Shown here piece after piece: positions 1 to 39,677 of a stretch of DNA of 39,677 nucleotides. Source of the DNA: Candidatus Mediterraneibacter intestinigallinarum (GTDB taxonomy: Bacteria; Bacillota; Clostridia; Lachnospirales; Lachnospiraceae). Position 1 is the stretch's first letter. Each line of letters begins with the position of its first letter. The notes below the pieces were generated by a model. That model had not been told where the DNA came from, searched no databases, and saw nothing but the letters and a program-made list of their open reading frames with translations. Location: the NCBI GenBank assembly GCA_019119265.1, contig DWXI01000080.1, forward strand, positions 1-39,677, given 5' to 3'. The position numbers and the translations under genes are program-made.

Positions 1-872
1 ATATTCTGAATCTGTTCCCTGATCTTTTCGATCTCTGTCTTCAGGCTGATCGCCCGGTCAGACACCTCGATGTCGTTTGCCTTGGACAGGATCGTGTTCG
101 CCTCACGGTTCATCTCCTGTGCGATGAAATCGAGTTTTCTTCCGATTTCATCCTTCTCTTCCAGTGTATTCCTCATATGGCTGATATGACTTTTAAGCCT
201 TACAACTTCCTCATCCGTACAGATCTTGTCAGCAAAGAGTATCACCTCCGATGCGATCCGGCTTTCCTCAATCTGTGTATCTGCCAGCAGCTCCTTCATT
301 TTATCCTCAAGCTTTGCCCGGTACTCGGCGACGATCTGCGGGGAACGCTCCTCGATAAATCCGATCTGTTCACTAAGGAGATCCAGCTTTGAGGTAATAT
401 CTTTTTTCAGGTTTTCCCCCTCTGTTTTCCTTGTCTCCACAAACTGTGTGAAAGCTCCTTCCAGAGCCTCTTTTAATCCGTTCCACAGCTCTTCCTCGTC
501 CTCGCTCTGCTCCTCCATCGTAAAGACTTCGGGATAACGGGAAAGTGTAGAAACGCGGACATCATTTTCCAGACCGAATTCCTCTTCCATCTGCTTTAAA
601 TATTTCATATACTCTGCCGCCAGCGCCGCATTATATTTCACTGACACCTGTGTCTGGGAGAGATCTTCGTAAGTAATAAAGATATCCACCTTGCCCCTGT
701 TTGCATAAGACTTTAAAAGTGTCCGTATAGCGGTCTCGAAGAAATTCAGTTTCTTCGGCATCCGGATATTTACATCGAGATACCGGTGGTTCACACTTTT
801 CAGTTCCACCGTGAACTTCCTTGAATCTTTCTGGACCTCACATCTGCCGAAACCGGTCATGCTCTTTATCAT
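1..872 (-). CDS. yicC: YicC/YloC family endoribonuclease, 3' end cut by window edge
   Basis: The product begins MIKSMTGFGR and continues with VELKSVNHRYLD, the hallmark N-terminus of the YicC/YloC family (YicC_N followed by DUF1732). Family members are endoribonucleases linked to sRNA and mRNA decay and to stationary-phase survival. About 290 residues are present and the last visible residues (EKIREQIQNI) match the usual C-terminus, so only one or two residues and the stop are missing. An upstream in-frame ATG at 881 would add MVD, but AGAGG at 882-886 is spaced nine bases from the ATG at 872, so 872 is preferred. It is divergent from rqcH. In Firmicutes this gene usually precedes remA, gmk and rpoZ, which would lie beyond the left edge (inference). 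Confidence 0.93.
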   Translation of the reverse strand, partial: MIKSMTGFGRCEVQKDSRKFTVELKSVNHRYLDVNIRMPKKLNFFETAIRTLLKSYANRGKVDIFITYEDLSQTQVSVKYNAALAAEYMKYLKQMEEEFGLENDVRVSTLSRYPEVFTMEEQSEDEEELWNGLKEALEGAFTQFVETRKTEGENLKKDITSKLDLLSEQIGFIEERSPQIVAEYRAKLEDKMKELLADTQIEESRIASEVILFADKICTDEEVVRLKSHISHMRNTLEEKDEIGRKLDFIAQEMNREANTILSKANDIEVSDRAISLKTEIEKIREQIQN

Positions 873-935
873 GTCAACCATCCTCTGTACATTACTATTC
901 TGTCTTACATCCGCAGCGCGGAGTAAATCTATAAT

Positions 936-964
936 ATTATACCTTCTTGTACAGGAATGGTCAA
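936..964 (-). promoter_or_regulatory. Sigma-A promoter for yicC
   Basis: On the minus strand, TTGACC (959-964) and a perfect TATAAT (936-941) are separated by exactly 17 bases. The -10 box lies about 64 bases upstream of the yicC start. Confidence 0.8.
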
Positions 965-1023
965 CACTTAATCAAGAACCGGCTGCTGTTGGCTGTTGGC
1001 TGCCGACAGAACAGCTAAAATAC

Positions 1024-1052
1024 TTTCTCGATCCGCCCGATTGTGATATACT
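1024..1052 (+). promoter_or_regulatory. Possible extended -10 promoter for rqcH
   Basis: TGATATACT (1044-1052) is an extended -10 element. The matching -35 position (TTTCTC) is poor. A GC-rich inverted repeat, GCCGG...CCGGC (about 1063-1084), would lie in the 5' leader, and AAGGAAA follows before the start codon. Confidence 0.4.
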
Positions 1053-1117
1053 CTCTTTTAGTGCCGGCCGGATAAATACCGGCAGGGAATTCTTAACCGA
1101 AAGGAAATTTAAAGATC

Positions 1118-2857
1118 ATGGCTTTTGACGGAATTGTCGTGGCAGACCTTGTCCACGAATTCAGAAGAGAACTGATAAACGGACGAATCGCAAAGATCGC
1201 CCAGCCGGAGAACGATGAACTGCTGCTCACGATCAAAGCGACGGACGGACAGAAACGGCTGTTGATCAGTGCAGACGCATCTCTTCCGCTCATTTATCTG
1301 ACGGATACAAATAAAAACGCTCCTATGACTGCGCCAAATTTCTGCATGCTCCTGCGGAAACATATCGGGGGCGGAAGGATCGTGGATATCCGCCAGCCGA
1401 AACTTGAGCGAATTGTCCATTTTACTGTCGAACATTTAGATGAGATGGGTGATTTATGCAGAAAAGAGCTGGTCGTAGAGATTATGGGAAAACACAGCAA
1501 CATCATCTTCTGTACGGAAGACGGGAGGATCATTGACAGCATCAAGCATGTTTCTGCTCAGATGAGTTCCGTGCGGGAAGTCCTGCCCGGCCGGGAGTAT
1601 TTCATCCCGGATACTATGCACAAGGCAGATCCTCTCACGGTAAATGCAGAAACCTTTAAAGAGCTGCTGACAGCAAAACCTGTGCCAGTCTCCAAAGCAG
1701 TCTACACAAGCTTTACCGGGATCAGTCCTGTAACAGCGGAGGAAATCTGCTTCCTCGCAGGTCTGGATTCATCCATTCCCGCAAAGGAATATTCGGATGA
1801 CATCCTGCTTCACCTGTATACACAGTTTGCGATTTATCTCTCTGCTGTAAAAGAAGGGCATTTTTCTCCTGCCATCTACTATGACGGCAGGGAACCGAAA
1901 GAATTTTCCGCGCTGCCTCTTACTCATTTTTCACAGTATGAGCGCAGGGAATATGCCTCTATGTCCGAAGTTCTGCGAACCTACTACTCTGCCCGCAGCC
2001 AGCTCACACGCATCCGGCAGAAATCAGCAGATCTCCGGCATATTGTCCAGACTGCCCTTGAGAGGAACCGAAAGAAATATGATCTCCAGATCCGGCAGCT
2101 AAAAGACACGGAAAACCGGGAAAAATACAAAGTCTATGGAGAACTGATCAACACCTATGGATATAACGTGGAAGAGGGAGCCAAAAAACTGGAGGCGCTG
2201 AACTATTATACAAACGAGATGATCTCCATCCCGCTCGATCCGGTAAAAACACCGCAGGAAAACGCACAGCGCTATTTTGCAAAATATAACAAACAAAAAC
2301 GGACCTTTGAAGCGCTCTCCGAGTTGAGCCGGGAGACCAAAGACGACATCACCTATCTGGAATCCATACAGACAGCCCTGGACATCGCCGTCACCGAGGA
2401 CGATCTGGCCGGAATCCGGGAGGAACTCGTTAATACCGGCTATATCAAGCGGAGATTTACAAAGAGAAAGGTGAAGATCAAAAACACTCCTCTCCACTAT
2501 ATTTCAAGCGACGGTTACCACATGTACGTAGGAAAGAATAACCTCCAGAACGACGAGCTCACCTTTAATTTTGCCTCCGGCAATGACTGGTGGTTCCACG
2601 CCAAACAGGCGCCCGGCTCCCATGTGATCGTAAAAACAAACGGAGATGAGCTTCCGGATACGACTTTTGAAGAGGCAGGGCGTCTTGCGGCATACTACTC
2701 CAGCATGCGGGGCAGCGACAAAGTTGAAATTGACTATGTAGAGAAAAAACATGTCAAAAAACCAAAAGGAGCAAAGCCGGGATTCGTCGTGTATTATACA
2801 AACTATTCTCTCGTAATAGACAGTGATATCAATGGAATACAAGAAGTTACCGGCTAA
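1118..2857 (+). CDS. rqcH: RqcH, NFACT-family ribosome quality control factor
   Basis: This 579-residue protein is a bacterial Rqc2/NEMF homologue, often annotated as fibronectin-binding protein FbpA. Family members bind the peptidyl-tRNA-obstructed 50S subunit and recruit tRNA-Ala to add C-terminal alanine tails that mark the stalled chain for degradation. The order is an NFACT-N domain (about 1-200), a helical and coiled-coil middle (about 270-430, rich in K, R and E), and an NFACT-R/DUF814 domain (about 455-560) containing NDWWFHAKQAPGSHVI. The start is supported by AAGGAAA at 1101-1107. At residues 97-98, where the B. subtilis protein has its functionally important Asp-Arg pair, this protein reads Glu-Arg. 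The residue match rests on position and context, not an alignment. Repeat module A-left begins seven bases past the stop. Confidence 0.95.
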   Translation: MAFDGIVVADLVHEFRRELINGRIAKIAQPENDELLLTIKATDGQKRLLISADASLPLIYLTDTNKNAPMTAPNFCMLLRKHIGGGRIVDIRQPKLERIVHFTVEHLDEMGDLCRKELVVEIMGKHSNIIFCTEDGRIIDSIKHVSAQMSSVREVLPGREYFIPDTMHKADPLTVNAETFKELLTAKPVPVSKAVYTSFTGISPVTAEEICFLAGLDSSIPAKEYSDDILLHLYTQFAIYLSAVKEGHFSPAIYYDGREPKEFSALPLTHFSQYERREYASMSEVLRTYYSARSQLTRIRQKSADLRHIVQTALERNRKKYDLQIRQLKDTENREKYKVYGELINTYGYNVEEGAKKLEALNYYTNEMISIPLDPVKTPQENAQRYFAKYNKQKRTFEALSELSRETKDDITYLESIQTALDIAVTEDDLAGIREELVNTGYIKRRFTKRKVKIKNTPLHYISSDGYHMYVGKNNLQNDELTFNFASGNDWWFHAKQAPGSHVIVKTNGDELPDTTFEEAGRLAAYYSSMRGSDKVEIDYVEKKHVKKPKGAKPGFVVYYTNYSLVIDSDINGIQEVTG

Positions 2858-2863
2858 TTGTGT

Positions 2864-3229
2864 AATTCGTGTTTGTTGTATAGATAACTCAGTAAAAATA
2901 GAAAAGCTAACGGGTCTGAATTACGGACGCCGAGAGAAGCGGATACTGTAACGCCATGCCGGCCCGCTTTACCTCATCCCCTGGAATCCCTGTAACAAAA
3001 AAGAAATGCTCGTTCATTGGAACTCGTATTTCTTTTTTTAACAGGGAGAAGCAGGTGTATTCGGAACGCTCCTGCCTTCATGCATGGCTTATACAGTATC
3101 CGCTTCTCGCAGCTGGCGCATCAGACGTCAGATTTTCTGGTTATCCGCAGAACATTCTATAAACAAACATTCATAAAAACGGGAAGAAATGGGCACTTTA
3201 TCGATTCGGCTCCAATCTCTTCCCATTTC
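2864..3229 (+). repeat. Module A-left (plus-strand half of locus A)
   Basis: In order: the boundary sequence; the 5' strand of the closing stem at 2934-2950, which pairs perfectly over 17 bp with 3092-3108; GCCATG (2953-2958) pairing with CATGGC (3083-3088); box GCCGGCCCGCTTTACCTCA (2958-2976); an apical hairpin with CCCTGT/ACAGGG (2988-2993/3041-3046) and a 13-bp upper stem (2997-3009/3026-3038, one G-T) capped by TCGTTCATTGGAACTC; GGTGTATTCGGAACGC (3054-3069); then CTGGCGCATC and the 3' hairpin shared with module A-right. It would be transcribed as the 3' extension of rqcH mRNA. Confidence 0.85.
3174..3229. terminator. Shared 3' hairpin at the centre of locus A, bidirectional terminator-like
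   Basis: GGGAAGA (3181-3187) pairs with TCTTCCC (3218-3224). The overlapping alternative GAAATGGG (3186-3193) pairs with CCCATTTC (3222-3229). On the minus strand the stem is followed by GTTTTTATG, as in an intrinsic terminator; on the plus strand by a weaker ATTTCT. The loop contains ATCGATAAAGT read on the minus strand, a sequence kept in copy B and as ATCAATAAAGT in copy C. Confidence 0.6.
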
Positions 3230-3541
3230 TATGAGTATTTGTTCGGAGATTGTTATAATTATCGGATGGAAAATCTATCGATTGGATGAACCAGCAAAAA
3301 AGACGGAACTGCGTGAGTCATGCATCAAGGCAGAAGCGTTCCGAAAAGCATTTGTTCTGGATGTTAGGCGAAAGAAATGGGAGTTCCAATGAACGAGCAT
3401 TTCCTTTCACCGTTACATCCATTCAAATCTTTGAGGTAGAGCGGGCCGGCATGGCGATGCAGTTCCGTCTTTTTTGCGTCTTCTTATCGATATGACATTT
3501 TTAATCGGTATAACGCATAATCTCTGGAACAAACACGAATT
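3174..3541 (-). repeat. Module A-right (minus-strand half of locus A)
   Basis: Read on the minus strand, it begins AATTCGTGTTTGTT at the ATPase stop codon. It has a perfect 19-bp closing stem of unrelated sequence to A-left (3459-3477 with 3294-3312), the box GCCGGCCCGCTCTACCTCA, and an apical hairpin (GGATGT/ACATCC at 3415-3420/3359-3364) with an identical 16-nt loop. It then carries TTTTCGGAACGC and ends in the shared 3' hairpin followed by GTTTTT. Different stem sequence with identical loop and box sequence is the key observation. Confidence 0.85.
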
Positions 3542-4845
3542 TATTTTCTCTCGACTTCCTGCCCCATCAGGTAATCTACGAACTGCTGTGCTGTTCTTCC
3601 CGACAGGCCGCCATGGGCGAGTTCCCATTTATTTGCCTCCAGCAGGAGCTGATCTTCCGGCATATCAATGCCGCCGCGCTGGGCAAGGACGCGCACGATT
3701 TCCTGAAATTCCTTCTTATCCGGGGAACCGAAATAAATCGTCACGCCAAAACGCGCCACAAGAGATAACTTCTCCTGTACAGTATCATTTGTGTGAAGCT
3801 CTTCATCCCTGTCCGCCTTGTCCCTAAATGTTTCCCGAATCAGATGCCTGCGGTTCGAAGTTGCGTAGATCAGTACATTCTCCGGCTTTCTCTCAAGCCC
3901 GCCCTCGATCACGGCTTTCAAATATTTATACTCAATCTCAAATTCTTCAAAAGAGAGATCATCCATATAAATAATAAACTTATAATTGCGGTTCTTCACC
4001 TGGGCGATCACATCGTTCAGATCTTTAAACTGATGTTTATAGACCTCGATCATACGAAGGCCCTGATCATAATACTGGTTCAGGATTGCCTTGATCGAAG
4101 AAGACTTTCCCGTTCCCGCATCACCAAACAGGAGGCAGTTATTTGCCCTGCGTCCTTTTACAAAAGCCTCCGTGTTATCGATCAGTTTCTTTTTGGCAAT
4201 CTCATATCCTACCAGATCATCCAGATGGACGTGCGCGATGTTCGTAATCGGCATAATCTCCATGTCTCCCCCTTCCGGATGCTCAATACGAAACGCCTTG
4301 TGAAGCCCCAGTTTTCCTACGCCGAACTCTTTATAGAACTGAGTCATCTTCCGCTTAAACTCTTCCACATCCGCAGCTTCTCCAAGCGCTTCGGCCAGCG
4401 TGCAGATCCGGTCTCTCACCCTGCGGTTGAATACTTTTCCTGTCCTGCTGCCATTCTTGTAATCCATGAGCACCTGGATGCATCCCGCCCCAAGATCTTT
4501 CTCCAATTCACTGAAATCATAGTCGAACAGTTCTTTGAAAATACCGAAGTCATGAAGTGCAATCTCATTGATACTCCCCTCGATCTCTCCCACGATTTCA
4601 CAGGAAGTACTGTAGGCGTTCTCATCATTTACCAGAAGGAATGTCAGATAAGTATGCCAGAGATTTCCCTCAAATCCATGGCTTACCGAAAGTTCCAGAA
4701 GCTCATTGACACATTCAAAGAGAAGACTTCTAAGATCCTCCGCATTGTAGTACTCATTTCCATGGTTTTCCATGAGAAATGTCATGTCCTGCAACACTTC
4801 GCCATAGTCCATATTTTTATAAAGCATAAGTTCATTTGTACGCAT
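3541..4845 (-). CDS. DUF815 family AAA-type ATPase
   Basis: This 434-residue protein has an uncharacterised N-terminal half (about 1-195) and a DUF815 ATPase domain after it. It shows Walker A GDAGTGKSS (241-249), Walker B FIIYMDDLSFE with the acidic pair at 295-296, an arginine-rich segment YATSNRRHLIRETF, and a sensor region. DUF815 proteins are widespread single-domain ATPases of unknown job; the fold is related to the DnaA/DnaC-type AAA+ group. I see no partner gene that fixes a function. The ATG at 4845 is followed downstream by pheA's stop region in the opposite reading order: pheA ends 24 bases upstream, so the two may be co-transcribed. Its stop codon overlaps the terminus of repeat locus A. 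Confidence 0.88.
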   Translation of the reverse strand: MRTNELMLYKNMDYGEVLQDMTFLMENHGNEYYNAEDLRSLLFECVNELLELSVSHGFEGNLWHTYLTFLLVNDENAYSTSCEIVGEIEGSINEIALHDFGIFKELFDYDFSELEKDLGAGCIQVLMDYKNGSRTGKVFNRRVRDRICTLAEALGEAADVEEFKRKMTQFYKEFGVGKLGLHKAFRIEHPEGGDMEIMPITNIAHVHLDDLVGYEIAKKKLIDNTEAFVKGRRANNCLLFGDAGTGKSSSIKAILNQYYDQGLRMIEVYKHQFKDLNDVIAQVKNRNYKFIIYMDDLSFEEFEIEYKYLKAVIEGGLERKPENVLIYATSNRRHLIRETFRDKADRDEELHTNDTVQEKLSLVARFGVTIYFGSPDKKEFQEIVRVLAQRGGIDMPEDQLLLEANKWELAHGGLSGRTAQQFVDYLMGQEVERK

Positions 4846-4869
4846 ATTGTTTCCTCCTGATTTCCGTTC

Positions 4870-6000
4870 TTAATAATTCCCAAGAATCTTAAGATTCTGT
4901 GATTCTTCCCTTAATCCCCGGATTGCATTTTTGACCGCCGGATCTTCAAGATTTCCTTCAAAATCCACAAAAAAGCAGTACTCCCATGGTCTTCCCTTGA
5001 CAGGACGTGATTCAATCTTCGTCATGTTCAGGTCATTGTAGATAAAATGCGACAATATCCCGTAAAGCGATCCACTGTGGTGGGGCAGTTCAAACCGGAT
5101 ACTGATCTTTGACGCATCCTTTAAAAATACTTTCTGGTTTGTCACAACAATAAACCTTGTAGAATTATCCGCGTCATCGTTGATACCGTCAACAAGAACA
5201 GAAAGTCCGTGCACCTGCGCTGCATAGGAGCTGCATACCGCCGCCTGTGAAATGTCATTTTCTTCCAGTACTTTCTTAGCCGCGATTGCGGTATTCACCA
5301 CACTGATCTGCTGCCAGTCCGGATGTGCGTCGAGAAAACGTGTCGTCTGCATCAGCGCCTCTGCTTTAGAATAAACACGTTTGATATCGGAAAGCTCCGC
5401 TCCCGGAAGGCCTGACAGAGTATGTACGACCGGCAGAATTGTCTCCGCTACAATATAGTTTTCAAATTCATCCAGCAAGTCGTACATCTCGATCACGGGT
5501 CCCGCCGTAGAATTCTCAATGGGAAGAACCGCGTAGTCCGCTGCGCCTTCCTCGATCGCTTCCATCGCTTCACGAAATGTCCGTACATGAAAACTGTTCA
5601 CATCGTTTCCGAAAAACTGATGCATTGCGGCCTGACCGTAAGCGCCCTCGGTTCCCTGAAAAACAACTCTCGCATTTTCCCGGTCCAGATCGTCAATACG
5701 GATGAACGGCAGTTTTCCCAATGCCCCCGCCTCAACAAGCTGACGGTACTGAAGTTTTCTGCTCATGGACATGAGCTGCTGGTATAACTCCTGTATTCCT
5801 TTTTTATTAAAATCGCCACTGACTTTTGACGCAACATCGGCAAGCTTTTCCTTTTCACGCTGTCTGTCAAATACTTTGCGTCCGGCCTTTACTTTATATT
5901 CACCGACTTCGCCACAAACTTCCATCCTCTGTTCATAAAGCGCGGCGATCCGATCATCTATCTTATCCAGTTTATCTCTGAGTACTTCCAGTGACTCCAT
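4870..6000 (-). CDS. pheA: Bifunctional chorismate mutase / prephenate dehydratase (P-protein)
   Basis: This 376-residue protein converts chorismate to prephenate and then to phenylpyruvate in phenylalanine synthesis. Residues 1-85 form an AroQ-type chorismate mutase (LRDKLDKIDDRIAALYEQRMEV). A prephenate dehydratase domain follows (about 108-280; FQGTEGAYGQAA, PIENSTAG, STRFIVV). The C-terminal ACT domain (about 290-370) has the ESRP motif typical of phenylalanine binding. The usual GALV motif reads GSLY here, so feedback strength cannot be assumed. The frame is open to 6045, but AAAGGAG sits seven bases before the ATG at 6000, and MESLEVLRDKLDKID is the normal N-terminus. DAHP synthase lies nearby (9180-10211) but is not in the same operon. 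Confidence 0.96.
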   Translation of the reverse strand: MESLEVLRDKLDKIDDRIAALYEQRMEVCGEVGEYKVKAGRKVFDRQREKEKLADVASKVSGDFNKKGIQELYQQLMSMSRKLQYRQLVEAGALGKLPFIRIDDLDRENARVVFQGTEGAYGQAAMHQFFGNDVNSFHVRTFREAMEAIEEGAADYAVLPIENSTAGPVIEMYDLLDEFENYIVAETILPVVHTLSGLPGAELSDIKRVYSKAEALMQTTRFLDAHPDWQQISVVNTAIAAKKVLEENDISQAAVCSSYAAQVHGLSVLVDGINDDADNSTRFIVVTNQKVFLKDASKISIRFELPHHSGSLYGILSHFIYNDLNMTKIESRPVKGRPWEYCFFVDFEGNLEDPAVKNAIRGLREESQNLKILGNY

Positions 6001-6070
6001 TTTACTGCTCCTTTCGATTTCATGCACTAAATTAGTATAGTACATTTCTCGGATAAAATCTACTTTGGAG

Positions 6071-6099
6071 TTGAAAATCGCTTTGATTTATTATATGAT
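6071..6099 (+). promoter_or_regulatory. Sigma-A promoter for the nitroreductase gene
   Basis: TTGAAA (6071-6076), a 17-base spacer and TATGAT (6094-6099) lie 28 bases upstream of the start, just before the AGGGAGG ribosome binding site. Confidence 0.6.
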
Positions 6100-6127
6100 T
6101 ATGTGGAGAATTTAGGGAGGTACACAA

Positions 6128-6664
6128 ATGAACGTCACTGAATGTTTAAAAACCCGCAGAAGTATCCGAAAATACACGGCTGAACCTGTTGATCATTCTG
6201 TTATTGATTCTATTGTTTCTCTGGCATCTTATTCCCCTTCCTGGAAAAATACTCAGATTACCCGCTATATTGCAATTGAAGACTCTTCTCTTCTTGCCGA
6301 GATCGCGGACAAGTATACCCCGGAATACAATTCAAACATCATACGTCAGGTAAACGTGCTGATGGCTGTCACTTTCAAAAAAGGGCGATGCGGCTATGAA
6401 CGCGACGGATCCTTTACGACCAAAAAGGGCGACCGGTGGCAGATGTTTGACGTGGGAGTGGCATGTCAGAGTTTCTGCCTCGCAGCATGGGATCACAGTC
6501 TTGGAACTGTGATCATGGGTGTATTCGACGAGGAGGGAATCAGTAAACTCCTCAATCTTCCGGAGGATCAGGAACTGGCGGCGCTGATTGCGATCGGTCA
6601 TCCTGATATCAAGCCCGACGCGCCGAAGAGGAAATCGGTTGATGAACTGCTTCAGTACAAATAG
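6128..6664 (+). CDS. Nitroreductase family FMN-dependent oxidoreductase
   Basis: This 178-residue protein has the short nitroreductase layout. The N-terminal TRRSIRKYTAEPVD motif contacts the FMN phosphate, and a SYSPSWKNTQ stretch follows at the cofactor edge. The C-terminal part contains DHSLGTVIMGVFDEEGISKLLNLPEDQELAALIAIGHPD, the usual glycine-rich closing segment. The family reduces nitroaromatics, quinones or flavins with NAD(P)H; the physiological substrate cannot be read from sequence. The start is fixed by AGGGAGG seven bases upstream. It has its own promoter and precedes pyrB by 81 bases, so read-through into pyrBI is possible. Confidence 0.88.
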   Translation: MNVTECLKTRRSIRKYTAEPVDHSVIDSIVSLASYSPSWKNTQITRYIAIEDSSLLAEIADKYTPEYNSNIIRQVNVLMAVTFKKGRCGYERDGSFTTKKGDRWQMFDVGVACQSFCLAAWDHSLGTVIMGVFDEEGISKLLNLPEDQELAALIAIGHPDIKPDAPKRKSVDELLQYK

Positions 6665-6745
6665 GACAGCAATGCGCTGCCTGCCACTGACAAATACACT
6701 CTGAAATCTTTGTAAATATATTTTCTTTAATTAAGGAGGACACTT

Positions 6746-7666
6746 ATGAGACATTTGATGAGCCCACTGGACCTTACCGTGGAAGAACTTGACAAGCTTC
6801 TGGATCTTGCACAGGATATCGAAGCAAATCCGGAAAAGTATGCACATGCATGTGAAGGAAAAAAACTTGCCACACTGTTTTATGAACCGAGTACAAGGAC
6901 ACGTTTAAGCCATGAGGCCGCCATGCTGAATCTGGGCGGAAGCGTACTTGGATTCTCCTCGGCTGACTCCAGTTCTGCATCCAAAGGAGAGAGCGTCTCC
7001 GATACAATTCGCACTGTATCCTGCTACGCAGATATCTGTGCCATGAGACATCCGAAAGAAGGCGCTCCGATGGTCGCCTGCCAGCACTCTTCCATCCCGG
7101 TTATCAATGCAGGAGACGGCGGACATCAGCATCCGACACAGACGCTGACAGATCTGCTGACAATCCGCAATGTCAAAGGGAGACTCAACAACCTGACAAT
7201 TGGTCTGTGTGGCGACCTGAAATTCGGACGTACCGTACACTCTCTTATCAACGCTCTCGTGAGATATGAAAACATCCGTTTCATCCTGATCTCGCCGGAA
7301 GAATTAAGACTTCCGGAATATATCCGCCACGATGTGCTGGATCGCAACAACATCGAATATGAAGAGGTCGTACGTCTCGAAGACGCGATGCCAAACCTTG
7401 ATATCCTCTACATGACACGTGTACAGAAAGAACGTTTCTTCAACGAGGAAGATTATGTCCGCATGAAAGATTTTTACATACTTGACAAGGCAAAGATGAA
7501 ACTTGCTCCGGAAGACATGTACGTGCTCCATCCGCTCCCGAGAGTAAACGAGATTTCCGTGGAAGTGGATGACGATCCCCGGGCGGCTTATTTCCGTCAG
7601 GTACAGTACGGCGTATATGTCCGCATGGCGCTGATCCTGACACTGCTTGATATTCATGTAGACTGA
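6746..7666 (+). CDS. pyrB: Aspartate carbamoyltransferase catalytic subunit
   Basis: This 306-residue protein condenses carbamoyl phosphate and aspartate to carbamoyl aspartate, the committed step of pyrimidine synthesis. It shows the carbamoyl-phosphate loop [13 protein letters not shown] (STRTR at 49-53), [12 protein letters not shown] (129-140) and HPLPRVNEI near the C-terminus. A perfect AAGGAGG precedes the ATG. pyrI follows after 85 bases, so the holoenzyme is the allosteric PyrB6-PyrI6 type. A CTGACA at 6687 could be part of a promoter, but I see no convincing -10 and no PyrR-type attenuator in the 81-base leader. Confidence 0.97.
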
Positions 7667-7751
7667 ACAGATCTGCACTGCGTATAGTATAGACAGATAT
7701 GAGGACCCTGATCAGAATTGATCATATTTCAAATATAGAAAGGAAACGACC

Positions 7752-8195
7752 ATGGTAAAAAATACATTGAATGTAGGAAGTATCTCTGAAGGTTTTGTTC
7801 TTGACCATATTGAGGCAGGCAGGAGTATGGACATTTACAAATATCTGCACCTGGACAAGCTGGACTGCTGCGTCGCCATCATCAAGAACGCAAAGAGCAA
7901 TAAAATGGGCAGGAAAGATATTATCAAGATTGAGTGCCCGATCGACTTCATGGATCTGGATATTCTCGGATTCATTGATCACAACATCACGATCAATATC
8001 ATCGAGGATGAAAAGATCGTTGAGAAGAAACAGCTGAAACTCCCGAAAGAGATCCGCAATGTGATCCGCTGCAAGAACCCGAGATGCATTACATCCATCG
8101 AGCAGGGGCTGGATCATGTGTTTGTGCTCACAGATGAGGAAAATCAGATCTACAGATGTAAATACTGCGAAGAGAAATACAGACGAAGAAGATAG
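7752..8195 (+). CDS. pyrI: Aspartate carbamoyltransferase regulatory subunit
   Basis: This 147-residue protein is the nucleotide-binding regulatory chain of aspartate transcarbamoylase. The N-terminal allosteric domain (about 1-95) starts LNVGSISEGFVLDHIEAG. The C-terminal zinc domain has four cysteines at 107, 112, 136 and 139 in the CX4C...CX2C pattern. AGAAAGGAAA precedes the ATG. The pyrB-pyrI gap includes TGATCAGAATTGATCA, a short palindromic repeat of unknown meaning. Repeat module D starts at the base after the stop codon. No other pyr genes lie in the window. Confidence 0.97.
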   Translation: MVKNTLNVGSISEGFVLDHIEAGRSMDIYKYLHLDKLDCCVAIIKNAKSNKMGRKDIIKIECPIDFMDLDILGFIDHNITINIIEDEKIVEKKQLKLPKEIRNVIRCKNPRCITSIEQGLDHVFVLTDEENQIYRCKYCEEKYRRRR

Positions 8196-8361
8196 AGTCG
8201 TGTTTATTGAACAGACACCGCTGTGATAGTGTAAAGACATACTGATCGAACAACGGACGCAGAAAAAGAGAAGATACTGCATAGCTTATGCGGTATCTTC
8301 TTTTTCTGCTGGATTATCCGGTCAGTACACATTTTCAGTTGCAGCGCCATCTTTCAACAAG
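8196..8361 (+). repeat. Repeat locus D: single module with deleted interior
   Basis: It starts AGTCGTGTTTATT (8196-8208) directly at the base after the pyrI stop and stays close to module C through CGGACGC. The closing stem is retained (8259-8281 with 8289-8309, with a two-base bulge and one G-T). However, everything inside it is reduced to TAGCTTA: box, apical hairpin and GGAACGC segment are gone. Compared with C, the deletion falls between copies of TGCA. The 3' flank CTGGATTATCCGGTCAG...GCCATCTTTCAACAA matches C up to about 8361; the 3' terminator-like hairpin is absent. It lies between the convergent genes pyrI and the HepT-like gene. Confidence 0.8.
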
Positions 8362-8415
8362 TAAATTATTAACATTCTATCATGGCATCATTGCCCCATC
8401 ATTTCACTCGACAAA

Positions 8416-8820
8416 TCATATTTGCGCCAATACATCTACATATTCATTCATAATATTATCACGTAATTTTATAAATTCCGGAATATATCTGTGCAAAATG
8501 CTGTTGACAAGTGTTTTCGCAGCATTCCCGTCATATATATGAGTCATATCATTTCTCGCTTTTAACATGTCAAGCCAGATATCTTCATCTATAAAGTCAT
8601 ATACCTCATATGCCGCTTTTAATATTTCTCTCGGCGAACCTGAACCAGCCGCACTCTTTCCTTCATACCGAAGCAATTCTTTCAACACTTTCCAGCTAAG
8701 TTCGAATTGAATAAAAAATTTATCAATAATTCCGCTTATGATAAATTCATTTTCAAGGTTCTCGCTATCCGCTTTTCGCAAAATCTCAAGATTAGAAACA
8801 TAATTGTCAAACTTTTTCAT
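8416..8820 (-). CDS. HI0074-family / HepT-like HEPN protein (nucleotidyltransferase partner)
   Basis: This 134-residue all-helical protein matches the HI0074 'nucleotidyltransferase substrate-binding' family: IIDKFFIQFELSWKVLKELL, then SPREILKAAYEVYDFIDEDIWLDMLKARNDMTHIYD. The last segment holds R89-X4-H94-X-Y96, the RX4HXY motif of HEPN toxins such as HepT, whose tyrosine is modified by the cognate MntA. The upstream nucleotidyltransferase gene overlaps it by 14 bases, so the two are translationally coupled. It is most likely a toxin-like partner controlled by AMPylation (inference); an RNase activity is not proven by the motif. D's 3' remnant ends about 55 bases beyond its stop. Confidence 0.85.
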   Translation of the reverse strand: MKKFDNYVSNLEILRKADSENLENEFIISGIIDKFFIQFELSWKVLKELLRYEGKSAAGSGSPREILKAAYEVYDFIDEDIWLDMLKARNDMTHIYDGNAAKTLVNSILHRYIPEFIKLRDNIMNEYVDVLAQI

Positions 8821-9109
8821 ACAGGATCACTCCTTCTTTCTCGATGGCTTCCAGGAACTTACCCGGAACTGTTTTCTCCAGATCCACAATATCAAAATTC
8901 AAAAGTGTTGATGTAGTATCTTTGACATCAAGTATAAAATCCGTAACTCTTCCGCCTTGAACCGCCAGATCTATATCACTGGCTCTCTGATAATCTCCGC
9001 GTGCTCTCGAACCGAACAAGATCACTTTTTTCACTTCATACTCTTCCGCTATCCTTTTAATCTCTTCCAGGACAATCGGTTTGATCCCGGTTCTTTCCAT
9101 CTTATCCAT
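8807..9109 (-). CDS. MntA-like minimal nucleotidyltransferase
   Basis: This 100-residue protein has the minimal nucleotidyltransferase fold. GSRARGDYQRASDID gives the G33-S34-X10-D45-X-D47 signature of metal-binding residues, and a third acidic residue is likely in FDIVDLE (73-78). In characterised MntA-HepT pairs such proteins transfer AMP units to the HEPN toxin. The start at 9109 has a weak GAAGGCGAG upstream; the ATG at 9100 is an alternative. Gene order (NTase first, HEPN second, overlapping) is the common arrangement. The short upstream gap ends at the DAHP synthase stop. Confidence 0.87.
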   Translation of the reverse strand: MDKMERTGIKPIVLEEIKRIAEEYEVKKVILFGSRARGDYQRASDIDLAVQGGRVTDFILDVKDTTSTLLNFDIVDLEKTVPGKFLEAIEKEGVILYEKV

Positions 9110-9179
9110 ATTCTCGCCTTCTCGCCTCAGATTTTCACAACAGTTATTTTGTTTATAATGCCCATAACAAGGTTATTCC

Positions 9180-10211
9180 TTAACACTCCTCCGCAATCTT
9201 ATAAATCAGCCGCTCTGTATCTGCCCATCCCAGGCACGGGTCTGTGATCGATTTTCCGTACACTCTGTTCTCGTCGATCTTCTGACATCCTTCTTCCAGA
9301 TAACTCTCGACCATGACTCCTTTGACCAGTTTTTTAAGCTCCGGGTTATAATTCCTGCTGTGGAGCACTTCGCTGACTATACGGATCTGCTCGCGGAACT
9401 GTTTATTGGAATTTGAATGGTTTGCATCCACAATAGCAGCCGGATTTTTCAGATTTCTCTGCTGATATGCGTCAAGAAGACGCACCAGATCCTCATAGTG
9501 ATAGTTAGGGATACAGGTTCCGTATTTGTCCACGCCGCCTCTTAAGATCACATGAGCAAGGTCATTTCCATTTGTCGTCACATCCATTCCACGGTAAATA
9601 AATGTATGTGAACTCTGTGCAGCCACAACAGAATTTAGCATTACGGAGAAATCACCGCTTGTAGGATTTTTCATTCCCACCGGAATGTCCATGCCGCTTG
9701 CTGTCAGGCGGTGCTGCTGGTTCTCCACTGAACGGGCTCCGATTGCTTCATAAGAGAGGATATCATCAAGATAGCTTCTGTTCTCCGGATAGAGCATTTC
9801 GTCCGCCGCCGTCAGGCCGCTCTCTTCGATCGCCCGGGTGTGCATTTTCCGGATAGCGATAATTCCTGCCAGAAGATCCGGCGCCTGATCAGGCTCCGGC
9901 TGATGGAGCATTCCTTTGTACCCTTCTCCCGTTGTACGGGGTTTGTTTGTATAGATCCTGGGGATGATCATGAGCCTGTCGGAAACCTTCTCATTCACTT
10001 CCGCCAGACGGTTTACATACTCGCAGACGGAATCTTCATTATCCGCCGAGCACGGTCCTACGATCACTACGAATTTATCTGATTTTCCCGTAAAGATCGC
10101 TCTGATCTCACGGTCTCTTTTTTCTTTGATCTTCACGATATTATCTGAGAGCGGATATTCTGCTTTCAGGTCTGCCGGCAGGGGCAGTTCTGCGTTTATC
10201 TTCATTCCCAT
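9180..10211 (-). CDS. aroF: 3-deoxy-7-phosphoheptulonate synthase, AroFGH type
   Basis: This 343-residue class I DAHP synthase joins phosphoenolpyruvate and erythrose 4-phosphate to start the shikimate pathway. It has VVIVGPCSADN, PRTTGEGYKG, IGARSVENQQHRLTASG, PVGMKNPTSGD and VDANHSNSNKQ, all conserved PEP, metal and substrate segments of the E. coli AroF/G/H group. No ACT or chorismate mutase fusion is present. GGAG lies nine bases before the ATG at 10211. Only about 27 bases separate the start from the 3' end of RNase P RNA on the same strand, with no visible terminator between them. The isozyme letter is nominal. Confidence 0.94.
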   Translation of the reverse strand: MGMKINAELPLPADLKAEYPLSDNIVKIKEKRDREIRAIFTGKSDKFVVIVGPCSADNEDSVCEYVNRLAEVNEKVSDRLMIIPRIYTNKPRTTGEGYKGMLHQPEPDQAPDLLAGIIAIRKMHTRAIEESGLTAADEMLYPENRSYLDDILSYEAIGARSVENQQHRLTASGMDIPVGMKNPTSGDFSVMLNSVVAAQSSHTFIYRGMDVTTNGNDLAHVILRGGVDKYGTCIPNYHYEDLVRLLDAYQQRNLKNPAAIVDANHSNSNKQFREQIRIVSEVLHSRNYNPELKKLVKGVMVESYLEEGCQKIDENRVYGKSITDPCLGWADTERLIYKIAEEC

Positions 10212-10238
10212 CTTTTTTATCTCCAGTCATAAAAATAG

Positions 10239-10591
10239 TGTCAAGCAAGACGATAAGCCGGGTTATGTCTTTGGACGATCATCTGTCTAGGCGCAGCGTC
10301 GCCGCTGCGCTCGAGCGACCTACCTGAAACGTGACGGGCAGCCACATTGTTTCTATCCGGTCTTGCTTCGGATGGGGTTTACATGTGCCCCTGCTGTTAC
10401 CAGCAGGGCGGTAGTCTCTTACACTGCCTTTCCACCCTTACCGGGGAGATCCCGGCGGTTTATTTCTGTTGCACTGGCCTTGGAGTCGCCTCCACCGGAC
10501 GTTATCCGGCATCCTGCCCTGTGAAGCCCGGACTTTCCTCGTCTGCAGCCTTTCGGCTCCTGCATCCGCGATCGTCTGTCTTACTTGACAC
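10239..10591 (-). ncRNA. rnpB: RNase P RNA, bacterial class A
   Basis: Read on the minus strand, the RNA has the universal 5' core GAGGAAAGTCCGGGCT, then CACAGGGCAGG, GGGTGGAAAGGCAGTG, the 3' core CAGGTAGGTCGC, and a closing ATAACCCGGCTTATCG. The ends pair as an extended P1 helix (GTCAAGTAAGAC with GTCTTGCTTGAC, one G-U). The length of about 353 nt fits the family. Its catalytic role is 5' maturation of tRNA. Ends are set from helix P1 and the promoter position, so they may be off by a few bases. Confidence 0.95.
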
Positions 10592-10599
10592 AGTTACTG

Positions 10600-10628
10600 A
10601 TTATACTATTTTCAAACACCTTCGTCAA
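10600..10628 (-). promoter_or_regulatory. Strong sigma-A promoter for rnpB, overlapping the rnhA 3' end
   Basis: TTGACG (10623-10628), a 17-base spacer and a perfect TATAAT (10600-10605) lie about eight bases before the RNA's 5' end. The -35 box and most of the spacer are inside the rnhA coding sequence, whose stop is at 10612-10614. Confidence 0.88.
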
Positions 10629-11085
10629 CAATAAGCTCTGTTCCATCAGCCGCTGTTGTGGCAAGTTCGTCGCACCTCTCATTCTGAGGATGACCGTCAT
10701 GGCCTTTCACCCAATGAAACGTCACGCTGTGCCTCGATTTTGCATCCAGAAGCCGTTTCCAGAGATCCACATTCTTAACGGGCTCGTTTTTTCCTCTCTT
10801 CCATCCTTTTTTTATCCATCCGTCCACCCAGTGTTGATTAAAAGCGTTTACGACATACTGGGAATCCGAATAAACCTCTACCGTACACGGCCGGTTCAGG
10901 GCTTCAAGACCTGCGATCACAGCCATCAGCTCCATACGGTTGTTGGTGGTGCGGACATAGCCCTGAGATATTTCTTTTACGTGCAGTTCTCCTTTTGTGT
11001 CAACATACTCGAGCACACTGCCATAACCTCCGGGACCGTCCGGATTTCCCCTGGCCGCCCCGTCTGTATATATTTTTACAAACAT
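10612..11085 (-). CDS. rnhA: Ribonuclease HI
   Basis: This 157-residue enzyme cleaves RNA in RNA-DNA hybrids. The catalytic acids are in place: D8 ([16 protein letters not shown]), E52 (NNRMELMA), D74 (VYSDSQYV) and D139 (NERCDELA), with H129 in WVKGHDGH. This is the E. coli-type enzyme, including the basic protrusion [16 protein letters not shown] that contacts the hybrid. AAAGGAAG precedes the ATG. The C-terminal codons double as the -35 and spacer of the rnpB promoter. Confidence 0.96.
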
Positions 11086-11117
11086 AATTTCTTCCTTTCC
11101 TGATAAAACCGGTCACT

Positions 11118-11816
11118 CTATGACTCCAGCAGGAAAGTCTGGCCCTCCTGCCCGATCTTCATGATTTTGTCTCTGTATCCTTCCGTACAGTTTTCCAGCA
11201 TCAGCCGGTCGAAAACTTCATAGTTTTCCCAAAAATGCATGGGAAATACACATTTCGTGTCCGTTCGCTTCATAAAGCAGTCAATTCCCCAGCAGTATTG
11301 TTCCCCCAGCCTCGGATCCACCGGTACAAACGCAATGTCTATCTTCTCATTCTGAAGTTTATTGATCTCAGACTGATAAGTACGGCGGATCATCTTATTA
11401 AAAACTTCTGATTCTCCTTCCCAGTGCCACCAGTTCAGGTCTCCTGCATGATAGACTGTTTTTTCTTCACTGTGGACCAGATATGCCACTCCCTGGTCAT
11501 TTGACCGCAATGTTCTCACCTGTATGCCGAATACATCGAAAGATTCATTGGGAGCCGCACATATAACATCTCCTTTATCCTCATACTCTGTCTCCTGAAT
11601 ATCCGAAGACAGAATGAAAAGAATCTCTCCGAACTTCCTGCGCAGACTAAAAATTTCTTTTCCGAAATGATCATAATGAGCATGACTTACGAATACCGCC
11701 ATTTTCTTCCTGGTATCCAATTCCGGAAACTCTCCTTTATAATAATCAAACAGGCAGTAAACCCTGTCCATCTCCAGCAGGAATCCGCTGTGCCCCATAA
11801 AAGTTACTTTCATCAT
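11118..11816 (-). CDS. Metallo-beta-lactamase-fold hydrolase
   Basis: This 232-residue protein has the MBL fold: an N-terminal strand MKVTFMGHSGFLLE, the metal motif SHAHYDHFGKE (HXHXDH), a later VYHAGDLNWWHW (the Asp and His that complete the site) and a C-terminal PMHFWENY histidine. The pattern is closest to the UlaG / UPF0173 branch, which hydrolyses small lactones or phosphodiesters. The substrate is unknown. Its ATG overlaps the stop of the MogA-like gene in an ATGA junction, so they are co-translated. rnhA follows after 32 bases. Confidence 0.82.
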   Translation of the reverse strand: MMKVTFMGHSGFLLEMDRVYCLFDYYKGEFPELDTRKKMAVFVSHAHYDHFGKEIFSLRRKFGEILFILSSDIQETEYEDKGDVICAAPNESFDVFGIQVRTLRSNDQGVAYLVHSEEKTVYHAGDLNWWHWEGESEVFNKMIRRTYQSEINKLQNEKIDIAFVPVDPRLGEQYCWGIDCFMKRTDTKCVFPMHFWENYEVFDRLMLENCTEGYRDKIMKIGQEGQTFLLES

Positions 11817-12280
11817 ATGCTGATATTCTCCACTACCTGCACAACTTCCGGCAGGATATATTCCATGTCTTCTTTCGCCGTCTTAGCGCTTTCCGGAAGA
11901 TTGATCACGAGCGTTTTATTCCGGATTCCCGCTGCCATGGATTCAAGTATTGCCTTTTTGGAATATCTCAGGTTATACGTGCGAAGAGCCTCCGGAATTC
12001 CCGGAAGAAGTCTTTCCGCCGCGTCGACCAGTGCTTCCGCCGCACAGTCCTCTTTCTGGTATCCCACTGCCCCTGTGGTAAGGATCAGTTCTACGGATCC
12101 CGAATCTGCGAGCTGGCTGATAACGGCTGTGATTACTTGTTTTTCCTGAGGAAGCACTCCTGCCGCCTTTACCTCGAATCCCACCTGTTCCAAAAGACGT
12201 TTCAATGCAGTTGCCGCAGCGCTCTCCGCCTTCGCCTTATATGCGCCTGTATCAATCGTAAATATTGCTGCTCTCATCAT
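11813..12280 (-). CDS. Divergent MogA/MoaB-like protein
   Basis: This 155-residue protein follows the MogA/MoaB fold order: MRAAIFTIDTGAY, VLPQEKQVITAVISQL, then VELILTTGAVGYQKEDCAAEAL, PGIPEALR and NKTLVINLPESAKTAKEDMEYILP. In active molybdopterin adenylyltransferases the central motif is TTGGTG followed by an R/K-D-x-T-P-E segment and the later loop is NLPGSP. Here they read TTGAVG...EDCAAEA and NLPESA. Binding of molybdopterin or nucleotide is therefore uncertain, and no other molybdenum cofactor gene is in the window. AAGGGG seven bases upstream supports the start. Confidence 0.7.
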   Translation of the reverse strand: MMRAAIFTIDTGAYKAKAESAAATALKRLLEQVGFEVKAAGVLPQEKQVITAVISQLADSGSVELILTTGAVGYQKEDCAAEALVDAAERLLPGIPEALRTYNLRYSKKAILESMAAGIRNKTLVINLPESAKTAKEDMEYILPEVVQVVENISI

Positions 12281-12354
12281 ATGTATGCCCCTTTCTTTTA
12301 TTTATCTTCCCCGACTGTTTCTTTCCCTTTTTCTGATGTCACTCTTCTTTTTTC

Positions 12355-13653
12355 TTATTCTCCGAGTATTCTCTCTGCAATTCTGTTTGCATTAACATAG
12401 ATATTTTCCGGAGTGTTCCCGATTCGGAATATGCCATCCTGATATAATATTTTCCCATTGACCATTGTCATTTTTATGTTCTGCTTACTACCGCTGTAAA
12501 CGATATTTTTCTCAATATTATGGAGAGGCTGCATGTTCGGCTGTGTCAGATCGATCATAATCAGATCCGCTCTCTTGCCTGGTGCTATAACGTCGCAGTC
12601 TTCCAGCCCCATGGCGTGAGCCCCGTTTACTGTAGACATCCTGAGAACATCCATCGCCGGAACCGCCTCCGGATCGTCACAAAGCACCTTCTGCAGCCCT
12701 GTCACAAGAAACATCTCTCTGAACATATCCAGACAGTTGTTGCTCGCCGGTCCGTCTGTTCCAATGGCAACCGGAATCTCCAGATCAAGATATCGTTTCA
12801 CCGGCGCAATACCGCTTGCCAGTTTCAGATTGGACGCCGGATTTGTGACGACAAAAATTCCCCGCTTCTTTATGATCTCATAATCAGATTCGTCCATGTG
12901 GACTCCGTGAAAGAGAACTCCTCCGTGACGGAAAAGCCCCAGAGAGTCCATATAGGCCACCGGTGACATTCCCGAGCGCTCCCTGCACTCCTCCACCTCT
13001 TTCTTTGTCTCAGAACAGTGTACGCAGACAGGAGCCTGATGCCTGTCCGCTGTTTCAGCCAGACTTTCCATCAATTCCCGGCTTGTCGTATATTCCGCAT
13101 GAAATCCCATCCGGTAGGACACAAGACTGTTCCTGTCTTTATTATATTTCAGATAGTCATTCTCCACATCCTCTGCAGTGCCGCCGAAATTATTGATATC
13201 CCCGCACAGCACCATGCGGAATCCCATCTCCTCAGATGCTCTTGCCGTCTCGTGTTTCAGTTTGTACATATCAAATGAAGCGGTGATTCCGCTGGTCAGA
13301 TATTCCATAACAGCAAGTTTTGTCAGCCAGTAGATATCATCTTCCGTAAGCTTTCCCTCAGCAGGAAAGACTTTGTCAAACAGCCACTCCTGCAATTTCA
13401 TGTCATCCGCATAAGAACGCAGGAATGTCATAGGCGAATGGGTATGTGCATCCTTAAATCCGGGCATGATCAGGTTGCCACAGGCATCGATCTCTTCATC
13501 CCATTTTCCGGCTTCTGATGTACTTTTTTCCGCCTCGTTCCTATAAGATCTCACCTCTGCGATCCTGCCATCCTCAAGCCGGATTTCCCCGGTGAAGATA
13601 TTTCTATTTTCTTCCATTGTCAGGATTCTGGCATTGTATATTCTTGTCCTCAT
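12355..13653 (-). CDS. mtaD: Amidohydrolase, likely 5'-methylthioadenosine/S-adenosylhomocysteine deaminase
   Basis: This protein of about 432 residues is an ATZ/TRZ-type metal-dependent amidohydrolase. It shows PGFKDAHTHSPM (metal HxH), the long SYADDMKLQEWLFDKVFPAE substrate loop, VHCSE, LFHGVHMDESD and IGTDGPASNNCLDMF (catalytic Asp). This set is typical of MTA/SAH deaminases, though close relatives act on other adenine or guanine compounds. The frame extends to 13719, but GGAG just before the tandem ATGs at 13656 and 13653 favours the latter. It is downstream of a purine nucleoside phosphorylase by about 62 bases. Together they could convert MTA to the inosine form and then cleave it (inference). 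Confidence 0.8.
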   Translation of the reverse strand: MRTRIYNARILTMEENRNIFTGEIRLEDGRIAEVRSYRNEAEKSTSEAGKWDEEIDACGNLIMPGFKDAHTHSPMTFLRSYADDMKLQEWLFDKVFPAEGKLTEDDIYWLTKLAVMEYLTSGITASFDMYKLKHETARASEEMGFRMVLCGDINNFGGTAEDVENDYLKYNKDRNSLVSYRMGFHAEYTTSRELMESLAETADRHQAPVCVHCSETKKEVEECRERSGMSPVAYMDSLGLFRHGGVLFHGVHMDESDYEIIKKRGIFVVTNPASNLKLASGIAPVKRYLDLEIPVAIGTDGPASNNCLDMFREMFLVTGLQKVLCDDPEAVPAMDVLRMSTVNGAHAMGLEDCDVIAPGKRADLIMIDLTQPNMQPLHNIEKNIVYSGSKQNIKMTMVNGKILYQDGIFRIGNTPENIYVNANRIAERILGE

Positions 13654-13715
13654 CATTGTCTCCTTACCCATCTTTTCCAACAAGTTCTGTCGGCATCCGT
13701 AATTACAATATACTT

Positions 13716-14537
13716 TCACATTTTCTCAATGCTTTTCGTCACAAGACGTTCAAATTCCTCTGATCTCTGGTCCGCTACGCTCTGCACATCCAGATGACTC
13801 AGCTCCTCCTCCGAAAGTCCGCTTGCCATATTTGAAATGCACGAGATACCGCACACACGGATTCCGGCATGCCGGGCGGCGATTGCCTCACATGCGGTAC
13901 TCATTCCCACTGCGTCAGCTCCCAGTACGCGGTACATGCGTATCTCCGCAGGGCTCTCAAAATTCGGCCCCGTCGTCTGAACATAGACACCGCTTTGCAG
14001 GGAAATTCCTTCTTTCGCTGCCGTTGTCTGAATCAAGTTCATCAGTTCCTCATCATAGATATGGGTCATATCAGGAAAACGTTCGCCTAGTTCAGATACA
14101 TTTTCTCCGATCAGAGGAGACGGCACGAAACTGGAAATCTGATCTGTGATCATCATAAAATCGCCCACGTGGAACTCCCCGTTTATACCTCCGGCCGCAT
14201 TGGTCAGGAAAAGAATCTCTATCCCCATCCGCTTCATCAGTCTCGTCGGAAGCACTACATCTTCCATCTCATATCCTTCATAATAATGTACCCGGCCTTT
14301 CATTGCAACCACCGGCACATTTCCAATATATCCCAGCAGGAACTTTCCGTCATGCCCCTGCACGGTGGAGACCGGGAAGTCCGGAATATCTCCGTACGGG
14401 ATTTCCATTTCCACTTTCATATTCTTCGCGTATCCACCCAATCCTGAACCCAGAATCAGCCCCACTCTGGGAACAAAATCAGTCACTGACCTGTAATATT
14501 CATAACATTTTTCAAGTTTCTCATACTGTCTGCTCAT
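13716..14537 (-). CDS. punA: Purine nucleoside phosphorylase, trimeric (PunA) type
   Basis: This 273-residue enzyme splits purine ribonucleosides with phosphate to base and ribose 1-phosphate. It carries LILGSGLGGYAK (phosphate loop), GRVHYYEGY, LTNAAGGIN and SCISNMASGLSEEEL, all typical of the trimeric hypoxanthine/guanine-type PNP and its MTA-phosphorylase relatives. The open frame reaches 14573, but GGAGG six bases before the ATG at 14537 sets the start (MSRQYEKLEK). Repeat locus B begins about 78 bases upstream of this gene's 5' end. Confidence 0.93.
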   Translation of the reverse strand: MSRQYEKLEKCYEYYRSVTDFVPRVGLILGSGLGGYAKNMKVEMEIPYGDIPDFPVSTVQGHDGKFLLGYIGNVPVVAMKGRVHYYEGYEMEDVVLPTRLMKRMGIEILFLTNAAGGINGEFHVGDFMMITDQISSFVPSPLIGENVSELGERFPDMTHIYDEELMNLIQTTAAKEGISLQSGVYVQTTGPNFESPAEIRMYRVLGADAVGMSTACEAIAARHAGIRVCGISCISNMASGLSEEELSHLDVQSVADQRSEEFERLVTKSIEKM

Positions 14538-14614
14538 AGAACGCCTCCTTTGTGCCTTCCCTTCATGTCTCAAATGCTATTATAACCTCTAAAACCGGAG
14601 TTGTCGAGATAACT

Positions 14615-15139
14615 AGCCGTGTTTGTTATATAGATCTTCTGCTGAAAATAAAAAAGGGATCTTATTTGAATTGCGGACGCTAAGAGAAGCGGATACTATA
14701 ACGCCATGCCGGCCCGCTTCTCCTGCTTCTGTTTATCCATAGTGTAATCTATAAACAAAACTTTATAAAAACGGGAAGAGAGTGGAACTTTATCGATATA
14801 GCGCCACTTTCTTCCTGTTTCTATGAGTATTTGTTCAGAGATTTTTGTGATGGCCGGAGTGAAAAAAATGTTCAGACTGGATGAGACAGCAGGAAAAAGG
14901 GGAACTGCATGAGCCATGCATCAAGGCAGGAGCGTTCTGAAAAGCATTTGTTCTGGATGTTAGGCGCAAGGGAATGGGAGTTCCACTGGACGAGCATTCC
15001 CTTGCGTCGTTACATCCATTCAAATCTTTGAGGTAAAGCGGGCCGGCATGGCGACGCAGTTCCCCTTTTTTCTGTGTCAGCCACTCTATCTGATATTCTT
15101 TATTCAAAACATCAAATAAACTCTGTAACAAACACGAAT
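14615..15139. repeat. Repeat locus B: head-to-head dimer with interior deletion in the left module
   Basis: The ends are AGCCGTGTTTGTT (14615-14627, two changes from consensus) and AACAAACACGAAT (15127-15139). The right module (minus strand) is intact. Its closing stem is 15056-15074 with 14890-14908 (19 bp, one G-T), and its apical hairpin has a perfect 12-bp stem CGCAAGGGAATG (14965-14976) with 14995-15006 and loop TCGTCCAGTGGAACTC on the minus strand. The left module keeps its boundary, CGGACGC, GAGAAGCGGATACTATA and GCCGGCCCGCTT, then jumps to the far side of the closing stem. Compared with A this deletes roughly 130-140 bases between CCGCTT repeats. The right end is four bases from the spoIVA stop. 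The left end faces the 5' side of punA. Confidence 0.87.
14766..14815. terminator. Shared 3' hairpin of locus B
   Basis: GGAAGAGAGTGG (14774-14785) pairs with CCACTTTCTTCC (14804-14815), 12 bp with one G-T. On the minus strand it is followed by GTTTTTATA, like an intrinsic terminator for transcripts arriving from spoIVA through the right module. The loop retains ATCGATAAAGT (minus strand), as at locus A. Confidence 0.6.
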
Positions 15140-15143
15140 CCCC

Positions 15144-16616
15144 TCAGATAATGATACACACCAGTCCTCCATTCGTATCATTCACGATCTTCTGCATAGA
15201 ATCCTGCAGTTTCATCTGGCTTTCATCGCCTATCATGGCAATCTTATTCCTCATTCCGTCCATAACAAGCTCCTCTACCGTCTTGCCAAAGATATTAGTT
15301 CCCCACACTCCTTCCGGCGTCTCACTTTCTTTCTTGATATACTCAGCCAGATCCTGAGCCTGCTTTTCGTTTCCGACAATAGGAGCGATCTCCGTCTCGA
15401 TATTGGCGCGGATCATATGGATAGACGGTGCCTCTGAACGGATCTTTACTCCGAATTTACTGCCTTGTTTAATGATAACAGGTTCATCCAGCCTGATGTC
15501 TTCCTTTGACGGTGTGACTACGCCATAGCCTTTCATCTTCACATTAGAGAATGCATCTTTCAGACTGCTCAGTTCCTCCCTCATGGAAGAAAGTTCTTTC
15601 ACTGTGGAGATCAGTTCATATTCGCCCTTGATCTGCGTACCTGTCAGTTCGCTTAACACTTCATAGTAATAGGACTGCTCATACCGAATCTGTATTCGGA
15701 CTTTCCCTGTATCCATCTCAATCTGTTCCACCGTCATCTCCCGAATATAAGAACTGTCGGCATTCAGTTCCTTTGCCGCGATGCTGCGTACATCTTCGAG
15801 GGTACCCATCACCGACCGTACCTGATCAAGCAGATCTTTTTTGATCCGATGTTCCCGCGAGAGCATTTCCACCCATTTGGGGATAAAGAATTCCACTTCC
15901 GTGATAGGAAATTCATAGAGTACCTGACGCATGATTTCATGAATATCTTCGTTCTTCATCTGTTCACAGTTCACCGCTGCTACAGACGCGTTGTATTTCT
16001 GTTCCAATTCGTTTTTAAGCGCTTTTGTTTCATCCGCATACGGCTTTTTACAGTTCAGAAGGATCAGGAAGGGTTTCCCTATGGATTTCAGCTCCCTGAC
16101 TGTCTTTTCTTCCGCCTCTATGTAATTCTCTCTCGGCAGATCCGTTACGCTGCCGTCCGTTGTGACTACAAATCCTATCGTGGCATGATCATGAATCACT
16201 TTCTGCGTACCAATGGCAGCCGCCTTTGTAAAAGGAATCTCATACTCAAACCACGGAGTTTTCACCTGTCTTTCAACATCATTTTCAATGTGTCCGGAAG
16301 CGCCTTCCACCATAAAGCCCACACAGTCAATGAGCCGGATCTTTACCTCAACATCTTCAGAAAGCTTTACCGAAGCCGCCTCTTTTGGTACAAATTTGGG
16401 TTCCGTCGTCATAATCGTCGTTCCGGATGCAGACTGGGGAAGTTCATCCTTTGTCCGCTCTCTTGCATGTTCATCCGTCATATTAGGAAGCACAAGAAGA
16501 TCCATAAATCTTTTAATGAATGTTGATTTGCCTGTCCGCACCGGGCCTACCACGCCGATGTATATTTCTCCGTTTGTGCGCGCTTTCATATCTCTGTATA
16601 CCTGAAATGAGTCCAT
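15144..16616 (-). CDS. spoIVA: Stage IV sporulation protein A
   Basis: This 490-residue protein is the morphogenetic ATPase that polymerises on the forespore surface as the basement layer of the spore coat, anchored by SpoVM. The N-terminal GTPase-like domain has Walker A GPVRTGKS (24-31) and SGTTIMTTEPKFVPKEAA. The middle and C-terminal domains end in GLVCIII, the family's conserved tail. A GGGGG ribosome site lies seven bases upstream. It is last in the cluster after DUF512-der-plsY-gpsA but has its own sigma-E-like promoter, so it can be induced separately in the mother cell. Its presence shows the organism is, or descends from, a spore former. Module B-right begins just past the stop. Confidence 0.98.
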   Translation of the reverse strand: MDSFQVYRDMKARTNGEIYIGVVGPVRTGKSTFIKRFMDLLVLPNMTDEHARERTKDELPQSASGTTIMTTEPKFVPKEAASVKLSEDVEVKIRLIDCVGFMVEGASGHIENDVERQVKTPWFEYEIPFTKAAAIGTQKVIHDHATIGFVVTTDGSVTDLPRENYIEAEEKTVRELKSIGKPFLILLNCKKPYADETKALKNELEQKYNASVAAVNCEQMKNEDIHEIMRQVLYEFPITEVEFFIPKWVEMLSREHRIKKDLLDQVRSVMGTLEDVRSIAAKELNADSSYIREMTVEQIEMDTGKVRIQIRYEQSYYYEVLSELTGTQIKGEYELISTVKELSSMREELSSLKDAFSNVKMKGYGVVTPSKEDIRLDEPVIIKQGSKFGVKIRSEAPSIHMIRANIETEIAPIVGNEKQAQDLAEYIKKESETPEGVWGTNIFGKTVEELVMDGMRNKIAMIGDESQMKLQDSMQKIVNDTNGGLVCIII

Positions 16617-16643
16617 AAAATTACCCCCTTGTTCTGCTGATAC

Positions 16644-16673
16644 AATGTATGCTCAGAACAGCGGGGGTATGAC
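16644..16673 (-). promoter_or_regulatory. Sigma-E-type sporulation promoter for spoIVA
   Basis: On the minus strand GTCATACC (16666-16673), a 14-base spacer and CATACATT (16644-16651) match the mother-cell sigma-E pattern GKMATATT-N14-CATACAMT at about 6 of 8 and 7 of 8 positions. It sits in the 67-base gap between gpsA and spoIVA, about 27 bases upstream of the start codon. Confidence 0.72.
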
Positions 16674-16683
16674 ATTCATTTAT

Positions 16684-17697
16684 TTATTCATCCCATATAA
16701 GCGCATGGTTCTCACTGCGAGATTCTCTCATCATCAGATCGTTCACCGCATCTGCCGGAGATTTTCCATCAAAAAGAACTGCATTGACTTCATCCACGAT
16801 AGGCATGGACACATCATATTTTTCCGCCAGTTTTGCTGCCGCTTTGGCGGAATAGACGCCTTCTACTACCATCTTTACCTCATCCATCGCCTCCTGCATG
16901 GACATCCCCTGTCCAATCAGATAGCCGGCCTTCCGGTTACGGCTGTGTACACTGGCACAGGTTACGATCAGATCTCCGATTCCAGTGAGGCCCGTGAATG
17001 TTTCAATCTTTCCGCCCATCTTGACGCCAAGGCGTGCGATCTCCGCGATTCCCCTCGTGATAAGTGCCGCCTTTGTATTGTCTCCATAGCCCAGGCCGTC
17101 TGCGATACCGGCAGCCAGGGCAATAACATTCTTGAGGGATCCGCCCAGCTCGATTCCCAAGATATCAGGGCTTGTATAAACGCGGAATACGTTACTGATA
17201 AACATGGACTGAAGATACTCTGCCGTCTTCTTTGTCTTTGCTCCGATCACACAGGTAGTCGGGAGCCTGCGTCCTACCTCTTCAGCATGACTGGGCCCGG
17301 AAAGCACAGCCACATCCGCCTGTGGAATTTCCTGCTCGATCTGGCGCGAAAGAGTCATAAGAGTAGACTCTTCAATTCCTTTTGCCACATCTACAATAAT
17401 CTGTCCGTCCGCCACGAAAGCAGACATCTTTCTGGCCGTACTTCTGGTAAAAGGAGACGGCACGGCAAGAACAAGAAAATCTTTCCCTTTTACCGTCTGT
17501 TCAAGATCTCCTGTGATCACCATATCATCCGGAAGTTTTACTCCCGGCAGTTTCAACTCATGTTCCCTCTTTTCATTGAGCATTTTTACTTCGTTTTCAT
17601 CGATGGACCACACCGTGACCTGATGTCCGTTGTCCGAAAGGAGAACTGACAGAGCGGTTCCCCAGCTTCCTGCTCCAAGTACACCTACATTTGCCAT
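16684..17697 (-). CDS. gpsA: Glycerol-3-phosphate dehydrogenase, NAD(P)+
   Basis: This 337-residue enzyme reduces dihydroxyacetone phosphate to sn-glycerol 3-phosphate for phospholipid synthesis. It begins with a Rossmann motif MANVGVLGAGSWGTALS, has VLSGPSHAEEV, then KNVIALAAGIADGLGYGDNTKAALITRG with the catalytic lysine region, and TGIGDLIVTCASVHSRNR. It lies 42 bases downstream of plsY, the acyltransferase that uses its product, and upstream of spoIVA. A short hairpin between gpsA and spoIVA (GTTCTG...CAGAAC, 16631-16657) lacks a U-tract and is probably not a full terminator. Confidence 0.97.
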   Translation of the reverse strand: MANVGVLGAGSWGTALSVLLSDNGHQVTVWSIDENEVKMLNEKREHELKLPGVKLPDDMVITGDLEQTVKGKDFLVLAVPSPFTRSTARKMSAFVADGQIIVDVAKGIEESTLMTLSRQIEQEIPQADVAVLSGPSHAEEVGRRLPTTCVIGAKTKKTAEYLQSMFISNVFRVYTSPDILGIELGGSLKNVIALAAGIADGLGYGDNTKAALITRGIAEIARLGVKMGGKIETFTGLTGIGDLIVTCASVHSRNRKAGYLIGQGMSMQEAMDEVKMVVEGVYSAKAAAKLAEKYDVSMPIVDEVNAVLFDGKSPADAVNDLMMRESRSENHALIWDE

Positions 17698-17739
17698 AAT
17701 TTTGCAACTCCTTTTCTGATCTTTTCCCTTATTCGCCTG

Positions 17740-18396
17740 CTATTCTTTTTTCTTTGATCCAAATTTGTTTTCCGTTCCCGCCGCAAGGCGCTTCAAATTC
17801 TCTTTGTGCCTGTACCACGCCAGCACAGTCATAAGCCCGAGAATCACATACAGCTCATAACAGTATGCTTCCCTCATGTCAAACCAGCCCGTCTGCCCCA
17901 TCAGGATCATTTCAATCAAAAATACCGTATAGGCTGCAAGTGAACCTACGGATATGTACCTTGTAACAATTACCGGCACAAGAAAACATGCCAGTGTGAC
18001 CGGAATCAACAACAGGCTTACCGGGAGATGCCAGAAGCTGTTGACCACCACAAGTCCGGCCATCACGGCAATTCCTTTTCCTCCTTTAAAATTCATGTAA
18101 AACGGGAAATTGTGCCCCAGCGTAACTCCTGCTCCCGCATAGAGCGTCAGCAACGGACGACAGTCGCTTCCACGGTACATGAAAAAAACTACCAGAAATG
18201 CAACTATGCATTTGATCACATCCCCGGCGAACGTCAGGATTCCCGCTTTCCAGCCAAGCACTCTGAGGGCGTTCGTTGTTCCGGCGTTCCCGCTCCCTTT
18301 CTTCCTGATATCAACATGGCTCATCTCGCCTACAATATAACCGGTCTGAAAGAGACCGCACACATATCCGATCGCAAGACAGATCAAACGTTCCAT
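17740..18396 (-). CDS. plsY: Acyl-phosphate:glycerol-3-phosphate acyltransferase PlsY
   Basis: This 218-residue integral membrane enzyme acylates sn-glycerol 3-phosphate using acyl phosphate, the first committed membrane lipid step. It shows the family motifs KKGSGNAGTTNALR (about 33-46), GHNFPFYMNFKGGKG (about 93-107) and several hydrophobic segments. PlsX, which makes its acyl-phosphate substrate, is encoded at 29827-30858 in the same window. A hydrophilic C-terminal tail ends KKKE. The start follows a GGAG site, 21 bases after der. Confidence 0.96.
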   Translation of the reverse strand: MERLICLAIGYVCGLFQTGYIVGEMSHVDIRKKGSGNAGTTNALRVLGWKAGILTFAGDVIKCIVAFLVVFFMYRGSDCRPLLTLYAGAGVTLGHNFPFYMNFKGGKGIAVMAGLVVVNSFWHLPVSLLLIPVTLACFLVPVIVTRYISVGSLAAYTVFLIEMILMGQTGWFDMREAYCYELYVILGLMTVLAWYRHKENLKRLAAGTENKFGSKKKE

Positions 18397-18417
18397 ATTT
18401 TTTACTGCTCCTTTACT

Positions 18418-19746
18418 CTACTGTTCCTTTTCTTTCCTCTCCCTGATAAAGAACTTCAGAGAAGTACCCCTGAATCCGAAAGCTTCCCTGATCTTGTTCT
18501 CAAGATATCTGGTGTACGAAAAATGCATCAGTTCTTTATCGTTGACGAAAATCACGAAAGTCGGAGGTTTGACCGATACCTGCGTGATATAATACAGTTT
18601 CAAACGTTTTCCCTTATCCGACGGAGGCTGCTGCATTGCCACCGCCTCTGTCATAATCTCATTTAGCACGCCTGTCGCGATGCGCAGCGTCTGATTTTCG
18701 ATCACCATATCTATCATATCATACAACTTGTTTAATCTCTGGCCTGTGAGAGCTGACACATACATTATCTCCGCATACGGCATATATGAAAGGACGTGGC
18801 GTATATCCTTTTCGTACTCTCTCATCGTGCGATCGTTTTTCTCTATAGCATCCCACTTATTGACCACAATAATTACGCCTTTTCCTCTCTCATGAGCAAT
18901 TCCCGCAATCTTGGCATCCTGCTCCGTTACCCCTTCTGTCGCGTCTATGACCATTAGCACTACATCCGCCCGTTCCACCGCAGTCACTGTGCGGATGATA
19001 CTGTACCGCTCCAGTTCTTCTTTAATGCGACTCTTACGGCGAAGCCCCGCTGTATCAATAAAGATATACTCTTTTCCATCGTGCACGATTTCTGTGTCTA
19101 TAGCATCCCTTGTCGTTCCGGCAATATCAGAGACTATCACCCTGTTCTCTCCGAGCAGCTTATTTATAATAGAAGATTTTCCCACGTTGGGTTTGCCCAC
19201 GATAGCGATCCTCGGTCGGTCATCCTCTTCTTCCTCCCCGCTTCCCTCCGGGAAATTCTCCGCCACTACTTCCAGCATATCCCCGATACCCAGCCGGGAA
19301 GCCGCCGAGATCGGAACCGGATCTCCGATGCCCAGATTATAAAACTCATAGACATCCGGCATATATTTCTCAAAATTATCAACTTTGTTAACAACAAGGA
19401 CAACCGGTTTACCCGAACGCCGCAACATGTCGGCAACTTTGGAATCAGCATCCACCAATCCCTGTCTCACATCTGTAATAAATATGATCACATCCGCAGT
19501 CTCTATGGCAATCTGTGCCTGCTCTCTCATCTGCGAGAGGATCACATCTCTGCTGTCCGGTTCGATCCCGCCTGTATCGATCAGGGTAAATTCTTTATCA
19601 AGCCATGTCACATCCGCGTAAATCCTGTCTCTTGTCACTCCCGGCGTATCTTTTACGATTGAGATCATTTCGCCGGCAAGCACATTGAAGAGAGTAGATT
19701 TTCCCACATTCGGACGTCCTACAATGGCTACTACTGGTTTACTCAT
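18418..19746 (-). CDS. der: Ribosome biogenesis GTPase Der (EngA)
   Basis: This 442-residue protein has two tandem GTPase domains followed by a KH-like domain, needed for 50S subunit maturation. The first domain has GRPNVGKST (about 10-18), DTPGVTRD and NKVD. The second has GKPNVGKSS (about 186-194), [30 protein letters not shown] and NKWD. The C-terminal KH-like domain ends [11 protein letters not shown]. It is preceded by the DUF512 radical SAM gene (31-base gap) and followed by plsY, a gene order common in Clostridia. Confidence 0.98.
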
Positions 19747-19777
19747 TTTTATATTCAGCCTTTCTAATTATTTTATT

Positions 19778-21091
19778 TTAACCTTCCAGGATCGCGTCGA
19801 TCAGATCCTGTCCGCTTGATTTTACAATAACTATGGGAACTTGTAAAGCTGCAGCCACCTGGCTTACCGTATAATCGTCCAGAAATATGTCTTCGTCCGC
19901 TTTCAGCATATTACACGGAATCAGAAGACATTCTCCCAAATCTTTATTTTCGAGCTGAGCCATGATATCCTGCGCCGTCACAAGACCCGACACAGTAATC
20001 CTCTCTCCGAAGAAATCATTTCTGATCGGATAGACCTTAATCCCGACATTAGGATATTTTTCTTCAAGTTTCTGCGCCATTTTCTCCAGATACGGCCAGG
20101 CAAGCCTCCCTGTTGCCACAGATACGTTTCTCCTTCTGTCGTCTCCCTGCGCATGCCGGTATGCCTCTTCAAACTCATTCATCAGAAGGCGAAGCATCCC
20201 CACCCCGTTTTCAAGCTGGAGATAACCGTCATAACGTTCTTCCTCCGGAATTTCCTGTTCCGCCAGCAAATACCATTCATCGCCGCCGTGAATAAAATGA
20301 ACGCCGTATTCCTCATAGATCTTCTTCTGCCATCTGTGTATGACAGAGAGCACTTCCTCAGCCTCTTTCTTTGTAAAAGGCTCCAGCGGATAGAGTCCTT
20401 CCCGGAATCTTGTCAACCCAACCGGTACTACAGATACACTTTTCAACAGGGGAAGATACCCTGTCAGATCACGAATAGACCGCTCCAGCTCCGCTCCGTC
20501 ATTGACTCCTTTACAGAGAACGATCTGTCCGTTCATCTCAATGCCGCCATGATAGAGTTGATCCACTTTCTTCAGCGCGTCTCCCGCAAACCGGTTATGA
20601 AGCATTTTACACCTGAGTTCAGGATTTGTAGTCTGGAAAGATATATTGATCGGTTCAAGACGATACCGTATGATCCTCTCAATGTCATGATCGCTCATAT
20701 TGGTGAGCGTGACATAATTTCCCTGCAGAAAAGAGAGACGGGAATCATCATCCTTAAAATAAAGCGTATCCCGCATTCCCTCCGGCATCTGATCGATAAA
20801 GCAGAACATGCACTTATTTCTGCAGGAACGGTATTCGTCCATAAGACCCGGACCGAACTCCATTCCCAGCTGTTCATCCGCATCTTTTTCAATCTCCAGC
20901 TCCCACTGTTCGCCGTTGGCTTTCTCAACCAGAAGCAGGATTTCTTCGTCCTCGGAATAAAACTGATAGTCGAAGATATCTTCGATCACATTGCCGTTAA
21001 TGGACAGAAGCCTGTCTCCGGACTCGATTCCCATCTCATCAGCGATACTTCCTGGAACTATACTCTTTACAACATGCTCATGGATTTTCAT
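19778..21091 (-). CDS. DUF512 radical SAM protein with N-terminal PDZ domain
   Basis: This 437-residue protein has a PDZ-like N-terminus (VVKSIVPGSIADEMGIESGDRLLSINGN, 7-34), then an iron-sulphur cysteine cluster C90-X3-C94-X2-C97 in SCRNKCMFCFID. A radical SAM barrel follows, and the C-terminal DUF512 domain ends with LLIPCNMLKADEDIFLDDYTVSQVA. The family is nearly universal in Clostridia, generally adjacent to der, and its reaction is not known. An AGAGGAG site lies 13 bases upstream, somewhat far from the ATG. It leads the der-plsY-gpsA-spoIVA cluster. Confidence 0.93.
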   Translation of the reverse strand: MKIHEHVVKSIVPGSIADEMGIESGDRLLSINGNVIEDIFDYQFYSEDEEILLLVEKANGEQWELEIEKDADEQLGMEFGPGLMDEYRSCRNKCMFCFIDQMPEGMRDTLYFKDDDSRLSFLQGNYVTLTNMSDHDIERIIRYRLEPINISFQTTNPELRCKMLHNRFAGDALKKVDQLYHGGIEMNGQIVLCKGVNDGAELERSIRDLTGYLPLLKSVSVVPVGLTRFREGLYPLEPFTKKEAEEVLSVIHRWQKKIYEEYGVHFIHGGDEWYLLAEQEIPEEERYDGYLQLENGVGMLRLLMNEFEEAYRHAQGDDRRRNVSVATGRLAWPYLEKMAQKLEEKYPNVGIKVYPIRNDFFGERITVSGLVTAQDIMAQLENKDLGECLLIPCNMLKADEDIFLDDYTVSQVAAALQVPIVIVKSSGQDLIDAILEG

Positions 21092-21125
21092 AACAGACAG
21101 CTGACTCCTCTCTTGATTCCTGTCA

Positions 21126-21153
21126 AGTATAACACAATTCGCTATCTGAGCAA
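21126..21153 (-). promoter_or_regulatory. Promoter for the DUF512-der-plsY-gpsA cluster
   Basis: On the minus strand TTGCTC (21148-21153), a 16-base spacer and TATACT (21126-21131) with a TG extension (TGTTATACT). Confidence 0.55.
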
Positions 21154-21174
21154 AGGTTATTCTTCCCCTTCTAC

Positions 21175-21203
21175 TTGAATTTAGAATGCAAAAATGATAT
21201 AAA
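21175..21203 (+). promoter_or_regulatory. Sigma-A promoter for prs
   Basis: TTGAAT (21175-21180), a 17-base spacer and TATAAA (21198-21203) with a TG extension (TGATATAAA). It is back-to-back with the DUF512 promoter. Confidence 0.68.
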
Positions 21204-21245
21204 TGATATGTAAATTCACTTTTTTATATCAAACAGGAGAAAAAA

Positions 21246-22430
21246 ATGTCTACGAATGTCGAACTTTTAGAGAAAACACTCCCCGTTGCGCCCCTGAAAA
21301 TAGCGGCGATGGAGAGTTGCCGGGAACTCGGCCGGAAAGTCAATGACTACATTGTATCTTTTCGTCAGAACACCATCAATGAAGTATCCGAATCTTCCCT
21401 GTATGTCAATTACAAATCAAACAATTACCTGGTAGACTGCCAATGCCCCCGTTTTGGAACAGGCGAGGCAAAAGGCATCTTAAGGGAGACAATCCGCGGA
21501 ACCGATCTTTTCATCATGACTGATGTATGCAACTACAGCCTTACCTATACGGTAAATGGCCATCTGAACCATATGTCACCTGATGATCACTATCAGGATT
21601 TGAAGAGGATCATCTCCGCCGCCACCGGGAAGGCTCATCGTATCAATGTGATCATGCCGTTTCTTTATGAGAGCCGACAGCACAAGCGTACCAAAAGGGA
21701 ATCTCTTGACTGTGCGCTTGCCCTGGAGGAACTGACAGCCATGGGAGTTTCTAATATCATCACTTTTGACGCCCATGACCCGCGCGTGCAGAACGCCATC
21801 CCACTGAGCGGTTTTGACAGTTTCAATCCTCCCTATCAGTTCATGAAAGCTCTCTTTCGCGCGGTACCGGATCTCATTCCGGACAAGGAGCATCTCATGA
21901 TCATCAGTCCTGACGAAGGAGCGATGCACAGAGCCGTCTACTTTTCCAATGTACTCGGAGTGGACATGGGAATGTTTTACAAAAGACGAGATTATTCCGT
22001 CATCGTAAACGGCAAAAATCCTATCGTCGCACACGAATTTCTTGGCGACGACGTAAAAGGCAAAGATGTGATCATCGTGGACGATATGATTTCATCAGGC
22101 GGCAGCATGCTGGACGTGGCAAAACAGTTAAAAGACCGCAATGCAGGACGTGTTTTTGTGTGTACTACTTTCGGACTGTTTACAGAAGGGCTTGATAAAT
22201 TTGATGATTATTACGAAAAAGGCTATATCAATAAAGTCGTCACTACAAATCTTACTTATCTTCCGCCGGAACTGTATGAAAAGCCGTATTTTGTTCCCGC
22301 TGATATGAGTAAGTTTCTTGCCCTTATCATAGATTCTCTGAATCATGACGTGACGATCGGAACCGTAATGAATCCGACGGACAAGATCCATACTCTTCTG
22401 GAAAAAAGAGCTCGCGGAGAGCAGTTTTAA
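21246..22430 (+). CDS. prs: Ribose-phosphate pyrophosphokinase, long form
   Basis: This 394-residue enzyme makes PRPP from ribose 5-phosphate and ATP for nucleotide, histidine and tryptophan synthesis. Recognisable parts are NVIMPFLYESRQHKRTKRESLDCALALEEL (ATP-binding flexible loop region), ITFDAHDPRVQNAI, IISPDEGAMHRA and the PRPP loop VIIVDDMISSGGSM. It is about 75-80 residues longer than the usual form of about 315. The extra sequence is spread over the N-terminal region and the C-terminal half (for example FVCTTFGLFTEGLDKFDDYYEKG), not one added domain. An AGGAG site precedes the ATG, and a terminator follows. Confidence 0.92.
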   Translation: MSTNVELLEKTLPVAPLKIAAMESCRELGRKVNDYIVSFRQNTINEVSESSLYVNYKSNNYLVDCQCPRFGTGEAKGILRETIRGTDLFIMTDVCNYSLTYTVNGHLNHMSPDDHYQDLKRIISAATGKAHRINVIMPFLYESRQHKRTKRESLDCALALEELTAMGVSNIITFDAHDPRVQNAIPLSGFDSFNPPYQFMKALFRAVPDLIPDKEHLMIISPDEGAMHRAVYFSNVLGVDMGMFYKRRDYSVIVNGKNPIVAHEFLGDDVKGKDVIIVDDMISSGGSMLDVAKQLKDRNAGRVFVCTTFGLFTEGLDKFDDYYEKGYINKVVTTNLTYLPPELYEKPYFVPADMSKFLALIIDSLNHDVTIGTVMNPTDKIHTLLEKRARGEQF

Positions 22431-22456
22431 ACCTGTCTGGTCAGCAGGAAACGGAA

Positions 22457-22512
22457 ATAAAAAAGGAATGCGGAAACCATAATACAATGATTTCTGCATT
22501 CTTTTTTATTTT
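22457..22512. terminator. Bidirectional terminator between convergent prs and the DUF1653 gene
   Basis: AGGAATGCGGAAA (22464-22476) pairs with TTTCTGCATTCTT (22491-22503) with minor mismatch. The plus strand ends in CTTTTTTATTTTCC and the minus strand in CCTTTTTTATTT. Confidence 0.82.
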
Positions 22513-22516
22513 CCTT

Positions 22517-23011
22517 TTATCTGAGCCGGCCGCTCTCGTATCTGCTCTTTGTTTTTAAAAACCGTATCAGGGCTGCATATCTTTCTTCCACAGTCTCGGA
22601 ATTTTCGATAAATTCCAGGCTTTCAGCAGCCGCGGTAAGGAATCTTGCATCAATTTCTGACTGATGTTTTTGAAGGAACTGTATTCGTTCTTCATTATCA
22701 TTCAGATCGAGGAATTCCAAAATCAGCGTCGTAGTATTTCCATGACGCTTCAAGCCCAGGGCTGTTTCTGTTTTCTGATCCCTGCAGAGTTCAAATCGGT
22801 ATTTCTGATCCGCATGTGGATATTTCCCTGTGTCCAGCGGACTCAAAAAAGTTTCAAGAAAGCTGGCGTACACTTTTCTCGTTTCTCCAGTCGTCTCAAA
22901 TATGACCATGTCTTCTCCGGTTTCCGTGCACACTGCAAGATCCAGAATTTTATACTTTCTCCCCTTGAAATGCCTGTAAATGTCTCCTTTTCTCGGAAGC
23001 CTTCTATCCAT
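22517..23011 (-). CDS. DUF1653 domain protein
   Basis: This 164-residue protein has an N-terminal DUF1653 domain (about 5-60: PRKGDIYRHFKGRKYKILDLAVCTETGEDMVIFE), a small beta-rich fold of unknown role. A C-terminal helical part follows (NDNEERIQFLQKHQSEIDARFLTAAAESLEFI) that I do not recognise. It is 25 bases downstream of ilvA on the same strand and ends at the bidirectional terminator, so it is the last gene of the long run that starts near 31738. Confidence 0.8.
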   Translation of the reverse strand: MDRRLPRKGDIYRHFKGRKYKILDLAVCTETGEDMVIFETTGETRKVYASFLETFLSPLDTGKYPHADQKYRFELCRDQKTETALGLKRHGNTTTLILEFLDLNDNEERIQFLQKHQSEIDARFLTAAAESLEFIENSETVEERYAALIRFLKTKSRYESGRLR

Positions 23012-23036
23012 GACGCATACTCCTTTCCGTACAGTT

Positions 23037-24251
23037 TTAATATAATTTCGCGCTTATCATTTTCGGTCTGAACCCATTTTTTTCTAACGCGTCCAGAATC
23101 CTGTTCTTATGCTCTGTTCCAAATGCTTCCATAGTGATCCTCAACTCCACGGCCGCGTTTCTGTTGGTACTGACAAACTGATTGTGCTCCAGTTTTATTA
23201 CGTTGCCCTGTTCGTCAGCAATAGTTTTCGCCACCTGTACCAGTTCACCCGGCTTATCCGGAAGCAGAACGGATACGGAAAAGATACGATCTCTCTGGAT
23301 CAGACCATGCTGTACGATAGAAGACATTGTAATGACGTCCATGTTGCCTCCGCTTAAAATACAGACTACCTTCTTCCCCCTGAGATCCAGCTGTTTGAGA
23401 GCAGCCACGGACAGGAGTCCGGAATTCTCTACGATCATCTTATGATTTTCTACCATATCGAGAAATGCCCCGATCAGCTCGTCGTCTTCTACAAGCAGCA
23501 TGTTATCCACATTCTCCTGTACGTAAGGCAGGATCTTATCTCCGACAGCCTTCACAGCAGTTCCGTCGGCAATCGTATTGGCGCTGTCCAGCTCCACCAC
23601 TTCGCCTGCCTGAAGAGCCGCTGTCATACTGGCTGCCTCCGCCGGTTCCACACCTATCACCTTGATCTTAGGATTCAGCATTTTTGCCAGAGTGGATACG
23701 CCGGAGATCAATCCGCCTCCTCCCACAGGCACAAGAATATAATCTACTGTCGGCAGTTCCTGCACGATCTCCATGGCAATCGTTCCCTGCCCTGTCGCCA
23801 CATCTGTATCATTAAACGGATGTACGAATGTATATCCTTCTTTTTCCGCCAGTTCGCATGCGTATTTGTACGCATCATCGTAGACATCTCCGTACAGGAT
23901 CACTTCCGCTCCATAACTCTTCGTACGGTTCACTTTGATCAGCGGAGTAACGGTAGGCATAACGATCACGGCTTTGCATCCGAACTTTTTCGCTGCAAAC
24001 GCCACTCCCTGGGCATGATTTCCGGCTGACGCAGTGATCAGGCCCCGAGCTTTTTCCTCATCGGAAAGCGTACTGATCTTATAATATGCTCCACGGATCT
24101 TATACGCACCGGTATGCTGCATATTTTCCGGTTTCAGATACACTTTTCCTCCTGTCTGCTCACTCAAGTATTCACTGTGGATCAGTTTTGTAGGGTTGGT
24201 CACTTTCTTGACCAGCTCACTGGCCTCTTCAAATTTTTCCAGTGTCATCAT
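23037..24251 (-). CDS. ilvA: Threonine ammonia-lyase with C-terminal ACT domain
   Basis: This 404-residue PLP enzyme deaminates threonine to 2-oxobutyrate. The PLP lysine is K51 in HTGAYKIRGAYYK, and the phosphate-binding loop is VPVGGGGLISG. One ACT domain (about 328-402; VSVLLPDKPGELVQVAKTIADEQ) suggests amino acid control. Overall it resembles the shorter ACT-containing form (TdcB/IlvA short) rather than the two-domain E. coli IlvA. AAGGAAG precedes the tandem ATGs. It follows ftsY by 24 bases, so it appears co-transcribed with division and secretion genes. No branched-chain genes are nearby, which leaves the biosynthetic versus catabolic role open. Confidence 0.93.
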   Translation of the reverse strand: MMTLEKFEEASELVKKVTNPTKLIHSEYLSEQTGGKVYLKPENMQHTGAYKIRGAYYKISTLSDEEKARGLITASAGNHAQGVAFAAKKFGCKAVIVMPTVTPLIKVNRTKSYGAEVILYGDVYDDAYKYACELAEKEGYTFVHPFNDTDVATGQGTIAMEIVQELPTVDYILVPVGGGGLISGVSTLAKMLNPKIKVIGVEPAEAASMTAALQAGEVVELDSANTIADGTAVKAVGDKILPYVQENVDNMLLVEDDELIGAFLDMVENHKMIVENSGLLSVAALKQLDLRGKKVVCILSGGNMDVITMSSIVQHGLIQRDRIFSVSVLLPDKPGELVQVAKTIADEQGNVIKLEHNQFVSTNRNAAVELRITMEAFGTEHKNRILDALEKNGFRPKMISAKLY

Positions 24252-24275
24252 ATTTTCTTCCTTCTTTCCGATATT

Positions 24276-25208
24276 TTATTCCTCTTCCCTGTAAAACAAT
24301 GCATTTACGAACTCTTCCGAATTAAATTTCTGCAGATCGTCGATCGTCTCGCCAACACCGATATATTTCACCGGAATTCCCAGCTCCGCCTGGATTGCCA
24401 CCGCAATACCGCCTTTCGCTGTTCCATCCATCTTTGTGAGGATCACTCCCGTAATCTCCGCCACTTCATTGAATTCCTTTGCCTGAGCCAGAGCATTCTG
24501 CCCTGTGGTGGCATCCAGCACGACCAGTGTCTCTCTGAACGCATCAGGATATTCTCTGTCGATCACACGATTGATCTTCCTGAGCTCTTCCATCAGATTC
24601 TTTTTATTGTGAAGCCTGCCTGCAGTATCACAGAGCAGCACATCTGCTTTTCGTGCCTTCGCTGCCGCCACGGCATCATAAATGACAGACGCCGGATCCG
24701 CTCCTTCCTGTCCTCCGATCATATCCACACCGGCACGGTTTGCCCATTCTTTGAGTTGCTCTCCAGCGGCCGCGCGGAAGGTATCTGCTGCTGCAAGAAT
24801 GACACGTTTTCCCTGGGCTTTTAATTTTCCCGCCAGTTTTCCAATGGTCGTAGTCTTTCCCACTCCATTTACACCGATCACAAAAACAACCGACGTCCTG
24901 TTTTCAAATTCATAGGCGGTCTCTCCAACATCCATCTGTTCCCTGATGCTGTCGATCAGCAGCTGACGGCACTCCAACGGCTCTTTGATATGCTGTGTGC
25001 GAACTTTTTCTTTCAGGTCTTCCAGAATATCCATTGTTGCCCGTACGCCCAGATCTCCCATGATCAGAGTTTCTTCCAATTCCTCATAAAAGTCGTCATC
25101 TATCTTGGAAAAGCCGTGAAATATGCTGTCCATGCCGGATACAATATTATCTCTGGTCTTTGTAAGTCCTGACACAAGGCGCTTAAAAAAGCCTTTCTTT
25201 TCTTCCAT
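24276..25208 (-). CDS. ftsY: Signal recognition particle receptor FtsY
   Basis: This 310-residue GTPase docks the SRP-ribosome complex at the membrane. The N domain (about 1-95) starts EEKKGFFKRLVSGLTKTRDNIVSGMDSIF. The G domain has GVNGVGKTTTIGKLAG (P-loop), DTFRAAAGEQLKEW, DTAGRLHNKK, TKMDGTAKGG and GVGETIDDLQKFN. It lacks the long acidic A domain of E. coli FtsY, as is usual in Firmicutes. It follows smc by 34 bases. Confidence 0.98.
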   Translation of the reverse strand: MEEKKGFFKRLVSGLTKTRDNIVSGMDSIFHGFSKIDDDFYEELEETLIMGDLGVRATMDILEDLKEKVRTQHIKEPLECRQLLIDSIREQMDVGETAYEFENRTSVVFVIGVNGVGKTTTIGKLAGKLKAQGKRVILAAADTFRAAAGEQLKEWANRAGVDMIGGQEGADPASVIYDAVAAAKARKADVLLCDTAGRLHNKKNLMEELRKINRVIDREYPDAFRETLVVLDATTGQNALAQAKEFNEVAEITGVILTKMDGTAKGGIAVAIQAELGIPVKYIGVGETIDDLQKFNSEEFVNALFYREEE

Positions 25209-25242
25209 TGTGTTACATCTCCTTCTTTCTCATTCACATTTG

Positions 25243-28200
25243 CTATTTATCCAGTTCGTTCTCCAGAAGATCCACAGATACCAATGTGGACACCCCTTTC
25301 TCCTGCATCGTGATGCCATACAGACGATCCGCCAGCGACATCGTACCCCGACGGTGCGTGATCACAATAAACTGAGTGTTTTCCGTCAGCTTATGGAGAT
25401 ACCGGGCGAACCTGGTCACGTTGTTGTCATCCAGAGCCGCTTCGATCTCATCCAGAAGACAGAAGGGAGACGGTTTCAGATTCTGAATAGCGAACAACAG
25501 GGAAATCGCAGTCAGAGCTTTCTCCCCGCCCGAGAGCTGCATCATATTCTGTAGTTTCTTTCCGGGCGGCTGAGCGATAATGCGTATGCCTGCCTCCAGG
25601 ATATCCTCATCTTCCATGAGCTCCAGTGTTCCCTTTCCTCCTCCGAAAAGCTCCCGGAATACAATATTGAACTCCTCCGCAATCCGCTTGAACTGTTCGC
25701 TAAACTGCTTTCTCATAGCTGCATCCAGCTCATCGATGATCTGAACCAGGGTAGCCTCAGCCTCCACAAGGTCGTCATGCTGCCCTTTTAGGAATTCATA
25801 TCTCTCGGACACATTTTTATAGTCCTCGATGGCATTGACGTTGACGGTTCCCAGCTGTCTGATCTCATTTTTCAGTGTCTGTATCTGCCGTTTCATATAT
25901 GCAAGATCCGTAAGGTTCGGATTCCTCAGTTCCATGGCATGATTATATGTGATCTCGTACTCCTCCCACATATAATTCATCTGCTTTTCAGATGACGCTT
26001 CATATGATTCCTTCTGGCTGTTCAGACGGAAGCATTCTTTATCGAGAGAGGAAATGTGTTTAGAAAGTTCCTCGCGCATACGAAGAAAATCTTTATGTTT
26101 CTGATTAAGTTCATCTCTTTTCTTCGTTTGCTCTTCTATTTCCCTTCTGATCTCCTCAAAAAGTTCCTTTGAATCTTCAATAGTCTTTCTAAGATCGATA
26201 ATCTGTGCTTCTTTCGCCCGTATTTCTTCGGATGCACTGTCCTTGTTCTGATCCAGTTCTTTTAGCTCTTCCTGGAATTTACCGATCTCTTCCTCGATAC
26301 GGGATATATTTTCACTGATAAATTCATTCTGCTGTTCCAGGGCTGCAAGAGCCAGGTGAACCTCTTCCGACTGTTTCAGTCGGATGCTTTCCGTCTCTTT
26401 CTCCTCTTCAACCTCTCTTTGCAGACTCTCGATTCCGGCATTTAATTCCTGTTCCAGGCTCTCGGACGTCTCCAGTTCCATCTGGATGGACTCTTCATTT
26501 TCAGCAATCTTGAGAAGCTGTTTCTCCAGCGTCTGCTGCTCGTCGGCAAATCTGTCATGCCGCTCTTTTGCCTCTCTCTGACGGATCCTTGTCTGCTCCA
26601 CATTCATCTTTTCTGTGTTTTCCCGTACAGATGCTCTGCGCAATTCCTTCTGAATCTCATCGATCACATTATAACAGGCGGCGCGCTCACTTTTTATGCT
26701 GCTGACCTGTTTTTCCATGTTGTCCATATCACTTTTTAACATGGAGACAGTTTTCTCAAATTCTTCTATCTCACGTCGACGGCTCAAGAGATTGCTTGAA
26801 TTCTTAAACGCACCTCCTGTCATGGAACCGCCGGGATTGATCAGTTCCCCTTCCAGAGTCACGAGGCGCAGAGACTGGCGATATTTCCTCGCAATCCTGA
26901 TTCCGTCGTCAATCGTCCTAACAACGATCGTCCTTCCGAGCAGCTGGTCCGCCAGGCCGTCAAAACGCCGTTCCACATGCACCAATGTGTTTGCAAGACC
27001 GATCACTCCGCTTTCTTTCAAAGCTTCCGGATTGCGGATCCCACCGCTTCCATGCATACTGGTAAGGGGAAGGAACGTTGCCCGGCCGAATTTATTCGTC
27101 TTCAGAAATGCGATCATCCGCTTTGCCGTATCTTCATTATCTGTAACAATATTCTGGATACTTCCACCCAGCGCGGTCTCAATAGCGATTTCATACTCTT
27201 TATCCACTTTAATGATATCAGCCACTACCCCGATCAGGCCTTTTTCCCTGTCTTTATTGGCCATCACTTTCCGGATACTGTTTCCGTATCCGTCATACCG
27301 CTCCGTTATATTTTTAAGCGATTCCAGCCGTGAAGATTCTCTGTGATAGGCCGTCTGCCCGATTCGGAGTTTCTCCTGTTTCTCATTGAGCTCTTTTTGA
27401 AGATGTTCGATCTTCTGCTCATTCTCCGCGATCTGAACATTATATCCGCGGATTGTTTCCTGCACCTTCTCCAGCTCTTCCTCATACTGCGTCAGCCGGT
27501 CTGCAAGCCGCTCTGCCTCCTCGGAAATTTCCAGCATATTCCGGGCAAGTTCAGCCTTTCTCACCGAAATCTGATCTTTTGTTGTATCGTAATGCTGGAT
27601 CTTCGCCTTTGTGGAGGCCCTGCTTCCCAGGATATCCATGATCTCCTGTTTCTTTTCCTCAATCTGTGCCGTGTGCTCTGCAATCCGGCTCTGCACTTCG
27701 ATCAGGCCTTCTTTTGCCTCCCGATCCTGTGTCTGAGCCTCCTGCAGTCTTTCCTGAACTCCGGCTTTTTCCTGATCCAGGGAACTTTTCTGTTCCTGTC
27801 TGGTTCCGATCTCTACATGAATCGTATTTGCACGGTTTCCGTAATGCTCGTCATTCATCCGCGCAGTATTAATCTGCTCCTTTAGCACATTAATCTGCCC
27901 CTCAAGCTGCTGCTTGAGAAGATTTGTCTCATTCATCTGGTTTCTGGCAGTCTCAATGGCAAGATCTATCCCTTCCACTTCTTCCTCTATGGATTCGTAT
28001 TCTGCTTTCATCTTGTCATAGCGTTCGTTTGACTCTTCCATTTCAGAGGATGCGATAGTGTACTTTTCCTCCAGCTCTTTGATCCGTTCCCGCAGACGTT
28101 CTTCTTCAAGCAGGAACATATTGATATCAAATGTCTTTAGCTCTTCTTTTTTCTTTAAATATTCTTTTGCCGTTTCTGACTGTTTCTCCAAAGGTCCAAG

Positions 28201-28803
28201 CTGTTTCTCAAGCTCCGAAAGGATGTCGTTGACACGAGTCAGATTTGTCCTCTCTTCCTCCAGCTTCTTCAGCGAAAGATTCTTACGGCGCTTAAACTTT
28301 ACGATTCCGGCCGCCTCGTCAAAAAGTTCCCTGCGTTCCTCTGGCTTTCCGCTCAAGATTTTGTCGATCTGTCCCTGGCCGATGATCGAGTATCCTTCTT
28401 TTCCGATCCCGGTGTCATAGAACATCTCGTTGATATCTTTTAACCGGCACGCAGCCCCATTGATCAGATATTCACTCTCACCGGAACGATACAGCTTACG
28501 TGTCACTGTCACTTCTTCATAATCTACAGGAAGCTTGTGATCCGAATTATCCAGAGTGATAGCAACGGAAGCATAACTGAGCGGCTTTCTGTTCTCAGTG
28601 CCGGAGAAAATCACGTCCTGCATATTTCCTCCGCGGAGCTGCTTGACTCTCTGCTCTCCGAGCACCCAGCGCACAGCGTCGGCCACATTGCTCTTTCCGC
28701 TCCCGTTCGGGCCTACGATCCCGGTGATCCCGTTATGGAAGTCAAATTTAATCTTGTTTGCAAAAGATTTGAATCCCTGCACTTCTATGTTCTTTAAATA
28801 CAT
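25243..28803 (-). CDS. smc: Chromosome condensation protein SMC
   Basis: This 1186-residue protein is a full-length bacterial SMC. The N-terminal Walker A is GPNGSGKSN (31-39). Long coiled coils flank a hinge (about 515-640) that includes RYDGYGNSIRKVM and GGSIQNIV. The C-terminal head has the signature LSGGEKALTA (1090-1099) and Walker B CLLDE (1115-1119). It acts with ScpA/ScpB, not encoded here, to organise chromosomes. It begins 12 bases after rnc. No frameshift or missing segment is apparent. Confidence 0.98.
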   Translation of the reverse strand: MYLKNIEVQGFKSFANKIKFDFHNGITGIVGPNGSGKSNVADAVRWVLGEQRVKQLRGGNMQDVIFSGTENRKPLSYASVAITLDNSDHKLPVDYEEVTVTRKLYRSGESEYLINGAACRLKDINEMFYDTGIGKEGYSIIGQGQIDKILSGKPEERRELFDEAAGIVKFKRRKNLSLKKLEEERTNLTRVNDILSELEKQLGPLEKQSETAKEYLKKKEELKTFDINMFLLEEERLRERIKELEEKYTIASSEMEESNERYDKMKAEYESIEEEVEGIDLAIETARNQMNETNLLKQQLEGQINVLKEQINTARMNDEHYGNRANTIHVEIGTRQEQKSSLDQEKAGVQERLQEAQTQDREAKEGLIEVQSRIAEHTAQIEEKKQEIMDILGSRASTKAKIQHYDTTKDQISVRKAELARNMLEISEEAERLADRLTQYEEELEKVQETIRGYNVQIAENEQKIEHLQKELNEKQEKLRIGQTAYHRESSRLESLKNITERYDGYGNSIRKVMANKDREKGLIGVVADIIKVDKEYEIAIETALGGSIQNIVTDNEDTAKRMIAFLKTNKFGRATFLPLTSMHGSGGIRNPEALKESGVIGLANTLVHVERRFDGLADQLLGRTIVVRTIDDGIRIARKYRQSLRLVTLEGELINPGGSMTGGAFKNSSNLLSRRREIEEFEKTVSMLKSDMDNMEKQVSSIKSERAACYNVIDEIQKELRRASVRENTEKMNVEQTRIRQREAKERHDRFADEQQTLEKQLLKIAENEESIQMELETSESLEQELNAGIESLQREVEEEKETESIRLKQSEEVHLALAALEQQNEFISENISRIEEEIGKFQEELKELDQNKDSASEEIRAKEAQIIDLRKTIEDSKELFEEIRREIEEQTKKRDELNQKHKDFLRMREELSKHISSLDKECFRLNSQKESYEASSEKQMNYMWEEYEITYNHAMELRNPNLTDLAYMKRQIQTLKNEIRQLGTVNVNAIEDYKNVSERYEFLKGQHDDLVEAEATLVQIIDELDAAMRKQFSEQFKRIAEEFNIVFRELFGGGKGTLELMEDEDILEAGIRIIAQPPGKKLQNMMQLSGGEKALTAISLLFAIQNLKPSPFCLLDEIEAALDDNNVTRFARYLHKLTENTQFIVITHRRGTMSLADRLYGITMQEKGVSTLVSVDLLENELDK

Positions 28804-28815
28804 ATGCCACCTGCT

Positions 28816-29505
28816 TTATCTCTGTTTTCTGAGCTTCAGGATTGCCTGATAAGCAGCCTGCTGCTCCGCAGATTTTTTCGTCCGTCCTCTGCCTCTACCA
28901 TATCCTGTGCCTTTAATCTGCACTTCCACTTCAAAAGACTTGTTATGGTCAGGCCCCTGTTCACTCACCAGATGATAAGTGATCTCACCGCTCTTTTGCG
29001 CCTGCACCATTTCCTGAAGGATAGTTTTACTATCATAAAAGAGTTTCTTGTCTTCAAGATCCGTCAGTATAAACCGGTGGATAAACTCTTTTGCACTAGT
29101 AAAACCACCATCCAGATAGACTGCGCCGATCAGCGCTTCCATCGCATCAGAAGTAACAGAATCCCTCAGTCTTCCTCCTGTGGCCTCCTCGCCTTTTCCG
29201 AGCAGGAGATAATCTCCCAGGCTGATATCCCTCGCACAGAGCGCAAGAGACGGCTCGCAGACCATACTCGCCCTCGTCTTCGTCAGTTCTCCTTCCGGTG
29301 TATGAGGAGATTCATTGAATAGATACTCGCTGGAAACCAGTTCGAGTACCGCATCTCCCAGGAATTCCAATCGCTCATTGCATCTGTACTTGGGAAGATG
29401 CCTTTCGTTCGTATAGGAACTGTGCATCATGGCCTGTTCCAAGAGGGAAAAATCCTTAAACGTATATCCTGTCTTTTTTTCCAGTTCTTTTAATTTTGTA
29501 TCCAT
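28816..29505 (-). CDS. rnc: Ribonuclease III
   Basis: This enzyme of about 229 residues cleaves double-stranded RNA in rRNA and mRNA processing. The catalytic signature is NERLEFLGDAVLELVSSEYL, with a second acidic site in DAMEALIGAVYLDGG. The C-terminal double-stranded-RNA-binding domain ends GRGRTKKSAEQQAAYQAILKL. The start is uncertain: GTG at 29514 and ATG at 29505 both have poorly spaced Shine-Dalgarno sequences, and ATG (MDTKLKELEKK) is preferred by family similarity. acpP lies upstream with a strong hairpin between. Confidence 0.96.
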   Translation of the reverse strand: MDTKLKELEKKTGYTFKDFSLLEQAMMHSSYTNERHLPKYRCNERLEFLGDAVLELVSSEYLFNESPHTPEGELTKTRASMVCEPSLALCARDISLGDYLLLGKGEEATGGRLRDSVTSDAMEALIGAVYLDGGFTSAKEFIHRFILTDLEDKKLFYDSKTILQEMVQAQKSGEITYHLVSEQGPDHNKSFEVEVQIKGTGYGRGRGRTKKSAEQQAAYQAILKLRKQR

Positions 29506-29523
29506 ATTCCTCACATTTTCTCA

Positions 29524-29560
29524 TGAAAACGAAAAAGCCCGTGTGGGCTTTTTCGTTTCA
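29524..29560 (-). terminator. Intrinsic terminator between acpP and rnc
   Basis: CGAAAAAGCCC (29530-29540) and GGGCTTTTTCG (29545-29555) form a perfect 11-bp stem with a four-base loop. It is followed on the minus strand by TTTTC, within 25 bases of the rnc start. It should lower rnc-smc-ftsY expression relative to acpP. Confidence 0.85.
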
Positions 29561-29577
29561 GATTGTAGACTTTTTAC

Positions 29578-29808
29578 TTATTCCACTGCTTTTTTGATCT
29601 GATCTAGCGCATCCTGTACAGTTACGATCTTCTCAGCCTCGTCGTTGTCGATCTCAATATCAAACTCCTCTTCGATCCCCATAATGATCTGGAAAATATC
29701 GAGGGAATCCGCGCCAAGGTCATCCACAAATGTTGTCTCCGGTTTGATCTCCTCTTTCTGAACATTGAGAACATCCGCGATAATGTCCTGAAGTTTTTCA
29801 AATTCCAT
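29578..29808 (-). CDS. acpP: Acyl carrier protein
   Basis: This 76-residue acidic helical protein carries fatty acyl chains on a phosphopantetheine arm. The attachment serine is S35 in DDLGADSLDIFQ. An in-frame ATG at 29814 also exists, but AGGAGG is two bases from it and eight bases from the ATG at 29808, so the latter (MEFEKLQDIIADVL) is chosen. It is 18 bases downstream of plsX. Confidence 0.96.
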   Translation of the reverse strand: MEFEKLQDIIADVLNVQKEEIKPETTFVDDLGADSLDIFQIIMGIEEEFDIEIDNDEAEKIVTVQDALDQIKKAVE

Positions 29809-29826
29809 AATCATATCCTCCTTGCT

Positions 29827-30858
29827 TTACTCGCGTTCTTTACTTTCCGCCTGCGTCTCCTGAATCGCTGCCTTTATTTTTTCATTGATCTTTTGTTCTT
29901 TAAATGTGACGCACTGGATAATAGAATTACATACTTCCGTGGAAGTAGAACTTCCATGGGTTTTGACTACGAGACCTTTCAGGCCCAGAAGAGGAGCCCC
30001 ACCGTACTCGCTGGCATCAAAGTCTTTAAGCGTAGCTTTGAGCGCCGGCTTAACAAGAAGCGCGCCGATCTTACTCCGAAGATCAGTCATCATTCCCTGC
30101 TTTACCTTCTTGATCAAGGCACCTCCTACCCCTTCGTAGAGCTTAAGGATCACATTTCCGACAAATGCCTCGCAAACGATCACGTCCGCCTTACCGTACG
30201 GAATTTCTCTCGCTTCTACGCTGCCGATAAAATTGATATCTTTACATGCCTTGAGAAGCGGAAACGTCTCTTTGACGAGTGCATTTCCCTTCTCCTCCTC
30301 AGCTCCGATATTTACGATGCCGACCGTAGGATTCTTCTTGCCCATCACGCTCTCCATATAGATGGAACCCATCTTTGCAAACTGTACGAGATGCGACGGG
30401 CGGGCGTCTACATTCGCCCCGCAGTCGATCAGGAGCGATACTCCTGTCAGTGTCGGAAAAAGAGGAGCAAGCGGCGGTCTCTCCACGCCTTTGATCCTGC
30501 CCACGAGCACCTGTCCTCCCACAAGGACGGCTCCCGTGCTTCCGGCCGATACAAATGCGTCAGCCTCCCCGTTCTTCACAAGCTTCATCGCCACCACGAT
30601 CGAAGAATCTTTCTTTCCCCTGATCGCCTTTACCGGCGGCTCCGCAGTCTCGATCACCTCTGTAGCATTGACGATTCTGATCTGTTCCTCAGGATAGGTA
30701 TATTTATCAAGTTCTTTTTTTATAACATTCTCCTGTCCCGTCAGTAAGATCTGAATGTCTTTTCTTTTCTGTACTGCCTCTACCGCACCCTTTACGATTT
30801 CAACAGGCGCGTTATCCCCACCCATTGCGTCAAGGGCAACTTTTGTAATCTCAGACAT
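29827..30858 (-). CDS. plsX: Phosphate acyltransferase PlsX
   Basis: This 343-residue enzyme turns acyl-ACP into acyl phosphate for PlsY. It shows VALDAMGGDNAPVEIVKGAV at the start, GSTGAVLVGGQ and RPPLAPLFPT. The frame stays open to 31026, running through a terminator and promoter, but AGGAGGAGAGAAG immediately before the ATG at 30858 fixes the start. rpmF lies upstream and acpP downstream. Because an acyl carrier protein follows, this gene's promoter also feeds fatty-acid and lipid initiation. Confidence 0.97.
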   Translation of the reverse strand: MSEITKVALDAMGGDNAPVEIVKGAVEAVQKRKDIQILLTGQENVIKKELDKYTYPEEQIRIVNATEVIETAEPPVKAIRGKKDSSIVVAMKLVKNGEADAFVSAGSTGAVLVGGQVLVGRIKGVERPPLAPLFPTLTGVSLLIDCGANVDARPSHLVQFAKMGSIYMESVMGKKNPTVGIVNIGAEEEKGNALVKETFPLLKACKDINFIGSVEAREIPYGKADVIVCEAFVGNVILKLYEGVGGALIKKVKQGMMTDLRSKIGALLVKPALKATLKDFDASEYGGAPLLGLKGLVVKTHGSSTSTEVCNSIIQCVTFKEQKINEKIKAAIQETQAESKERE

Positions 30859-30886
30859 CTTCTCTCCTCCTAACACTACTGAAATC

Positions 30887-30915
30887 ATTCTAATGTAAAA
30901 CACTATAAAAATCAA
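30887..30915 (-). promoter_or_regulatory. Promoter for plsX-acpP
   Basis: On the minus strand TTGATT (30910-30915), a 17-base spacer and TAGAAT (30887-30892) lie just after the rpmF terminator. I see no FapR-like palindrome overlapping it. Confidence 0.6.
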
Positions 30916-30918
30916 TAA

Positions 30919-30956
30919 AAAAAAGACGCAAAACACAAAGTTTTTACGTCTTTTTA
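30919..30956 (-). terminator. Terminator downstream of rpmF
   Basis: On the minus strand AAAAAGACGTAAAA pairs with TTTTGCGTCTTTTT (one G-T). The stem is A/T-rich at its base and followed by a long T run. Confidence 0.72.
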
Positions 30957-30970
30957 CCTGTGCTTTCTGA

Positions 30971-31150
30971 TTAGTCGACAGAGATGATCTCACGCTTGTT
31001 GTATGCGCCGCATGCCTTACATACACGATGCGGCATCATAAGCTCGCCGCACTTGCTGCACTTTACAAGGTTCGGAGCGCTCATCTTCCAGTTAGCTCTT
31101 CTCTTATCTCTTCTTGCTTTTGAAGATTTATTCTTTGGACAGATTGACAT
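30971..31150 (-). CDS. rpmF: Ribosomal protein L32
   Basis: This 59-residue protein begins MSICPKNKSSKARRDKRRANWKM and has a zinc ribbon, CSKCGE...CKACGA (two CXXC pairs), so it is the zinc-binding form. It is a small structural protein of the large ribosomal subunit. AAGGAGG is eight bases before the ATG and overlaps the end of the DUF177 gene, three bases upstream. The DUF177-rpmF pairing is conserved across bacteria. Confidence 0.97.
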   Translation of the reverse strand: MSICPKNKSSKARRDKRRANWKMSAPNLVKCSKCGELMMPHRVCKACGAYNKREIISVD

Positions 31151-31153
31151 AGG

Positions 31154-31681
31154 TTACACCTCCTTAAAATTCTTAAATAAGTCACGGACAACTGACATTC
31201 TAGGATCAAGCCCCGGATCTTCACAGTCACAGGACCCCGTATTCAGATTCTGACCGCATACTCTGCACAGGCCTTTGCAGTCATCACGGCAGAGCACTTT
31301 TTCCGGCCACTCTGACAAAATCTCAGAAAAAAGCATTTTGTCCACGTCAAGATGATATCCGTCAATAAAGTTTGATTCATCCAGCTCCTCTGTCAGTTCT
31401 GCGTCGGAGAGACCTATGTCTACATGCTTCGTACAGTTTATCACGAAGTCATATCTGACATCCTCCAGGCATCGGTCACATGGAATCAGAACGGTAAGGG
31501 CCGTATCGGCCGTGATAAGCAGTTCCTTTCCCTTTATATGCTCTGCCCGGACGTGAACCGGCTCGCTTTTGATAACCGGATAGTCTCCGGATCTCAGATG
31601 GATCGTCTCCATCGTGAGCGGTACAGTCTCCTCCACTGTCTTATGCTGGTCTGACAAAACGTCTGATAGGTTGATTAACAT
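31154..31681 (-). CDS. DUF177 (YceD) family protein
   Basis: This 175-residue protein has the DUF177 layout: an N-terminal beta-rich part with PCDRCLEDV (CXXC), then the conserved C-terminal segment LCRDDCKGLCRVCGQNLNTGSCDC and DPRMSVVRDLF. It is a cysteine-rich, probably metal-binding protein linked to ribosome and 23S rRNA production in E. coli and plants; the exact function is unsettled. It is first in the run that includes rpmF and plsX. Confidence 0.92.
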   Translation of the reverse strand: MLINLSDVLSDQHKTVEETVPLTMETIHLRSGDYPVIKSEPVHVRAEHIKGKELLITADTALTVLIPCDRCLEDVRYDFVINCTKHVDIGLSDAELTEELDESNFIDGYHLDVDKMLFSEILSEWPEKVLCRDDCKGLCRVCGQNLNTGSCDCEDPGLDPRMSVVRDLFKNFKEV

Positions 31682-31710
31682 AGTCGTTTTCTCCTATTCA
31701 CACCTAAACC

Positions 31711-31738
31711 ATTATATCACGGAAAATGTGTTTGTCAA
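31711..31738 (-). promoter_or_regulatory. Strong sigma-A promoter for DUF177-rpmF
   Basis: On the minus strand, a perfect TTGACA (31733-31738), a 16-base spacer and a perfect TATAAT (31711-31716) with a TG extension. The -35 box lies only 15 bases past the ackA stop. Confidence 0.88.
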
Positions 31739-31752
31739 CCAGGAAATACACT

Positions 31753-32949
31753 TTATTTTACAAGCGCCAGCGTCTCTCTTGCAATCGCCAGCTCCTCGTT
31801 AGTCGGAATTACAAACACCCTTACTTTTGAGCCCGGTTTTGTAAGCTCTTGTTCTTTGCCTCTAAGACCTGTATTGATCTCTTTATCAAAATCTACTCCA
31901 AGGTAACCGAGATAGCTGCATACCTGCTCTCTTACATAATCGTCATTTTCACCGATGCCTGCCGTAAATGCGATGCAGTCCACACCGTTCATTGCAGCCG
32001 CATAGGAGCCGACGTATTTTGCAACGTTATACGAGAATACGTCCATAGCGATCTTCGCTTTCTTGTCGCCTGAATTCATCGCGTCCGTCAGATCGCGGAA
32101 ATCGCTGGAAAGGCCGCCGGAAAGACCGAAGACGCCGGATTTCTTATTCAGCACATTCATCACACCTGCAATATCAAGATTTTCTTTCTGTGCGATAAAC
32201 TCCATGATTGCCGGATCGATGTTACCGGAACGGGTGCCCATTACAAGACCTTCAAGAGGCGTCAGGCCCATGGATGTATCAACAGATTTTCCGTTCATGA
32301 CGGCTGATACACTGGATCCATTTCCAAGGTGGCATACGATCGTCTTCAGATCCTCATAAGGCCTTTCCATAACCTCTGCAGCTCTTTTGGAGACAAAGCT
32401 GTGGCTTGTTCCGTGGAAACCATAGCGTCTCACTTTATATTTCTCATAATACTCATACGGAAGTCCGTACATATACGCTTTTTCCGGCATTGTCTGGTGA
32501 AAAGCCGTGTCAAATACAGCCACCATCGGGGTTCCCGGCATCAGTTTCTCACATGCCTCGATACCGATCAGGTTCGCCGGGTTGTGAAGAGGAGCGAGGT
32601 CATTGCACTCTGCAACTGCCTTTTTCACATCTTCCGTGATCACTACTGAAGAGGAGAACTTCTCCCCGCCGTGTACCACGCGGTGTCCTACTGCGCCAAT
32701 CTCGTCCAGACTCTTCACAACGCCTGTCTCCGGATTGGTCAGCGCCTCGATCACGAACTGGATCGCCTCAGTGTGTGTAGGCATCGGCTTGTCCGACTTC
32801 TCCTTTTCACCGCCTTCCGGCTGATAGGTCAGTCTTCCGTCGATACCGATCCTTTCACAGATTCCCTTTGCCAGCACTTCCTCTGATTCTGCATTGATGA
32901 GCTGGAATTTCAGTGAAGAACTTCCACAGTTGATTACTAATACGTTCAT
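31753..32949 (-). CDS. ackA: Acetate kinase
   Basis: This 398-residue enzyme makes ATP and acetate from acetyl phosphate. It begins MNVLVINCGSSSLKFQLI (phosphate-1 motif) and has GHRVVHGGEKF, FDTAFHQTMPE, GTSHSFVSKRAAE, HLGNGSSVSAV and FTAGIGEND. The frame extends to 32964, but GGAGG eight bases before the ATG at 32949 sets the start. It follows pta by 61 bases, the usual pta-ackA order for substrate-level ATP in fermenters. I see no terminator before the next promoter. Confidence 0.98.
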   Translation of the reverse strand: MNVLVINCGSSSLKFQLINAESEEVLAKGICERIGIDGRLTYQPEGGEKEKSDKPMPTHTEAIQFVIEALTNPETGVVKSLDEIGAVGHRVVHGGEKFSSSVVITEDVKKAVAECNDLAPLHNPANLIGIEACEKLMPGTPMVAVFDTAFHQTMPEKAYMYGLPYEYYEKYKVRRYGFHGTSHSFVSKRAAEVMERPYEDLKTIVCHLGNGSSVSAVMNGKSVDTSMGLTPLEGLVMGTRSGNIDPAIMEFIAQKENLDIAGVMNVLNKKSGVFGLSGGLSSDFRDLTDAMNSGDKKAKIAMDVFSYNVAKYVGSYAAAMNGVDCIAFTAGIGENDDYVREQVCSYLGYLGVDFDKEINTGLRGKEQELTKPGSKVRVFVIPTNEELAIARETLALVK

Positions 32950-33010
32950 TTTTCTTTCCTCCAAACAACTCTGATTTCTCTATCGGTTTCCATCCTGTAA
33001 CTGCGCGCTG

Positions 33011-34006
33011 TTACTGGGCCTGCGCCTGTACGGATGTGATCGCTACCACTCCCACGATATCCTCGGCGCTGCATCCTCTTGACAGATCGTTGACAGGAGC
33101 TGCGATACCCTGTGTCAGCGGTCCGTAAGCCTCCGCCTTTCCGAGTCTCTGTACCAGCTTGTATCCGATATTTCCCGCATCCAGATCCGGGAAGATCAGT
33201 ACGTTGGCATGTCCGGCCACTTCACTGCCCGGCGCCTTGGAAGCTCCGACTTCCGGAACGATTGCAGCGTCGAGCTGAAGTTCTCCGTCCAGTTTCAGAT
33301 CCGGAGCGAGCTCGTGAGCGATCTTTGTTGCCTCCACGACTTTATCTACATCCGCATGCTTTGCGCTTCCCTTTGTAGAATGTGAAAGCATTGCAACGAT
33401 CGGCTCGTGTCCGGTCAGTGTACGGAATGACTCTGCAGAAGAAATCGCGATATTTGCCAGTTTCTCCGGATCCGGATTCTGCTCCAGCCCGGCGTCTCCA
33501 AAGATAAATGTTCCGTGGTCTCCCATCTCGCAGTCCGGTACTACCATAAGGAAAAATGCGGAAACAAGCTTTGTTCCCGGTTTCGTCTTCAGAATCTGAA
33601 GGCACGGACGCAGTGTGTCAGCCGTAGAGTGACATGCTCCGGAAACCATACCGTCTGCATCCCCCATTTTAACCATCATAACGCCATAGTACAGGTAATT
33701 GCTAAGAAGCAGCTCTCTCGCCTGCTCTTCTGTCATGCCTTTCTTCTGTCTGAGTTCCACAAGTTTTGCAATGTAGGCGTCTGTCTTTTCATTTGTAGCC
33801 GGATCCACAAACCTGGCGCCTGAGATATCATATGTACCTCTGTTCTTTTCAATCTCCTCTTTGCTTCCGATCAGGATCAGATCTGCGATCCCCTCTTTTA
33901 AGACTGTCTCTGCAGCCTTATATGTTCTTTCGTCCTCTGTCTCCGGCAGGACAATCGTCTTTTTGTCAGCCTTTGCCCTTGCCTTGATCTCATCAATAAA
34001 TCCCAT
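33011..34006 (-). CDS. pta: Phosphate acetyltransferase
   Basis: This 331-residue enzyme interconverts acetyl-CoA and acetyl phosphate. It is the short, single-domain Pta: IVLPETEDERTYKAAETVLKEGIADLILIG, MVSGACHSTADTLRPCLQILKTKPGTKLVS, GDAGLEQNPDPEKLANIAISSA and LIFPDLDAGNIGYKLVQRLG. Starting at 34027 would add seven residues, but AAAGGTGG is placed for the ATG at 34006. With ackA it forms the acetate-producing pathway. Confidence 0.97.
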   Translation of the reverse strand: MGFIDEIKARAKADKKTIVLPETEDERTYKAAETVLKEGIADLILIGSKEEIEKNRGTYDISGARFVDPATNEKTDAYIAKLVELRQKKGMTEEQARELLLSNYLYYGVMMVKMGDADGMVSGACHSTADTLRPCLQILKTKPGTKLVSAFFLMVVPDCEMGDHGTFIFGDAGLEQNPDPEKLANIAISSAESFRTLTGHEPIVAMLSHSTKGSAKHADVDKVVEATKIAHELAPDLKLDGELQLDAAIVPEVGASKAPGSEVAGHANVLIFPDLDAGNIGYKLVQRLGKAEAYGPLTQGIAAPVNDLSRGCSAEDIVGVVAITSVQAQAQ

Positions 34007-34045
34007 GTCGTATGTGCCACCTTTCATTTTTAATCACATAGAGTT

Positions 34046-34074
34046 ATTATAAAGCAAATTATTTTTGTATACAA
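34046..34074 (-). promoter_or_regulatory. Sigma-A promoter for pta-ackA
   Basis: On the minus strand TTGTAT (34069-34074), a 17-base spacer and a perfect TATAAT (34046-34051), about 40 bases upstream of the pta start codon. Confidence 0.78.
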
Positions 34075-34152
34075 GGGATTACCTCGGATTTTATCCGCAT
34101 TTTATGTGCATTTTTAAGTACAATTCCACTTATATATTCCCCTCTTTTAGTT

Positions 34153-34174
34153 GATTGTTACAAAAATAACAATC
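34153..34174. repeat. Perfect palindrome between mgtE and pta
   Basis: GATTGTTA (34153-34160) and TAACAATC (34167-34174) flank a six-base loop CAAAAA. There is no following T run on the minus strand, so it is not a convincing mgtE terminator. It could be a protein-binding site. Confidence 0.5.
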
Positions 34175-34212
34175 TCTCCCCGATTTCACTCTCTCAGCCG
34201 TTTTACATCTCC

Positions 34213-35565
34213 TCACAGCTTAAAAAAAGCGGTCACGATATTAAAATAAACAAGAATCGTACATGTATCCAATATCGTAGTGATCAGAGGCGCTGCCATA
34301 ATTGCCGGATCAAGTCCGATCTTTTTCGCCGCCAGCGGGAGCACGCACCCGATGCACTTTGCCATGATGACAACCGCGATCATCGTGATTCCCAGCGCCA
34401 GGGCCAGCATGATATTCCAGTCATACATCAGGCAGATACGGATGCCGTTTACGATCGCCAGCAGAGATCCCACGATCAGCGCTACGCGGATTTCCTTAAA
34501 GATAACCCTGAAAATATCTTTAAATTCAATCTCTCCCACTGCCAGACCACGAATCATAAGAGTAGATATCTGTGACCCGCAGTTACCACCCGTACCCATG
34601 AGCATTGGAATAAACGTGATGAGTACAGGCATCACCGCCATTGCATTTTCATAGTACCCGAGTATCTCTCCCGAAACGGTCGACGAGAGCATCATGATCA
34701 TCAGCCAAGGGGTCCTGTTCTTCGCCTGCTGGAACACAGAACTCTCAAAGTAGGAGTCATCGTCAGGACTGACACCGGCCATCATACTCATATCTTCCGT
34801 TGTCTCATCCTGCAGGACAAGCATCGCATCGTCAACCGTTACAATTCCCACAAGGCAGTCCTCGTGATCGATGATCGGGATTGCCACAAGGCCGTATTTA
34901 TTGATCATGTTCGCTACATGTTCCTGATCATCCAGCGTGCGGGCATAAAGTACATTTTCATCCATGATCTCCTCGATCTTACGGGATTCACCTGCGGTGA
35001 GCAGATCTTTTACATCCACCATGCCGATCAGCTTTTTCTTCTCTGTGACATAGCAGGTATAGATCGTCTCCTTATTGATGCCGACCTGTCGGATCTTCAG
35101 GATGGCATCTGCCACGGTCATCTCTTTGCGCAGGCTGATATACTCGATATTCATGATACTGCCTGCACTGTCCTCAGGATACTGGAGCAGAGCATTGATC
35201 TTCTGTCTCGTATCCTCGTCAGTAGCCATGAGCAGACGGTCTACCACGTTGGCCGGCATCTCTTCCAGCACATCCACGGTATCGTCCACATACATCTCGT
35301 CCATGACTTCTTCCAGCTCGGAATCTGTCAGAGCATTGATCAGATCCTCACGCATGTCGCTGTTCATATCCGTAAATACTTCCGCCGCCTCTTCTTTTGC
35401 CAGCAGACGGAACACCAGCGTTCTCTGTTTCTTGTCCAGCTCTTCAAAAGCATCTACAATATCCACAGGATGCATGGATTCCAGTTCTTCTTTCAGTTGT
35501 TTAAACTCATGCCCTTCCAGCAGATCACTCATGCGATCCACATCAAGCTTATAGTCTTTTTCCAT
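34213..35565 (-). CDS. mgtE: Magnesium transporter MgtE
   Basis: This 450-residue channel has the full MgtE order: a cytoplasmic N domain (about 1-130, with ADILEEMPANVVDRLL-type repeats), paired CBS domains (about 135-260) that sense Mg2+, a plug helix, and five hydrophobic segments from about 290 to the C-terminus (including PVLITFIPMLMGTGGNCGSQ, the pore signature). The frame opens at 35733, but the natural N-terminus MEKDYKLDVDRM with GAGGG upstream is at 35565. The 108-base gap to divergent tmcAL is too short for an M-box riboswitch, and I see none. Confidence 0.96.
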   Translation of the reverse strand: MEKDYKLDVDRMSDLLEGHEFKQLKEELESMHPVDIVDAFEELDKKQRTLVFRLLAKEEAAEVFTDMNSDMREDLINALTDSELEEVMDEMYVDDTVDVLEEMPANVVDRLLMATDEDTRQKINALLQYPEDSAGSIMNIEYISLRKEMTVADAILKIRQVGINKETIYTCYVTEKKKLIGMVDVKDLLTAGESRKIEEIMDENVLYARTLDDQEHVANMINKYGLVAIPIIDHEDCLVGIVTVDDAMLVLQDETTEDMSMMAGVSPDDDSYFESSVFQQAKNRTPWLMIMMLSSTVSGEILGYYENAMAVMPVLITFIPMLMGTGGNCGSQISTLMIRGLAVGEIEFKDIFRVIFKEIRVALIVGSLLAIVNGIRICLMYDWNIMLALALGITMIAVVIMAKCIGCVLPLAAKKIGLDPAIMAAPLITTILDTCTILVYFNIVTAFFKL

Positions 35566-35635
35566 GCGCTCCACCCTCTTTATGTTTTTCGTCCAAATGT
35601 TGAATCTCCCCCTATATGAACCCGCCTTTTTATAG

Positions 35636-35641
35636 TATAAT
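35636..35641 (+). promoter_or_regulatory. Possible -10 box for tmcAL
   Basis: A perfect TATAAT lies 32 bases upstream of the start. No -35 match is visible at the right spacing. Confidence 0.35.
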
Positions 35642-35673
35642 ATGGAAGAAATTGATATACAAGGAGATTCTTT

Positions 35674-36963
35674 ATGAAAATCGTCGGACTGATCACAGAA
35701 TATAATCCATTCCACAACGGACATCTCTATCATATACAGGAAGCGAAACGTATTACCGGGGCAGATACAGCCATCGTCGTCATGAGCGGCGATTACGTAC
35801 AGCGCGGTGTGCCCGCCATCATGCCAAAACGTCTGCGCGCCGAGATGGCTTTAAAATGCGGGGCTTCCGCTGTATTCGAGATTCCTGTATGCTATGCCTC
35901 CGGAAGTGCGGAATATTTCGCCACGGGCGCCGTATCCCTCCTAAACGGTCTCGGAATTGTTGACTGCCTCTGTTTCGGCAGTGAATGTAATGATCTTGAC
36001 GCCCTTGAACGCGTTGCAGACATCCTCTTGAACGAACCGGCAAAATACCGTTTTCTTCTGAAAAAGCACCTGAAGAGCGGACTTTCCTATCCCGCCGCAC
36101 GCATGCGGGCCGTTTCCGGATACACAGAGGATGCCGCCCTCGCTGCTGTTCTCGGTGATCCGAATAACATCCTGGGTATTGAATACCTGAAAGCAATCAA
36201 AAAACTTGACAGCAGGATCATCCCCTACACGATCAAAAGAGCCGGCGCCCATTATCATGACCGTCAGCTCTCCGACGAACACTTAAGTTCCGCCTCAGCC
36301 ATCCGGTCTCTCCTCGCATACTCGGGATCTGCCCTGCAGACAGACTGTTCCGGCGGCACTTTTGAAAGCCCGTCTTTTTCCGGAATACTGAACGAACTGG
36401 AAGATCAGGTGCCCTCCTGCTGTCTCGAACTTTTAAAGGATTACCACAGAGTCTCTTATCCTGTTTACCAGAATGACTTTTCGCTCATCCTGAAATACAA
36501 ACTGTTAAACAAACAGCCGGACAGCCTTCTCCGCTACATGGATGTATCTGAAGAACTGGCCAACCGGATCTATGCACAACTTGACAACTATTTTAACTAT
36601 AAACAATTCTGCGATCTTATGAAAACACGGGAGACAACCCATACCCGCATCAATCGTGCGTTTCTCCACATTATGCTGGGTATCAAAAAAAATGATATGT
36701 CAGAATACATCAAAGGCGGTTATCACTATTACGCCCGCCTTCTAGGAATTAGAAAAGACCGTGAAAAAATACTTGCACGCATTGCAAAAGAGAGCCCTCT
36801 TACTCTTCTCACCCGACTTTCGGAAAGCGAAAGCCTTCCCGCTATCGGCAGAAGGATGCTCAGAAATGATATCCTGGCGTCTAACCTGTACACATCCGTA
36901 GTGACGGATAAATATCGGACGGCTTATCAGAATGAATACAGGCAGCGGCTCCTTAAAATATAG
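35674..36963 (+). CDS. tmcAL: tRNA(Met) cytidine acetate ligase TmcAL
   Basis: This 429-residue protein belongs to the YlbM/TmcAL family, which uses ATP and free acetate to form N4-acetylcytidine at the wobble base of elongator tRNA-Met. The nucleotidyltransferase-like N-terminus has MKIVGLITEYNPFHNGHLYHI (HxGH-type ATP site). MSGDYVQRGVPAIMPKRLRAEMAL and GSAEYFATGAV follow, then SSASAIRSLL and a helical RNA-binding C-terminal part. AAGGAG precedes the ATG. The source of acetate, pta-ackA, is encoded about 2 kb away. Repeat module C starts at the base after the stop codon. Confidence 0.95.
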   Translation: MKIVGLITEYNPFHNGHLYHIQEAKRITGADTAIVVMSGDYVQRGVPAIMPKRLRAEMALKCGASAVFEIPVCYASGSAEYFATGAVSLLNGLGIVDCLCFGSECNDLDALERVADILLNEPAKYRFLLKKHLKSGLSYPAARMRAVSGYTEDAALAAVLGDPNNILGIEYLKAIKKLDSRIIPYTIKRAGAHYHDRQLSDEHLSSASAIRSLLAYSGSALQTDCSGGTFESPSFSGILNELEDQVPSCCLELLKDYHRVSYPVYQNDFSLILKYKLLNKQPDSLLRYMDVSEELANRIYAQLDNYFNYKQFCDLMKTRETTHTRINRAFLHIMLGIKKNDMSEYIKGGYHYYARLLGIRKDREKILARIAKESPLTLLTRLSESESLPAIGRRMLRNDILASNLYTSVVTDKYRTAYQNEYRQRLLKI

Positions 36964-37331
36964 ATTCGTGTTTATTGAACAGACAACGCTGTAATAGTAA
37001 AGACTATACTGATCGAACAGCGGACGCAGAAAAAGAAGATACTGCAGCTATGCCGGCCCGCTTTACCTCATCCCCTCGAATCCATGTAACACAATATCAA
37101 AATGCTCGTCCATTGGAACTCGCATTTTAATATTGCTAACATGGAGAACGAGGTGTATTCGGAACGCTCCATGCCGATGCATAGCTTATGCAGTATCTTC
37201 TTTTTCTGCTGGCGCATCCGACCAGTATATTTTTAGCCGCAGTGCCATCTTTCAATAAACCCTCATACAAATCGGAAGTGACCGGAACTTCATCAATAAA
37301 GTTCATCCTTCGACCAGTTTTTTCTGATTCC
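36964..37331 (+). repeat. Repeat locus C: single intact module
   Basis: It starts ATTCGTGTTTATT (36964-36976) directly after the tmcAL stop. The closing stem is a perfect 21 bp (37026-37046 with 37189-37209). GCTATG pairs with CATAGC, where module A has GCCATG/CATGGC. It has the box GCCGGCCCGCTTTACCTCA and an apical hairpin CCATGT/ACATGG (37082-37087/37139-37144) with upper stem 37093-37105/37122-37134 and loop TCGTCCATTGGAACTC (37106-37121). GGTGTATTCGGAACGC follows, then the 3' hairpin GAACTT/AAGTTC (37285-37290/37299-37304) with ATCAATAAAGT and a GTTTTTTCT run (37317-37325). It lies between the convergent genes tmcAL and icd. The 54 bases from its end to the icd stop hold an inverted repeat GAGACG...CGTCTC without a clear T run. 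Confidence 0.88.
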
Positions 37332-37385
37332 ATGCTTGCCGGAGAGACGCTTTATCTAAAAAACGTCTCTCAGACAACCATGAAT

Positions 37386-38582
37386 TTACAGTCTTTTTGC
37401 AATCGCTTTGATAAACTGCTCACTATTTAATACAGTCGGATTCTCAATCGTTGTGATCAGTGCCAGGTCTTTTGTCATCTCGCCTGCCTCGATCGTATCG
37501 ATCGTTGCCTTCTCCAGGCGGTCAGCAAATTCCATCAGTTCTTTATTGCCGTCCAGCTCGCCGCGTTTGCGGAGAGCACCTGTCCATGCAAAGATTGTTG
37601 CCACAGAATTTGTTGAGGTTTCCTCTCCTTTTAAATGTTTATAGTAATGGCGCTGCACTGTTCCGTGAGCTGCCTCGTACTCATAGTATCCTTCCGGAGA
37701 TACAAGCACGGATGTCATCATTGCAAGCGAACCGAATGCGGAAGAGATCATATCACTCATCACGTCTCCGTCATAGTTCTTGCAAGCCCAGATATATCCT
37801 CCCTGAGATTTCATCACGCGCGCTACTGCGTCATCGATCAGTGTGTAAAAATACTCGATTCCTGCCTCTTTAAACTTCTCGTCGAATTCTGCATCATAGA
37901 TTTCCTGGAAAATATCTTTAAATGTATGATCATATTTTTTGGAAATCGTATCTTTTGTTGCAAACCACAGATCCTGCTTCGTGTCAAGGGCATAGGAAAA
38001 ACAGCTTCTGGCGAAACTCTCAATGGACTTGTTCAGATTGTGCATGCCCTGAACGATACCTTCTCCGTCAAAATTATGTACGAGCTCTTTTGTCTGACTT
38101 CCGTCCTCGGCCGTATACACAAGCTCCACTTTACCCGGACCCGGTATCTTCATTTCAGATCCCTTATAAACATCACCATATGCATGCCTTGCAATGGTGA
38201 TCGGTTTCTTCCAGTTTTTCACGCACGGCTCAATTCCCTTTACAACGATAGGCGCACGGAATACTGTTCCGTCGAGGATTGCACGGATTGTTCCATTCGG
38301 GCTTTTCCACATCTCTTTTAAATTGTACTCATCCATACGCGCTGCATTCGGAGTGATCGTCGCGCACTTTACGGCCACTTTATATTTTTTTGTTGCCATC
38401 GCGGAATCTACCGTAACCTGATCGTTTGTCTCGTTCCTGTGCTCAAGGCCCAGATCATAATACTCTGTCTTAAGATCGATATATGGAATGAGCAGCTCAT
38501 CCTTGATCATCTTCCAGAGAATCCTTGTCATCTCGTCTCCGTCCATCTCTACCAACGGTGTCGTCATTCTAATTCTTTCCAT
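37386..38582 (-). CDS. icd: NADP-type isocitrate dehydrogenase (homodimeric, eukaryotic-like class)
   Basis: This 398-residue enzyme oxidises isocitrate to 2-oxoglutarate. It begins [23 protein letters not shown] and has [55 protein letters not shown] and [10 protein letters not shown], typical of the homodimeric class shared with mitochondrial IDH. The open frame reaches 38663, but GGAGG nine bases before the ATG at 38582 sets the start. It is 55 bases downstream of the GntR regulator. With citrate synthase it forms the oxidative half-cycle leading to glutamate. Confidence 0.95.
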
Positions 38583-38637
38583 TGTCTGTCTCCTCCTGTT
38601 CTTTTTCATAACAGCATAGCTGAACTGTTGCTCGTTC

Positions 38638-39315
38638 CTAAACTGACGTGTTCTTCGGCGCAATACCCTGTTTTTTCAGATTCTGCATTACGTGTATGAT
38701 ATGTTCGTTTGCAAGCTGTTCCGCCATCTCTGCATCGCGCTCTTTGATCGCCCGCAGGATCTGACGATGCTCTCTTATAGATTTTCTTGCCCTCTCTTCC
38801 GAAACAATAGATGACTTTCTCGCCATCTGTACATAATTATGGAAATCTGTCAGAACATGGCTTAATATCCTACTTCCCGAGGCCTCATAGAGAATTGCAT
38901 GAAATCTGCCGTCCAGAGCAGCCACCTGCTGTACACTGAACCCGCTCTCCCTGTTCATCTGGAACTCAGAGAGCATCAGTGTCTCTTCCAGTTCATCGAG
39001 CTGCTTCTCTGTGATATGCTCCGTAGCCCATCTGGCGCACAGGCCTTCCAGATGTGACCGCACCATATAGATATCCCATATATCTTTCTGGCTGATTCCC
39101 GTCACATAAGCTCCCCTGTTGGGAATGATCGTTACGAGTCCTTCCAGCTCAAGCTGACGCAGAGCTTCCCTGACGGGAGTACGGCTTACGCCCAATTCTT
39201 TGCCGATAGTATTCTCTCTGAGTTCATCATTTTCTTTATATTTTCCATTTAGGATATCCTCACGGATTTTCTGGAAAACACGTCCGCTCAAAGAATGATC
39301 CTGGTATTCTTCCAT
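38638..39315 (-). CDS. GntR-family transcriptional regulator (FadR/FCD subfamily)
   Basis: This 225-residue protein has an N-terminal winged helix (about 10-75; [28 protein letters not shown]) and a C-terminal helical FCD ligand-binding domain with the metal/ligand histidines likely in GRFHAILYE and [13 protein letters not shown] regulators usually sense organic acids. It sits between the citrate synthase gene (16 bases upstream) and icd, so it plausibly controls this short operon in response to a tricarboxylate (inference). The start at 39315 is chosen by GGAGG eight bases upstream; the frame opens at 39363. Confidence 0.9.
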
Positions 39316-39331
39316 TCTGAAGTCCTCCTGG

Positions 39332-39677
39332 TCATAATGTAATATGCAGCTCTTTGCACACACTTTCTATTTTGTCAATTAATTCTTCATCTGTCAAGAC
39401 CGTAACTCTTCCGTCTTCATATTCTTTGTCCACACTTGCCTTTACCTTCTGCACCAGTTCAGAGTTCTTATCCACTTCCTGTTCACCGGACAGCCTATAA
39501 TATGTATTGATCCAGTAAGCAATACCTGCCGCACCTGAAGTATTCGAAACTGATACAAGGGCCGGACGATTCAGAAACTTATCCGTATCAAATATATTGT
39601 AGATCTCCTCATTCTTAAGCATTCCGTCCGCATGGATCCCCGCTCTTGTAACATTAAAATTCTTCCCTACAAATGGC
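39332..39677 (-). CDS. C-terminal part of a homocitrate/isopropylmalate synthase-like enzyme, probably Re-citrate synthase
   Basis: About 115 C-terminal residues are present; the 5' part is cut by the window edge. The sequence opens PFVGKNFNVTRAGIHADGMLKNEEIYNIFDTDKFLNRP (metal-site HAD motif of the HMGL-like/isopropylmalate synthase family). It ends with ELIDKIESVCKELHITL and lacks the LeuA regulatory domain. Such short homologues linked to icd in anaerobic Firmicutes include Re-citrate synthase, which makes citrate from oxaloacetate and acetyl-CoA. The neighbourhood supports that, but homocitrate or citramalate synthase remain possible because the catalytic N-terminal part is not visible. 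Confidence 0.72.
   Translation of the reverse strand, partial: PFVGKNFNVTRAGIHADGMLKNEEIYNIFDTDKFLNRPALVSVSNTSGAAGIAYWINTYYRLSGEQEVDKNSELVQKVKASVDKEYEDGRVTVLTDEELIDKIESVCKELHITL

Follow-up and report, generated by a model that had tools for sequence, protein, structure and literature searches.

A family of palindromic repeat elements with two inverted, folded modules, often placed directly behind stop codons in Mediterraneibacter

Introduction

MITEs such as RUP and the bcr repeats of Bacillus cereus are interspersed, foldable and non-coding and carry terminal inverted repeats, and palindromes also lie between the 3′ ends of convergent genes, as bidirectional terminators and BIME-type repeats. 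Among the large structured RNAs, HEARO is present in multiple copies. REPINs join two inverted palindromic units into one hairpin-capable, extragenic, non-autonomous and multi-copy unit, and REP units are described as short palindromes of 20–40 bp (PMC3733652).

Here, we analyse a repeat family found in a 39,677-nt stretch of DNA (hereafter the window) from Candidatus Mediterraneibacter intestinigallinarum, whose behaviour most resembles that of REPINs and MITEs. The family has the REPIN plan outlined above and, as in REPINs, single units may be remnants. It differs from REPINs in its ~310-nt modules, which covary strongly and contain unpaired segments that are conserved, in ends that are matched yet variable, in its placement at stop codons, and in that the repeats flanking the two RAYT-like genes examined, the arrangement that defines a REPIN, are not copies of the element. 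With RUP and bcr it shares all features named above, and the AATT that recurs at its ends may represent a duplicated target; unlike them, it has no partner transposon that we could see, is most conserved in its internal part and is placed at stop codons. HEARO, ROOL, GOLLD and OLE resemble it in their length of hundreds of nucleotides and in their elaborate conserved folds, whereas the element has no Rfam match, possesses terminal inverted repeats and an inverted two-module plan, and shows a weak strand preference. Compared with bidirectional terminators and BIME-type repeats it is much longer, is dispersed across a genus and fits closely to stop codons. We place the family among mobile elements that are palindromic and non-autonomous, and it may in addition act as RNA.

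Results

The repeat unit is an end-to-end element of ~680–740 nt and not a 360-nt module: matched terminal inverted repeats enclose a central hairpin and two inverted, folded modules of ~310 nt, each with a core of ~187 nt. An earlier note on this DNA had taken modules of 360–370 nt as the unit, a view superseded by the ~680-nt element because full copies extend from one ATTCGTGTTTGTT end to the inverted copy of ATTCGTGTTTGTT. The 17 full elements, eight in the own genome (G000) and nine in a relative (G004), are 676–684 nt long, and all of them align with two inverted modules. Left and right modules are 62% identical, whereas modules on the same side of different elements are 84–85% identical, and the best conserved part of the element is internal rather than terminal. 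Elsewhere in the genus, other species carry a diverged, second type of right module, and their elements often reach ~735 nt. At the site of L111, the insert in G002 (L271, contig C3) is a ~797-nt element in which, by eye, both modules seem to be of this second type; module types may therefore combine freely.

The earlier view that the repeats hold no plausible protein stands, as no consistent reading frame runs across the copies. Coding on the outward strand was rejected after inspection by eye of up to 14 modules per class, since stops occur in every frame in the inspected copies outside type-D; some type-D modules do hold an open stretch on the outward strand, the frame of which shifts with stem length.

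Repeat finding and reading bear out the six modules that had been reported at four loci of the window, here A to D. The boundary motif, box, 16-nt loop and GGAACGC segment that the loci were said to have in common are present as described, except that B is without box and loop and that the boundary motif is imperfect in B and, in C, at the left end, with mismatches in both. Element A (2865–3540) is of full length, with two inverted modules, a central hairpin and terminal inverted repeats at 2865–2877 (ATTCGTGTTTGTT, plus strand) and 3528–3540 (minus strand). The core hairpins of its left module (2927–3113, minus strand) and right module (3292–3479, plus strand) are both given on their outward strands and score 190.6 and 185.4 bits, respectively, with the covariance model R1, whose training set includes both sequences. 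The central hairpin of A (GGGAAGA...TCTTCCC, 3165–3245) is at most weakly terminator-like and was not flagged by a terminator pattern scan. On the left, A ends 7 nt from the stop codon of rqcH (TAA, 2855–2857), and on the right 0 nt from the stop codon (3541–3543) of a convergent DUF815 gene.

The other three copies are shortened. Element B (8196–8363, end approximate) is a decayed remnant of one module with its core deleted, and starts directly (0 nt) after the pyrI stop codon (8193–8195). Element C (14615–15139) has lost the core of its left module and retains its centre and an intact right module, and its right end lies 4 nt away from the stop codon of spoIVA; the core hairpin of this right module (14888–15077, plus strand, outward) scores 196.4 bits with R1, and this copy is absent from the training set. 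Element D (36964–37385) combines a left module with a shrunken type-D right part and has a fold z-score of −9.56; its core hairpin (37024–37210, minus strand, outward) scores 200.5 bits with R1, which had the sequence in its training set. The right end of D, at 37385, is a degenerate right repeat, AACCATGAAT, which abuts the icd stop codon, and D exactly fills the gap between the convergent stop codons of a HIGH_NTase1 gene (36961–36963) and icd (37386–37388). The genes adjoining the window copies are ordinary and have complete domains (NFACT, DUF815, HIGH_NTase1, SpoIVA, PyrI and Iso_dh).

The family is real and widespread. Many copies genome-wide had been anticipated, and a DNA search at E <= 0.001, merged by hand, finds 33 places in the own genome, an assembly that is 88.5% complete, some of these places being only short fragments; end-pattern matches in the same genome number 33, against one for the reversed control. 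As expected for a family with further copies, the DNA search also matched 25 of 61 genomes, all 25 of them among the 37 genomes of the genus, and R1, a covariance model of the kind proposed in the earlier note, had matches in 29 of 39 genus genomes, or in 15 of 21 when only the better assemblies are counted. Matches to R1 range from 1 in the closed genome G018 to 66 in the closed genome G028, where all 66 candidates scored were matches and both strands of one palindrome can count. When 397 genomes of the bacterial family were searched with R1, at least four matched: besides the own genome, these were three genomes belonging to two further genera, a tally that is a lower bound because filters were strict and few candidates were scored. 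Five of the matching places, viewed by eye, resemble single modules, and three of them clearly adjoin a stop codon; one further place, in G115, has two R1 matches on opposite strands within 400 nt. The plasmids and phages searched gave no match to the element. Against Rfam 15 the element has no match above the gathering score in the window, and a permissive cmscan on A and one type-D relative returned only microRNA families far below their cut-offs, so that the link to HEARO, ROOL, GOLLD or OLE that had been considered was not recovered in either search. A literature search that covered largely the opening lines of abstracts found no description of this element family.

The fit to stop codons extends well beyond the window. 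Among 97 element ends with distinct flanks, several of which represent one site in two species and are therefore not independent, 63 lie <=10 nt from the stop codon of a long frame (at least 100 codons) running towards the element and 40 lie at 0–1 nt from such a stop, compared with 139 of 8200 random positions in the same DNA that fall <=10 nt from a long-frame stop. All 58 genus genomes contain a match to a flank of the A site. From these, 20 genomes with the flanks close together were chosen, and none of the 19 that were measurable has room for the element, the gaps ranging from an overlap to 174 nt. G004 carries an element at the same place as A, and in G036 an element end abuts the rqcH match. 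We rejected the idea that the element provides the stop codon, because the abutting genes have complete domains; it is also opposed by the 19 element-less relatives, in which the alignable rqcH ends 0–27 nt before the stop codon used in the window.

What occupies a site can change. G000 and G004 have five full-element sites in common, out of only 17 full elements, although at one of these (L093/L116) only the left flank was matched. At four of the five at least one occupant is nearer to a copy elsewhere, and at three the two genomes carry the occupant in opposite orientations with respect to the adjoining genes. In one inverted pair the occupants are 99.3% identical, between flanks that are 86.3 and 92.8% identical. 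At another site, each of five species has a different variant, and all five lie directly against the same pair of stop codons (types assigned by eye). Sequence and orientation of the occupant are thus decoupled from the locus, and this turnover and inversion make the element look mobile or exchangeable. The data fit a unit that is exchanged whole, and gene conversion is also possible. No clean recent insertion was present among the sites read, where empty sites are diverged or remnant-like: two apparently empty versions of one further site retain what appears by eye to be the apical hairpin of a second-type module. The G065 site (L255) was considered as an old target and is better explained by a deletion at a shared 5-nt word, after which one end of the element stayed behind. 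In the closed genome G028 similar copies have different flanks and sharp boundaries. As a related observation, L332–L344 (G001) and L345–L353 (G028) have other terminal repeats around the same core and include several near-alike copies with sharp boundaries, which makes these two genomes good material for finding recent insertions.

The predicted core fold has 67 pairs; 97.8% of cells are paired and 37 of the 67 pairs show double changes. Double-change cells number 379, compared with 103 after shuffling and 32–82 when the alignment was slid, the structure having been predicted from the same alignment on which the changes were counted. Each module can close on itself, but pairing of its outer and inner repeats with their counterparts in the second module is possible as well.

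Compensatory changes of this kind can be mimicked by template switching, which makes such switching between the arms a live alternative as the cause of the stem covariation. On this account the copies would be old, immobile repeats that are kept palindromic by DNA template switching between arms, the middle of which can invert; as both stems and ends would be matched in this way, the covariation would be silent on RNA or transposition. Template switching is reported to homogenise the arms of inverted repeats and invert the spacer (PMC8604942) and to maintain RNA hairpins (PMC8794818). The stem changes are indeed mostly double (379 cells), and the remnants at common sites suggest long residence. 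It leaves unexplained, however, the 33 places, the placement at stop codons, the 99.3% identical inverted occupant between flanks of 86–93% identity, and the excess of G-U over A-C on one strand, and we consider it possible as a full account but rather unlikely.

That excess concerns pairs we call strand-neutral, predicted on both strands with G-U forbidden. Read on the outward strand, G-U and A-C cells at these pairs stand at 40:21 over all cores and at 49:16, 30:11, 19:8 and 30:9 class by class, with sign tests per set giving p values of 0.05–0.59 for sets that overlap and with kinship ignored. The control, RNase P from the same genus, shows a stronger preference than the element (12:2, p 0.02). 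The window itself contains a bacterial class A RNase P RNA at 10238–10587 on the minus strand (303.9 bits). Purines are enriched at the unpaired positions of the outward strand (A 32%, G 30%, C 12%), where the columns show no general C-to-T bias (12 C/T and 18 A/G). An initial reading as DNA-only pairing, taken from the inward-strand count, was dropped, as the strand test, also without G-U pairs, gives a mild preference of the module fold for the outward strand; the better-folding strand is the opposite of the one read in the earlier note. If both modules prefer the outward strand, two outward RNAs would fit, and one folded strand spanning the whole element would not. The suggestion that the repeats are a large structured RNA thus holds in part: the covariation is strong, but terminal inverted repeats and occupants that turn over and invert are more like mobile DNA.

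In a mobile structured-RNA system, two divergent, folded RNAs of ~310 nt would be read from the centre outward, their paired ends would delimit the mobile unit, and the element would home behind stop codons, replacing or inverting earlier occupants. We regard this as unlikely; if true, such elements would make up a class of mobile element that contains RNA and follows a new rule of target choice. In pattern scans, neither promoter-like nor terminator-like sites were in excess at the element. Its hairpins, judged by eye, could perhaps act as terminators.

The ends bear on how the element might move. Terminal inverted repeats match at >=10 of 13 bases in 46 elements, perfectly so in 18, and the variants change as pairs (ATTTG/CAAAT, ATACG/CGTAT and CTTCG/CGAAG); at L093/L116, too, the outer bases of one occupant differ from those of the other while staying matched within each. 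An A precedes the left end in 40 of 46 elements and a T follows the right end in 44 of 46, which places AATT at most ends. A direct repeat of exactly 4 nt is found at the ends of 32 of the 46 elements when the boundary may shift, and repeats of >=4 nt occur in 34 of 46 true flank pairs compared with 31.4 expected from shuffled, mismatched flanks, so no locus-specific target duplication was detected at the ends of these 46 elements. The ends in G001 (TATAAATTTAAC) and G028 (AAATTTGTAGTTGTT) are otherwise different, yet they too are matched and contain AATT. The constant AATT is either end sequence or a fixed target that is duplicated.

The second option would suit a classical MITE, a relative of a cut-and-paste DNA transposon that inserts at, and duplicates, a fixed AATT. 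Terminal inverted repeats are present, AATT is constant at most ends, including those of G001 and G028, and two apparently empty sites in G076 (L258 and L261) read, by eye, AATT-GG-AATT and AATT-TCG-ATTT, which look like, and may be, footprints of excision, each keeping two AATT-like halves. However, the outer variants ATACG/CGTAT and CTTCG/CGAAG change as inverted and not as direct repeats, and conservation is highest inside the element instead of at its ends. Nor did a partner transposon appear among exact end pairs in five genomes: the pattern ATTYGTGTTTRTY gave 23 such pairs, all less than 0.7 kb apart, and 29 of its 75 hits had no exact partner. A classical MITE is in our view distinctly improbable.

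Could the element instead be moved by a RAYT (REP-associated tyrosine transposase) carried by the genus? A REPIN-type family of this kind would share with the element an extragenic position and a plan of two palindromes in inverted orientation, which is described for REPINs (PMC3116915). Of 25 genus genomes, 14 have frames of 246–285 aa with a Y1_Tnp domain, and the one Y1 protein tested matches REP_Tyr_transpos, although at 71.9 bits this falls below the cut-off of 80. Against such a role, none of 14 Y1 neighbourhoods of 2.8–4.5 kb contains a module, and the flanks of the two Y1 genes examined carry a different hairpin. In G000 (L318, contig C240) a GGGGACGTAGT...ACTACGTCCCC hairpin stands on either side of a RAYT-like gene, at 1810–1945 and 2690–2830, with similar hairpins flanking it in G004 (L319, contig C40), and this hairpin is likely a REP family of its own. 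By eye, the neighbours of the RAYT-like gene look like glyS and an aminopeptidase gene. The modules are also far larger than REPs, and occurrence of gene and element is discordant in eight genomes whose assemblies are partly incomplete: G010, G011, G022 and G023 have a Y1 gene and no R1 match, and G008, G012, G018 and G019 have R1 matches and no listed Y1 gene. As the flanks of both genes examined carry another hairpin and the occurrence of the gene does not follow that of the element, we rejected the RAYT as its partner, and a REPIN-type family moved by it is highly unlikely.

Discussion

With the architecture, copy number, covariation, stop-codon adjacency and decoupling from the locus observed here, we lean slightly towards a non-autonomous family of palindromic mobile elements that lives at the 3′ ends of genes. 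How would such a family persist? Its spread and exchange might be the work of an enzyme that acts on the ends in trans. Cells may tolerate the element since it has room between stop codons and offers hairpins usable as the 3′ ends, perhaps as terminators, of the flanking genes. Its ends and stems could stay matched through a folded intermediate or through copying of one arm from the other.

The close fit to stop codons, combined with exchange and inversion of the occupants at one site, is unusual and testable. The family also lends itself to telling genuine covariation of an RNA apart from stems that template switching has homogenised. For the organisms themselves, gut bacteria of the genus Mediterraneibacter can carry dozens of copies, often directly behind the stop codons of ordinary genes. 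As these copies can form the 3′ borders of housekeeping genes, they may set where the transcripts of both neighbours end.
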